Below, piece by piece: positions 1 through 44,291 of a stretch of 44,291 nt of DNA. The stretch's first letter is position 1, and every line of letters starts with the position of its first letter. The notes under the pieces were generated by a model. It was not told where the DNA came from, made no database searches, and saw only the letters and a program-made list of their open reading frames with translations. The position numbers and the translations under genes are program-made. This DNA comes from Sphingomonadaceae bacterium (GTDB taxonomy: Bacteria; Pseudomonadota; Alphaproteobacteria; Sphingomonadales; Sphingomonadaceae), in NCBI GenBank assembly GCA_021741065.1, contig JAIOYN010000005.1:1-44291 (forward strand), written 5' to 3'.

Positions 1-8
1 GAGCAAAA

Positions 9-833
9 TTGACAGATCAAGCACAGAAAACCGCATGGATCACAGGGGCATCGTCGGGCATTGGCGAAGCTTTGGCCAAGGCATTTGTAGCCAATGGCGG
101 ACATGCGATATTGTCCGGGCGCAATGTTGCGGAGCTACAACGTGTTGCGATCGAAACCGGTGCGGCAGGACGTTGTCTCATTTTGCCATTTGATACGGTC
201 GATTATGCGGGGCTGGCTGGCAAAGTAGCCGAAGCTATCGCGTTTCAGGGCCATGTCGACGTGCTGGTGAACAATGCCGGCATCTCCCAACGGTCGCCCG
301 CAGTCGATACCGATTTGTCGGTCTATCAACGGATTGTCGATGTCGACTTGCTCGCGCCCATTGCGCTCACACAAGCATTGCTGTCGCATATGGTGTCACG
401 CGGTAGCGGGCAGATTGTCATGATCTCCAGCGTAGCGGGTAAGGCGGGGATCCCTATGCGCACCGCTTATTGCGCGGCAAAACATGGCTTGATCGGCTAT
501 GCCGACGCGCTGCGCAGCGAAGTATCAGGGCAGGGGGTGAAAGTCCTTGTCGTCGCCCCGGGGTCGGTCAAAACCAATGTCTCACGCAACGCGCTCAACG
601 CCGATGGATCTGTGCGTGGCATTAGTGATGCGGCGATCGACAATGGTATTGATCCGAATGAGGTCGCAAGCCGCATTTGGGAGGCCGTGCGCACTGGCAA
701 GCGCGAAATTGTTATCGCAGAGGGCATCGAGGCCAACATCCCCGTGCTGCGCGCGCAGGACCCGGAAAAGCTATTTGACATGGTTGAGGCGATGGTCGCG
801 GACGGCTACGCCAAGAAAATATCCGCGCGATAG
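9..833 (+). CDS. SDR family NAD(P)-dependent oxidoreductase
   Basis: Classical short-chain dehydrogenase/reductase of 274 residues, the usual length. The nucleotide-binding TGxxxGxG motif is at residues 12-19 (TGASSGIG), NNAG is at 88-91, and the catalytic Ser141, Tyr154 and Lys158 are all present (ISSVAG, YCAAK). It is therefore expected to be an active soluble oxidoreductase using NAD(H) or NADP(H); the substrate cannot be told from sequence. The start is a TTG eight bases into the window, with GAGCAAAA just before it as a possible ribosome site. The frame is open to the window edge, so an upstream start cannot be excluded. It converges on ccmB, 11 bases away. Confidence 0.88.
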   Translation: MTDQAQKTAWITGASSGIGEALAKAFVANGGHAILSGRNVAELQRVAIETGAAGRCLILPFDTVDYAGLAGKVAEAIAFQGHVDVLVNNAGISQRSPAVDTDLSVYQRIVDVDLLAPIALTQALLSHMVSRGSGQIVMISSVAGKAGIPMRTAYCAAKHGLIGYADALRSEVSGQGVKVLVVAPGSVKTNVSRNALNADGSVRGISDAAIDNGIDPNEVASRIWEAVRTGKREIVIAEGIEANIPVLRAQDPEKLFDMVEAMVADGYAKKISAR

Positions 834-844
834 AGGACCTGACT

Positions 845-1492
845 CTATGTTCTGCTCGCGCGGAGGGCTGCGCCAGCGGCAAAGGGGGATAGCGCCGTTA
901 TCGCCAAGGATGTCGCCGCCAGCAGCTGCATCGCGTTACCGGGATCTTCGGCGAGGGAGCCTGCGCCGAAGATAAGCAACGGAATGGTGATGGGTACCAA
1001 TAACAACCCACCAAGCGCGCTCGCACCGCTTAGGCCAGCGGTGAGGGCCGCGATCATCACGGACAGACCAGACAAGGCTGGCAGAGCCAACGCAAGGCCA
1101 AGGAGCAAGGTACCCAATTGCGCCTCCGGCAAGCCAATGAGCGCGGAGCCAACCACCGTTGCCAGAAGCAGGGGGAGAGCAAATGCGACAATTTGCCCTG
1201 CGATCTTGGCCGTCGCGACAAGTTCATCCGACCAACCGCGCACGGCAAGCTGATCGAGCACGCCGGACTGGCGATCGGGCAGGATAAGCCGTTCAATGGG
1301 AAGGAGCGTCGCGAGCAGCGCGGCGATCCACAAGATGCCGCCGCCTGTGCGTGCCAGCAGGGCCTTGTCGGGGCCCGTCACAAAGGGGAATAATGTCGCC
1401 ACGGCGAGATAAAAGACCACCGGAAGCCATAGGCCGCCGCCGGTCCATGCCAAACGCACTTCGCGCGCGACTAGGGCAACAAACGCCCTCAT
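845..1492 (-). CDS. ccmB: Heme exporter protein CcmB (cytochrome c maturation ABC transporter, membrane subunit)
   Basis: A 215-residue polytopic membrane protein with about six hydrophobic segments, matching the usual CcmB length of about 220. In system I cytochrome c maturation, CcmA and CcmB form an ABC transporter that, with CcmC, CcmD and CcmE, drives release of heme-loaded CcmE in the periplasm. Its ATG overlaps the ccmA stop by four bases (ATGA type), so the two are translationally coupled. No ccmC or ccmD follows: the next gene downstream is the convergent dehydrogenase. The remaining ccm genes must lie elsewhere if the pathway is complete. Confidence 0.87.
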   Translation of the reverse strand: MRAFVALVAREVRLAWTGGGLWLPVVFYLAVATLFPFVTGPDKALLARTGGGILWIAALLATLLPIERLILPDRQSGVLDQLAVRGWSDELVATAKIAGQIVAFALPLLLATVVGSALIGLPEAQLGTLLLGLALALPALSGLSVMIAALTAGLSGASALGGLLLVPITIPLLIFGAGSLAEDPGNAMQLLAATSLAITALSPFAAGAALRASRT

Positions 1493-2100
1493 GTCACCAC
1501 GCCATGGCTGTCGAGTGATAGGCTTATTGCGACATTGATGGAGGGCGGCTGATGCGCCGCGACAAGAACAATTCCGCCCGCAGCGGCGCGGTCAATAATC
1601 GCTTGGTCAAGCCGCGTGCAGCTTGCACTGTCGAGGCCATTATAGGGTTCATCCAGCAACCAGATATCTGCATGAGACGCAAGGACTCGGGCGATACTTG
1701 CGCGCTTGCGTTGGCCCGTGGAGAGAAAGCGCACGGGAATATGGGCGAGGTCTTGCAAATCCATAGCCGATAAAGCCACATTGCGAGCGTCTACTGATGC
1801 GCCGTCCATATCAGCCCAAAAGCGGAGCGCGGCCTCCACGGTCACATTGGCATCCAGCGCCAAATTTTCGTCCGCAAGTGCCACGCGACCTTCGGCATGG
1901 ATCGCCCCAGCCGTCACCGTCAGTAATCCGGCCACAAGGCGCAGCAAGGTGGATTTGCCGCATCCATTGGCGCCTCTGATCCAGATGATGTCCCCTGCGC
2001 GCGCTGTCACTGATAGGCCACGCAACACCATGCGGTTGCCGCGGATGACCGCGACATTGTCAATGTTGAGCGATGGCAAGGATGCTTGACGCGAAGACAT
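1489..2100 (-). CDS. ccmA: Heme ABC exporter ATP-binding protein CcmA
   Basis: A 203-residue single-domain ABC ATPase. Walker [10 protein letters not shown] is at residues 43-51, the signature LSTGQ at 126-130, and Walker B with LLDEP at about 148-152. Small size and direct coupling to ccmB identify it as CcmA rather than a general ABC subunit. It hydrolyses ATP at the cytoplasmic face for cytochrome c biogenesis. No clear Shine-Dalgarno sequence precedes the ATG. It is divergent from phhB, with only 49 bases between the two start codons, so promoters for both must be packed there. Confidence 0.88.
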
Positions 2101-2149
2101 ATCGCGACTTAGGCAGATATTCGTTCAATTGCAAAAGCAGGATGAGGTT

Positions 2150-2443
2150 ATGCATATTTCACTACTGGATGACGCCGCCCGCGATGCCGCCATGCAACAA
2201 TTGTCGCAATGGACATATGACGCGGATGCCAAAGGTATCCGACGCATTTTGCGATTTGCCGACTTTGCCGAAGCGTTCGGTTTCATGACCCGCGTTGCGA
2301 TATTGGCGGAAAAAGCGGACCATCATCCCGAATGGTTCAACGTGTATAACCGCGTTGAAATTTTGCTGACCACGCATGATGCAGGGGGGCTGTCACAACG
2401 CGACATCGACCTTGCCTCCGCAATCGATGCAATCACGGCTTAG
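2150..2443 (+). CDS. phhB: 4a-hydroxytetrahydrobiopterin dehydratase (pterin carbinolamine dehydratase)
   Basis: Small PCD/DCoH-family enzyme of 97 residues. It dehydrates the 4a-hydroxy pterin formed by aromatic amino acid hydroxylases, recycling the cofactor. The family motif is seen as KADHHPEW (residues 55-62), with the catalytic His pair at 58-59 and a further His in TTHD near residue 76. I chose the ATG at 2150 because AGGATGAGG lies just upstream at good spacing and the homology begins there; a TTG at 2129 in the same frame would add seven residues. No phenylalanine hydroxylase is nearby. Its 3' end overlaps the convergent dehydrogenase by 11 bases. Confidence 0.85.
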
Positions 2444-3251
2444 TTTGCACAACGTCCCCAAGCCCGCCCAATAGGCCAAGCTGCTTCCGCAAGCGGTTCG
2501 GGAACCAGCGCGCAGAAAAGGCCAATTGCTTCGCCATTTTATTGACGGGCGTATGCACCTTCTCGCCGTGAATAGCTTCCCATGCCGCAGGGCCAATGAT
2601 CGATACGGGGCTGACCTCAACGCCTGCCGATTCCAGCCTTTCCTTACCAGACATGTTGCTGCCGGCTTCGACATTGCTAATGATGTTGGTATCGATGAAT
2701 CCGGGCATCAGGCTGCGGGATTTAATGCCGTACGGGCGCCATTCAATGTCATGCGCCTCGGCCAGTGCGCGCACCGCAAATTTGGTGGCGCTATAGACGC
2801 TTAATCCTGCTGAACCATAAATGCCCGCAGCGGAACTTGTGTAAAGTACGCATGCGTCTGGCGTGTTCTTTAGCAGGTCGAAACAGGCCCGCGTGCCGCT
2901 GATCACGCCCGTCAGGTTGATGGCGATCATGCGGTCAATATCTTCGTCGGTCATGTCCTGAATCGGGCCGCCAGTGCCGATCCCTGCATTGTTGAACAAC
3001 ACGGTCATATGTCCGTTGGTGTGCTTGGCAAAGTCGGCAACGGCCTTTTTCCATTGCGCACGGTCCGTAACATCCAATTTGTGGCGCGAATATTCGCCCT
3101 TGGGTAACAAGGCCGCGGTTACGTCCAAACCTTTTTCATCAATGTCCGCAAGACCCACAAACCAGCCCACATTTGCAAAATAGCGCGCAACTTCGCGGCC
3201 AAGGCCAGACGCGGCGCCGGTGATGAAAATGCTTTTTTGTGCTGTCGACAT
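2433..3251 (-). CDS. SDR family oxidoreductase
   Basis: Second short-chain dehydrogenase of the window, 272 residues. TGAASGLG is at residues 11-18, NNAG at 87-90, and the catalytic Ser140, Tyr153 and Lys157 (YSATK) are intact. The N-terminal half is a typical Rossmann fold; the C-terminal 60 residues are basic and less typical. Three in-frame ATGs lie close together (3275, 3257 and 3251). GAGAGGA sits just before the last two, so the true start is 3257 or 3251. The substrate is unknown. It is not closely similar to the dehydrogenase at the left edge except in motifs. Confidence 0.85.
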
Positions 3252-3328
3252 GATCATGATTCCTCTCTTACTCACATGGTTGTCAGCGACATCAATTTGC
3301 CCAAAACGTCAACTGATTATTGCACACC

Positions 3329-3952
3329 CTAAACTGCCTGAAATCCTTTGGCATAAATATGCCACGTAAAAATCGCAGCTGCCCCGCGATGCGGACGCCA
3401 GCGTTCGGCGATTACCCGGATTTCTTTTTCGGATGGCCGCGCGTCCAGCTTTAGCAAACGGCCAACGCCCTCTTGCACCGCAAGATCTCCTGCCGGCCAA
3501 ATATCAGGCCGGCCTTCGGCAAACAGCAAATATATCTCTGCTGACCAACGACCAATGCCCTTCACCTGCGTCAGATACGCAATCGCTTCCTCATCCTCCT
3601 CGGGCAAAGCGTCGAGCGGCAATGCGCCGGAGATTACAAGCTCCGCCAGTGACCGCGCATAGCCTTGCTTCTGGCGGCTAAGGCCGCAGGCGCGCAATGC
3701 ATCAAAATCTTGTGCCAACAACTGTTCGGGCGGGCATTCCGGGCCCAGTTGGGCCTCGAGCTTGTTCCAGACCGATGCCGCCGCGGCGACGCTGACCTGT
3801 TGCCCGACAATCGTACGCAGCAAGGTTGCGTAGCCAGGCGTGCGGCTGCGCGCGTCCGGATAGCCGGTGACAGCAAGGGCCTCAGCAATGCCCGGCTCAA
3901 TCGCGGCTAGCGCGTCAAGCGCGGTATGCAGTTGCTGTGTCGTTATGCCCAT
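3329..3952 (-). CDS. DNA-3-methyladenine glycosylase II family protein (AlkA-like, HhH-GPD)
   Basis: A 207-residue base-excision repair glycosylase of the HhH-GPD superfamily. The helix-hairpin-helix segment LTQVKGIGRWSAE is at residues 127-139, and the catalytic Asp is D156 in WPAGDLAVQ. It lacks the N-terminal domain of E. coli AlkA, as short bacterial AlkA-type enzymes do. Expected role: removal of alkylated bases such as 3-methyladenine from DNA. It follows rlmB with a nine-base gap on the same strand, so the two are probably cotranscribed. Confidence 0.83.
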   Translation of the reverse strand: MGITTQQLHTALDALAAIEPGIAEALAVTGYPDARSRTPGYATLLRTIVGQQVSVAAAASVWNKLEAQLGPECPPEQLLAQDFDALRACGLSRQKQGYARSLAELVISGALPLDALPEEDEEAIAYLTQVKGIGRWSAEIYLLFAEGRPDIWPAGDLAVQEGVGRLLKLDARPSEKEIRVIAERWRPHRGAAAIFTWHIYAKGFQAV

Positions 3953-3961
3953 AGGACTGGC

Positions 3962-4723
3962 TTATGCCCCCCGGCGGACGGTGGCCGCGTATAAAGCAAT
4001 GGCGGCGGCGTTGGATACGTTCAGTGACTCCATCTGTGCGCTGATCGGCAATTTTGCCAATTGATCGCAATGTTCTTCAATATTGCGGCGCATGCCATCG
4101 CCTTCTGCACCCAACACAAGCGCATTGCGTCCGGGCGTTAGTGCTTGATCGAGCGTGACCCCCGCATGACCGGACAGACCGATTCGCCAATATCCAGCCT
4201 CGGCAATCTCCTCCAGCGCCCGCGCCAGATTAACGACGCGCACCCATGGCGTAATCTCCAGCCCGCCCGATGCAGCCTTGGCCAATGCGCCCGATTCGGG
4301 CGGCGCGTGCCGGTCTTGCGTCACAACAGCCACAGCATCAAAGGCTGCGGCTGTCCGGAATATCGCGCCGACATTGTGCGGATCAGTGACTTGGTCGAGA
4401 ATCAACAATGGCCGGTTATCGTCATTGGCAAGCGCGAGGGCATCGGTCAGCCAGACATCCTCCAGCGCCGCCACCTCAAGCACTAAGCCCTGATGCGGCG
4501 CATCTTTTGGCACGAAACGCGCCAAATCGTTCACTTCGGCATATTGCACCGTCAAGCCGTCGGGCACGACAATCTTGCCGATTTCCTCCCGCGTGCCCCA
4601 TAAATTGATGAGGCGGCGTTCGGGATTGTCGAGCGCGGCATAGACGGCGTGCCGTCCGTAAAATTTGGGATTGCCGCTGGTAACGGCGGCACCACGTCGA
4701 CGGTGGCTCTTATGTGACGACAT
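3962..4723 (-). CDS. rlmB: 23S rRNA (guanosine(2251)-2'-O)-methyltransferase RlmB
   Basis: SpoU/TrmH-family RNA 2'-O-methyltransferase of 253 residues, the usual length. An N-terminal substrate-binding domain (YGRHAVYAAL near residue 22) is followed by the knotted SPOUT domain with NVGAIFRTAAAF, LVLGAEGDGM and LNVSNAAAIALY, the three signature motifs. It methylates G2251 (E. coli numbering) in the peptidyl-transferase P loop of 23S rRNA. The N-terminus is short, basic and Ser/His-rich. RlmB is the best fit, although the TrmH family contains close paralogues such as TrmH itself and these are separated only by full alignment. Confidence 0.82.
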   Translation of the reverse strand: MSSHKSHRRRGAAVTSGNPKFYGRHAVYAALDNPERRLINLWGTREEIGKIVVPDGLTVQYAEVNDLARFVPKDAPHQGLVLEVAALEDVWLTDALALANDDNRPLLILDQVTDPHNVGAIFRTAAAFDAVAVVTQDRHAPPESGALAKAASGGLEITPWVRVVNLARALEEIAEAGYWRIGLSGHAGVTLDQALTPGRNALVLGAEGDGMRRNIEEHCDQLAKLPISAQMESLNVSNAAAIALYAATVRRGA

Positions 4724-4868
4724 TATATGTACCTGTGCATGAAAAAGAGAAGCTTCTGGTGCCCTTTCCCACTTGAGGCATTGACAGGCAAGGGCCGTTT
4801 CGCCATTGGGCTGCTTCTTCTGCGGGTCCGGCCCTCATGCAAACACATGATGCCCCGCGCGAAGACGT

Positions 4869-4954
4869 GGACAGGTGGCCGAGTGGTTAAAGGCAGCAGA
4901 CTGTAAATCTGCCCGGTTTTCCGTACGCTGGTTCGAATCCAGCCCTGTCCACCA
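4869..4954 (+). tRNA. tRNA-Tyr (anticodon GUA)
   Basis: An 86-base tRNA with a long variable arm (class II). The acceptor arm GGACAGG pairs with CCTGTCC, the discriminator is A, and the CCA end is encoded (4952-4954). The anticodon stem GCAGA/TCTGC flanks the loop CTGTAAA, giving anticodon GTA at 4903-4905. The T arm contains GGTTCGAATCC. A possible -35 element TTGACA lies at 4781-4786, about 85 bases upstream, but I see no good -10. Confidence 0.96.
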
Positions 4955-5157
4955 ACCTCTCGTCACCGAGACATTTTTTATCCGGTGCGGCGACGAAACT
5001 GGCTTTCCCCAATCATAGTGGCCGGACTTTGCCGTTGCGGAGGCTGAGACTTTGGGCTTAGTTCGGGCTGCGTCTGGCGATACTTAGGTCGAGAGTGCAG
5101 ATGCATGTGGGCGGCATGATTCTGACGCACGCATGACATGTTTAGGGAGAGGGCAAA

Positions 5158-7095
5158 ATGTCGGAAATCTATCCTGTTTCGGATGACTGGAAGAAAAAGG
5201 CGTTTGTCACGGCGGAAGGTTACTACGCCGCTTACGCCCAGTCCGTCAGTGATCCGGATGCATTCTGGCGCCAAGAGGCCAAGCGGCTCGACTGGATGAC
5301 GCCCTTTACCAAAGTGAAGAACACGAGTTTTCACGAAGCGGATTTCGGTATCAAATGGTTTGAGGATGGGGCGTTGAACGTCTCGGCCAACTGTATTGAT
5401 CGCCATTTGCCCGAACGCAAAGATGATATTGCCATCATTTGGGAAGGGGATGATCCATCGCAGCAACGGCGGATCACGTTTGGCGAGCTGCATGCCGAAG
5501 TCTGCCTGATGGCCAACGCCTTGAAGGCATTAGGTGCACAAAAGGGCGACCGCATCACCATTTATATGCCGATGATTCCCGAAGCCGCGATGGCGATGCT
5601 TGCGTGCACGCGCATTGGCGCAATTCATTCAATCGTCTTTGGCGGCTTTTCGCCCGAAGCGCTTGCGGGGCGCATTCAGGATTGCGATTCTAATATTGTC
5701 ATCACCGCTGATGCCGGCATGCGCGGTGGGAAGTTGGTGCCGTTGAAGCAGAATGTGGACGCAGCGCTGACGCATTGCGCGTCGGTCAAGGCATGTCTTG
5801 TCGTGCGCCATGTCGGAAACGACATACATATGCAGGACGCGCGCGATGTCTGGTATCATGATGTCCGAACAACTGTCCCTAGCGATTGCGCGCCCGAAAT
5901 CATGGGCGCGGAAGACCCGCTTTTCATTTTATACACGTCAGGCTCCACCGGAAAACCTAAGGGCGTCTTACACACAACCGGCGGATATTTAGTGTGGGCA
6001 GCGATGACGCATCATTATGTGTTCAACTACACGCCCGGCGAAATTTATTGGTGCGCCGCTGACATTGGCTGGGTCACCGGCCATAGCTATGTCGTGTATG
6101 GCCCGCTCGCCAATGGTGCGACGACCGTGATGTTTGAAGGGGTACCCAATTATCCCGATCACAGTCGGTTCTGGCAAATTGTCGACCGGCATCAGGTCAA
6201 TATTTTCTATGGCGCGCCCACAGCTTTGCGATCGTTGATGCGTGAAGGTGATGATTGGGTGAAGAAAACTTCGCGTAGTTCGCTGCGTTTGCTGGGATCT
6301 GTGGGGGAACCGATCAATCCGGAGGCATGGGAATGGTATTACCATGTCGTCGGCGAAGGCCGCTGCCCCATTGTCGACACCTATTGGCAGACCGAAACAG
6401 GCGCGACGATGATGACGCCTTTACCGGGCGCGCATGCGTTAAAACCAGGCGCGGCATCAAAGCCGATGTTTGGCGTGCAGCCGGTACTTGTCGACGGCGA
6501 CGGCAAATTGCTAGACGGCGCGACCGACGGCAATTTGTGCATGATCGACAGCTGGCCTGGCCAAATGCGTACGGTGTGGGGCGATCATGATCGGTTTTTT
6601 CAAACCTATTTCACCACTTATCCCGGAAAATATTTCACGGGCGATGGATGTCGGCGCGATGCCGACGGTGATTATTGGATTACGGGGCGGGTTGACGATG
6701 TGATCAATGTGTCGGGCCACCGCATGGGTACAGCCGAAGTCGAAAGCGCCCTTGTCGCCCATGCCAAAGTCGCCGAGGCGGCGGTGGTCGGATTCCCGCA
6801 CGATATCAAAGGGCAGGGCATTTACGCTTATGTTACGTTGAATGCCAATGAGGTGGAGTCCGCGGATATACGTGCGGACCTTATCAAATGGGTGCGCCAT
6901 GAAATCGGGCCTATCGCAACGCCAGATGTCATCCATTTTGCGCCGGGTTTACCGAAAACACGCTCGGGAAAAATCATGCGCCGGATATTGCGCAAAATTG
7001 CCGAAGGGGATGTGTCCAATTTAGGCGATATCTCTACCCTTGCGGATCCGTCTGTTGTGGACAATCTGGTGCAATCAAGATCCACCTCCGGATAA
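5158..7095 (+). CDS. acs: Acetyl-CoA synthetase (acetate--CoA ligase)
   Basis: A 645-residue AMP-forming ligase, close to the usual 650. It converts acetate, ATP and CoA to acetyl-CoA through an acetyl-adenylate. Visible motifs: the P-loop-like [11 protein letters not shown] near residues 259-269, YWQTETG near 408-414, and the C-terminal [11 protein letters not shown] with the acetylatable lysine at about residue 605, the usual target of Pat/CobB-type control. The start is fixed by GGGAGAGGG seven bases before the ATG. It stands alone between tRNA-Tyr and a secreted protein gene. Weak inverted repeats follow the stop, with no T-run. Confidence 0.95.
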
Positions 7096-7284
7096 CCATT
7101 CGAAAGTGAAAACGAGAGGTTGAGCTGGCTATCCTGACCAGCTGCTTCGTATCGCTGTGCCGCGTAGATCATGGCGAAAAAGCCAAAGCAATCGCATTGA
7201 CGGCCATGGGTATCGAGGCACCACGGCGCCCAATATCACATCGTGAAGCGATTTTATGAGCCCATATTGTTATTTTACAATTAG

Positions 7285-7304
7285 TTACGCGTTGACACGC
7301 GTAA
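7285..7304 (+). promoter_or_regulatory. Perfect inverted repeat enclosing a TTGACA hexamer
   Basis: TTACGCG (7285-7291) and its exact reverse complement CGCGTAA (7298-7304) flank the six bases TTGACA, identical to the consensus -35 hexamer. It lies 37 bases before the start of the downstream gene. A -10 element at 17 bases spacing (CACTTG) is poor, so promoter function is uncertain. The arrangement suggests an operator centred on a -35 box. Confidence 0.4.
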
Positions 7305-7340
7305 ATAAGCGCCGCACTTGAATGTCGTCCGAGGAGAAAG

Positions 7341-7928
7341 ATGATGATTCGATCAAATAGAATGTTCAACAATGCATGTATTTGCATTGGTTTTATTTTG
7401 TCATTGTCGTCTGTGTCTGCGCAAGCCGTCGCGCAATCGGCCATAGAGCCTGTCATACTGGCGCCGGCAAACGGAAGCGTAATTGAGTCTGGTACGGAGA
7501 TTGTACTCAGGTTACGCGAAGAACTTACGACCGACAAAAAGAAGCTGAAGGCGGGATATCGTTTCCAGATGGAAGTTGCGGAGCCCCTTCGCCTGAATAA
7601 TCAGATTATCATCCCATCTGGAACGCCAGCCATTGGTGAAGTAACGGAAGTTCGCAATAAAGGCATGTGGGGAAAGTCAGGCTATATTGAAGCGCGGGCG
7701 ATTTCCATGCGGATCGGTGGCCGCACGATACGATTGAGCGGTACATTCGACGATAAGGGTGCTGCCGGAACAGATCTCATTCCCGTCGTTGGTTTTTTCA
7801 CCTCTGGAAGCAGCGCGACCATTGCAGCGGGGAGCACTGTTAAAGCGTTCCTTGATGAAGACATTGTTGTTGCAAAGCCAACAGTGCCAGCGCCTACACC
7901 AGCACCTGCCAAGCCCGCGCCCAAATGA
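7341..7928 (+). CDS. Secreted protein of unknown function, Pro/Ala-rich C-terminus
   Basis: A 195-residue protein with a clear N-terminal signal peptide (hydrophobic segment about residues 12-28, likely cleaved near AQAVAQSA). The mature part is predicted mostly beta-strand, with alternating hydrophobic and polar residues and several glycines (SGYIEARAISMRIGGRTIRLSG). It ends in a Pro/Ala/Lys tail (PAPTPAPAKPAPK) typical of envelope proteins. The start has an excellent ribosome site, GAGGAG, five bases ahead; the second codon is also ATG. I do not recognise the family. A periplasmic or cell-surface location is inferred. It is a single gene between acs and a LacI regulator. Confidence 0.75.
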   Translation: MMIRSNRMFNNACICIGFILSLSSVSAQAVAQSAIEPVILAPANGSVIESGTEIVLRLREELTTDKKKLKAGYRFQMEVAEPLRLNNQIIIPSGTPAIGEVTEVRNKGMWGKSGYIEARAISMRIGGRTIRLSGTFDDKGAAGTDLIPVVGFFTSGSSATIAAGSTVKAFLDEDIVVAKPTVPAPTPAPAKPAPK

Positions 7929-8087
7929 GGTGCAGCACAGGGGCGTAGGCTCTGTTTCAGGGCGAAAGCAACTCATGGCTGGTATACTCGCAGCTTGCAT
8001 GCTGGACATTGTATTCAAAAGGATGACCCTGACGGCTTTGTCGCCTATATCTTGGGAGTGGCGCGTGCCGCGTAAATCGGCTGGGCT

Positions 8088-9104
8088 TCAGGCTGTTCCG
8101 CGGGTGAGTAGCCGGACCGGAACAGGGACAATGCTGGGCGTTTCGCCTTTGAGCACCGCGATCAACGCTTCGACCAGCATTTCGCCGGCTTGTACATAAT
8201 CCTGCTCAATCGTTGTCAGCGGCGGTTGCGCATAAGCGCCCATGGCGATGCCATCAAACCCGATGACGCGGACATCCTTGCCAATGGCGATATCATGTTC
8301 TTCGAGCGCGCGCATGGCACCCAGCGCGATAAAGTCATTCGCACAGAACAGGCCATCAAACGCAGTTTTTTCGCGGATGAGCCCTTGGACTGCGGCGTAG
8401 CCTTGATCTTCACGCACCGCGTTTTCGGGGAGCGGTGGACAAATAGGTTGCATAGCTTTCGCCGACATGTGCGCCATATAGGTTGTCAGCCGGTCTTGAA
8501 ACTGAGGCTGCTCGCTATTGGTGGGACCAATATAGGCAATGTTTTTACAACCCTGTTGCAACAAATGGTCAATGGCCAGTTGCGCGCCTTGAACATTGTC
8601 GCTTTTGATTGAAATCAGGTCTTCTTTGCTGGCGCCCCAGCAAATCATCGGCGTATTGTGCCGGGCATATTCGCCGAAAAATTGCCAGCCTTGGACATTC
8701 TGCCCGCTACCGATGACGATGAGGCCATCGGCCTGTCGGCTACCGGTGTAATTGGCAAAGAAATTGGTAGGCGAATCTTGAAATGAGATGATCAGATTAT
8801 AGCCCCGTTCGGAGGCCGATGCCGCGATGCAGCCCAATAACGACAGATAAAACGGGTTTATATTCGCCTTATTTTCACCCCGCCGACACAGGATGACAAG
8901 CGCGATCGAATATGTCTGCTGTGTGCGCAGGCGCAGCGCGTTATGGTCAACCGAATAATTGAGTTCATTCGCCAGCGCGACGATGCGCGCGCGCGTGGTT
9001 TCGTTGACTTTCGTATCCCCGCGCAAGGCACGCGACACCGTGGGCTGCGATACCCCAAGCATCGCTGCAATCTGATGCGCCGTAATGCGTCCCTCTTTAC
9101 CCAT
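8088..9104 (-). CDS. LacI family transcriptional regulator
   Basis: A 338-residue LacI/GalR-type regulator. The N-terminal helix-turn-helix and hinge helix (ITAHQIAAMLGVSQPTVSRA at residues 7-26) are followed by a periplasmic-binding-protein-like ligand domain, whose C-terminal part carries IGFDGIAMGAYAQPPLTTIEQ. Members normally repress sugar-uptake or catabolic genes until an inducer binds. No sugar transporter, TonB receptor or glycosidase is next to it. It lies 31 bases downstream of alanine dehydrogenase on the same strand, so it may be read from the ald transcript. Its targets cannot be named. Confidence 0.88.
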   Translation of the reverse strand: MGKEGRITAHQIAAMLGVSQPTVSRALRGDTKVNETTRARIVALANELNYSVDHNALRLRTQQTYSIALVILCRRGENKANINPFYLSLLGCIAASASERGYNLIISFQDSPTNFFANYTGSRQADGLIVIGSGQNVQGWQFFGEYARHNTPMICWGASKEDLISIKSDNVQGAQLAIDHLLQQGCKNIAYIGPTNSEQPQFQDRLTTYMAHMSAKAMQPICPPLPENAVREDQGYAAVQGLIREKTAFDGLFCANDFIALGAMRALEEHDIAIGKDVRVIGFDGIAMGAYAQPPLTTIEQDYVQAGEMLVEALIAVLKGETPSIVPVPVRLLTRGTA

Positions 9105-9135
9105 GCAATGCCGTTAGCATTGCCAAACGGTCAAG

Positions 9136-10263
9136 TCACGCAGTGAGGGCCGTTTCGGGCGCGACAAATGCAAGATTGAGGCTTTCGGCAACCGCTTGGC
9201 TGGTGACTTTACCCTGATGCACATTCAACCCGGCCAGCAAGCCGCGTCCAGTTTCTGTGCTGCTATCCAACGCGGCAATGCCCTTGTTTGCAAGCGCCAG
9301 GCCATAAGGCAAGGTCGCGTTGTTGAGCGCAGCCGCGCTGGTCTGCGGGACGGCACCGGGCATATTTGCGACGCAATAATGAATGATGCCATCTACAACA
9401 TAAGTGGGTTCGGCATGCGTTGTAGCGCGCGATGTTTCAAAGCAACCGCCTTGGTCAATGGCGACATCAACCAAGACTGCGCCGGGCTTCATCCGCTTCA
9501 GCATTTCGCGGGTCACAAGGCGCGGCGCGCTTGCACCCGGAATAAGCACGGCGCCAATGACGGCATCGGCATGGCTGATTTCATGATCGATGGCTTCAAG
9601 CGTCGAATAACGCGTGCGCACCCGTCCGTTAAACATGTCGTCGAGTTGGCGCAGGCGCGGGATCGAACGGTCAACGATGGTGACCTCGGCGCCCAGACCA
9701 ACGGCCATGCGCGCTGCATGTGTACCAACAACGCCGCCACCGAGCACCGTTACACGGCCAGCAGCTACCCCCGGCACACCGCCGAGCAATATGCCCGCTC
9801 CGCCTTCGCTGCGGCGCATGGCTTGGCCAGCGGCTTCAATCGCCAGGCGACCCGCGACTTCGCTCATGGGGGCCAATAGGGGCAGGGCGCCGCGATCATC
9901 GGTCACGGTCTCATAGGCAATGGCGGTGCATCCGCTGGCAATCAGACCCTTGGCTTGTTCGGGATCGGGTGCAAGATGCAAATAAGTGAAGAGCATTTGG
10001 CCGGGACGAAGCTGCACCCATTCGCTTGGTTGCGGTTCCTTGACCTTAACGATCATGTCGCAGCTCGCGAAAATTTCCTGCGCGGTTGCAGCGATTTCTG
10101 CGCCAGCGGCGCGATATGCGTCGTCATTTGCCATGATGCCCGCGCCTGCGCCGGATTGCACCAGCACCTGATGCCCAGCGGCCACATATTCGCGGACGGC
10201 ACCAGGCGCTAAGCCAACGCGATATTCATGCACTTTTATTTCGCTCGGGACCCCAACACGCAT
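9136..10263 (-). CDS. ald: Alanine dehydrogenase
   Basis: A 375-residue enzyme with the AlaDH/PNT fold; it catalyses NAD-dependent reversible deamination of L-alanine to pyruvate and ammonia. The N-terminal [10 protein letters not shown], the active-site segment [11 protein letters not shown] (Lys near 75), YLHLAPD (His near 96) and the NAD-binding [15 protein letters not shown] near 174-188 are present. The ribosome site GAGGAG is eight bases before the ATG. It is divergent from an Lrp/AsnC regulator across a short region with a 23-bp inverted repeat, the usual arrangement in proteobacteria, where an Lrp-type protein activates ald in response to alanine. Confidence 0.94.
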
Positions 10264-10336
10264 GATTTTTGCTCCTCATAATATGTTGGCAAAGATTAGC
10301 ATTGTCGTGACGCCGAAACTCCGCAAAGATTCGACT

Positions 10337-10359
10337 TATATGGACATTTTGTGCATATA
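10337..10359. promoter_or_regulatory. Candidate Lrp/AsnC operator between ald and its regulator
   Basis: A 23-base inverted repeat with ten-base arms (TATATGGACA and TGTGCATATA) around TTT; nine of ten arm positions match. It lies 73-95 bases upstream of the ald start and 33-55 bases upstream of the regulator start, as expected of a shared, autoregulated operator. The AT-rich centre and dyad symmetry resemble Lrp-family sites in general. Assignment to this regulator is inference from position. Confidence 0.5.
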
Positions 10360-10392
10360 ATCGTCGCACTTCTAGTATTGGGTAAAAATATT

Positions 10393-10863
10393 ATGCAACT
10401 TGATCGGGCGGACCGTAAATTATTGGGTGCGTTAGTGGCAAATGGCCGCGCGACTCAGATGGAGCTGGGTGATGCCGCTGGACTGTCCCCAAGCGCCGCG
10501 GCGCGGCGGCAGAAAGCCTTGGAAGATGAAGGCATATTGCGTGGCTATCGTGCCGATGTGAACTTACGCAAGCTGGGGCTTGGGGCAACTGTGATGGTGA
10601 CGATCACACTCGACAGCCAAAGCGAGGAGGCCATGGCTGCGTTTGAAGCGGCGGTCGTCAGCAGTCCGTCGACCATCCGATGTCATCTGATGAGCGGGCG
10701 GAATGACTATCTGCTGGTGGTGCGTGCTGCATCGATCGAGGATTATGAAATCATTCACCGGCAGGAAATAGCGCGTTTGCCGCGGGTCGCGCGGATTGAA
10801 ACCGCATTTGCCTTGCGTGAAGTGGTGAACCGAGCGGTTCCTCCGCGTCTTTTCGATACATAA
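10393..10863 (+). CDS. Lrp/AsnC family transcriptional regulator
   Basis: A 156-residue feast/famine regulator: an N-terminal winged helix-turn-helix (residues about 5-55, with MELGDAAGLSPSAAARRQKALEDEG) and a C-terminal RAM ligand-binding domain (residues about 65-145). I use the ATG at 10393 because MQLDRADRKLL is the usual family N-terminus; a GTG at 10351 would add 14 residues and would run into the inverted repeat. The ribosome site is weak. Divergent from ald, so it probably senses an amino acid, most likely alanine, and controls ald and itself. Confidence 0.88.
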   Translation: MQLDRADRKLLGALVANGRATQMELGDAAGLSPSAAARRQKALEDEGILRGYRADVNLRKLGLGATVMVTITLDSQSEEAMAAFEAAVVSSPSTIRCHLMSGRNDYLLVVRAASIEDYEIIHRQEIARLPRVARIETAFALREVVNRAVPPRLFDT

Positions 10864-11176
10864 GGGGGCTTGAACCGCAATATCAGGTGCAGGTAGGATT
10901 TCGGCTAATGAGTGGCCGCATCTGCTGCCAGTGACCATTGCAAGACTGTGACTGTTTTGTCACATCGCCCAAAAAGGACAATGACATTGATACAAAATTG
11001 CTTGCTTGGCGCACGCTTTGATGTTTGTGTGCACCTGCACAATAAAGCGCTGGCAAGATAAAGCTGACCATTGCGAAGGCAAACAGATTTAGCGGGAAGA
11101 GAACGGCATCTGCCGATTGTCACGCAATGCGTGGCTAGCCGGCTAGTATCTATTGTACCTAAGAAGGGGTAAAATT
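10864..11176. other. Non-coding region with inverted repeats, upstream of the porin gene
   Basis: This 313-base stretch shows no convincing gene. It contains a short dyad TGTGAC/GTCACA (10947-10964) and a larger nested inverted repeat at 11001-11057 described separately. The porin ribosome site AAGAAGGGG is at 11161-11169. I could not identify a convincing promoter. Confidence 0.5.
11001..11057. repeat. Nested inverted repeat (57 bases)
   Basis: Three nested pairs share one centre: CTTGC (11001-11005) with GCAAG (11053-11057), CGCTTT (11014-11019) with AAAGCG (11044-11049), and TGTGCA (11028-11033) with TGCACA (11036-11041). It could form an interrupted hairpin in RNA or act as a protein site. 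There is no T-run after it, so a terminator is unlikely. Confidence 0.35.
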
Positions 11177-11899
11177 ATGCGTAATTCCATATTGAAGTTG
11201 GCAAGCATAAGCATCGCGATCAGCGCGATAGCAATGTCGGCACCTGCCTTCGCGCAGGAGGCAGCTGAAGAAGCGGCCGGCCCAGTCACACTGACTGGCG
11301 GCGTTGCTCTTGCATCGGACTATCGTTTCCGCGGCGTTTCGCTCTCCGGTAAGGATTTTGCGGTTCAGCCGTACCTGACGGTAAAGCATGAATCCGGCCT
11401 ATATGTGGGCGCTTGGGGATCCAATCTTTCCGAAAATGACGGAGACGATGTTGAAGTTGACCTTTACGCTGGTTTTTCCGGCGGTGAAGCCGTGACATAT
11501 GACATTGGTGCGACTTACTATCTCTATCCGGGCGTATCGAGCTTCAACTATGTTGAGGTCACTGGAAAGCTTGGTTCAACCATAGGCCCAGCATCCGTTG
11601 GCCTGCAATTGAGCTATGTTCCAAGCCAAGACAATACGGGCAATAACGACAATATCTATTTCGGTACCAACGCCAGCATTGCCGTGCCAAATTCCCCGAT
11701 TTCGATTGTTGGATCGGTGGGTATGGAAGATGGCGCATTCACAGCTGGTAAGGAAAAGCTCGATTGGTCGCTTGGACTGAATACCGCTGTTTCCGGTTTC
11801 ACACTGGGTGTTTCCTATGTCGACACCAACCGCCGGACGATCTTTGCACCCAAGGATAGCTCGGCTGGCGTTGTGTTCACGGTAAGCTACGGCTTCTGA
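11177..11899 (+). CDS. TorF family putative porin
   Basis: A 240-residue outer-membrane protein. A signal peptide ends near AFAQ (residue 27); the mature part starts with an acidic linker, then VTLTGGVALASDYRFRGVSLSG, the typical opening strand of TorF-type proteins, and ends in phenylalanine (SYGF), the usual beta-barrel C-terminus. I chose the ATG at 11177 because AAGAAGGGG stands eight bases before it and the signal peptide begins there. It probably makes a beta-barrel channel for small solutes. It lies just upstream of the glutamine synthetase-like operon on the same strand, which hints at uptake of amines, but a strong hairpin separates them. Confidence 0.8.
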   Translation: MRNSILKLASISIAISAIAMSAPAFAQEAAEEAAGPVTLTGGVALASDYRFRGVSLSGKDFAVQPYLTVKHESGLYVGAWGSNLSENDGDDVEVDLYAGFSGGEAVTYDIGATYYLYPGVSSFNYVEVTGKLGSTIGPASVGLQLSYVPSQDNTGNNDNIYFGTNASIAVPNSPISIVGSVGMEDGAFTAGKEKLDWSLGLNTAVSGFTLGVSYVDTNRRTIFAPKDSSAGVVFTVSYGF

Positions 11900-11954
11900 T
11901 AGCGCTTCAAGGTTTGCAGGCTCGGCAAAAACACGAGCCTCAAAGAAATACATA

Positions 11955-11986
11955 CATGCCGGGCTTGACCTTTCAAGTCCGGCATG
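11955..11986 (+). terminator. Strong hairpin after the porin gene (terminator-like, no T-run)
   Basis: CATGCCGGGCTTGA (11955-11968) pairs over all 14 positions, with one G-T wobble, with TCAAGTCCGGCATG (11973-11986) around a four-base loop. A smaller hairpin, AGGCTCG/CGAGCCT (11918-11940), precedes it. No T-run follows (CGCTTATC), so it may stabilise the porin mRNA 3' end or give partial termination before the next operon. Confidence 0.45.
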
Positions 11987-12021
11987 CGCTTATCAGTCAC
12001 CCAAAAAACTGGTGAAAAACA

Positions 12022-13368
12022 ATGTCCGTCAATCTTGCGAATTGGATCGCTGAGCACAAAATCGATGAGGTTGAGTGCATCGTGCCTGACATTAACGGTG
12101 TGCAACGGGGCAAGGTTCTGCCTGCGAAGAAGTTTCTTTCGTCGGTCCGTGACAAATCGCTGCGTATACCTGGCAGCGTTTTTATCTGCACCATTGATGG
12201 CCATTATCCCGAAGACATTGCGGACATTTGGGACAAGGATCCGGACAAAATCCTGGTCGCTGATCCCGAAACAATTTGCGTAGCCCCCGGGTTTAAATCA
12301 CCAACGGCTTTTGTGATCGCCGATGTGCTGCATGGCGACGGAACCGAGGTCGAAATCGCCCCGCGCACGATATTGAAAAAAGTACTGAACATGTACGCTG
12401 ACCGCGGGTGGAAGCCGATTATGGCGCCTGAGGTCGAGTTTTACCTTGTCAGCCAGAATGTCGACCCTGACTTTCCGTTAATGCCACCAACGGGATCAAG
12501 TGGCCGGGCGGAAACTGCAAGCCAGCCTTATGGCTTAGAGGCGATGAACGAATATGAGGACATTATCGACCACATCTATGATGACTGTGAGTTGATGGGC
12601 CTCGATATCGACACGATGATCCACGAAATGGGCGCGGCGCAGCTGGAGGTCAACTTTATCCATGGCGACCCTTTAAAGCTGGCGGACCAAGTGTTCCTGT
12701 TCAAACGCACCGTTCGGGCGGTCGCAAAACAACATGGCGTCTACGCTACCTTCATGGCGAACCCAATGGCAGGGCAGCCCGGCAGCGCTATGCACATTCA
12801 CCAATCGGTCGTGGATGCCGAAACCGGCCGAAACCTGTTTTCCAACGCCAATGGGCGCGATAGCGCGCTGTTCCGCAGCTATATTGCTGGCCTCGTGAAA
12901 TTCATGCCGCAGGTATCGCCATTGTGGGCACCCAACGTTAACAGCTTCCGCAGGATGCGTCCGGACAGCGCGGCGCCGATTAACGTCCAATGGGGCGAAG
13001 ACAATCGAAGCTGCGGTTTCCGCGTGCCCATTTCCGACAAGGCCAACCGCCGCGTTGAAAATCGCCTACCGGGCGCAGATTCCAACCCCTATCTCGCTAT
13101 GGCGGCATCGTTGGTCTGCGGCTATATCGGGATGGTGGAGCGGATGGTTCCCGCCAAAGCGATTACCGGCAGTGCCTATAACCGCGCGCGCACCTTGCCT
13201 CGCACGTTGGAAGCGGCCTTGGACCGTTTCAGCGCCTGCAAGCCAGTCCGGAATTTGCTTGGCGAAGAGTTTTTCGATATTTTCTATGCGGTTAAGGACT
13301 ATGAATTGTTCAATTACCAGTCCGTGGTCTCGAGCTGGGAACGTGAGCATTTGTTGTTGAGGGTGTGA
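12022..13368 (+). CDS. Glutamine synthetase family protein, probable gamma-glutamylamine synthetase (PuuA-like), first copy
   Basis: A 448-residue glutamine synthetase-fold ligase. It shows the N-terminal beta-grasp segment (IVPDINGVQRGKVLP), the metal-binding PEVEFYL near residue 137, AAQLEVNF near 205, the ATP-site HIH near 257, and NRSCGFRVP and ENRLPGADSNPYLA near 330-360. It is shorter than GlnA (about 470) and lacks the GlnA adenylylation loop, as in PuuA-type enzymes that join glutamate to an amine at the expense of ATP. First gene of a four-gene run; its TGA overlaps the ATG of the next gene by one base. The exact amine cannot be told from sequence. Confidence 0.82.
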   Translation: MSVNLANWIAEHKIDEVECIVPDINGVQRGKVLPAKKFLSSVRDKSLRIPGSVFICTIDGHYPEDIADIWDKDPDKILVADPETICVAPGFKSPTAFVIADVLHGDGTEVEIAPRTILKKVLNMYADRGWKPIMAPEVEFYLVSQNVDPDFPLMPPTGSSGRAETASQPYGLEAMNEYEDIIDHIYDDCELMGLDIDTMIHEMGAAQLEVNFIHGDPLKLADQVFLFKRTVRAVAKQHGVYATFMANPMAGQPGSAMHIHQSVVDAETGRNLFSNANGRDSALFRSYIAGLVKFMPQVSPLWAPNVNSFRRMRPDSAAPINVQWGEDNRSCGFRVPISDKANRRVENRLPGADSNPYLAMAASLVCGYIGMVERMVPAKAITGSAYNRARTLPRTLEAALDRFSACKPVRNLLGEEFFDIFYAVKDYELFNYQSVVSSWEREHLLLRV

Positions 13369-14642
13369 TGCCCGACCCGTTAAATGATAGTTATTATCTG
13401 GCATCTGCGGGCGACTATCGGCCCGATACGCCGCTTACTGGTGACATAAAGGCCGATATCTGCATCATCGGCGGGGGCTTTACTGGCTTGTCAGCCTCGG
13501 TGGCATGTGCCGAAGCGGGGTTTGATGTCGTTTTGCTTGAGGCCGAGCAAATCGGCTTCGCTGCATCGGGTCGAAACGGCGGGCAGATGATCCCCGGATT
13601 TAATATGGCGGCCGCGGACCTTATCAAACTGGTGGGCGAAGATGTCGGCCAACAACTCTACCACCTCGCAATGTCGGCGCGCGATCGCGTGCATGCACGG
13701 ATTGAGCGCCATGATATCGATTGCGATTTGCGGCATGGCCACATCCATTTGGCAGCGAAGAAGAGCGACTTTGCCTATTTGGAAGATGAAGTGACGTTTA
13801 GTGACAGGTTGTTAGGCGCAGGTGAAGCAGTGTTGGTCACGCCTACGGATGTTGGTCGATATGTAGGTGTAGCGGGATATCATGGCGGAGTTTATGTGCC
13901 CAAAGGTGGCCATCTTCACCCCTTAAAATATGCGCGCGGTTTGAAACAGGCAGCCAAAAGCGCGGGTGCGAGAATTTTCGAAGGCAGCAGAGCTGTCTCG
14001 ATCGCAGAAGGCGATAAGGTTGTTATCCGCACGATGTCTGGATCCGTTACCGCTAGCCATGTCTTTCTGGCTTGTGACTCAGAAACTGGGGATTTGGCCC
14101 CTAAGGCGGGTCGGTATACGATGCCGGTATTGAATTATATCATTGCAACCGAGCCGCTGAACGAAGACCGCGCGCGCGTGCTAATCCCATCGAATGCAGC
14201 GGTATCGGACAGCCGGTTTGTTCTGAATTATTTCCGGTTGTCCGCCGACAACCGACTGCTTTTTGCAGGTGGAGAAAAATACACGCCAAAGCCGCCAGAG
14301 GATATTGCTGCTTTTGTCCGACCCTTTATGCTGAAGCTGTTCCCGCAATTGGCCGATGTGCGGATCGATTATGCATGGGGCGGTACGGTCGGGATCACCG
14401 TGAACCGTCTGCCGCATATTGGTCGAGACGGCAATAAGCTGTTCGCGCATGGCTATTCGGGGCAGGGCGTTCTTCTCACGACGCTGGTGGGCGAGCTTCT
14501 GGCAGATTTGTTGAAGGGCGATAGTCGCAGTTTCGACCTCTTTGAAAAAATCCCGCATCGTGCGTTTCCGGGTGGCAAGCTGCTGCGAACACCCACCTAT
14601 GTTGCAGGGATGCTTTATTCGGCGATGATGGACCGTCTGTGA
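13368..14642 (+). CDS. FAD-dependent amine oxidoreductase (PuuB/DadA-like)
   Basis: A 424-residue flavoprotein of the D-amino-acid-oxidase/glycine-oxidase superfamily. The FAD-binding dinucleotide fold begins at about residue 30 (ICIIGGGFTGLSASVACAEAG), and the C-terminal FAD contact HGYSGQGVLLTTLVGELLADL is typical of PuuB (gamma-glutamylputrescine oxidase) relatives. It is expected to oxidise an amine, perhaps the gamma-glutamylated product of the preceding ligase, to an aldehyde or imine. It overlaps its neighbours at both ends (TGATG and GTGA), so translation of the run is coupled. Fit to PuuB is good by context; a direct amino acid oxidase is the alternative. Confidence 0.82.
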   Translation: MPDPLNDSYYLASAGDYRPDTPLTGDIKADICIIGGGFTGLSASVACAEAGFDVVLLEAEQIGFAASGRNGGQMIPGFNMAAADLIKLVGEDVGQQLYHLAMSARDRVHARIERHDIDCDLRHGHIHLAAKKSDFAYLEDEVTFSDRLLGAGEAVLVTPTDVGRYVGVAGYHGGVYVPKGGHLHPLKYARGLKQAAKSAGARIFEGSRAVSIAEGDKVVIRTMSGSVTASHVFLACDSETGDLAPKAGRYTMPVLNYIIATEPLNEDRARVLIPSNAAVSDSRFVLNYFRLSADNRLLFAGGEKYTPKPPEDIAAFVRPFMLKLFPQLADVRIDYAWGGTVGITVNRLPHIGRDGNKLFAHGYSGQGVLLTTLVGELLADLLKGDSRSFDLFEKIPHRAFPGGKLLRTPTYVAGMLYSAMMDRL

Positions 14643-16006
14643 TTGAAAGAGTTTCCATCGAAGCAATGCGCGAGCGTGAAATGGCGCGGTTCATTGCGGC
14701 TAATCCGAAATCAAAAGCCCATGCCGAAAAAGCGCAGGGTTGGTTCCAGGGCGTACCTTTCCATTGGATGCTGGATTGGTCCACCCCATTCCCAATCGTA
14801 GCACAGGAAGCGTCTGGAGCGACATTGACGAGTGTTGACGGGCAGGTTTTTGATGACTTCTGTCTGGGCGATACCGCGAGCATGTTTGGCCATTCTCCAG
14901 CGCCGCTGGCCAAGGCAATAGCCGAACAAGCTGCGCAGGGGTTAAGCTATATGCTGCCCACCGCAAAGGGCGCGGAATTGGGCTTTATGCTTGCCGACAT
15001 GTTTGGCCTGCTCAAATGGCAAGTCACCACCACGGCCACCGAAGCGAACCGCGCCGTTATCCGGTGGTGCCGCGGCATAACGGCGCGTGACAAGATTTTG
15101 ATCTTCAACGGCTGCTATCATGGTGCGGTCGATGATGTGTTTGTAGACCTGCGTAATGGCCGCGCGGTCAACCGGCCAAGTCTGATCGGGCAAGTGCAAG
15201 ACTTGTTGCCTACTACTGTTGTCATCGAATTTAACGATGTGGACTTGCTTGCCGCCGCGTTACGCGTTGGCGATATCGCTTGTGTCTTGGCTGAGCCGTT
15301 GATGACCAATATTGGCATGGTGCGCGACGCGCCGGGGTTTCTTCAGAAATTGCGCCAGCTGTGTAATGAAACCGGCACAATTTTGGTGCTGGATGAAACG
15401 CACACCATTTCATCCGGCTATGGCGGACATAGCAACACGCATGGTCCGAAGCCGGACATATTGGTTGTAGGAAAATCTATCGGCGGCGGTGTGCCGTGCG
15501 CGGTTTACGGCTTTACGGCCGAGATTGCCGAACGGATGGCGGCGTTGAATGCATCGCGTCCGGCGGGGCATAGCGGCATAGGCACGACCTTATCGGCTAA
15601 TGCGCTCGCCATTACCGCGATGCACGCGATGTTGGGGCAGGTGATTACGCGCGATGCTTATGCCCATATGCTGTCAATCACGGACAGGCTGGTCGCGCGA
15701 TTGAACGCAGTGATTGCTGTGCATAAGGTGAATTGGCATGTCAGCCACGTTGGCGCGCGCGTTGAATTGGTCTGTTCTGCTATCCCGCCGCGCAATGGCA
15801 GTGACGCGCGCGCAGCGATGGATCATGAACTGGAAAGTACCATCCATCTCTATCTCGCCAATCGCGGAATCTTGCTCGCGCCATTCCACAATATGATGCT
15901 GGTCAGCCCCGTGACGCAAGCCGCGCAAGTTGACCGCCTCGCTGCGGAGTTGAACAATGCGCTGACTGAGCTAAAAGCGGCGGAACATTCGGGTGGACGG
16001 AAGTGA
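14639..16006 (+). CDS. Class III PLP-dependent aminotransferase (glutamate-1-semialdehyde aminomutase-like)
   Basis: A 455-residue fold-type I enzyme. The cofactor lysine is K279 in VGKSIGGG, preceded by the PLP Asp in VLDETHTISSGYGG and by the GCYHGAVDDVF segment. Residues 60-120 contain the class III N-terminal pattern (GDTASMFGHSP). Overall it resembles glutamate-1-semialdehyde aminomutase more than GABA or putrescine aminotransferases, but its operon position argues for an amine or amino-aldehyde substrate rather than heme synthesis. The start is a GTG overlapping the previous stop by four bases; an in-frame ATG 27 bases on is the alternative. Confidence 0.82.
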   Translation: MIERVSIEAMREREMARFIAANPKSKAHAEKAQGWFQGVPFHWMLDWSTPFPIVAQEASGATLTSVDGQVFDDFCLGDTASMFGHSPAPLAKAIAEQAAQGLSYMLPTAKGAELGFMLADMFGLLKWQVTTTATEANRAVIRWCRGITARDKILIFNGCYHGAVDDVFVDLRNGRAVNRPSLIGQVQDLLPTTVVIEFNDVDLLAAALRVGDIACVLAEPLMTNIGMVRDAPGFLQKLRQLCNETGTILVLDETHTISSGYGGHSNTHGPKPDILVVGKSIGGGVPCAVYGFTAEIAERMAALNASRPAGHSGIGTTLSANALAITAMHAMLGQVITRDAYAHMLSITDRLVARLNAVIAVHKVNWHVSHVGARVELVCSAIPPRNGSDARAAMDHELESTIHLYLANRGILLAPFHNMMLVSPVTQAAQVDRLAAELNNALTELKAAEHSGGRK

Positions 16007-16010
16007 ATTC

Positions 16011-17414
16011 ATGACAATCAAACGCGCTATATCATCAGCGACCATCGCGCCGCGTAGCGAGGCAGAGGCGTTTTTTGCCGCGCATCCCGACATCGATTCT
16101 ATAGAGATGATCTACACCGACTTTGGCGGCGTCCCTCGCGGTAAGCGTCTGCGCCAACATGAAGTGTTGTCTGTCTATGAAATCGGCCGCTTTTTCCCCG
16201 GCTCTATCGCTGTGGTCGATATCACTGGGCAAGACACCGTTGAAACGGGTTTAGTGTGGGAAGATGGCGACGCCGACCGCTCCATGAAGCCAATTCCAGG
16301 CACTTTGGTCCGCACCCCTTGGGCAGGCGACAATGCCGCGCAGTTCATGGTCGATTTTTACGAGCTCGATGGCCAGCCGCATGATCTTGACCCGCGCCAT
16401 GTGCTTGGTCTGGTTGTAGACCGTTTTGCCGAAATGGGTCTGACGCCCGCCTTGGCGGTGGAGCTCGAATTTTACTTGTTGGATCCAAAGCGCGCGCGCG
16501 ATGGATCCATCCGCCCAGCGCGGCCAGAATATAGCGGCGAAGCTCCGCAGATGGTCGAAGTCTATGGCTTGCGCGAGCTCGATGATTTCCGTCCCTTCTT
16601 CGACGAATTATACGAAACCTGCGATATTCAGGGACTTCCCCTAGAATCGGCTATATCCGAATTTGCGCCCGGACAATGCGAGTTGACCTTGCGGTATAAA
16701 CCCGACGTGCTGCGCGCCTGTGATGACGCGATCATGTACAAGCGCGTTGTGAAGGCGGTGGCGCAGGCACACGGGCTTGAGGCGACGTTCATGGCGAAGC
16801 CTTTTGCCGAACAAGCCGGCTCCGGCATGCATATTCACGTGTCAATGAACGACAAAGACGGCAATAACCTGTTTGCCGCCGAAGATCCCGAAGGCACGCT
16901 GATGTTGCGCCATGCCATTGGCGGAATGATCGCCAGCGTTGGGGATTGCTTCGCGCTGTTTGCGCCGCATGCCAATAGCTACCGCCGGTTCAAAGCGAAT
17001 AGCTATGCGCCAGTTGCCCCGACTTGGGGGGTCAATAACCGCACCGTATCTTTCCGCATTCCGGCCGGCCCGTCCGCAAGCCGCCATGTCGAACATCGCG
17101 CCTGCGGGGCTGACGCCAACCCCTATCTTGCGGTTGCGGGCGTATTGTCCGGTATTCATCATGGTATCACCAACCAGATTGACCCCGGCCCAGCGGTTGT
17201 GGGCAATGGCTATGACCGTGATGGGTCAGGTGATGACAAGCCACCAAGCAACTGGTTTGCCGCCGTTGACCGTTTTCACGGCTCCAAATTTTTGCGGGAC
17301 TATCTTGGCGATCGCTTTGTCGACATGTTCACAATTGTGAAGCGCGTCGAGCAAGACCGTTATTTCGGACAAGTGCCCAGCATTGATTATGATTGGTATT
17401 TGCGCAACGCGTAA
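16011..17414 (+). CDS. Glutamine synthetase family protein, probable gamma-glutamylamine synthetase, second copy
   Basis: A 467-residue paralogue of the first ligase in this operon. Key motifs are conserved: ELEFYLL near residue 150, PGQCELTL near 222, the ATP-site HIH at 274-276, NRTVSFRIP near 345 and EHRACGADANPYLA near 363-376. The two copies differ widely outside motifs, which points to different substrates rather than a recent duplication. I chose the ATG at 16011, preceded by GGACGGAAG; a GTG at 15993 in the same frame is possible. It is the last gene of the run and starts four bases after the aminotransferase stop. The next feature is the SRP RNA. Confidence 0.82.
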   Translation: MTIKRAISSATIAPRSEAEAFFAAHPDIDSIEMIYTDFGGVPRGKRLRQHEVLSVYEIGRFFPGSIAVVDITGQDTVETGLVWEDGDADRSMKPIPGTLVRTPWAGDNAAQFMVDFYELDGQPHDLDPRHVLGLVVDRFAEMGLTPALAVELEFYLLDPKRARDGSIRPARPEYSGEAPQMVEVYGLRELDDFRPFFDELYETCDIQGLPLESAISEFAPGQCELTLRYKPDVLRACDDAIMYKRVVKAVAQAHGLEATFMAKPFAEQAGSGMHIHVSMNDKDGNNLFAAEDPEGTLMLRHAIGGMIASVGDCFALFAPHANSYRRFKANSYAPVAPTWGVNNRTVSFRIPAGPSASRHVEHRACGADANPYLAVAGVLSGIHHGITNQIDPGPAVVGNGYDRDGSGDDKPPSNWFAAVDRFHGSKFLRDYLGDRFVDMFTIVKRVEQDRYFGQVPSIDYDWYLRNA

Positions 17415-17493
17415 GCTGGCATAGCCATAGCCCGTATAAAGGGCGGTTCGATGTGCGCGTTATTGTGGCATTTGCCAAAACCCACGGCCGGTC

Positions 17494-17522
17494 TTGCAAT
17501 TCTACAAGGTCGCGGCCATATG
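17494..17522 (+). promoter_or_regulatory. Probable promoter of the SRP RNA gene
   Basis: TTGCAA (17494-17499) and CATATG (17517-17522) are 17 bases apart, and the predicted transcript start about seven bases on (17529) agrees with the folded 5' end of the SRP RNA. Both hexamers are imperfect, so this rests mainly on position. Confidence 0.4.
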
Positions 17523-17528
17523 CGGCGT

Positions 17529-17620
17529 GGGAGTCGGATGGACGTGGCACTCGCCAACCTGGTCAGGTCCTGACGGAAGCAGCCACAACGAATTCGCTGC
17601 GGGTCATTCGGCTCCTACTT
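17529..17620 (+). ncRNA. ffs: Signal recognition particle RNA (4.5S, small bacterial type)
   Basis: About 90 bases. The conserved core GGTCAGGTCC (17561-17570) and GGAAGCAGCC (17575-17584) forms helix 8, the Ffh M-domain site. The terminal helix is GGAGTCGGATGG (17530-17541) paired with TCATTCGGCTCC (17604-17615), 12 pairs with some G-T wobbles. The apical tetraloop is TGAC (17571-17574) rather than the GGAA of E. coli. The RNA binds Ffh to make the particle that brings nascent membrane proteins to FtsY. The position directly before dnaX is usual in alphaproteobacteria. Ends are approximate. Confidence 0.9.
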
Positions 17621-17673
17621 TTCCCCGTGTTTTGGTGGAGAAGACTTCGACAAAGGTCGGTGATGCTTCTAAT

Positions 17674-19440
17674 ATGATGACAATGCCCGACTCCGACAGC
17701 CCAGATTTCGCGACACGCGACCCCGATATGCCCGATGACGCATTGGGATTGGGGCTGGATATGCCACCAGCCGTCAAACCAGTAGCCGCTGCCGCATCCC
17801 AAACGCTCGTCCCGACCGGAGGCGCGGCCTACCGCGTTCTGGCGCGCAAATATCGGCCACAGACTTTTGCCGAGCTGATTGGGCAAGATGCCATGGTGCA
17901 GACGCTTGGCAACGCTATTAAGCGGGAACGGCTGGCACATGCATTTTTGATGACCGGCGTGCGCGGGGTGGGAAAAACCTCCACAGCGCGGTTGATTGCC
18001 AAGGCGCTGAACTGCATTGGAACCGACGGGCAGGGTGGGCCAACTATTGACCCTTGCGGCAAGTGCGAACCTTGCGTGGCTATCGCCGAAGGGCGGCATA
18101 TTGACGTCATCGAAATGGATGCCGCAAGCCACACCGGTGTGGACGATGTGCGTGAGATTATTGAGGCTGTGCGCTATTCCGCCGTGTCCGCACGCTACAA
18201 AATTTATATCATCGACGAAGTGCACATGCTGTCGAAAAACGCGTTCAATGCGTTGTTGAAAACACTTGAAGAACCGCCGGGCCATGTGAAGTTCCTGTTT
18301 GCCACGACGGAGGTGAACAAGGTTCCCATCACCGTATTGTCGCGGTGCCAGCGTTTTGATTTGAAGCGAATACCGACCGAGAAGCTTTCGGCGCATTTTG
18401 CGGAAATTTCCGCCAAGGAAGATGTCGCCGCCGAAGCGGAGGCGCTGACCCTGATCGCGCAAGCGGCCGAAGGTTCTGTTCGGGATGGCCTCTCAATCCT
18501 TGATCAAGCCATTGCCCATGCCGATATGGAGGGTGATGGAAAAGTAACCGCTGCGCAGGTCCGTGACATGTTGGGGCTTTCCGACCGTGGCGCAATTCGC
18601 CGCTTATTTGGGCTTATCCTCATAGGCGACGCGCAGGCGATGCTGGCAGAGGTGAAGAACCAGTATGTTTTGGGCGTTGAACCGCTGGCGATGTTTGCGG
18701 GGCTTTTGTCCGAGGTTCATCGGCTTACCCTCGCAAAAGTTGGCGCACCGCGTGACGGTGCCTTGGACGCCGAGGCTGCTGCTGTGGTCGAAGATCACGC
18801 AGACCGGTTATCTTTCCCTGTTTTGCACCGCTTATGGCAGTTGTTGTTGAAGGGACAAGAAGAGGTTGCTCGGGCTTCTGTTCCGCTGGATGCGTCGGAC
18901 ATGGCCCTTCTGCGGGTGGTTCATGCCGCAACTTTGCCTGATCCTGGGGAACTGGCAAAGATGATTGGCGAAGGAGCGTTCACGGCTACATCGGCAACTT
19001 CTGCGTCCACGGTGCCCACCACGCACGATGCTCCGCCAACGGCCAATGTTCAGTCCTTGTTGCCCGCAAATTTCAAAGCACTGCTGGAACGATTAGCGCG
19101 GGATGGTTTTGTAAGCCTTGAAATGACACTACGCGATGTGATGCGTATTGTGGATTACGCGCCACCTTATCTGGCATATCAATTGGCCGGGCCTGTGGCG
19201 CCAAGCTTCGTCGCCGAACTTCGCGATGCCTTGGCCAAGGTTACAGGCACGCGCTGGGACGTTGAGGAGCGCGCTGGCGACGCGCAGCCAAGCTTGCTGG
19301 AGCAAGAACAGGCAGCAGCCGAAGCGGATAAAAAAGCTATATTGGAGTCACCTTTGGTCAAAGCGGCTTTTGCCGCCTTTCCGGAGGCGGAGCTGCTCGA
19401 CAGCGACGAGAATGACATGAAATGGAGTAAGAGCGCATGA
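17674..19440 (+). CDS. dnaX: DNA polymerase III subunits gamma and tau
   Basis: A 588-residue clamp-loader ATPase. After a 50-residue acidic lead comes YRVLARKYRPQTFAELIGQ, then Walker A GVRGVGKTS (about residues 95-103), the zinc-binding CGKCEPC near 130, Walker B IIDEVHML near 186 and the sensor SRC near 225. It loads the beta sliding clamp and, through the tau C-terminus, couples polymerase and helicase. Upstream in-frame codons run back through the SRP RNA, so the ATG at 17674 (or 17677) is the sensible start. It overlaps ybaB by four bases. I saw no convincing programmed frameshift site. Confidence 0.93.
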   Translation: MMTMPDSDSPDFATRDPDMPDDALGLGLDMPPAVKPVAAAASQTLVPTGGAAYRVLARKYRPQTFAELIGQDAMVQTLGNAIKRERLAHAFLMTGVRGVGKTSTARLIAKALNCIGTDGQGGPTIDPCGKCEPCVAIAEGRHIDVIEMDAASHTGVDDVREIIEAVRYSAVSARYKIYIIDEVHMLSKNAFNALLKTLEEPPGHVKFLFATTEVNKVPITVLSRCQRFDLKRIPTEKLSAHFAEISAKEDVAAEAEALTLIAQAAEGSVRDGLSILDQAIAHADMEGDGKVTAAQVRDMLGLSDRGAIRRLFGLILIGDAQAMLAEVKNQYVLGVEPLAMFAGLLSEVHRLTLAKVGAPRDGALDAEAAAVVEDHADRLSFPVLHRLWQLLLKGQEEVARASVPLDASDMALLRVVHAATLPDPGELAKMIGEGAFTATSATSASTVPTTHDAPPTANVQSLLPANFKALLERLARDGFVSLEMTLRDVMRIVDYAPPYLAYQLAGPVAPSFVAELRDALAKVTGTRWDVEERAGDAQPSLLEQEQAAAEADKKAILESPLVKAAFAAFPEAELLDSDENDMKWSKSA

Positions 19441-19772
19441 AAAGCATGGAAGAGATGATCAAGGCGGCGCAAGAAGCCGCCCAAAACATCCAGCAGCAGA
19501 TGGAGCAAGCACAGGCGACGCTCGACACTATTCAGGTGGAGGGCGTCTCCGGAGGTGGTCTTGTTAAAGTCCGTGCGACCGCAAAGGGCCGTATTTTGAA
19601 CGTTGCGCTGGATGACAGCCTGATCGTGCCCGCCGACAAGGGTATGTTGGAAGACCTTATCACAGCAGCTTTCAATGACGCCCGCGAAAAGGCAGATGCC
19701 GCTAGCAACGCCGAAATGGGTAAAATGTCGAGCGGCCTACCTTTGCCTCCCGGATTTAAACTGCCATTTTGA
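19437..19772 (+). CDS. YbaB/EbfC family nucleoid-associated protein
   Basis: A 111-residue protein with the family layout: an N-terminal helix rich in Gln and Glu (residues 1-30), VEGVSGGGLVKVRATAKG in the centre, the middle DDSLIVPADKGMLEDLITAAFNDA, and the Gly/Pro-rich end SGLPLPPGFKLPF. Members form dimers that bind DNA and affect nucleoid structure. It starts inside the dnaX stop (ATGA), as in the dnaX-ybaB-recR operons of many bacteria, but here recR does not follow and lon comes next. Confidence 0.93.
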   Translation: MKSMEEMIKAAQEAAQNIQQQMEQAQATLDTIQVEGVSGGGLVKVRATAKGRILNVALDDSLIVPADKGMLEDLITAAFNDAREKADAASNAEMGKMSSGLPLPPGFKLPF

Positions 19773-19927
19773 TAAAAGAACTGGCTTTGCTGCCGTAGAC
19801 CAAATTGGTTTTTCCCCAGTTAAATGCGTGCAAGTGATGCACATGCATTGAAAGCGTGCGCAAAGCACTCATATTGAGGGGGAACAGGTGGGGCGCCATT
19901 TTGGGGGGTCCGCCAATTGGAGTATCT

Positions 19928-22327
19928 ATGGATCTGAACCTTCCATTATTGCCGTTGCGCGACATTGTTGTTTTCCCGGGCATGATTGTGCCGTTGTTTG
20001 TCGGGCGCGACAAATCGGTGGTTGCCCTTGAAAAGGCTATGGCCGCCAACAAAGAAATTTTTCTGGTAGCCCAGCTGGACCCGGCTGAGGATGATCCAGG
20101 CAAGGATGATCTGTATAATATCGGTGTGACTGCCACTATCATGCAGTTGTTGAAACTGCCCGATGGCACTGTGCGCGTGTTGGTCGAGGGCAAGCAGCGC
20201 GCAGAATTGCGCGATCTTGTCGCGCGCGGCGGAGATTATGTCGAAGCCGATATCAGCCTGATTAGCGAAACGAACGTCGAAGGGCCGGAGGCCACTGCGC
20301 TAATGCGCTCGGTTAACGAGCAATTTGAGAGTTATTCGAAGCTGAATAAGAAAATGCCTGCCGAAACGGCGGTGCAACTGACCGAGATCGATACACCAGC
20401 TGCGCTTGCGGACGCGGTGGCGGCGAACATACAACTGAAAGTTGCGGATAAGCAGTCCTTGCTGGTTGAGGCCAACCCTTTGCGCCGCCTGGAGATGGCC
20501 TTTGCCTTCATGGAGGGTGAGCTTGGTGTTTTGCAGGTGGAGAAGAAAATCCGTGGCCGCGTGAAGCGGCAGATGGAGAAGACTCAGCGCGAATATTATC
20601 TGAATGAACAGATGAAGGCGATCCAGCGCGAGCTTGGCAATGATGATGGTGAAGGTGGCGACGAGATTGCCGAGCTTCAATCCAAGATCGATACGATGAA
20701 GCTGTCCAAGGAAGCAAAGGCAAAGGCCAATGCGGAATTGAAAAAGCTGCGCGGTATGGCACCTATGTCAGCCGAAGCGACCGTGATCCGTAACTATCTC
20801 GATACTTTGCTGGGTATACCTTGGGGCAAAAGGTCAAAGCTGAAGCGGGACATCGCTAAGGCGCAAGATGTTCTGGATGCTGACCATTTTGCTCTGGAAA
20901 AGGTGAAGGACCGGATTATCGAATATCTTGCGGTGCAAGCCCGTACGAACAAGTTGAAGGGCCCCATATTGTGCCTCGTCGGCCCTCCCGGTGTTGGCAA
21001 GACGTCGCTTGGTAAATCGATTGCCAAGGCAACGGGGCGTGAGTTTATTCGCCAATCCTTGGGCGGTGTACGCGACGAAGCGGAAATTCGGGGGCACCGT
21101 CGGACCTATATCGGCTCGATGCCCGGTAAGGTCGCGGCAAACTTGAAAAAGGCCGGGACGATGAACCCGTTGTTCCTGCTCGACGAAATCGATAAGCTGG
21201 GTCAGGATTTCCGCGGCGATCCGGCGTCGGCTTTGCTGGAAGTGCTTGATCCGGAACAGAACAACAAGTTCAACGACCATTATCTTGAAATCGACCTCGA
21301 TTTGTCGGACGTCATGTTCGTGACGACGGCAAACAGCTTAAACTTGCCGCAAGCCTTGTTGGACCGGATGGAGATCATCCGCCTTGAAGGCTATACCGAA
21401 GACGAGAAGCTTGAGATCGCCAAGCGGCATTTGGTCGAAAAGCAAATTGAAGCCCATGGCTTGAAGCAGGATGAATTTTCCATCAGCGACGACGCCATGC
21501 GTGACGTCATCCGTTTTTACACGCGTGAAGCGGGCGTCCGCACGCTTGAACGCGAAATTGCAAAGCTTGCGCGTAAGGCGCTGCGTCGTATCTTGGAAGG
21601 CAAAGACACACGCATTGCTATTACGCCGGAAAATCTGGCGGATTTTTCGGGTGTTCGCAAATATCGCCATGACATGGGCGAGGAAGAAAACCAGATTGGC
21701 GCCGTGACGGGCCTCGCCTGGACCGAAGTGGGCGGCGAATTGCTGACCATCGAAGCGGTTACGGTACCCGGTAAGGGGCAGATCAAGACTACGGGCAAGC
21801 TTGGAGAGGTTATGAGCGAGTCCATTCAAGCCGCCTTGAGCTATGTAAAGGCGCGTGCGCCGAGCTATGGCATCAAGCCCAGCCTGTTTGCGCGCAAGGA
21901 TGTGCACATTCACCTTCCCGAAGGCGCCGTTCCAAAGGATGGCCCCTCCGCCGGTATCGGCATGGTCACCTGCATCGTGTCGACCCTGACGGGTATCGCT
22001 GTGCACCGTGATGTGGCGATGACCGGTGAGGTAACTTTGCGTGGCCGGGTACTCCCCATTGGCGGCTTGAAGGAAAAATTGCTGGCGGCCTTGCGCGGCG
22101 GGATCAAAACCGTTCTCATTCCGCAAGAGAATGAGAAGGACCTTGCCGATATTCCGGCAAATATTAAAAATGGTCTGGAAATTATCCCCGTCAGCCATGT
22201 TGACCAAGTTCTGGCACGTGCGCTTGTGGCGCCATTGGTCGCCGTTGAGTGGACTGAGGCCGATGATCTAGCTGCCGCTTTGCCAGCGGGAATCGGCGGG
22301 GAAAATGGCGCTTCGGTGACACATTAA
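19928..22327 (+). CDS. lon: ATP-dependent endopeptidase La (Lon protease)
   Basis: A 799-residue protease of normal length. The N-terminal LAN domain begins LPLLPLRDIVVFPGM. The AAA+ module has Walker A GPPGVGKTS near residues 352-360 and LLDEIDKL near 417. The protease domain has the catalytic Ser674 in PKDGPSAG and Lys717 in GGLKEK, the Ser-Lys dyad. It degrades misfolded and regulatory proteins in the cytoplasm. I start at the ATG at 19928, with TTGGAG five bases ahead; the frame is open for 24 codons upstream but those residues do not look like Lon. It stands alone, 155 bases after ybaB. Confidence 0.96.
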   Translation: MDLNLPLLPLRDIVVFPGMIVPLFVGRDKSVVALEKAMAANKEIFLVAQLDPAEDDPGKDDLYNIGVTATIMQLLKLPDGTVRVLVEGKQRAELRDLVARGGDYVEADISLISETNVEGPEATALMRSVNEQFESYSKLNKKMPAETAVQLTEIDTPAALADAVAANIQLKVADKQSLLVEANPLRRLEMAFAFMEGELGVLQVEKKIRGRVKRQMEKTQREYYLNEQMKAIQRELGNDDGEGGDEIAELQSKIDTMKLSKEAKAKANAELKKLRGMAPMSAEATVIRNYLDTLLGIPWGKRSKLKRDIAKAQDVLDADHFALEKVKDRIIEYLAVQARTNKLKGPILCLVGPPGVGKTSLGKSIAKATGREFIRQSLGGVRDEAEIRGHRRTYIGSMPGKVAANLKKAGTMNPLFLLDEIDKLGQDFRGDPASALLEVLDPEQNNKFNDHYLEIDLDLSDVMFVTTANSLNLPQALLDRMEIIRLEGYTEDEKLEIAKRHLVEKQIEAHGLKQDEFSISDDAMRDVIRFYTREAGVRTLEREIAKLARKALRRILEGKDTRIAITPENLADFSGVRKYRHDMGEEENQIGAVTGLAWTEVGGELLTIEAVTVPGKGQIKTTGKLGEVMSESIQAALSYVKARAPSYGIKPSLFARKDVHIHLPEGAVPKDGPSAGIGMVTCIVSTLTGIAVHRDVAMTGEVTLRGRVLPIGGLKEKLLAALRGGIKTVLIPQENEKDLADIPANIKNGLEIIPVSHVDQVLARALVAPLVAVEWTEADDLAAALPAGIGGENGASVTH

Positions 22328-22413
22328 GCCGGTGCGTTCTGCTTATCGGTGCAACTAATGGGTAGGACACACTGTTTTTCACAGAAAATGACGGTTTTAG
22401 GCCGATATTTCCT

Positions 22414-22448
22414 TTGACAGTTGACAGTGTCAACAATCTCCTCATTAT
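22414..22448 (+). promoter_or_regulatory. hupB promoter with an overlapping palindrome
   Basis: Two TTGACA hexamers lie in tandem (22414-22419 and 22421-22426). The second has a fair -10, CATTAT, at 22443-22448 (16-base spacer). A perfect 15-base palindrome, GTTGACA-G-TGTCAAC (22420-22434), overlaps the second -35, so a repressor bound there would block transcription. The start codon of hupB is 76 bases downstream of the -10. Confidence 0.5.
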
Positions 22449-22523
22449 CCGCGAACCGGCTTGGGCCGCGACTCAATTTAGCAATAAATGAGTGTCACAT
22501 AATTTTTAAGAGGGGGTTCCCAC

Positions 22524-22796
22524 ATGAACAAGCAAGATCTCGTCAGTGCAGTTGCCGAAGCTAGCGGTTTGACGAAGGCCGATGCTGGCAAAGCTGTTGA
22601 AGCAACATTTGAAGCCATCACTGGCGCTCTGAAGAGCGGCGGCGAAGTGCGTCTCGTTGGTTTCGGTACTTTTGGCGTTGCAAAGCGCAAGGCATCGACC
22701 GGCCGTAACCCACGCACAGGCGAGCCAATGACCATTAAGGCATCGACTCAGCCAAAGTTCAAAGCTGGCAAGGCGCTCAAGGACGCTGTCAACTAA
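22524..22796 (+). CDS. hupB: HU family DNA-binding protein
   Basis: A 90-residue histone-like protein, exactly the family length. MNKQDLVSAVAEASGLTKADAGKAVEA forms the dimer helices; the beta-arm contains the signature GFGTFGVAKRKASTGRNPRTG, with the conserved proline that intercalates in DNA. HU bends and compacts DNA as a dimer. The ribosome site AGAGGGGG is about eight bases before the ATG. The lon-hupB order is widespread in proteobacteria. It has its own promoter and a strong terminator. Confidence 0.97.
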   Translation: MNKQDLVSAVAEASGLTKADAGKAVEATFEAITGALKSGGEVRLVGFGTFGVAKRKASTGRNPRTGEPMTIKASTQPKFKAGKALKDAVN

Positions 22797-22822
22797 GACA
22801 CACGCCAAGAAATTGGTACAAG

Positions 22823-22851
22823 GGGCGGGGCGAAAGCACCCGCCCTTTTTT
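22823..22851 (+). terminator. Intrinsic terminator of hupB
   Basis: GGGCGGG (22823-22829) pairs with CCCGCCC (22839-22845), and GC-GAAA-GC inside gives a GNRA tetraloop. Six Ts follow directly (22846-22851). This is the clearest intrinsic terminator in the window. Confidence 0.92.
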
Positions 22852-23008
22852 GTATTACGGAGCGATGGCGACACATTCTGTCACCATGGCGCGCGTTTTT
22901 CGCATAAATTTATTGTTGGTGAAGCGTCACAACGCAGGACCACGCAAAAACTAGGTCCATTTTGCTAGTGATGCAGATTGAAGGGGCGCGATGCCGCCGC
23001 ACCCGTTG

Positions 23009-23248
23009 TTAAGCCGCCAAACGGTTGCCGTTTTGTACGCGGACTGTGCCTGGAAAGGCAATGATTGTTGCAGGTGCCAGGCGCCGCATATCGCCCAAGA
23101 TGATCCGCCGTTCACGCTGCATTGCTGGCGCAAATTCGATATCAATAACTTCTTGGATACGCGGAATGGCGTTGCGAATTGATAGCGTGATCACGCCAAT
23201 GGACGCACCCAGGGCAGTGAGGAAGAGAAGCGAAGCAATGATTGTCAT
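23009..23248 (-). CDS. Small single-pass membrane protein of unknown function, candidate LexA target
   Basis: A 79-residue protein. Residues 2-23 (TIIASLLFLTALGASIGVIT) form one transmembrane segment; the rest is an amphipathic, Arg/Glu-rich tail (IEFAPAMQRERRIILGDMRRL) that would lie in the cytoplasm or periplasm. The ATG at 23248 has AAGGA eight bases ahead, which supports a real gene; the same frame extends ten codons further without a better start. I do not recognise the family. It is transcribed away from a promoter that contains a LexA-type box, so a DNA-damage-induced membrane protein, for example a division inhibitor, is possible. That role is inference from context only. Confidence 0.6.
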   Translation of the reverse strand: MTIIASLLFLTALGASIGVITLSIRNAIPRIQEVIDIEFAPAMQRERRIILGDMRRLAPATIIAFPGTVRVQNGNRLAA

Positions 23249-23320
23249 GGCACTAATCCTTGTTGATCCCCACCTCAAATTTGGCGGGGCGTTGATTCGG
23301 TTTTACACCGGATTTACGCT

Positions 23321-23349
23321 TTTGTTCACTATGTGTTCTTTTGTGTCAA
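23321..23349 (-). promoter_or_regulatory. LexA-type box inside a minus-strand promoter
   Basis: GTTC-N7-GTTC at 23324-23338 matches the known alphaproteobacterial LexA consensus. On the minus strand it lies directly downstream of a perfect -35 hexamer TTGACA (23349-23344), in the space where the -10 should be, so bound LexA would block RNA polymerase. The -10 itself (AACAAA, 17-base spacer) is weak. The box ends 75 bases upstream of the small membrane protein. Confidence 0.5.
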
Positions 23350-23397
23350 GCGGCATGTTGCAACGGGAACAACGCTGGGCAAAATGGGAGATAAATA

Positions 23398-23487
23398 ATG
23401 GCTAACGTTGGCAAGAGCAAAGGTTCAAAGGGCCGAAAATCAGCGTTTAATGGCGACGCCACGACGCTCCGCTTGCCATTTCACTAG
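23398..23487 (+). CDS. Possible 29-residue basic peptide
   Basis: A short reading frame with a good ribosome site (GGGAG seven bases before ATG). The product begins MANVGKSKGSKGRKSAF and is basic and hydrophilic, with no membrane segment. It starts 59 bases downstream of the LexA-type box, on the strand opposite the small membrane protein. It could be a true small protein, the start of a broken gene, or chance. No family is recognised. Confidence 0.22.
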   Translation: MANVGKSKGSKGRKSAFNGDATTLRLPFH

Positions 23488-23667
23488 CGCCTGTTGCAGG
23501 TACCCGGTGAAGCCATTGCTGCCGTTTACGGAACAGCTGATGAGCAGAACCGCGCGTGCGCATCTGTCGAGGTTTTTGATTGCAGAAGTCCAACCTCCGC
23601 TCTCTACGTCCCAGGCCTCCTCTTCGCGCGGTGGTTTTGGAATATGGTAGCGGTCACCTTTGGGCAT
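23440..23667 (-). CDS. Doubtful small reading frame, unknown function
   Basis: A 75-codon frame on the minus strand. The composition looks protein-like (REEEAWDVESGGWTSAIKN, then LQQALVKWQAERRG), but I see no ribosome site. The open frame continues upstream without a usual start codon through a segment reading NACPFCNLWHRP, which has a CxxC pair. That pattern suggests the 3' part of a decayed gene or an unannotated start rather than a normal intact gene. No family is recognised. Confidence 0.22.
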   Translation of the reverse strand: MPKGDRYHIPKPPREEEAWDVESGGWTSAIKNLDRCARAVLLISCSVNGSNGFTGYLQQALVKWQAERRGVAIKR

Positions 23668-23888
23668 TGGTCGGTGCCAAAGGTTGCAGAAAGGACATGC
23701 GTTCCGGCGGGGCCGACTGCTGGGCGTCGCCCAACATATGGGTTCTAATCCAAGTAAAAATGTGGGGAGGAAGGCTGATTGCCTTTTTACGTGGTTTTTT
23801 CGCCCACATCTTCGCGATATGCAGGGGGACCTGGGCTACTTGTTAATACCGCGAAAGCGGGTTTTGGACCTCGAGAGAGGCATTGGTA
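23488..23888. other. Sparse region without a supported gene
   Basis: Apart from the doubtful minus-strand frame, this stretch holds several overlapping open frames on the plus strand, none with a ribosome site or recognisable motifs. I looked for tRNA, tmRNA, 6S and RNase P signatures and saw none. It may be gene remnants. Confidence 0.35.
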
Positions 23889-23916
23889 CTTGACGAATCC
23901 TGCCCGCAATTATATT
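23889..23916 (+). promoter_or_regulatory. Probable rpsB promoter
   Basis: CTTGAC (23889-23894) and TATATT (23911-23916) are 16 bases apart. This is the only good promoter-like pair in the 150 bases before rpsB, and it places the transcript start near 23923, giving a leader of about 100 bases. Confidence 0.45.
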
Positions 23917-23920
23917 GACC

Positions 23921-24023
23921 CGCACATACCACATGGGAAACGCACATACCGGTGCTGATCTTTGCCTTTCAGGCAATAGTGACGTTCTAGTTTCCCAGAG
24001 GCTCAACCGGAAGGAGAAGTACC
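23921..24023 (+). promoter_or_regulatory. Structured 5' leader of rpsB, possible ribosomal-protein autoregulatory element
   Basis: TGGGAAAC (23934-23941) pairs perfectly with GTTTCCCA (23990-23997). Enclosed is a second hairpin, TTGCCT (23962-23967) with AGGCAA (23971-23976), loop TTC. A ten-base direct repeat, CGCACATACC, stands at 23921-23930 and 23941-23950. The ribosome site GGAAGGAG follows the outer stem. S2 represses its own mRNA in gammaproteobacteria, so this leader is a candidate S2-binding element. It does not obviously match the gammaproteobacterial motif. Confidence 0.45.
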
Positions 24024-24896
24024 ATGGCGGCACCTGTCGTTACCATGCAGCAATTGCTTGAAGCTGGGGCCCATTTCGGCCACCAAACACACCGTTGGAA
24101 CCCTCGTATGAAGCCGTATATCTTCGGCGCGCGTAACGGCATTCACATTCTCGATCTGTCGCAGTCCGTGCCATTGTTCGCACGTGCGCTCGATTTCGTT
24201 GCCCAGAGCGTTTCTTCTGGCGGCAAGGTTTTGTTCGTTGGCACGAAGCGTCAGGCCCAAGGCCCAATCGCTGACGCTGCCCGCGCATCGGGTCAGCATT
24301 TCGTCAACCATCGCTGGTTGGGCGGCATGCTCACCAACTGGAAGACGATTTCAAACTCGATCAAGAAGCTCAAGACGCTTGAAGAGCAGCTTTCGGGCGA
24401 CACGCACGGTTTCACGAAGAAGGAAATCCTTCAAATGACCCGTGAGCGGGACAAGCTTGAAATGAGCCTTGGCGGTATCCGTGACATGGGCGGCATTCCT
24501 GACGTCATGTTCGTCGTTGATGCCAACAAGGAAGAGCTCGCCATCAAGGAAGCCAATGTTTTGGGTATTCCAGTGATCGCGATCCTCGATTCGAACGTAT
24601 CGCCTGATGGCATTGCATTCCCCGTTCCTGCAAATGATGACGCAGCCCGCGCCATTCGTTTGTATTGCGACGCCGTTGCCACTGCGGCAACTAAGGGCAA
24701 TGTAAACGCTAAGGTTGCCAAGGGCATTGACCTGGGTGCGGAAGTTGAGCCAGCGGCTGAACCAGCCTTGGTTGAAGAAGCTGCGCCTGCTGCAGAAGAA
24801 ACAGCGCCCGTAGCCGAAGAAACTGCGCCTGCTGCAGAAGAAACTGCGCCTGATTCGGAAGCTGCTCCAGCCGAAGCGCCTGCCGCAGAAGCGTAA
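24024..24896 (+). CDS. rpsB: 30S ribosomal protein S2
   Basis: A 290-residue S2. The core (residues 1-235) shows [32 protein letters not shown] and the C-terminal signature [12 protein letters not shown]. Residues about 243-290 form an extra acidic tail made of degenerate seven-residue units (APAAEET), which is longer than in E. coli S2 (241 residues). The ribosome site GGAAGGAG is five to eight bases before the ATG. First gene of the rpsB-tsf-pyrH-frr cluster, with its own promoter and structured leader. Confidence 0.97.
24783..24866 (+). repeat. 21-base tandem repeat coding for the S2 acidic tail
   Basis: Four degenerate 21-base units begin at 24783, 24804, 24825 and 24846; the first and third are nearly identical. 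They encode AP-A/V-AEET units. In-frame copy-number changes would be tolerated here. Confidence 0.75.
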
Positions 24897-24904
24897 TCAA
24901 TTTG

Positions 24905-24995
24905 TCGTCACCCCCGCGTAGGCGGGGGCTGACTCCTGATGTTTGCATATATCGTAAGTACAGGTGTTGGATTCCCGCTTTCGCGGGGGTGACGA
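24905..24995. repeat. Dispersed palindromic repeat between rpsB and tsf
   Basis: A perfect 14-base inverted repeat, TCGTCACCCCCGCG (24905-24918) and its complement (24982-24995), brackets 63 bases. Each arm also forms its own hairpin (CCCCCGCG-TA-GGCGGGGG and CCCGCTTTCGCGGG). This is the GTCACCC/GGGTGAC type of dispersed element seen in many sphingomonad genomes. It may act as a transcription terminator or mRNA-stabilising structure between the two genes. Confidence 0.7.
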
Positions 24996-25048
24996 ACTTT
25001 AATGAGGTCGATTGGCCTCTCGCAAACCATATTCGAAAGGACAAGTTT

Positions 25049-25975
25049 ATGTCTGCAATTATTGCTTCAGCCGTCAAGGAACTGCGTGAGCTTTCCGGCG
25101 CTGGCATGATGGACGCCAAAAAGGCGCTTGAAGAAACCAATGGTGACATCGAAGCCGCCGTTGATTTGCTGCGTGCCAAGGGCCTTGCAACCGCTGCCAA
25201 GAAATCCAGCCGCACCGCGGCTGAAGGTCTTGTCGGTGTTGCTGTTGAAGGCACCAAGGGTACGGCCATTGAAGTCAACAGCCAGACGGACTTCGTCGCC
25301 AAGAACGAACAGTTTCAAGAATTCGTGGCTGCCGTTAGCCAAGTTGCCCTTGGTTTGGCTGCGAACGAAGCCGAAGCCGTTTTGGCCGCGCCTTATGGCG
25401 GTGGTGAAACGGTACAGGAGCGTCTGACCAACAATATCGCAACCATCGGTGAAAATCAGGTTATCCGCCGCGTGAAGTCGCTTTCGGTCAGCAATGGCCG
25501 TGTGGTTTCTTATGTGCACAACGCTGCGGCACCCGGCATGGGCGGCATTGGCGTTCTGGTGGCACTTGAAAGCGAAGCGGACGCCGCAACGCTGGACGGC
25601 CTTGGTAAGCAATTGGCGATGCACATTGCAGCGGCATTCCCGCTGTCGCTGGATGAAACCGGCTTGGATGCCGAAACGCTTGAGCGTGAGCGCGGCATTG
25701 CCCGTGAAAAGGCATCGGAAAGCGGCAAGCCTGCCGATATCGTCGAGAAGATGGTTGAAGGCGCAGTAAAGAAGTTCGCCAAGGAAAATGCATTGTTGAG
25801 CCAGCCATTTGTGATGGACGGTAAGACACCCATTTCCGACGTTGTGGCAGCTGCTGGTAAAGAAGCTGGCAAGCCCATCGTGCTGAAGGACTATGTGCGC
25901 TTCCAGCTGGGTGAAGGCATTGGAAAGGAAGTGTCCGACTTTGCGGCTGAAGTCGCTGCAGCGGTTGGCGCATAG
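25049..25975 (+). CDS. tsf: Translation elongation factor Ts
   Basis: A 308-residue EF-Ts. The N-terminal UBA-like domain has [21 protein letters not shown] (residues 9-29), and the EF-Tu-contact [10 protein letters not shown] is near residue 80. EF-Ts exchanges GDP for GTP on EF-Tu. The ATG at 25049 is preceded by AAAGGA; the frame is open upstream through the palindromic repeat, but that extension is repeat-derived and is rejected. Gene order after rpsB is standard. Confidence 0.96.
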
Positions 25976-25987
25976 GAACAAAAGCGT

Positions 25988-26023
25988 CGCTCGCATCTCG
26001 ACCAAGCCTGATGCGAGCGGAGT
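25988..26023 (+). terminator. Hairpin after tsf, probable terminator
   Basis: CGCTCGCATC (25988-25997) pairs perfectly with GATGCGAGCG (26010-26019) around a 12-base loop, followed by GAGTTT. The T-run is short, so termination may be partial. Confidence 0.55.
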
Positions 26024-26056
26024 TTATGTGCCGCTATTAAATTACGGCATAAGCAC

Positions 26057-26085
26057 TTGGCGATGTGGCGCGCGGCTTCTATAGC
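26057..26085 (+). promoter_or_regulatory. Probable pyrH promoter
   Basis: TTGGCG (26057-26062) and TATAGC (26080-26085) are 17 bases apart, each matching four of six consensus positions. It lies after the tsf hairpin and 35 bases before the pyrH start, so pyrH-frr can be transcribed independently of rpsB-tsf. Confidence 0.5.
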
Positions 26086-26119
26086 TGGGCGCCATTATCG
26101 TATCGGGGTGAGGGACATT

Positions 26120-26845
26120 ATGGGCGCGCACGGTTATCGTCGCATTCTGCTGAAATTATCAGGCGAAGTGCTTATGGGCGACCAAGCCTATGGCATTGAC
26201 CCAGACACGGTCGCGCGCGTCGCCGAAGAGGTAAAGGCGGCGCAGGATACTGGACTGCAACTGTGCCTGGTCATCGGCGGGGGTAATATCTTCCGTGGGA
26301 TGTCGGGCGCGGCCAAGGGCATGGATCGCGCGCAGGCGGACTATATGGGCATGCTCGCCACCGTGATGAACGCGCTTGCGATGCAAAATGCACTGGAACA
26401 GCTTGGCGTACCGACTCGCGTACAATCCGCGATTGAGATGGACAAAGTCTGCGAACCGGTCATTCGCCGACGTGCGGAACGGCATTTGGAAAAGGGACGC
26501 ATCGTCATTTTCGCGGCGGGTGTTGGTGCACCATTCTTCACAACCGATAGCGGCGCTGCGTTGCGCGCGGCGGAAATGCAGTGCGACGCCTTGTTTAAAG
26601 GGACGTCGGTCGATGGTGTTTATGACGCGGATCCCAAAAAAGTTCCAACAGCAAAGCGTTATGAAACATTAAGTTATGATCGTGTCTTGGCAGATAATCT
26701 GAAGGTTATGGATGCCAGCGCGGTATCTTTGTGCCGTGATAACAACATTCCCATCGTGGTCTTCTCTATCCGCGAGCAGGGCAATATTCTGAAAGTGCTC
26801 GACGGAAGCGGCACTTCAACTGTGGTAACAAGCGAAGGAAGTTAA
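26120..26845 (+). CDS. pyrH: UMP kinase
   Basis: A 241-residue hexameric nucleoside monophosphate kinase of the amino acid kinase fold. It phosphorylates UMP to UDP with ATP and is usually GTP-activated and UTP-inhibited. Seen: [15 protein letters not shown] at the N-terminus, [12 protein letters not shown] near residue 50-60, [17 protein letters not shown] near 135-150, and [15 protein letters not shown] near 160-175. The ATG at 26120 has GTGAGGGA ahead of it. Three bases separate it from frr. Confidence 0.96.
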
Positions 26846-26848
26846 TCC

Positions 26849-27406
26849 ATGCCGCAATATGATAAATCCGATGTAGAGCGCCGTATGAAGGGCGCAGTCG
26901 ACTCATTCAAAAGCGACCTTTCGGGACTGCGGACGGGCCGCGCCAATGTGACCTTGCTCGATCCCGTCGTGGTGGAAGTATATGGATCGCACATGCCATT
27001 GAGCCAAGTTGCGACGGTCAGCGCGCCTGAGCCTCGTCTGCTGTCTGTTCAGGTGTGGGATCGGTCAAATGTGACACCGGTGGAAAAGGCGATTCGTTCG
27101 GCTGGCTTGGGCCTTAACCCGATTACCGATGGTCAAACGCTGCGTCTACCAATCCCCGATCTTACCGAAGAACGCCGCAAAGAACTCGCAAAGCTGGCGG
27201 GCCAATATGCGGAAAAGGCAAAGATTGCGATCCGCAACGTCCGCCGCGATGCCAATGACGGGCTAAAGACGGATGAAAACAAGAAGGAAATCAGCGAAGA
27301 TGACCGTAAAAGGTTGGAAACTGAAGTCCAGAAAATGACCGATGACATGATCAAGGCAGTCGATGATGCGGCCGCGCATAAGGAAAAGGAAATTCTGAGC
27401 CAGTGA
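26849..27406 (+). CDS. frr: Ribosome recycling factor
   Basis: A 185-residue protein, exactly the family length. It splits post-termination ribosomes together with EF-G. Motifs: [24 protein letters not shown] (residues about 23-46) and [37 protein letters not shown] (positions about 100-136), the tRNA-mimic three-helix bundle. It follows pyrH by three bases, so the two form one unit. The 3' end is rich in Lys and Glu as usual. Confidence 0.97.
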
Positions 27407-27446
27407 TTTTGGCTAACCCTTTACACTCATCGGGTTTTGGTAGCTG

Positions 27447-28163
27447 ATGGCTGTCGCTGACGCTCAAGAGCGCATTGCCGCCGGAACCGGCAAAATGCCG
27501 CGCCATGTCGCGATTATCATGGATGGCAATGGCCGCTGGGCGAAAAAGCGCATGTTGCCGCGGGCTATGGGGCATAAGCGGGGTGTAGAGACCGTACGGA
27601 ATATTGTCCGTGCGGCGGGTGAACTTGGGCTGGAAACGTTAAGCCTTTACGCCTTCTCCAGCGAGAATTGGAAACGGCCGGAGGATGAGATCAGCGATCT
27701 AATGGGCCTGATGCGCGATTTTATCAAATCTGACCTTGATGAATTTGCTTCTAATGATGTGCGGCTTAAAATTATTGGGAATTATAAGGCATTGGCGCCA
27801 GATATTGTCGAAATGCTCGATGAGTCTATCGCGCGGACGTCGCAGAATAGCCGCACGACATTGGCGGTTGCGCTGAATTATGGATCACAAGACGAGATGG
27901 TCCGTGCGGCCCGTGCTGCCGCTGCCCAGGGCGAAATTAATGCGGCGAGCATTGAGGCCAATCTTGATACGGCCGACTTACCGCCGTTGGATTTGCTTAT
28001 CCGGACATCGGGCGAACAACGGCTGTCCAATTTCATGCTGTGGCAAGCGGCATATGCTGAATTCTGGTTTACCGAAACCTTATGGCCGGATTTCAACAAG
28101 GATGAGCTTGCTGCCGCCCTCAACGAATTTGCGCGGCGTGAACGGCGCTATGGTGGTCGATGA
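27447..28163 (+). CDS. uppS: Isoprenyl transferase (undecaprenyl diphosphate synthase)
   Basis: A 238-residue cis-prenyltransferase. It adds isopentenyl diphosphate units to farnesyl diphosphate to give the C55 carrier for peptidoglycan and other envelope glycans. The catalytic Asp is D26 in MDGNGRWAKK; HKRGVETVR, LYAFSSENWKRP, RTSGEQRLSNFMLWQAAYAE and the C-terminal RRERRYGGR are all typical. It begins 40 bases after frr and overlaps cdsA by four bases (ATGA). Confidence 0.96.
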   Translation: MAVADAQERIAAGTGKMPRHVAIIMDGNGRWAKKRMLPRAMGHKRGVETVRNIVRAAGELGLETLSLYAFSSENWKRPEDEISDLMGLMRDFIKSDLDEFASNDVRLKIIGNYKALAPDIVEMLDESIARTSQNSRTTLAVALNYGSQDEMVRAARAAAAQGEINAASIEANLDTADLPPLDLLIRTSGEQRLSNFMLWQAAYAEFWFTETLWPDFNKDELAAALNEFARRERRYGGR

Positions 28164-28897
28164 ACGATAAAGTCGCGTCGCTGCTAAAGCCCCGTTCAGA
28201 CTTGGGCATACGAACTGTGTCGAGCGTTGTTATGATGTCGGTTGCGATAGTTGCAATCTGGCTGGGCGGATTTACCTTTATCGCCCTGGTTGTCGCGATA
28301 GGCCTTGGGGTTTTTTTTGAGTTTACCAAATTGGTACTTGGTTTTGCGCAAAGTCGGCAGGCGCAAATATTTTGGCTATTGGGCGGCCTGACCTATGTCG
28401 GCCTGGCCTGTTTCACTTTGATGCTATTCAGCGCGCCTTTCTTTGGCATGACGCCTGCAATCCTATTGATCGCCGGGGTAATTGGCACCGACGTCGGCGC
28501 CTATTTTGCCGGGCGCAGCATCGGCGGAGCCAAGATCGCGCCACGGATTAGCCCATCGAAAACTTGGTCGGGGCTATTCGGCGGCATGATTGGTGCGGGC
28601 CTTATGATGGTTTTAATTCAAGCAGGCATCTTCGCCTTCAGGGGCGGTGAAGCTGGTGATGGCGATGTCTATCTGGCCTATGGCTGGCTCCGCCTGATGC
28701 TTACGGGGGCCGCGCTTGCGGTCGTCGCGCAACTGGGCGATTTCTTCGAAAGCTGGATGAAACGGCGGGCAGGGGTAAAAGACTCCGGCCGATTGATACC
28801 TGGCCATGGCGGGTTATTCGACCGGACGGATGGCCTGATCGCTGTCGCTTTTGCCGCCGGTGTCGTCACGCTGTTTCAAAGTGTGGCGGGAAGCTGA
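28160..28897 (+). CDS. cdsA: Phosphatidate cytidylyltransferase
   Basis: A 245-residue polytopic inner-membrane enzyme that makes CDP-diacylglycerol from phosphatidate and CTP, the precursor of all phospholipids. The C-terminal signature MKRRAGVKDSGRLIPGHGG followed by LFDRTDG (about residues 198-224) is complete, including the metal-binding Asp pair. About seven hydrophobic segments are seen. It overlaps uppS by four bases, and only four bases separate it from dxr. Confidence 0.95.
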   Translation: MNDKVASLLKPRSDLGIRTVSSVVMMSVAIVAIWLGGFTFIALVVAIGLGVFFEFTKLVLGFAQSRQAQIFWLLGGLTYVGLACFTLMLFSAPFFGMTPAILLIAGVIGTDVGAYFAGRSIGGAKIAPRISPSKTWSGLFGGMIGAGLMMVLIQAGIFAFRGGEAGDGDVYLAYGWLRLMLTGAALAVVAQLGDFFESWMKRRAGVKDSGRLIPGHGGLFDRTDGLIAVAFAAGVVTLFQSVAGS

Positions 28898-28901
28898 TCC
28901 T

Positions 28902-30068
28902 GTGACCCGCAGCGTTTCCATCTTTGGCGCAACAGGTTCGGTCGGGTTGTCGACACTGGATCTCATTCGCCAGCATCGCAGCAAATATCGCGTTGTGGCG
29001 CTAACGGCGAACGGCAATGCCGCTGCCATAGCCCAGTTGGCGCGCGAATTTGATGCCGAATTGGCAGTCGTTGCGAATGAAACGGCCTATGCCGACCTCA
29101 AGGACGCATTGGCAGGGTCGGGTATAGAAGCCGCAGCTGGTGCAGACGCGCTTGTGGAGGCCGCCAGGCGCAATGCCGATTGGACAATGGCATCTATCGT
29201 CGGCTGTGCTGGATTACCCTCTACAATGGCTGCAATCGAGGCTGGTAAGACCGTCGCTTTGGCCAACAAGGAGGCCTTGGTTTCCGCAGGCGCATTGATG
29301 ATGGCTGCGGTGCGCCGGTCGGGGGCAACGCTTTTGCCCGTCGACAGCGAACATAATGCGATATTCCAGTGCCTATCGGGCGGAAAAATTGACCACGTAC
29401 GCAAGATCACCCTGACCGCAAGCGGCGGGCCGTTTCGTTCTTTCTCGCTAGAGGAGATGCGCGGTGTGACGCCGGCGCAAGCCGTGGCGCATCCCAATTG
29501 GGACATGGGCGCAAAGATAAGCATCGATTCCGCGACCATGATGAACAAGGGCCTTGAGCTGATTGAGGCCTATCATTTGTTTCCTGTGGGCTTGGATAAA
29601 ATCGATATCCTGGTGCACCCGCAATCCGTCATTCATTCGATGGTCGAATATGTCGATTGTTCGACTTTGGCGCAGCTTGGATCGCCAGATATGCGCATTC
29701 CCATTGCCAGCGCGCTGGCATGGCCGGAGCGCATAATGACGACCAGCAAGCCTTTGGATTTAGCGACCATTGGGCAGTTGACGTTTGAGCAGCCGGACAT
29801 CATGCGGTTCCCGGCGTTGCGGCTAGCCCGCGCGGCGATTGCTGAGGGCGGTGCAAAGCCAGCCATTTTGAACGCTGCCAATGAAATTGCCGTGGCAGCA
29901 TTTTTGGCCGGCCAAATTACGTTCTTGGAAATTGCGGCGCTGGTCGAGGCGACGTTGACGGCATATGTGCCAGAGTCCCCTGCAAATCTGGAAGATTTGT
30001 TCAGCATTGATGCAGACGCGCGGCAATATACCCGTGCCGAATTGGAGAAATTGACGCGTGGCTTCTGA
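28902..30068 (+). CDS. dxr: 1-deoxy-D-xylulose-5-phosphate reductoisomerase
   Basis: A 388-residue enzyme of the MEP isoprenoid pathway: NADPH-dependent conversion of DXP to MEP. The NADPH-binding SIFGATGSVG is at residues 5-14, NKEALVSAG near 123, the metal-site PVDSEHNAIFQ near 147-157 and SGGPFRSF near 180. The start is a GTG at 28902, after GGGAAG and four bases past the cdsA stop; the frame is open upstream within cdsA but those residues are not DXR. It supplies precursors for the adjacent uppS product. Confidence 0.95.
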   Translation: MTRSVSIFGATGSVGLSTLDLIRQHRSKYRVVALTANGNAAAIAQLAREFDAELAVVANETAYADLKDALAGSGIEAAAGADALVEAARRNADWTMASIVGCAGLPSTMAAIEAGKTVALANKEALVSAGALMMAAVRRSGATLLPVDSEHNAIFQCLSGGKIDHVRKITLTASGGPFRSFSLEEMRGVTPAQAVAHPNWDMGAKISIDSATMMNKGLELIEAYHLFPVGLDKIDILVHPQSVIHSMVEYVDCSTLAQLGSPDMRIPIASALAWPERIMTTSKPLDLATIGQLTFEQPDIMRFPALRLARAAIAEGGAKPAILNAANEIAVAAFLAGQITFLEIAALVEATLTAYVPESPANLEDLFSIDADARQYTRAELEKLTRGF

Positions 30069-31179
30069 ATCACCCCATATCCTTTTGACGTTAGTCGCGT
30101 TCTTGGTGCTGATCGGGTCGCTTGTCGTCGTACATGAACTTGGTCATTATGCCGTGGGCCGTTGGTTCGGTGTGAAGGCCGAGAAATTCTCCATTGGCTT
30201 TGGCCCACAAATCTGGGGCAGGGTCGACAAACGGGGTACCTTGTGGCGCATTGGCCTGCTGCCTTTGGGCGGCTTCGTCCAATTTGCAGGCGACATGAAC
30301 CCTGCGAGCCAAGCCGACGAAAGCTGGAAGCAGCTGCCAGAAGAGGAACGCAACCAGACGTTCCAGTCCAAAACCTTGTGGCAACGTGCGTTGATTGTTT
30401 TTGCCGGACCCGCGGTGAATTTCATCTTGGCGATCTTGATCGCGATGGGTTTCTTGTTGGCATTTGGTAAATCGGTGACGCCGCCCGTGGTGGATGTTGT
30501 GCAGCCCAATAGCCCAGCCGCGGTGGCTGGGTTGCAGGTTGGTGACCGTATCCTGACATTGAATGACCGGACCGTCGAAACCTTCGACGCGATGGCGAAC
30601 GAAGTCATCATGATTCCTGGCGAAATAATCGTCATGGAGATCGAACGCGACGGCACGCGCCTGTCAAAGGAAGCGACGGTCGCTGCGGTTATTGAAGTTG
30701 ATCGGTTCGGCAATGAATATCGTATTGGTCGCCTTGGCGTTGGGGCCAGCAAAATGGAAGTCCGCGAAGTCGGCCTTCTAGAAGCACCATGGGCTGCGGT
30801 TCTGCAAACGGGCAATATTTTACGCCAACAAGTCATCGGCCTTGGCCAGATTATTTCCGGCCGTCGGCCAATTTCCGAACTCGGCGGTCCTTTGAAAATC
30901 GCAAAAGTATCTGGCGAGGCTATGAGCCTTGGCATTTTGACATTCATCAGCCTTGCGGCGTTAATCTCAATTAATTTGGGGTTCATCAATCTCCTGCCAA
31001 TCCCGATGCTCGATGGTGGGCATTTGTTGCTCTACGCGATTGAAGCAGTGCGTCGGCGTCCAGCCACGCCAGTCGTGCAGGAGTGGGCTTTTCGTGCAGG
31101 ATTTGCGATGCTGGCGGCATTCATGATCATGGTCACATTCAATGACCTTGCGTCTTTCGGTCTTTTCGAAAGCGGTTAA
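30058..31179 (+). CDS. rseP: RIP metalloprotease RseP (site-2 protease)
   Basis: A 373-residue intramembrane zinc protease. The active-site HELGH is at residues 26-30 in the first membrane segment; a PDZ domain spans about 135-205 (NSPAAVAGLQVGDRILTLNDR), and the last metal ligand Asp319 lies in PIPMLDGGH. It cleaves membrane-bound anti-sigma factors and signal-peptide remnants in envelope stress control. The GTG start overlaps the dxr stop by 11 bases, so translation is coupled. Only one PDZ domain is evident, whereas E. coli RseP has two. Confidence 0.94.
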   Translation: MASESPHILLTLVAFLVLIGSLVVVHELGHYAVGRWFGVKAEKFSIGFGPQIWGRVDKRGTLWRIGLLPLGGFVQFAGDMNPASQADESWKQLPEEERNQTFQSKTLWQRALIVFAGPAVNFILAILIAMGFLLAFGKSVTPPVVDVVQPNSPAAVAGLQVGDRILTLNDRTVETFDAMANEVIMIPGEIIVMEIERDGTRLSKEATVAAVIEVDRFGNEYRIGRLGVGASKMEVREVGLLEAPWAAVLQTGNILRQQVIGLGQIISGRRPISELGGPLKIAKVSGEAMSLGILTFISLAALISINLGFINLLPIPMLDGGHLLLYAIEAVRRRPATPVVQEWAFRAGFAMLAAFMIMVTFNDLASFGLFESG

Positions 31180-31279
31180 GGGCATTGCATACTTGATTGC
31201 GCGCTCTGCATCGGGCAGGGACGCAGAACTATTTTAGCGGCAATAGGCCAACGCCCGGTGGGGGCGGACATCAGATCGG

Positions 31280-33955
31280 ATGACAATGATAAGTAGACCT
31301 TGCGGCAACTTCAAAAGCTTTGGCCTATATTTGATGGGCTCGACGGCACTTGCCGCGACGGGCACTATGGCGCCCGCTTTTGCGCAGACCGCGCCCGCGG
31401 CACCCGCTGCCCAACCTGAGGTGGGTGCAGCCGTTGAAACCATTCAATCTATCACTGTAGCCGGGACGCAACGACTCGAAGCCGATACTGTTCGATCATA
31501 TATCCGCTTGCGCACGGGGCAGCCATGGACGCAGGTCGCGGCTGACCAAGCGTTGAAGGACCTGTATGCGACCGAATTGTTCGCGGATGTTGCTGTCCGC
31601 AATAACGCCGGTGCAGTTGTTATTGAGGTGCGCGAAAACCCGGTGGTGAACCGCATCATTCTTGAGGGCAATAAGCGCATCAAGAATGACAAAATTGAAC
31701 CAGAAATCAAACTTGCACCGCGCCAGATTTATTCGCGATCCAAAGTGCGCGCTGATGTCGCGCGCATTGTTGAACTCTACAAGCGCCAAGGGCGTTTTGC
31801 CGCGGTCGTTGAGCCTAAATTGGTTCAGCTCGACCAAAACCGCGTAGACATTGTTTTCGAAATTACCGAAGGACCCAAGTCCAAGGTTCAGCAGATCAAC
31901 ATCATCGGCAACGACAAGTTTTCCGATGGCCAGCTGCGCGGCGAAATGGTCACGAAGCAAGCCCGTTTTTACAAATTCTTCAGTTCCGGCACCAGCTATG
32001 ATCCGGACCGCTTAGCGTTCGACCAGCAAAAACTGCGTCAATTCTACCTGACACAAGGCTATGCCGATTTCCGTGTGGTTTCCGCAGTCGCCGAACTGAC
32101 TCCTGATAAGCAGGACTTCATCATTACTTATGTGGTGGAAGAAGGTGACAGGTACAAATTTGGCGACGTCAAGGTTGAGAGCCAAATTCGCGATTTTGAT
32201 TCAGAGCGGCTGACGACGACTTTGCGCATGAAAAAAGGCGACTGGTATGACGCCAAAATGGTGGAAGATACCGTTGAAAGCCTCTCGGAAACCGCAGGTC
32301 TTTTTGGTTATGCCTTTGCCGATGTAAACCCTGATTTCCAGCGGGACAAAGATACGCTGACGATGGGTATCACGTTCAACGTTGCGGAATCCCCGCGTGT
32401 GTTTGTGGAACGAGTCGACATTAACGGTAACACGTTGACTCAAGACAAGGTGGTGCGCCGCGAATTCCGCCTGAACGAAGGCGATGCATTTAACAGCATT
32501 CAGGTAAAGCGGACAGCGGAGCGTATTAAGTCGCTGGGATATTTTCAAGAAGATCTCGAAGTTGAACAGGAGCAAGGCAGCGGCCCAGATCGCATCATCC
32601 TGAGCACCAATGTGGAAGAAAAAGCGACAGGCGAATTGTCCTTGTCGGCTGGATTTTCATCGATCGAAAACTTCATATTCCAAGGTTCTATCAAGCAGCG
32701 AAATTTCCGCGGTTTGGGGCAAGAGCTGCGGACGAATATTTCTTATTCGTCTTATACCAAATCAGCAGAAATTGGCTTTACCGAGCCCTATTTGTTTGAT
32801 CGTTCCATCGCAATTTCGGGCGACATTTTTCGTCGTGATTTAAACAGCTTCAACTTCTTCAACAACCAACGCAATACGACCTATGAGCAAGCCACAACTG
32901 GTATACAGGTGCGCGTTGGGGTGCCCGTTAACGAGTATGTTTATTTTCAGGCGCGCTATGGGTTGAGCCAAGATGATATCTCGCTTGATGCGAATACCTT
33001 CTTCTCCGATCCCGATGGTTTAGGCCCACTTCCAGCGTCGTGTGATCCAATCATTGCGGGGCGTTTTCTGTGCGATGCACTCGGTAAGCGTGTAACGTCC
33101 TCCATCGGTTACACGTTACTGTATGATGATCGCGACAACCGCATCCGTCCAACGCGGGGCCAAAGCTTCGGTATAAGCCAAGATTTTGCTGGGCTTGGCG
33201 GTGACGTAAAATACGTAAAAACGCGCATTAACGCTGACAAATTTTGGAAGCCATTCGGTAATTTCGTTTTCGGATTGTCGATGGAAGGCGGGTATATCCA
33301 TTCGTTGGAAGACCGCGGTTTGACCTCGCAGGGTATTGACGATGTTCGGCTGACCGACCGTTTCTATCTTGGTGAGCCGCAAATGCGCGGTTTCGACATT
33401 CGCGGCATCGGCCCAAGGGTGCAGCGCGTGTTCTTCGAAAGTCAGATTGTAAACGGGGTGGCCGTGAATGCGCCGCTGACGGATCGTAACCAGATCCAAG
33501 ACGATGCTATTGGCGGCCGTTTCTATTATCTTGGCCGCGCCGAACTTCAAATTCCGCTGGGCAGTGGCGCCCGAGAGCTAGGCTTACGTCCTTCCATGTT
33601 CGTCGATGTAGGTTCTGTGTTTGATGTGACACGACCTATTTTGCAGACGGTGCAACAGCGTGAAATTCTGTCCAACGGCACGCAAGGCGCGCCACTATAT
33701 TATTTCGTAGATGCCGCCGGTACGCTTCAAACATCCACCACGGCTAATAATGCCGATGGCTCGCCCCGCGTCGCCGCGCTGCGTTTCGAAGAACGCTTTT
33801 TCGGCGACAGCTGGAAGCCTCGCTTGTCGGTTGGCTTTGGTGTCAACTGGAATTCACCCTTTGGTCCGTTCCGGATCGATATTGCCCGCGCCTTGCTCAA
33901 GCAGGAGGGTGACGACACCAAATTGTTTACATTCAACGTAGGAACGCAATTCTAA
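31280..33955 (+). CDS. bamA: Outer membrane protein assembly factor BamA
   Basis: An 891-residue Omp85 protein. A signal peptide ends at AFAQ (residue 36), then a Pro/Ala linker, five POTRA domains (about residues 53-455) and a 16-strand barrel; the lid-loop motif is seen as YLGEPQMRGFDIRG, and the last residue is Phe (FNVGTQF). It is the essential core of the BAM machine that inserts outer-membrane barrels. It is longer than E. coli BamA (810), with extra sequence in barrel loops. A second ATG lies two codons after the first and could be the start. It abuts ompH (TAATG). Confidence 0.95.
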   Translation: MTMISRPCGNFKSFGLYLMGSTALAATGTMAPAFAQTAPAAPAAQPEVGAAVETIQSITVAGTQRLEADTVRSYIRLRTGQPWTQVAADQALKDLYATELFADVAVRNNAGAVVIEVRENPVVNRIILEGNKRIKNDKIEPEIKLAPRQIYSRSKVRADVARIVELYKRQGRFAAVVEPKLVQLDQNRVDIVFEITEGPKSKVQQINIIGNDKFSDGQLRGEMVTKQARFYKFFSSGTSYDPDRLAFDQQKLRQFYLTQGYADFRVVSAVAELTPDKQDFIITYVVEEGDRYKFGDVKVESQIRDFDSERLTTTLRMKKGDWYDAKMVEDTVESLSETAGLFGYAFADVNPDFQRDKDTLTMGITFNVAESPRVFVERVDINGNTLTQDKVVRREFRLNEGDAFNSIQVKRTAERIKSLGYFQEDLEVEQEQGSGPDRIILSTNVEEKATGELSLSAGFSSIENFIFQGSIKQRNFRGLGQELRTNISYSSYTKSAEIGFTEPYLFDRSIAISGDIFRRDLNSFNFFNNQRNTTYEQATTGIQVRVGVPVNEYVYFQARYGLSQDDISLDANTFFSDPDGLGPLPASCDPIIAGRFLCDALGKRVTSSIGYTLLYDDRDNRIRPTRGQSFGISQDFAGLGGDVKYVKTRINADKFWKPFGNFVFGLSMEGGYIHSLEDRGLTSQGIDDVRLTDRFYLGEPQMRGFDIRGIGPRVQRVFFESQIVNGVAVNAPLTDRNQIQDDAIGGRFYYLGRAELQIPLGSGARELGLRPSMFVDVGSVFDVTRPILQTVQQREILSNGTQGAPLYYFVDAAGTLQTSTTANNADGSPRVAALRFEERFFGDSWKPRLSVGFGVNWNSPFGPFRIDIARALLKQEGDDTKLFTFNVGTQF

Positions 33956-34650
33956 TGAAAATTCGCAAAAACATTCTCGCCGCAGCCTTTTTGTCAGTAG
34001 CTGCCATTTCGGTGCCAGCGTCTGCCCAAGTTGCAGGTATCGCAACCTCTGACACGGCTGTTGCAATCACCCGTTCAAAGGCGCTTGGCGCCGCCTACCT
34101 GCAAATCGGCACACAATATGCCAGCATGGCGCAGCAATTGCAGGCCAAACGCGTAGAGATCAACAATCTGAATGCGCAGCTTGATATCAACAAGGACAAG
34201 GAGCTGACGCAGGCCGAATTGGACGTCGCTATTAAGGCGAACAGCCCTTTGCTGAAGCAGCTCGACGCAAAACAGATGGAAATGAACACACTTCAGGATC
34301 CTATCGTGCTTGCACAACTCTATGCCGTGGAGCAGATTGCGTTGAAATATGACGCTGCACAGCAAGCGGTCATTACCGCCAAGAAAATAAGTGTCATCCT
34401 TACGCCGGACGCGTTTGTATGGGCGCCAGAAGCGGTTGATGTAACCGCTGCGATTACAGCTGAATTGGACAAGGTTGTTCCTTCTGTGTCGATCACTCCA
34501 CCCGCTGGCTGGCGTCCATCGCGCCAGATTGGCGCTTTGTATCAGCAGATTCAGCAGCTGATTAACGCAGCAACGCAGCAAGCCCAAGCAGCGGCTGCTG
34601 CGCAGGCACGTCCTGCTGCAGCCCCAGCAGCGCAGCCTGAAAGCCGCTAG
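33955..34650 (+). CDS. OmpH/Skp family periplasmic chaperone
   Basis: A 231-residue exported protein. The signal peptide ends near SASAQ (about residue 24). The central region is a long helical, Gln/Lys-rich segment ([20 protein letters not shown]) as in Skp, which binds unfolded outer-membrane proteins in the periplasm. The C-terminus is an Ala/Gln tail unlike E. coli Skp (161 residues). The ATG overlaps the bamA stop by one base, so the chaperone and the assembly machine are made together. Confidence 0.82.
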
Positions 34651-34655
34651 ACTTT

Positions 34656-35117
34656 ATGTCCGGGGGCGATTTCAGCAACTATGATGTGCGCCGGGTCATG
34701 GCGGTGCTTCCGCACCGCTACCCCATGCTTCTGGTCGACCGCGTAGAAGAGCTTGTCGTTGACGAGCGCATATGCGCTGTCAAGGCCGTGACCATTAATG
34801 AAGGGTTTTTTCAGGGGCACTTCCCTGGACGGCCCATCATGCCAGGCGTCTTGATTGTTGAGGCGCTGGCCCAAGCGGCTGGGGTGTTGGCGATGGAAAG
34901 CCTTGGGCTGATTGGATCGGGCAAGCTTGTGTATTTTATGTCGATCGACAATGCCAAGTTCCGTGCGCCAGTGGAGCCGGGATGCCTGATGCATTTGCAT
35001 GTTGAATTTGTGCAGAAACGTGCCCGCGTTTGCAAATTTGCCGGACGCGCTATGGTTGGTGACCAAATCGCTGCTGAGGCCGAATTTATGGCGATGATTG
35101 CCGAGCCACCTGCTTGA
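34656..35117 (+). CDS. fabZ: 3-hydroxyacyl-ACP dehydratase FabZ
   Basis: A 153-residue hotdog-fold dehydratase of type II fatty acid synthesis. The catalytic His55 and Glu69 lie in [20 protein letters not shown]. It begins six bases after ompH. In most Gram-negative bacteria the order here is skp-lpxD-fabZ-lpxA-lpxB; in this window the three lipid A genes are missing and rpmE follows. Confidence 0.95.
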
Positions 35118-35205
35118 TCAATAGCCTCGTCATCGCGAACGAGTTTCGGGATAATGGCCTGCAAGGCAGCATTGAAAGCAACCAAGCACAAAGCTCATAA
35201 TCCCA

Positions 35206-35230
35206 AGCAACATGATATTTCCATGTTGCT
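35206..35230 (+). terminator. Hairpin between fabZ and rpmE
   Basis: AGCAACATG (35206-35214) pairs perfectly with CATGTTGCT (35222-35230), loop of seven bases. No T-run follows. It could end the bamA-fabZ message or belong to the leader of rpmE. Confidence 0.4.
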
Positions 35231-35314
35231 ATCGCGCCCGCTCCCCGCTATGCGCGGCGCTTCCGAATTTAGGGTTACCGGTCGGAAACCGGCAACTGAA
35301 CAAAGGATTTATGT

Positions 35315-35542
35315 ATGAAAGCCGACATTCACCCCGATTATCACATGATCAAGGTGCAGATGACCGATGGTACCGTCTTCGAAACACGCTCGACTTGGGG
35401 CAAGGAAGGCGACACGCTCGCTCTGGATATCGATCCAACATCGCACCCAGCATGGACCGGCGGTTCGGGCCGTATGCTTGACACTGGCGGCCGCGTTGCC
35501 CAGTTTAACAAGCGTTTTGGTGGCCTCAGCCTTAAAAAGTAA
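35315..35542 (+). CDS. rpmE: 50S ribosomal protein L31
   Basis: A 75-residue L31 starting [19 protein letters not shown]. It has no cysteine at all, so it is the non-zinc (C-minus) form of L31 rather than the zinc-ribbon type. A short dyad (CCGGT/ACCGG at about 35278) precedes the gene in its leader. It stands alone between fabZ and tRNA-His. Confidence 0.95.
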
Positions 35543-35638
35543 GGCTCTCATTGTGCTGGGCTAAGGCTCGGCACAGGACAGATTAAAGGTCTAAACTTAG
35601 ACCGAAAATGGGATCGCGCCTGCCTCAGTGGCGCTATG

Positions 35639-35715
35639 GCGACCGTAGCTCAGTTGGTTAGAGCGCTGGTTTGTGGTACCAGAGGTCGGGGGTTCAAGAC
35701 CCCTCGGTCGCCCCA
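35639..35715 (+). tRNA. tRNA-His (anticodon GUG)
   Basis: The acceptor GCGACCG (35639-35645) pairs with CGGTCGC (35705-35711). The discriminator is C (35712) and CCA is encoded (35713-35715). A G at 35638 provides the G-1 that is specific for histidine tRNA and pairs with C73. The anticodon stem CTGGT/ACCAG flanks TTGTGGT, anticodon GTG. Confidence 0.97.
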
Positions 35716-35823
35716 TTTCTTCCACGCTAGAATCTGTGTGACATTTGCTTTTCGTAATATTATTACGCTTGAACGCAATATGATTCCGAACGCCCCGAGG
35801 GCCATTTTCGCACAAGGGATTAC

Positions 35824-36858
35824 ATGATGCCCGCCATTTGGGACTTGCCTGATTTTGACTCGCATGAGGCGGTGCATGTCTTTGACGACCGCGCGACCGG
35901 GCTAAGGGCCGTTATCGCGGTGCATTCTACCCATTTGGGGCCAGCAGCCGGCGGAACACGGTTTTGGCATTATGGCGATTCCCAAGCGGCAATTACGGAC
36001 GCGCTGCGCCTATCGCGCGGTATGAGCTACAAAAACGCGATGGCGGGACTTTCTGCCGGCGGGGGCAAAGCGGTAATTCTTGCCAATCCTGCTCGTACCA
36101 AGAAGCAGGATATGCTCGACGCCTTTGCGCGGGCTGTGGATTCGCTCGGCGGACAATATATCACGGCGCAAGATGTCGGCATGTCTGAAGCTGACATGGT
36201 TTCCTTGTCGAAGGTGACGCAGCATGTGGCTGGCCTGCCCGGACAGGGCGGCGATCCGAGCCCTTACACAGCGCGGGGGGTATTCCTAGGCGTTCAGGCG
36301 GCTGCAAAGCATGTGCTTGGGACAGATAGCATGTCGGGCGTACACGTCGCTATTCAGGGCGTGGGCAGTGTTGGTGGCGGTTTGGCGCGTTATCTTGCGG
36401 AACAAGGGGCAAAGCTGACATTGGCCGATGTTGATGCGCAACGTGCCGCAGACCTAGCTGCGGAGCTGGGCGGCACCAGCGTCCCTGCCGACGCGATCAT
36501 GACCGCCGATGCAGATATTTTCAGCCCCTGTGCTTTGGGAGCCATACTTACGCAAGCCAGTGTGAACGCCTTAAACGTTCGCGCCATTGCTGGCGGGGCG
36601 AACAACCAATTGGCCACAGGGCCAGAGGGCCGGATGTTGGCGGATAGGGGTATCCTCTACGCGCCAGATTATGTCATTAACGCGGGCGGCATTATCAACG
36701 TTTTGCGCCACATCGAAAATGCCGATGATGCGGAAATCAACCGCCGCATTGACGCCATTCCGGCTCGTCTTTCTGCGATCTGGTCGGAAAGTGATTTGAC
36801 CGGCCACACGCCAGCCGAAGTTGCCGACAATATGGCACAAAAGCTTATTGGCAGATGA
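35824..36858 (+). CDS. Leu/Phe/Val dehydrogenase-type amino acid dehydrogenase
   Basis: A 344-residue NAD-dependent amino acid dehydrogenase of the Glu/Leu/Phe/Val family. The substrate-binding PAAGGTRFW is near residues 40-48, the catalytic lysine in SYKNAMAGLSAGGGKAVI near 66-82, and the Rossmann GVGSVGGGLARYL near 180. The size (about 345) fits leucine, phenylalanine or valine dehydrogenases and not glutamate dehydrogenase (about 420 or more). It would interconvert a branched-chain or aromatic amino acid and its keto acid. ATGATG gives two possible starts. It stands alone between tRNA-His and kup. Confidence 0.88.
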   Translation: MMPAIWDLPDFDSHEAVHVFDDRATGLRAVIAVHSTHLGPAAGGTRFWHYGDSQAAITDALRLSRGMSYKNAMAGLSAGGGKAVILANPARTKKQDMLDAFARAVDSLGGQYITAQDVGMSEADMVSLSKVTQHVAGLPGQGGDPSPYTARGVFLGVQAAAKHVLGTDSMSGVHVAIQGVGSVGGGLARYLAEQGAKLTLADVDAQRAADLAAELGGTSVPADAIMTADADIFSPCALGAILTQASVNALNVRAIAGGANNQLATGPEGRMLADRGILYAPDYVINAGGIINVLRHIENADDAEINRRIDAIPARLSAIWSESDLTGHTPAEVADNMAQKLIGR

Positions 36859-37135
36859 TCGCAAATCCGTTGGTGTAACGCTTTTGCGGTGCCAAAAACG
36901 CTGCCTATTCATGCATTGATTTAATGCGGATTGAGTCGCAACTGCAGGCGGTGAAAGTCTTGCAAGCGCAAGCCGCACAAGTAGTATCAGATATTTCAGT
37001 TAAATAACTGTAATTATTGTATTTATATTATATTCAATCTTCATATTGCTGTGTTGTGAAGGGCAGTGCTCCATGCTATTGCCCGCGCCCCAGTCTCGGA
37101 TAAGGTGACGTTTGGGTAACAGCCGGGGAAACAAT

Positions 37136-39073
37136 ATGGTTGGACCGCAAGCAGACGATTTCGGTCATAGCGACCAGGATCACCATCACAGCCATGCCCC
37201 AAAAGGGTCGCTGCTGGCATTATGCGTGGGCACGATAGGCGTTGTCTTTGGCGACATCGGCACCAGTCCGATTTACGCGTTCCGTGAAACCTTTGCCGGC
37301 CACCACCCGATAACCCCTGATCCGATGCACATCAAAGGTGTGTTGAGCCTTGTGTTCTGGTCAATGATGATCGTGGTGACGTTCAAATATGTCTTCACCA
37401 TCATGAAAGCCGACAATAAGGGTGAGGGCGGAAGCCTTGCCCTTTTGGCGCTCATTAACCGGCAGACAGCTGGCGCGAAATGGACCGCGCCTTTTGTCAT
37501 GCTCGGGGTGTTTGCAACCGCGCTATTCTATGGCGATTCCATGATTACACCTGCCATGTCGATCTTGTCGGCAGCCGAAGGTCTAAAATATGTGAACGAA
37601 GGCTTCAGCGCATGGATATTGCCGATATCGGTTGTGATTATCGGCGCGCTATTTGCATTTCAGTCACGCGGGACTGCGAAAGTAGGGGCTTGGTTTGGGC
37701 CGATCATGCTGCTCTATTTTACAACATTGGCGGGCTTGGGGCTGATGCATCTGACTAAGATGCCGATGATCATCTTCGACGTATTGAACCCCATGAATGC
37801 GTTCTATTTTTTCTATATTGATGGGTTTCGGGCCTTTGTAGCGATGGGGACGGTTGTTCTTGCTGTGACGGGTGCGGAGGCGCTTTACGCCGATATGGGC
37901 CATTTCGGGCGACGGCCCATTAAGTTTAGCTGGCTGTTCTTCGTACTGCCTGCGCTGATGCTCAATTATATGGGGCAGGGGGCAATGATATTGTCCATGA
38001 CACCCGAAGAGGCACAGGTTGCCATTCGCGACCCGTTCTTCCTTATGGTGCCAGAATTGATCAGCACGCCCGTCATTTTCCTTACGATTATGGCGGCTAT
38101 CATTGCAAGCCAGGCCGTCATTTCCGGCGCGTTTTCGTTGACGCAGCAGGCAATTCAGTTGGGCTTTATGCCACGCCTCAGCATATTACACACCAGCGAG
38201 AAAGCGGCTGGGCAGATTTATATTCCGGCGATTAACTGGGGCCTCGCGGTGATGGTTTTGCTGCTGGTTTTGTTCTTCCAGTCATCGTCCAACCTTGCTG
38301 CTGCTTATGGTATCGCGGTGACGGGCGCGATGTTCATCGACACCTGCCTGATTGCGGTCGTCTTGCTGTCGCTGTGGAAATGGCCAAAGTGGAAAGCGCT
38401 GCCCATCCTCGCTTTATTCTTCATCGTCGACTTTGCCTATTTGGGCGCCAATTTGTTGAAGGTGCCATCGGGAGGATGGGTGCCTTTGGTCATTGGCTTA
38501 GTTATCTTCACCTTATTGACGACGTGGTCTCGTGGCCGCGCTTTGATGCGCGAGCGCATGGCAGAAAGCACGATGCCCATGGAGATTTTCATAAAGTCTG
38601 CCGCCAATAGCGCGACACGTGTTCAAGGCACGGCGATATTTATGGCATCGGCAGCCAGTGGCGTGCCCTCGGCTTTGCTGCATAACATCAAGCACAACCG
38701 TATTTTGCATGAACGCGTCATCATCCTGACCGTGCAGATCGAGGATATGCCTTATGTCGTTAGCTCTGACCGTATAATCTGTAAGGATTTGGGTGAAGGT
38801 TTTTACCGCGTAAAAATGCGCTTTGGCTTTTTGGAAGAAACCAATGTGCCTGCGACCCTCGATTTGGTTGATTTGTGCGGTCCCAAATTTGACATGATGC
38901 ACACCAGCTTTTTCCTATCGCGTCAGACATTGATCGCATCCAAAATGCCCGGCATGGCGATATGGCGGGAAAAGATATTTGCGTGGATGTTGCGCAATGC
39001 CGCCAATGCTATGGAATTTTTCAAATTGCCAAGCAATCGCGTAGTCGAATTGGGTAGCCAAGTTGAAATCTGA
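37136..39073 (+). CDS. kup: Potassium transporter Kup (KUP/HAK/KT family)
   Basis: A 645-residue transporter with about twelve membrane segments (residues about 25-450) and a cytoplasmic C-terminal domain. The family motif [17 protein letters not shown] stands near residue 34-50. It takes up potassium by proton symport. I use the ATG at 37136, preceded by CGGGGAAA; a TTG at 37112 is in frame. The N-terminus is His/Asp-rich (DQDHHHSH). The preceding 277 bases hold no gene but include an AT-rich stretch. Confidence 0.94.
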
Positions 39074-39158
39074 TCTGCCTTAGTTTTCGTAACTAAATAA
39101 CCGCAACGTGATTTAAGACTGGACGAATGTTGCTCGATATGGCTATCGCCATCATGTT

Positions 39159-39212
39159 ATGAAATCGCGCAACGCCCTTTCGCTTCTCCTACTACGACTT
39201 ACACGCCCTTAG
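39159..39212 (+). CDS. leuA leader peptide (17 residues, leucine-rich)
   Basis: A short frame reading MKSRNALSLLLLRLTRP and then TAG. Six of 17 residues are leucine, four of them in a row (codons CTT, CTC, CTA, CTA), and two are the CTA codon. It lies 100-153 bases before leuA, and its stop codon is inside the 5' arm of a strong hairpin ended by TTTT. This is the classic layout of an attenuation leader: leucyl-tRNA shortage stalls the ribosome on the Leu codons and prevents termination. No strong ribosome site is seen before the ATG. The peptide itself probably has no other role. Confidence 0.85.
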   Translation: MKSRNALSLLLLRLTRP

Positions 39213-39259
39213 GCGTGCCTGTTTTGCCGACCATGTTCGGCACCCGCCTAAGGGCTTTT
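39205..39259 (+). terminator. Attenuator hairpin of leuA
   Basis: GCCCTTAGGCG (39205-39215) pairs perfectly with CGCCTAAGGGC (39245-39255), followed by TTTT. Inside, TGCCGA (39225-39230) pairs with TCGGCA (39237-39242). The 5' arm also forms a competing hairpin CACGCC-CTTA-GGCGTG (39202-39217), so alternative folds are possible. The leader peptide stop codon lies within the 5' arm. Confidence 0.75.
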
Positions 39260-39311
39260 CCACCGCCAATTTTAGCCCCCAAGCCGGGCGTCTCAGCGAA
39301 GTTGCCATATC

Positions 39312-40982
39312 ATGATGCTTTCCGACCCATCGCGTAAATATCGACCTTTCCCCCAAGTAGATCTGCCCGACCGCATTTGGCCGACGCGGACCATAGAAAG
39401 AGCGCCGCGCTGGCTTTCGACTGACCTACGCGATGGTAACCAAGCGCTCATCGACCCCATGGGAACGGAAAAAAAGAAGCGCTTTTTTGACCTGCTGCTG
39501 AAGGTTGGCGTAAAAGAAATTGAGGTTGGCTTCCCAAGCTCCGGCGCTACCGATTTCGATTTCATTCGCGGGCTCGTCGACAGCGGGAGTATTCCGGATG
39601 ATGTTACAATCCAAAGCTTGACGCAGTCGCGGCGTGACCTGATTGAAAAAACGTTCGAGAGCATGGCGGGCGCGCCGCGGGCAATCGTTCATCTCTACAA
39701 TGCGGTCAGCCCTGCGTGGCGCGATATCGTCTTCAACCTCGACAAAGCCGGCGTAAAGGCGATAGCTATCGAAGGCGCGCATATCCTGAAAGAGCAAGCG
39801 GCGAAATATCCGCAAACCGATTGGCATTTTGAATATAGCCCCGAAACATTCTCGACGGCGGAGCTCGAATTTAGCCTTGAGGTGTGCGAGGCTGTTATGG
39901 ATGTGTTGCAGCCCACCGCGGCAAAACCGCTGATCCTCAATTTGCCAGCGACGATTGAGGCCGCCATGCCCAATGTCTATGCTGATCAAATCGAATGGAT
40001 GTGCCGCAATGTTAGCGCGCGGGATCATGTCGTCATCAGCCTGCATCCCCACAACGACCGGGGTAGTGGCATCGCCGCTGCCGAATTGGGCTTGCTGGCA
40101 GGCGGAGACCGCATTGAAGGTTGCTTGTTCGGCAATGGTGAGCGCACCGGCAATGTCGATTTGGTGACGCTGGCGCTGAACATGTATACGCAAGGGCTGC
40201 ACCCTGGCCTCGATTTCAGTGACATTGACGAGGTCATTCAGACCGTTGAATATTGCAACCAGTTGCCCGTGCACCCGCGCCATCCCTATGCCGGCGAATT
40301 GGTATTCACCGCCTTTTCAGGATCGCATCAGGACGCGATTAAAAAAGGGTTTGCGGCGCATGAACGGCAAAATGACGAGATTTGGCGGGTGCCCTATTTG
40401 CCAATCGATCCCGCCGATTTGGGTCGCAGTTACGAAGCCGTCATCCGCGTGAATTCGCAAAGCGGCAAGGGCGGTGTCGCTTGGGTAATCGAGCAGGACC
40501 AGGGTTTGAAGTTGCCGAAACGGATGCAGGCGAATTTTTCAATCACCGTGCAGCTATTGTCGGACACAACGGGGCGGGAGCTGACAAGTGCTGACATTTG
40601 GGAGGCGTTTGAAAAGCGCTATCATCTAAAGGGTGATGGCCGGTTCCGGTTAATTGATTTCCACGAAACCCAAAGCCAGCGGCAAAAGGACGAGCGCATC
40701 TTTGCGGGCAATATCCGCATCGATGGTGTCGAACAAAGCGTCAGCGGACGGGGTAACGGCCTGATTTCTAGCCTTGCCAACGCATTGCAAGACGCGCTGG
40801 GCGGTTCGCTGGATATCATCGACTATAGCGAGCACGCTATTGGCCATGGCACTGATGCCCGCGCCGCTGCCTATGTCGAATGCCGCGTTGGCGACGGACC
40901 TATATTATTTGGCGTCGGCATCAGTCGGGATGTGGCTACAGCGTCCGTTAGAGCAATCCTGAGCGCTGCTAACGGGGCTTAA
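39312..40982 (+). CDS. leuA: 2-isopropylmalate synthase
   Basis: A 556-residue enzyme. It condenses acetyl-CoA and 2-ketoisovalerate, the first committed step to leucine. The N-terminal TIM barrel has [15 protein letters not shown] (residues 36-50, metal-binding Asp) and HPHNDRGSG near 240; the C-terminal third (about residue 420 on) is the LeuA dimer/regulatory domain with leucine feedback site. The length (about 560) fits the long LeuA class found in alphaproteobacteria and actinobacteria rather than the 520-residue E. coli type. Two adjacent ATGs (39312, 39315) are possible. It is expressed behind an attenuator. Confidence 0.95.
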
Positions 40983-41104
40983 TGTCTATGTGCGCTGGAG
41001 GGTTCGGGTCGCCTTCACCTGAACTTATACCTGGCATTGGGCGCGATAATGCGCGCGCATTGCAGCACCTTACCTTACGGAACAGCGCGTTCAAAAAGGT
41101 GGGT

Positions 41105-41133
41105 TTGACAGCCGCGACGCGCTGTGGCTAACC
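41105..41133 (+). promoter_or_regulatory. Probable promoter of the nitronate monooxygenase gene
   Basis: TTGACA (41105-41110) and GCTAACC (41127-41133) are 16 bases apart; the -10 resembles the alphaproteobacterial GCTANAWC pattern. A perfect 14-base palindrome, AATGCGCGCGCATT, is centred upstream (41048-41061). The start codon is 37 bases after the -10. Confidence 0.5.
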
Positions 41134-41169
41134 GACGCGTAACTGATGAATTAACAAGGGATTCGACGC

Positions 41170-42141
41170 ATGGCACTTCCGGCAATTTTCGATAATCTTC
41201 GGCTTCCAGTGATCGGCTCTCCGCTGTTCATCGTGTCTGGGCCCGAACTGGTGATCGCCCAGTGTAAGGCCGGTGTAGTTGGGTCGTTTCCGGCGCTCAA
41301 TGCACGCCCTGCAAGCCAGTTGGACGAATGGCTGCATCAGATTACCGAAGAGTTGGCGGCACATAATCGCGACAATCCTGATCGTCCCGCTGCGCCTTAT
41401 GCGGTGAACCAGATTGTCCATAAGTCTAATAACCGGTTGCAGGAGGATATTGCCATTTGTGCCAAATGGCAGGTCCCAATCACCATCACATCACTCGGCG
41501 CGCAGGAAGAATTGAACAAAGCCGTGCATAGCTGGGGCGGGATTGCGTTGCATGACGTCATCAATGACCGGTTCGCCCGCAAGGCGATTGAGAAGGGCGC
41601 CGATGGCCTTATTCCCGTTGCGGCTGGCGCTGGCGGGCATGCCGGCGTGACGTCGCCTTTCGCGTTGATGCGCGAAATCCGCGAATGGTTTGATGGACCA
41701 GTGGCTCTGTCCGGTTCCATCGCGCATGGTGCCTCCGTCCTCGCGGCGCAGGCCATGGGCGCAGACTTTGGCTATATCGGCAGCGCGTTCATCGCAACAA
41801 AGGAAGCGAACGCGGTTGACGGTTACAAAGAGAATATCGTGGAGGCAAAGGCCGCCGACATCGTTTATTCCGACCTATTCACGGGCGTCAGCGGCAATTA
41901 TCTACGCCAGTCCATCGAGAAGGCAGGAATGGACCCCGACAACCTTCCCCAAGGCGATATTTCCACTATGGACTTCGGTTCCGGCGGCAACAGTGAAGCC
42001 AAGGCGTGGAAAGACATTTGGGGTTCGGGCCAAGGTATTGGCGCGGTTAAAGCTGTCAAAACCGTTGCTGAATTCGTTGACCAGCTTGAGGCCGAATATC
42101 GCGCAGCGAAAGCCAGCCTTGACGCACGCTATTTGGGGTAA
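41170..42141 (+). CDS. Nitronate monooxygenase family flavoprotein
   Basis: A 323-residue FMN-dependent TIM-barrel enzyme of the nitronate monooxygenase/2-nitropropane dioxygenase family. Seen: LRLPVIGSPLFIVSGPELVIAQC at the N-terminus, GVVGSFPALNARP near 32-46, the FMN phosphate-binding AAGAGGHAGVTSPFALMREIREWF near 151-173, and ALSGSIAHGASVLAAQAMGADFGYIGSAF near 178-206. Most members oxidise nitronates (for example propionate-3-nitronate) to aldehydes; many family proteins remain uncharacterised, so the substrate is uncertain. It is a single gene with its own promoter, convergent with yceI. Confidence 0.87.
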   Translation: MALPAIFDNLRLPVIGSPLFIVSGPELVIAQCKAGVVGSFPALNARPASQLDEWLHQITEELAAHNRDNPDRPAAPYAVNQIVHKSNNRLQEDIAICAKWQVPITITSLGAQEELNKAVHSWGGIALHDVINDRFARKAIEKGADGLIPVAAGAGGHAGVTSPFALMREIREWFDGPVALSGSIAHGASVLAAQAMGADFGYIGSAFIATKEANAVDGYKENIVEAKAADIVYSDLFTGVSGNYLRQSIEKAGMDPDNLPQGDISTMDFGSGGNSEAKAWKDIWGSGQGIGAVKAVKTVAEFVDQLEAEYRAAKASLDARYLG

Positions 42142-42174
42142 TCGCGCTTCGGTAATTGAGCGTACAGACCATGC

Positions 42175-42193
42175 CCCCCGATCAAGTCGGGGG
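42175..42193. repeat. Short palindromic element between convergent genes
   Basis: CCCCCGA (42175-42181) pairs with TCGGGGG (42187-42193), loop TCAAG. It may be a part of a dispersed repeat and could end transcription from both sides, although no T-run is present. Confidence 0.45.
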
Positions 42194-42221
42194 TAACATG
42201 TGTCGTTGATTTCCTAGAGCT

Positions 42222-42851
42222 TTAGCTGGCCTTTTCAAACGCGACGCTGATGTCCAACGTTACATCATCCGAAATCATCGGAACGGCATAGCTAATGCCG
42301 AATGCGCTGCGCTTGATGACCGACGTTGCATGAAAACCGACGGTGGCTTTCTTGTTGAACGGATTATTGCCGGCGCCTGAAAATGTGGCGTCCAGAACGA
42401 CTGGCTTAGTGACACCGTTCAGCGTGAGGTCGCCCGTGATTTTGGCGGTGGTGCCCTTCGCAACGACGCTGGTTGAAACAAACTTGGCATCGGCTGGGGC
42501 AGGGCCGAAAAAGTCGGCCTTGCCGCCGTCCTTGCCAGCGCGCAGCAAATGGCCCGTCAGGCCAGCACTTGCCGTTGTGACTTTGCTGACAGGAATAGTG
42601 ATGTCGACCTTGGCAGCATTTGGATTGGCGGGATCAAGCATCAGCGTCCCGGTGGCGTCTCCAAAAATGCCAAAATAATCGTTGAAGCCAAAATGGCTCA
42701 CGCGCCAGCCGATCAATGTATGGCTGGGGTCTGTGTTATAGGTTCCAGCGGTGACGCGGGCGACGTCCATTGTTCCTGGCATTTGTGGCGCGCTTTGCGC
42801 GATCAAAGGCACAGCGAACAAGAGGGGGAGGGCACATAAAAGCTTACGCAT
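42222..42851 (-). CDS. YceI family periplasmic protein
   Basis: A 209-residue exported protein of the YceI family, lipocalin-like barrels that bind polyisoprenoid lipids. A signal peptide covers residues 1-19 (MRKLLCALPLLFAVPLIAQ). The mature part has the family pattern YNTDPSHTLIGWRVSHFGFNDYFG, then VDITIPVSKVTT, ADFFGPAPADAKFVSTSV, and SAFGISYAVPMISDDVTLDI near the end. I use the ATG at 42851, preceded by AGGAG; a longer frame starts 21 codons upstream but lies in the ilvC terminator. It starts 78 bases after the ilvC stop. Confidence 0.88.
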   Translation of the reverse strand: MRKLLCALPLLFAVPLIAQSAPQMPGTMDVARVTAGTYNTDPSHTLIGWRVSHFGFNDYFGIFGDATGTLMLDPANPNAAKVDITIPVSKVTTASAGLTGHLLRAGKDGGKADFFGPAPADAKFVSTSVVAKGTTAKITGDLTLNGVTKPVVLDATFSGAGNNPFNKKATVGFHATSVIKRSAFGISYAVPMISDDVTLDISVAFEKAS

Positions 42852-42869
42852 GAGACTGCTCCTGACAGT

Positions 42870-42903
42870 AAAAAGGGGAAGCATCAGTGTCGATGCCTCC
42901 CCT
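42870..42903 (-). terminator. Intrinsic terminator of ilvC
   Basis: On the minus strand AGGGGA and GCATC arms pair with their complements (plus-strand 42874-42903, one A-C mismatch, six-base loop), followed by TTTTT. It lies 27 bases after the ilvC stop and only about 20 bases before the yceI start. Confidence 0.8.
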
Positions 42904-42929
42904 AAAACTGTCAAGCTAGGAAAAAGGGT

Positions 42930-44066
<1,137 letters not shown>

Positions 44067-44075
44067 ATTTCGTAG

Positions 44076-44291
44076 TTAACTGACTCCAGCACCCCGCATC
44101 AGGCCAACAATCCCGGTCCGGCCCACTTCGACCAGCCCAACTTCGCGCATCAACGTTACAAACGTGTCGATCTTGTCAGGGCCACCTGTGATTTCAAAAA
44201 TGAAGCTGCTGACCGTGGCGTCGATGACGCGTGCGCGGTAAATGTCGGCAAGGCGCATCGCCTCGACCCGCTGATCGCCGGTGCCGCTGAC
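44076..44291 (-). CDS. ilvN: Acetolactate synthase small subunit, 3' part only
   Basis: The last 71 codons of the regulatory subunit of acetohydroxyacid synthase; the gene continues beyond the right edge. The visible part, with IYRARVIDATVSSFIFEITGG, DKIDTFVTLMREVGLVEVGRTG and the end VGLMRGAGVS, matches the second (C-terminal) domain of IlvN. This subunit gives valine feedback to the catalytic subunit IlvB, presumably encoded upstream. Gene order ilvN-ilvC fits an ilvBNC operon. Confidence 0.9.
   Translation of the reverse strand, partial: VSGTGDQRVEAMRLADIYRARVIDATVSSFIFEITGGPDKIDTFVTLMREVGLVEVGRTGIVGLMRGAGVS

Follow-up and report, generated by a model that had tools for sequence, protein, structure and literature searches.

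A leucine-codon leader upstream of leuA in Sphingomonadaceae and other Alphaproteobacteria, with complementarity to the leuA start

In enterobacteria leuA is preceded by leuL, which encodes a leader peptide with consecutive Leu codons, the rare CTA among them. The alphaproteobacterial leader analysed here likewise places a peptide with consecutive Leu codons before leuA, but differs from leuL in a stop codon located inside the stem, in the small number of U-runs and in a predicted pairing with the leuA start. Two alphaproteobacterial leaders invite comparison. The leader of Caulobacter ilvBN/ilvIH, in which ribosome pausing blocks the terminator hairpin itself according to the accessible part of its description (PMC4117421), also belongs to branched-chain amino acid genes, but it has Ile/Val codons and precedes another gene, and the likeness is one of description. 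trpL of Sinorhizobium meliloti is a leaderless short leader ORF; it differs in its Trp codons and in acting by transcription termination, with a peptide and RNA that also work in trans, as far as the available portions of the two accounts extend (PMC7298713, which also names the leu operon of Salmonella, and PMC10117765).

Among described systems, the LEU element of Actinobacteria comes nearest; the accessible part of its original account describes a stem between the Leu codons and the Shine-Dalgarno box of leuA (Seliverstov et al. 2005, PMC1262725). As in the LEU element, the present leader lies upstream of leuA, and its short ORF contains consecutive Leu codons. A stem between the Leu codons and the Shine-Dalgarno region of leuA was predicted in relatives and is weak in the window itself, the window being the whole stretch of 44,291 nucleotides that was analysed. 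The lack of a clear intrinsic terminator is shared with the LEU element and also with the Streptomyces leuA leader, the latter within the limits of the text available for that study (PMC8079986). The LEU element is described, in the portion of the account at hand, with a pseudoknot, whereas no pairing between the leader and the loop of the conserved stem (stem T) was seen here in the one pseudoknot form tested; a stop codon inside the conserved hairpin is a feature of the alphaproteobacterial leader and not of the LEU element. The leader peptides also differ (MRFGLLLLSCRGEGL versus ...LLLLRLTRP), and the covariance model R2, rebuilt with class sequences, gave no match at the leader of four leuA loci from Actinobacteria (L386-L389). 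Because the tested pseudoknot form was absent and R2 was blind to these four loci, the leader was not filed as a member of the LEU element. No alphaproteobacterial leuA leader was recognised in the open-licence literature searched, although an earlier description is possible, most likely in Vitreschak et al. 2004.

In the actinobacterial leuA upstream regions L387 and L388 the Leu codons run into CTTCTTAGCTGCC, a 13-mer common to the alphaproteobacterial locus L181 and Microbacterium L388. This shared 13-mer is a lead towards a possible common origin of the alphaproteobacterial leader and the LEU element. A Leu-rich frame with CTACTGCTAAGC was noticed before leuA in the betaproteobacterium Cupriavidus metallidurans (L393, around 460-500), and a related leader may thus occur in Betaproteobacteria. 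It is conceivable, though on balance doubtful, that Alphaproteobacteria and Actinobacteria share one ancient family of leuA leaders, in which the Leu codons would serve both as sensor and as cover of the leuA ribosome-binding site, the stop would lie in the hairpin and the leader would have been kept through exchange of the leuA type. A second lineage is now available in which the long-standing question of how the LEU element of Actinobacteria works can be tested.

The leader locus in the window

All features of the locus are on the forward strand. The leader ORF, read directly from the sequence, encodes MKSRNALSLLLLRLTRP* at 39159-39212 (ATG 39159-39161, stop TAG 39210-39212, 17 codons), and the C-terminal core of the peptide is repeated in relatives. 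Six codons specify Leu (codons 7, 9-12 and 14), the four consecutive ones being CTT CTC CTA CTA; a short in-frame ORF with Leu codons upstream of leuA is what an attenuator calls for. The codons CGA CTT (39195-39200) contain the invariant Leu codon nearest the stem, CTT, and are also the best-supported leader strand of a long-range helix discussed below. The downstream gene (39312-40982) was identified by profile match as leuA; its product, a 2-isopropylmalate synthase, belongs to the leuA_yeast type (TIGR00970), which it matched with 812.8 bits where 697.4 is the cut-off. The original prediction placed the Leu-rich 17-codon frame correctly in the gap before leuA, which it took to be 240 bases long; the gap, counted from the end of the preceding gene at 39073 to the leuA start at 39312, is 238 bases.

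Stem T has 11 bp, with the 5' arm GCCCTTAGGCG at 39205-39215 and the 3' arm CGCCTAAGGGC at 39245-39255, both indicated by folding and covariation, and is followed by TTTT (39256-39259), a run that is rare among relatives. Stem, T run and the position of the stop TAG inside the 5' arm (39210-39212) all agreed with the first reading of the locus. In relatives TAG, TGA or TAA stands at the same offset, or the stop comes two codons later. Within the T loop, an apical hairpin (39225-39230/39237-39242, spanning 39225-39242) was predicted by folding only. A competing hairpin, A (CACGCC-CTTA-GGCGTG, 39202-39217), with a folding energy of -8.8 kcal/mol, lies over the 5' arm of T. The region 39140-39270 folds at -38.4 kcal/mol (z -2.89), and none of 200 shuffled sequences folded as well. 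No Rfam family overlapped the leader region at gathering score, and at E ≤10 the single match in 39050-39330 was to a fungal snoRNA family on the opposite strand (E 5.4). As the frame, the Leu codons, both stem arms and the in-stem stop recur in relatives, the leader element is not a product of chance.

A candidate promoter was located at 39119-39147 (CTGGAC at 39119-39124, a 17-nt spacer and GCTATC at 39142-39147). In 32 of the 37 same-genus loci CTGGAC stood within the 60 nt that precede the leader ATG, and in 29 of these 32 its distance from the ATG was 39-40 nt. Only six of 143 family leaders had an SD-like tetramer before the ATG (137 without). The position of CTGGAC and the scarcity of SD-like tetramers suggest a near-leaderless transcript with a putative start about 5 nt before the leader ATG.

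Distribution and conservation of the leader

The leader RNA was found across the Alphaproteobacteria. All 37 same-genus loci, which were fetched through the LeuA protein, carried it. A DNA pattern for the leader core gave matches in 233 of 298 family genomes, and in 109 of the 110 pattern-found family loci examined leuA was the next gene (92 identified by tblastn against the window LeuA and 17 by examining the ORF that follows; the 37 loci fetched via leuA itself are excluded from this count). A second pattern match in one genome (G179, locus L142), with neither a leader ATG nor leuA, was discarded as a chance match. From the 65 pattern-negative family genomes 24 were picked by hand, including three already known to match the covariance model R1 (G108, G150 and G302). 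Eleven of the 24 had a leuA of the window's type, preceded in ten by a diverged leader that R2 recognised, and six gave no LeuA match. These six (G079, G104, G113, G119, G123 and G136) are nearly complete Sphingomonadaceae genomes without a match to the window LeuA, and the bacteria may use external leucine or a very different enzyme.

An exact pattern scan of 84,980 named species returned at least 119 stretches. Of 80 loci among the matches listed, 78 had leuA behind the leader, and the other two ended after 183 and 111 bases. The taxa among the matches listed were Sphingomonadaceae, Acetobacteraceae, other Rhodospirillales, Caulobacter, Thalassospira and other Alphaproteobacteria, with a few records labelled Proteobacteria only and one bin labelled Actinobacteria. 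The contig from this bin (L212, CAJCHR010000176.1) carries the leader and a leuA 74% like that of the window and is probably a misbinned sphingomonad contig.

R1 matched 57 genomes among 147 from the order, 55 of them in the family, and 25 of 289 class genomes; R2 matched 104 of 387 class genomes. In a phylum sample, 85 of 397 genomes had model matches, 84 of the 85 within Alphaproteobacteria. leuA lay downstream in 68 of the 69 model-found loci examined, a set that keeps L326, L343, L348 and L373, which are among the loci misplaced or left unframed by the motif finder. The exception was the sole match outside the class (G906, L384), taken as chance for want of leuA. The loci examined include two batches (80 and 40) picked by hand from longer lists. 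In a large bacterial class, the enzyme at the entry to leucine synthesis can be assigned a specific, probably leucine-sensing RNA; short leaders escape gene calling, and no covariance-model match to an Rfam leader family was obtained at the loci tested.

The same leader precedes two distant kinds of leuA enzyme. A type other than the window's, for which LeuA1 from L051 was the query, was present at 17 examined family loci and at 66 of 69 class loci; on TIGR00973 (leuA_bact), with a cut-off of 598.7, the representatives L051 and L171 reached 632.5 bits and 729.6 bits, respectively. This suggests that the regulatory site outlived replacement of the gene it precedes.

The C-terminus of the leader peptide is nearly fixed as (L)nRL[T/I/M]RP*, and family leaders contain 2-6 Leu codons (mean 4.5). 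In the 141 family leaders compared, the Leu codon nearest the stem was CTT in 132 and CTA in nine, and 135 had a Leu codon immediately before CGA. CTT and CTA together accounted for 418 of 634 Leu codons in the leaders, versus 512 of 3684 in the leuA starts. Of 128 distinct family sequences 127 had this CGA, a codon that made up only 128 of 3169 Arg codons in leuA starts; among model-found loci it was kept in 47 of 69 and mostly replaced by a Leu codon in the remainder.

The stop in the stem is no peculiarity of the window. At offset +15, inside the stem, TAG was found in 96 of 143 family leaders, and 59 of the 69 model-found loci had an in-stem stop (55 TGA, three TAG and one TAA). Within the family TAA is represented too, by L394 and L395, and 47 family loci have the stop two codons further downstream. 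Shifted stops, with RPWA* and similar ends, were noted in L189, L197, L216, L220, L264 and 43 TGA-stop family loci. This shift was seen both in the family and in Rhodospirillales/Acetobacteraceae, and probably arose more than once.

Covariation of stem T was assessed in two alignments. The family alignment, A1, held 140 of 147 loci, three identical loci being omitted together with L101, L108, L139 and L142 (poor or missing 3' arm, contig end or chance match); 95.6% of its cells pair, and double-sided changes affect five pairs and 54 cells, where shuffles give 15.0 cells. The class alignment, A2, had 30 non-family and five family rows; 98.2% of its cells pair, and such changes affect five pairs and 19 cells, where shuffles give 5.7. 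Where TAG and TGA exchange, stem pairs switch from A-U to G-C and from G-C to A-U; TAG, TGA and TAA interchange within the stem and the opposite arm compensates, which makes this one clean system of stop codon exchange under a base-pairing constraint. The check that accompanied the original prediction, an alignment of the upstream regions of relatives, thus returned both conserved Leu codons and compensating stem changes, and its reading of the locus as a leucine leader-peptide attenuator is supported.

Complementarity between the leader and the leuA start

On sequence comparison, the Leu-codon region of the leader shows species-specific complementarity to the leuA start, a property newly described here. 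In the whole-leader fold predicted for the window, 39156-39184 is set against the leuA start region 39295-39316, the leuA ATG included, with AGCGAA/GUUGC/UCAUGAU opposite leader positions 39179-39184/39169-39173/39156-39162. The register seen in relatives would pair CGACUU (39195-39200) with AAGUUG (39299-39304), 6 bp including one G-U.

As a test of the complementarity, the leader of each species was paired with its own leuA start and with the starts of other species, and the duplex energies were compared; leuA starts were estimated from protein alignments. L326, L343, L348, L373, L384 and L385 were omitted (motif or leuA start unplaced), and L317, L319 and L321 were left out at the first step. 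Over all sequences (n=176) own pairs were better by about 7 standard deviations, a value reached in 0 of 5000 permutations. After removal of targets at least 60% alike (n=139; 84 family, 55 class), the signal lay on the antiparallel diagonal: in the family at leader -21..-6 x start -18..0 (z -7.8) and leader -15..0 x start -30..-12 (z -5.6), and in the class at leader -6..+9 x start -30..-12 (z -6.5). Nine of 20 test segments fell below z -3 in the class and 10 of 20 in the family, versus 0 of 72 control segments from leuA coding or upstream DNA, of which the lowest was -2.6 and the means lay slightly under zero (-0.29 and -0.66). The arms of T, used as positive control, gave z -6.1 and -10.9. 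One off-diagonal family segment (leader +3..+18 x start -60..-42, z -4.1) we take to be the T arms, and leader against T loop gave no signal (z -1.6 to +0.2). Within the genus (18 sequences), leader -6..+9 scored -3.8 with start -24..-6 and -3.2 with start -18..0 (1 of 2000 permutations each; two of 54 segments below -3).

Perfect or near-perfect helices were found in L328 (UGGUCCUUCG/CGAAGGACCA), L378 (GCUCCUUAU/AUAAGGAGC), L056 (CUUCGACUU/AAGUCGAAG), L020 (UGCUCUC/GAGAGCA) and L027 (AUGCCUG/UAGGCAU). The position of the helix in the leader differs between clades, CGACUUAYN alone giving z -0.35 in the family and -7.4 in the class. Among sequences with an SD-like tetramer, its pairing with the leader was predicted for 34 of 45 in the class and 13 of 20 in the family; only 20 of the 84 family leuA starts had one.

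To model the effect of a stalled ribosome on the leuA start, the energy cost to open leuA -20..+3 was calculated. With a ribosome stalled on the last Leu codons, the mean cost fell from 9.7 to 7.9 or 7.1 kcal/mol in the family and from 10.8 to 7.3 or 7.1 kcal/mol in the class. Masking the T 5' arm alone left it at 9.5 and 10.4 (a change of 0.2-0.4), a comparison that is not matched in length, the stall masks being 30 nt and the arm mask 12 nt; a length-matched 30-nt mask at the stop codon gave 9.0 in the family and 8.6 in the class (lower by 0.7 and 2.2). In the window a stall at the CTT codon reduced the cost from 7.4 to 5.4, and a stall at the codon before it did not help (8.0). The Leu codons of the leader appear to cover the leuA start signal. 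Such a pairing, which the original prediction overlooked in a mechanism otherwise partly right, points to translational control, as well as or instead of termination.

Proposed mechanism and alternative explanations

The best explanation, which we hold to be probable, is a leucine-sensing leader-peptide attenuator of leuA with a covered leuA start. It is grounded in the conservation of the leader, its linkage to leuA, the rare Leu codons, the covariation of T and the species-specific leader/start complementarity; from these we infer a leucine response and its direction, the transcript start site and the share of translational and transcriptional control. The near-leaderless short ORF would be translated while the RNA is being made. 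With ample leucyl-tRNA, the ribosome would pass the rare Leu codons and leave at the in-stem stop, and two nested helices would then form, stem T and a long-range helix between the leader around the last Leu codons and the leuA start, which would block leuA translation. In species with a U-rich tail, the window included, some transcription may also end at T. Under leucine shortage the ribosome would halt on the Leu codons, above all on the invariant CTT before the stem, and its footprint would cover half of the 5' arm of T together with the strand that the leader contributes to the long-range helix; with these strands covered, both helices would open and leuA would be expressed. Synthesis of the leuA enzyme would then very probably be confined to leucine shortage. 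In such an arrangement the run of sense codons would also be the repressing RNA strand, so that sensing and repression would use the same bases. Stall modelling, together with the coincidence of the leader strand with the site of the starved ribosome, favours leucine-controlled covering of the leuA start, and T is best regarded as a second, ribosome-sensitive element (a pause, a weak terminator or a spacer). Against this explanation stands the window itself, where the relatives' register amounts to only 6 bp and the predicted fold uses another, and so does the behaviour of coelicolor leuA, which the accessible part of the literature describes as unlike classical attenuation.

Classical transcription attenuation only, with T as the terminator and a ribosome on the last Leu codon masking its 5' arm, is rather unlikely, although several results fit it. 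The direct masking of the stem contained in the original prediction agrees with the nearest Leu codon being CTT or CTA in all 141 family leaders and, in the footprint model, with a ribosome that has CTT in its A site covering about half of the 5' arm of T; the remaining fold is then weakened from -29.6 to -16.4 or -14.5 kcal/mol. By covariation and footprint model, T is indeed a conserved stem that a translating ribosome could melt, as in an attenuator, and in the Caulobacter ilvBN leader ribosome pausing blocks the terminator hairpin, according to the available description (PMC4117421). The window has both T and TTTT, and in 82 LeuA2-type loci with the stop at +15, T makes up 49% of post-stem positions 2-6. 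The U-run of an intrinsic terminator was, however, mostly missing from relatives: a run of at least four T within 12 nt after the stem was found in only 17 of 143 family loci, and such a run after the stem in four of 69 model-found loci, and T made up 20% of positions 2-6 in the 46 later-stop loci. With T runs so scarce after the stem, it is generally doubtful that T acts as an intrinsic terminator; the group of the window may possess a weak one, but this is not the general device. Classical attenuation also leaves the leader/leuA-start complementarity unexplained.

In a variant of it, hairpin A would be the antiterminator when the ribosome stalls further upstream. In the footprint model, stalls on early Leu codons leave T free and hairpin A forms first. 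The competing hairpin of the original prediction covaries in the family alignment (96.5% of cells pair, 47 cells changed on both sides against 5.4 in shuffles), where only two pairs carry changes on both sides, a number reached by 177 of 500 shuffles, but in the class alignment 67.2% of cells pair, the same as in shuffles. As a general antiterminator it is doubtful, and it was kept for the family set only.

Rho-dependent termination through the leader peptide, in which the ribosome-free, C-rich stretch between the stem and leuA would load Rho when leucine is plentiful, is improbable. C is more frequent than G in 122 out of 128 stretches after the stem, these fold no better than shuffled sequences (mean z +0.32, n=128), and Rho was proposed for actinobacterial cys leaders in the available part of PMC1262725. 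The first 150 bases of leuA also show C above G (0.365 versus 0.25), so the post-stem excess is weak evidence for Rho, and the complementarity of leader and leuA start is not accounted for. The same stretch looks hairpin-rich by eye in some clades, and a second conserved hairpin between T and leuA was considered and rejected on the comparison of the 128 sequences with shuffles. That a regulatory protein binds the conserved RNA and that the peptide is incidental, as proposed for the LEU element in the accessible text of PMC1262725, is highly improbable in spite of the strong nucleotide conservation of CGACTTA outside stem T, because the open frame and the rare Leu codons are kept while the stops interchange under compensation, and CGA itself is replaced by a Leu codon in 21 of 69 model-found loci.

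Other features were noted elsewhere in the window. An ORF resembling an amino-acid dehydrogenase (35824-36858) lies 2.5 kb before leuA; its best NCBIfam match was the tryptophan dehydrogenase ScyB, at 331.7 bits under a cut-off of 600. A small SRP RNA gene and two tRNA genes are located at 17527-17621, 35639-35712 and 4869-4951, respectively.
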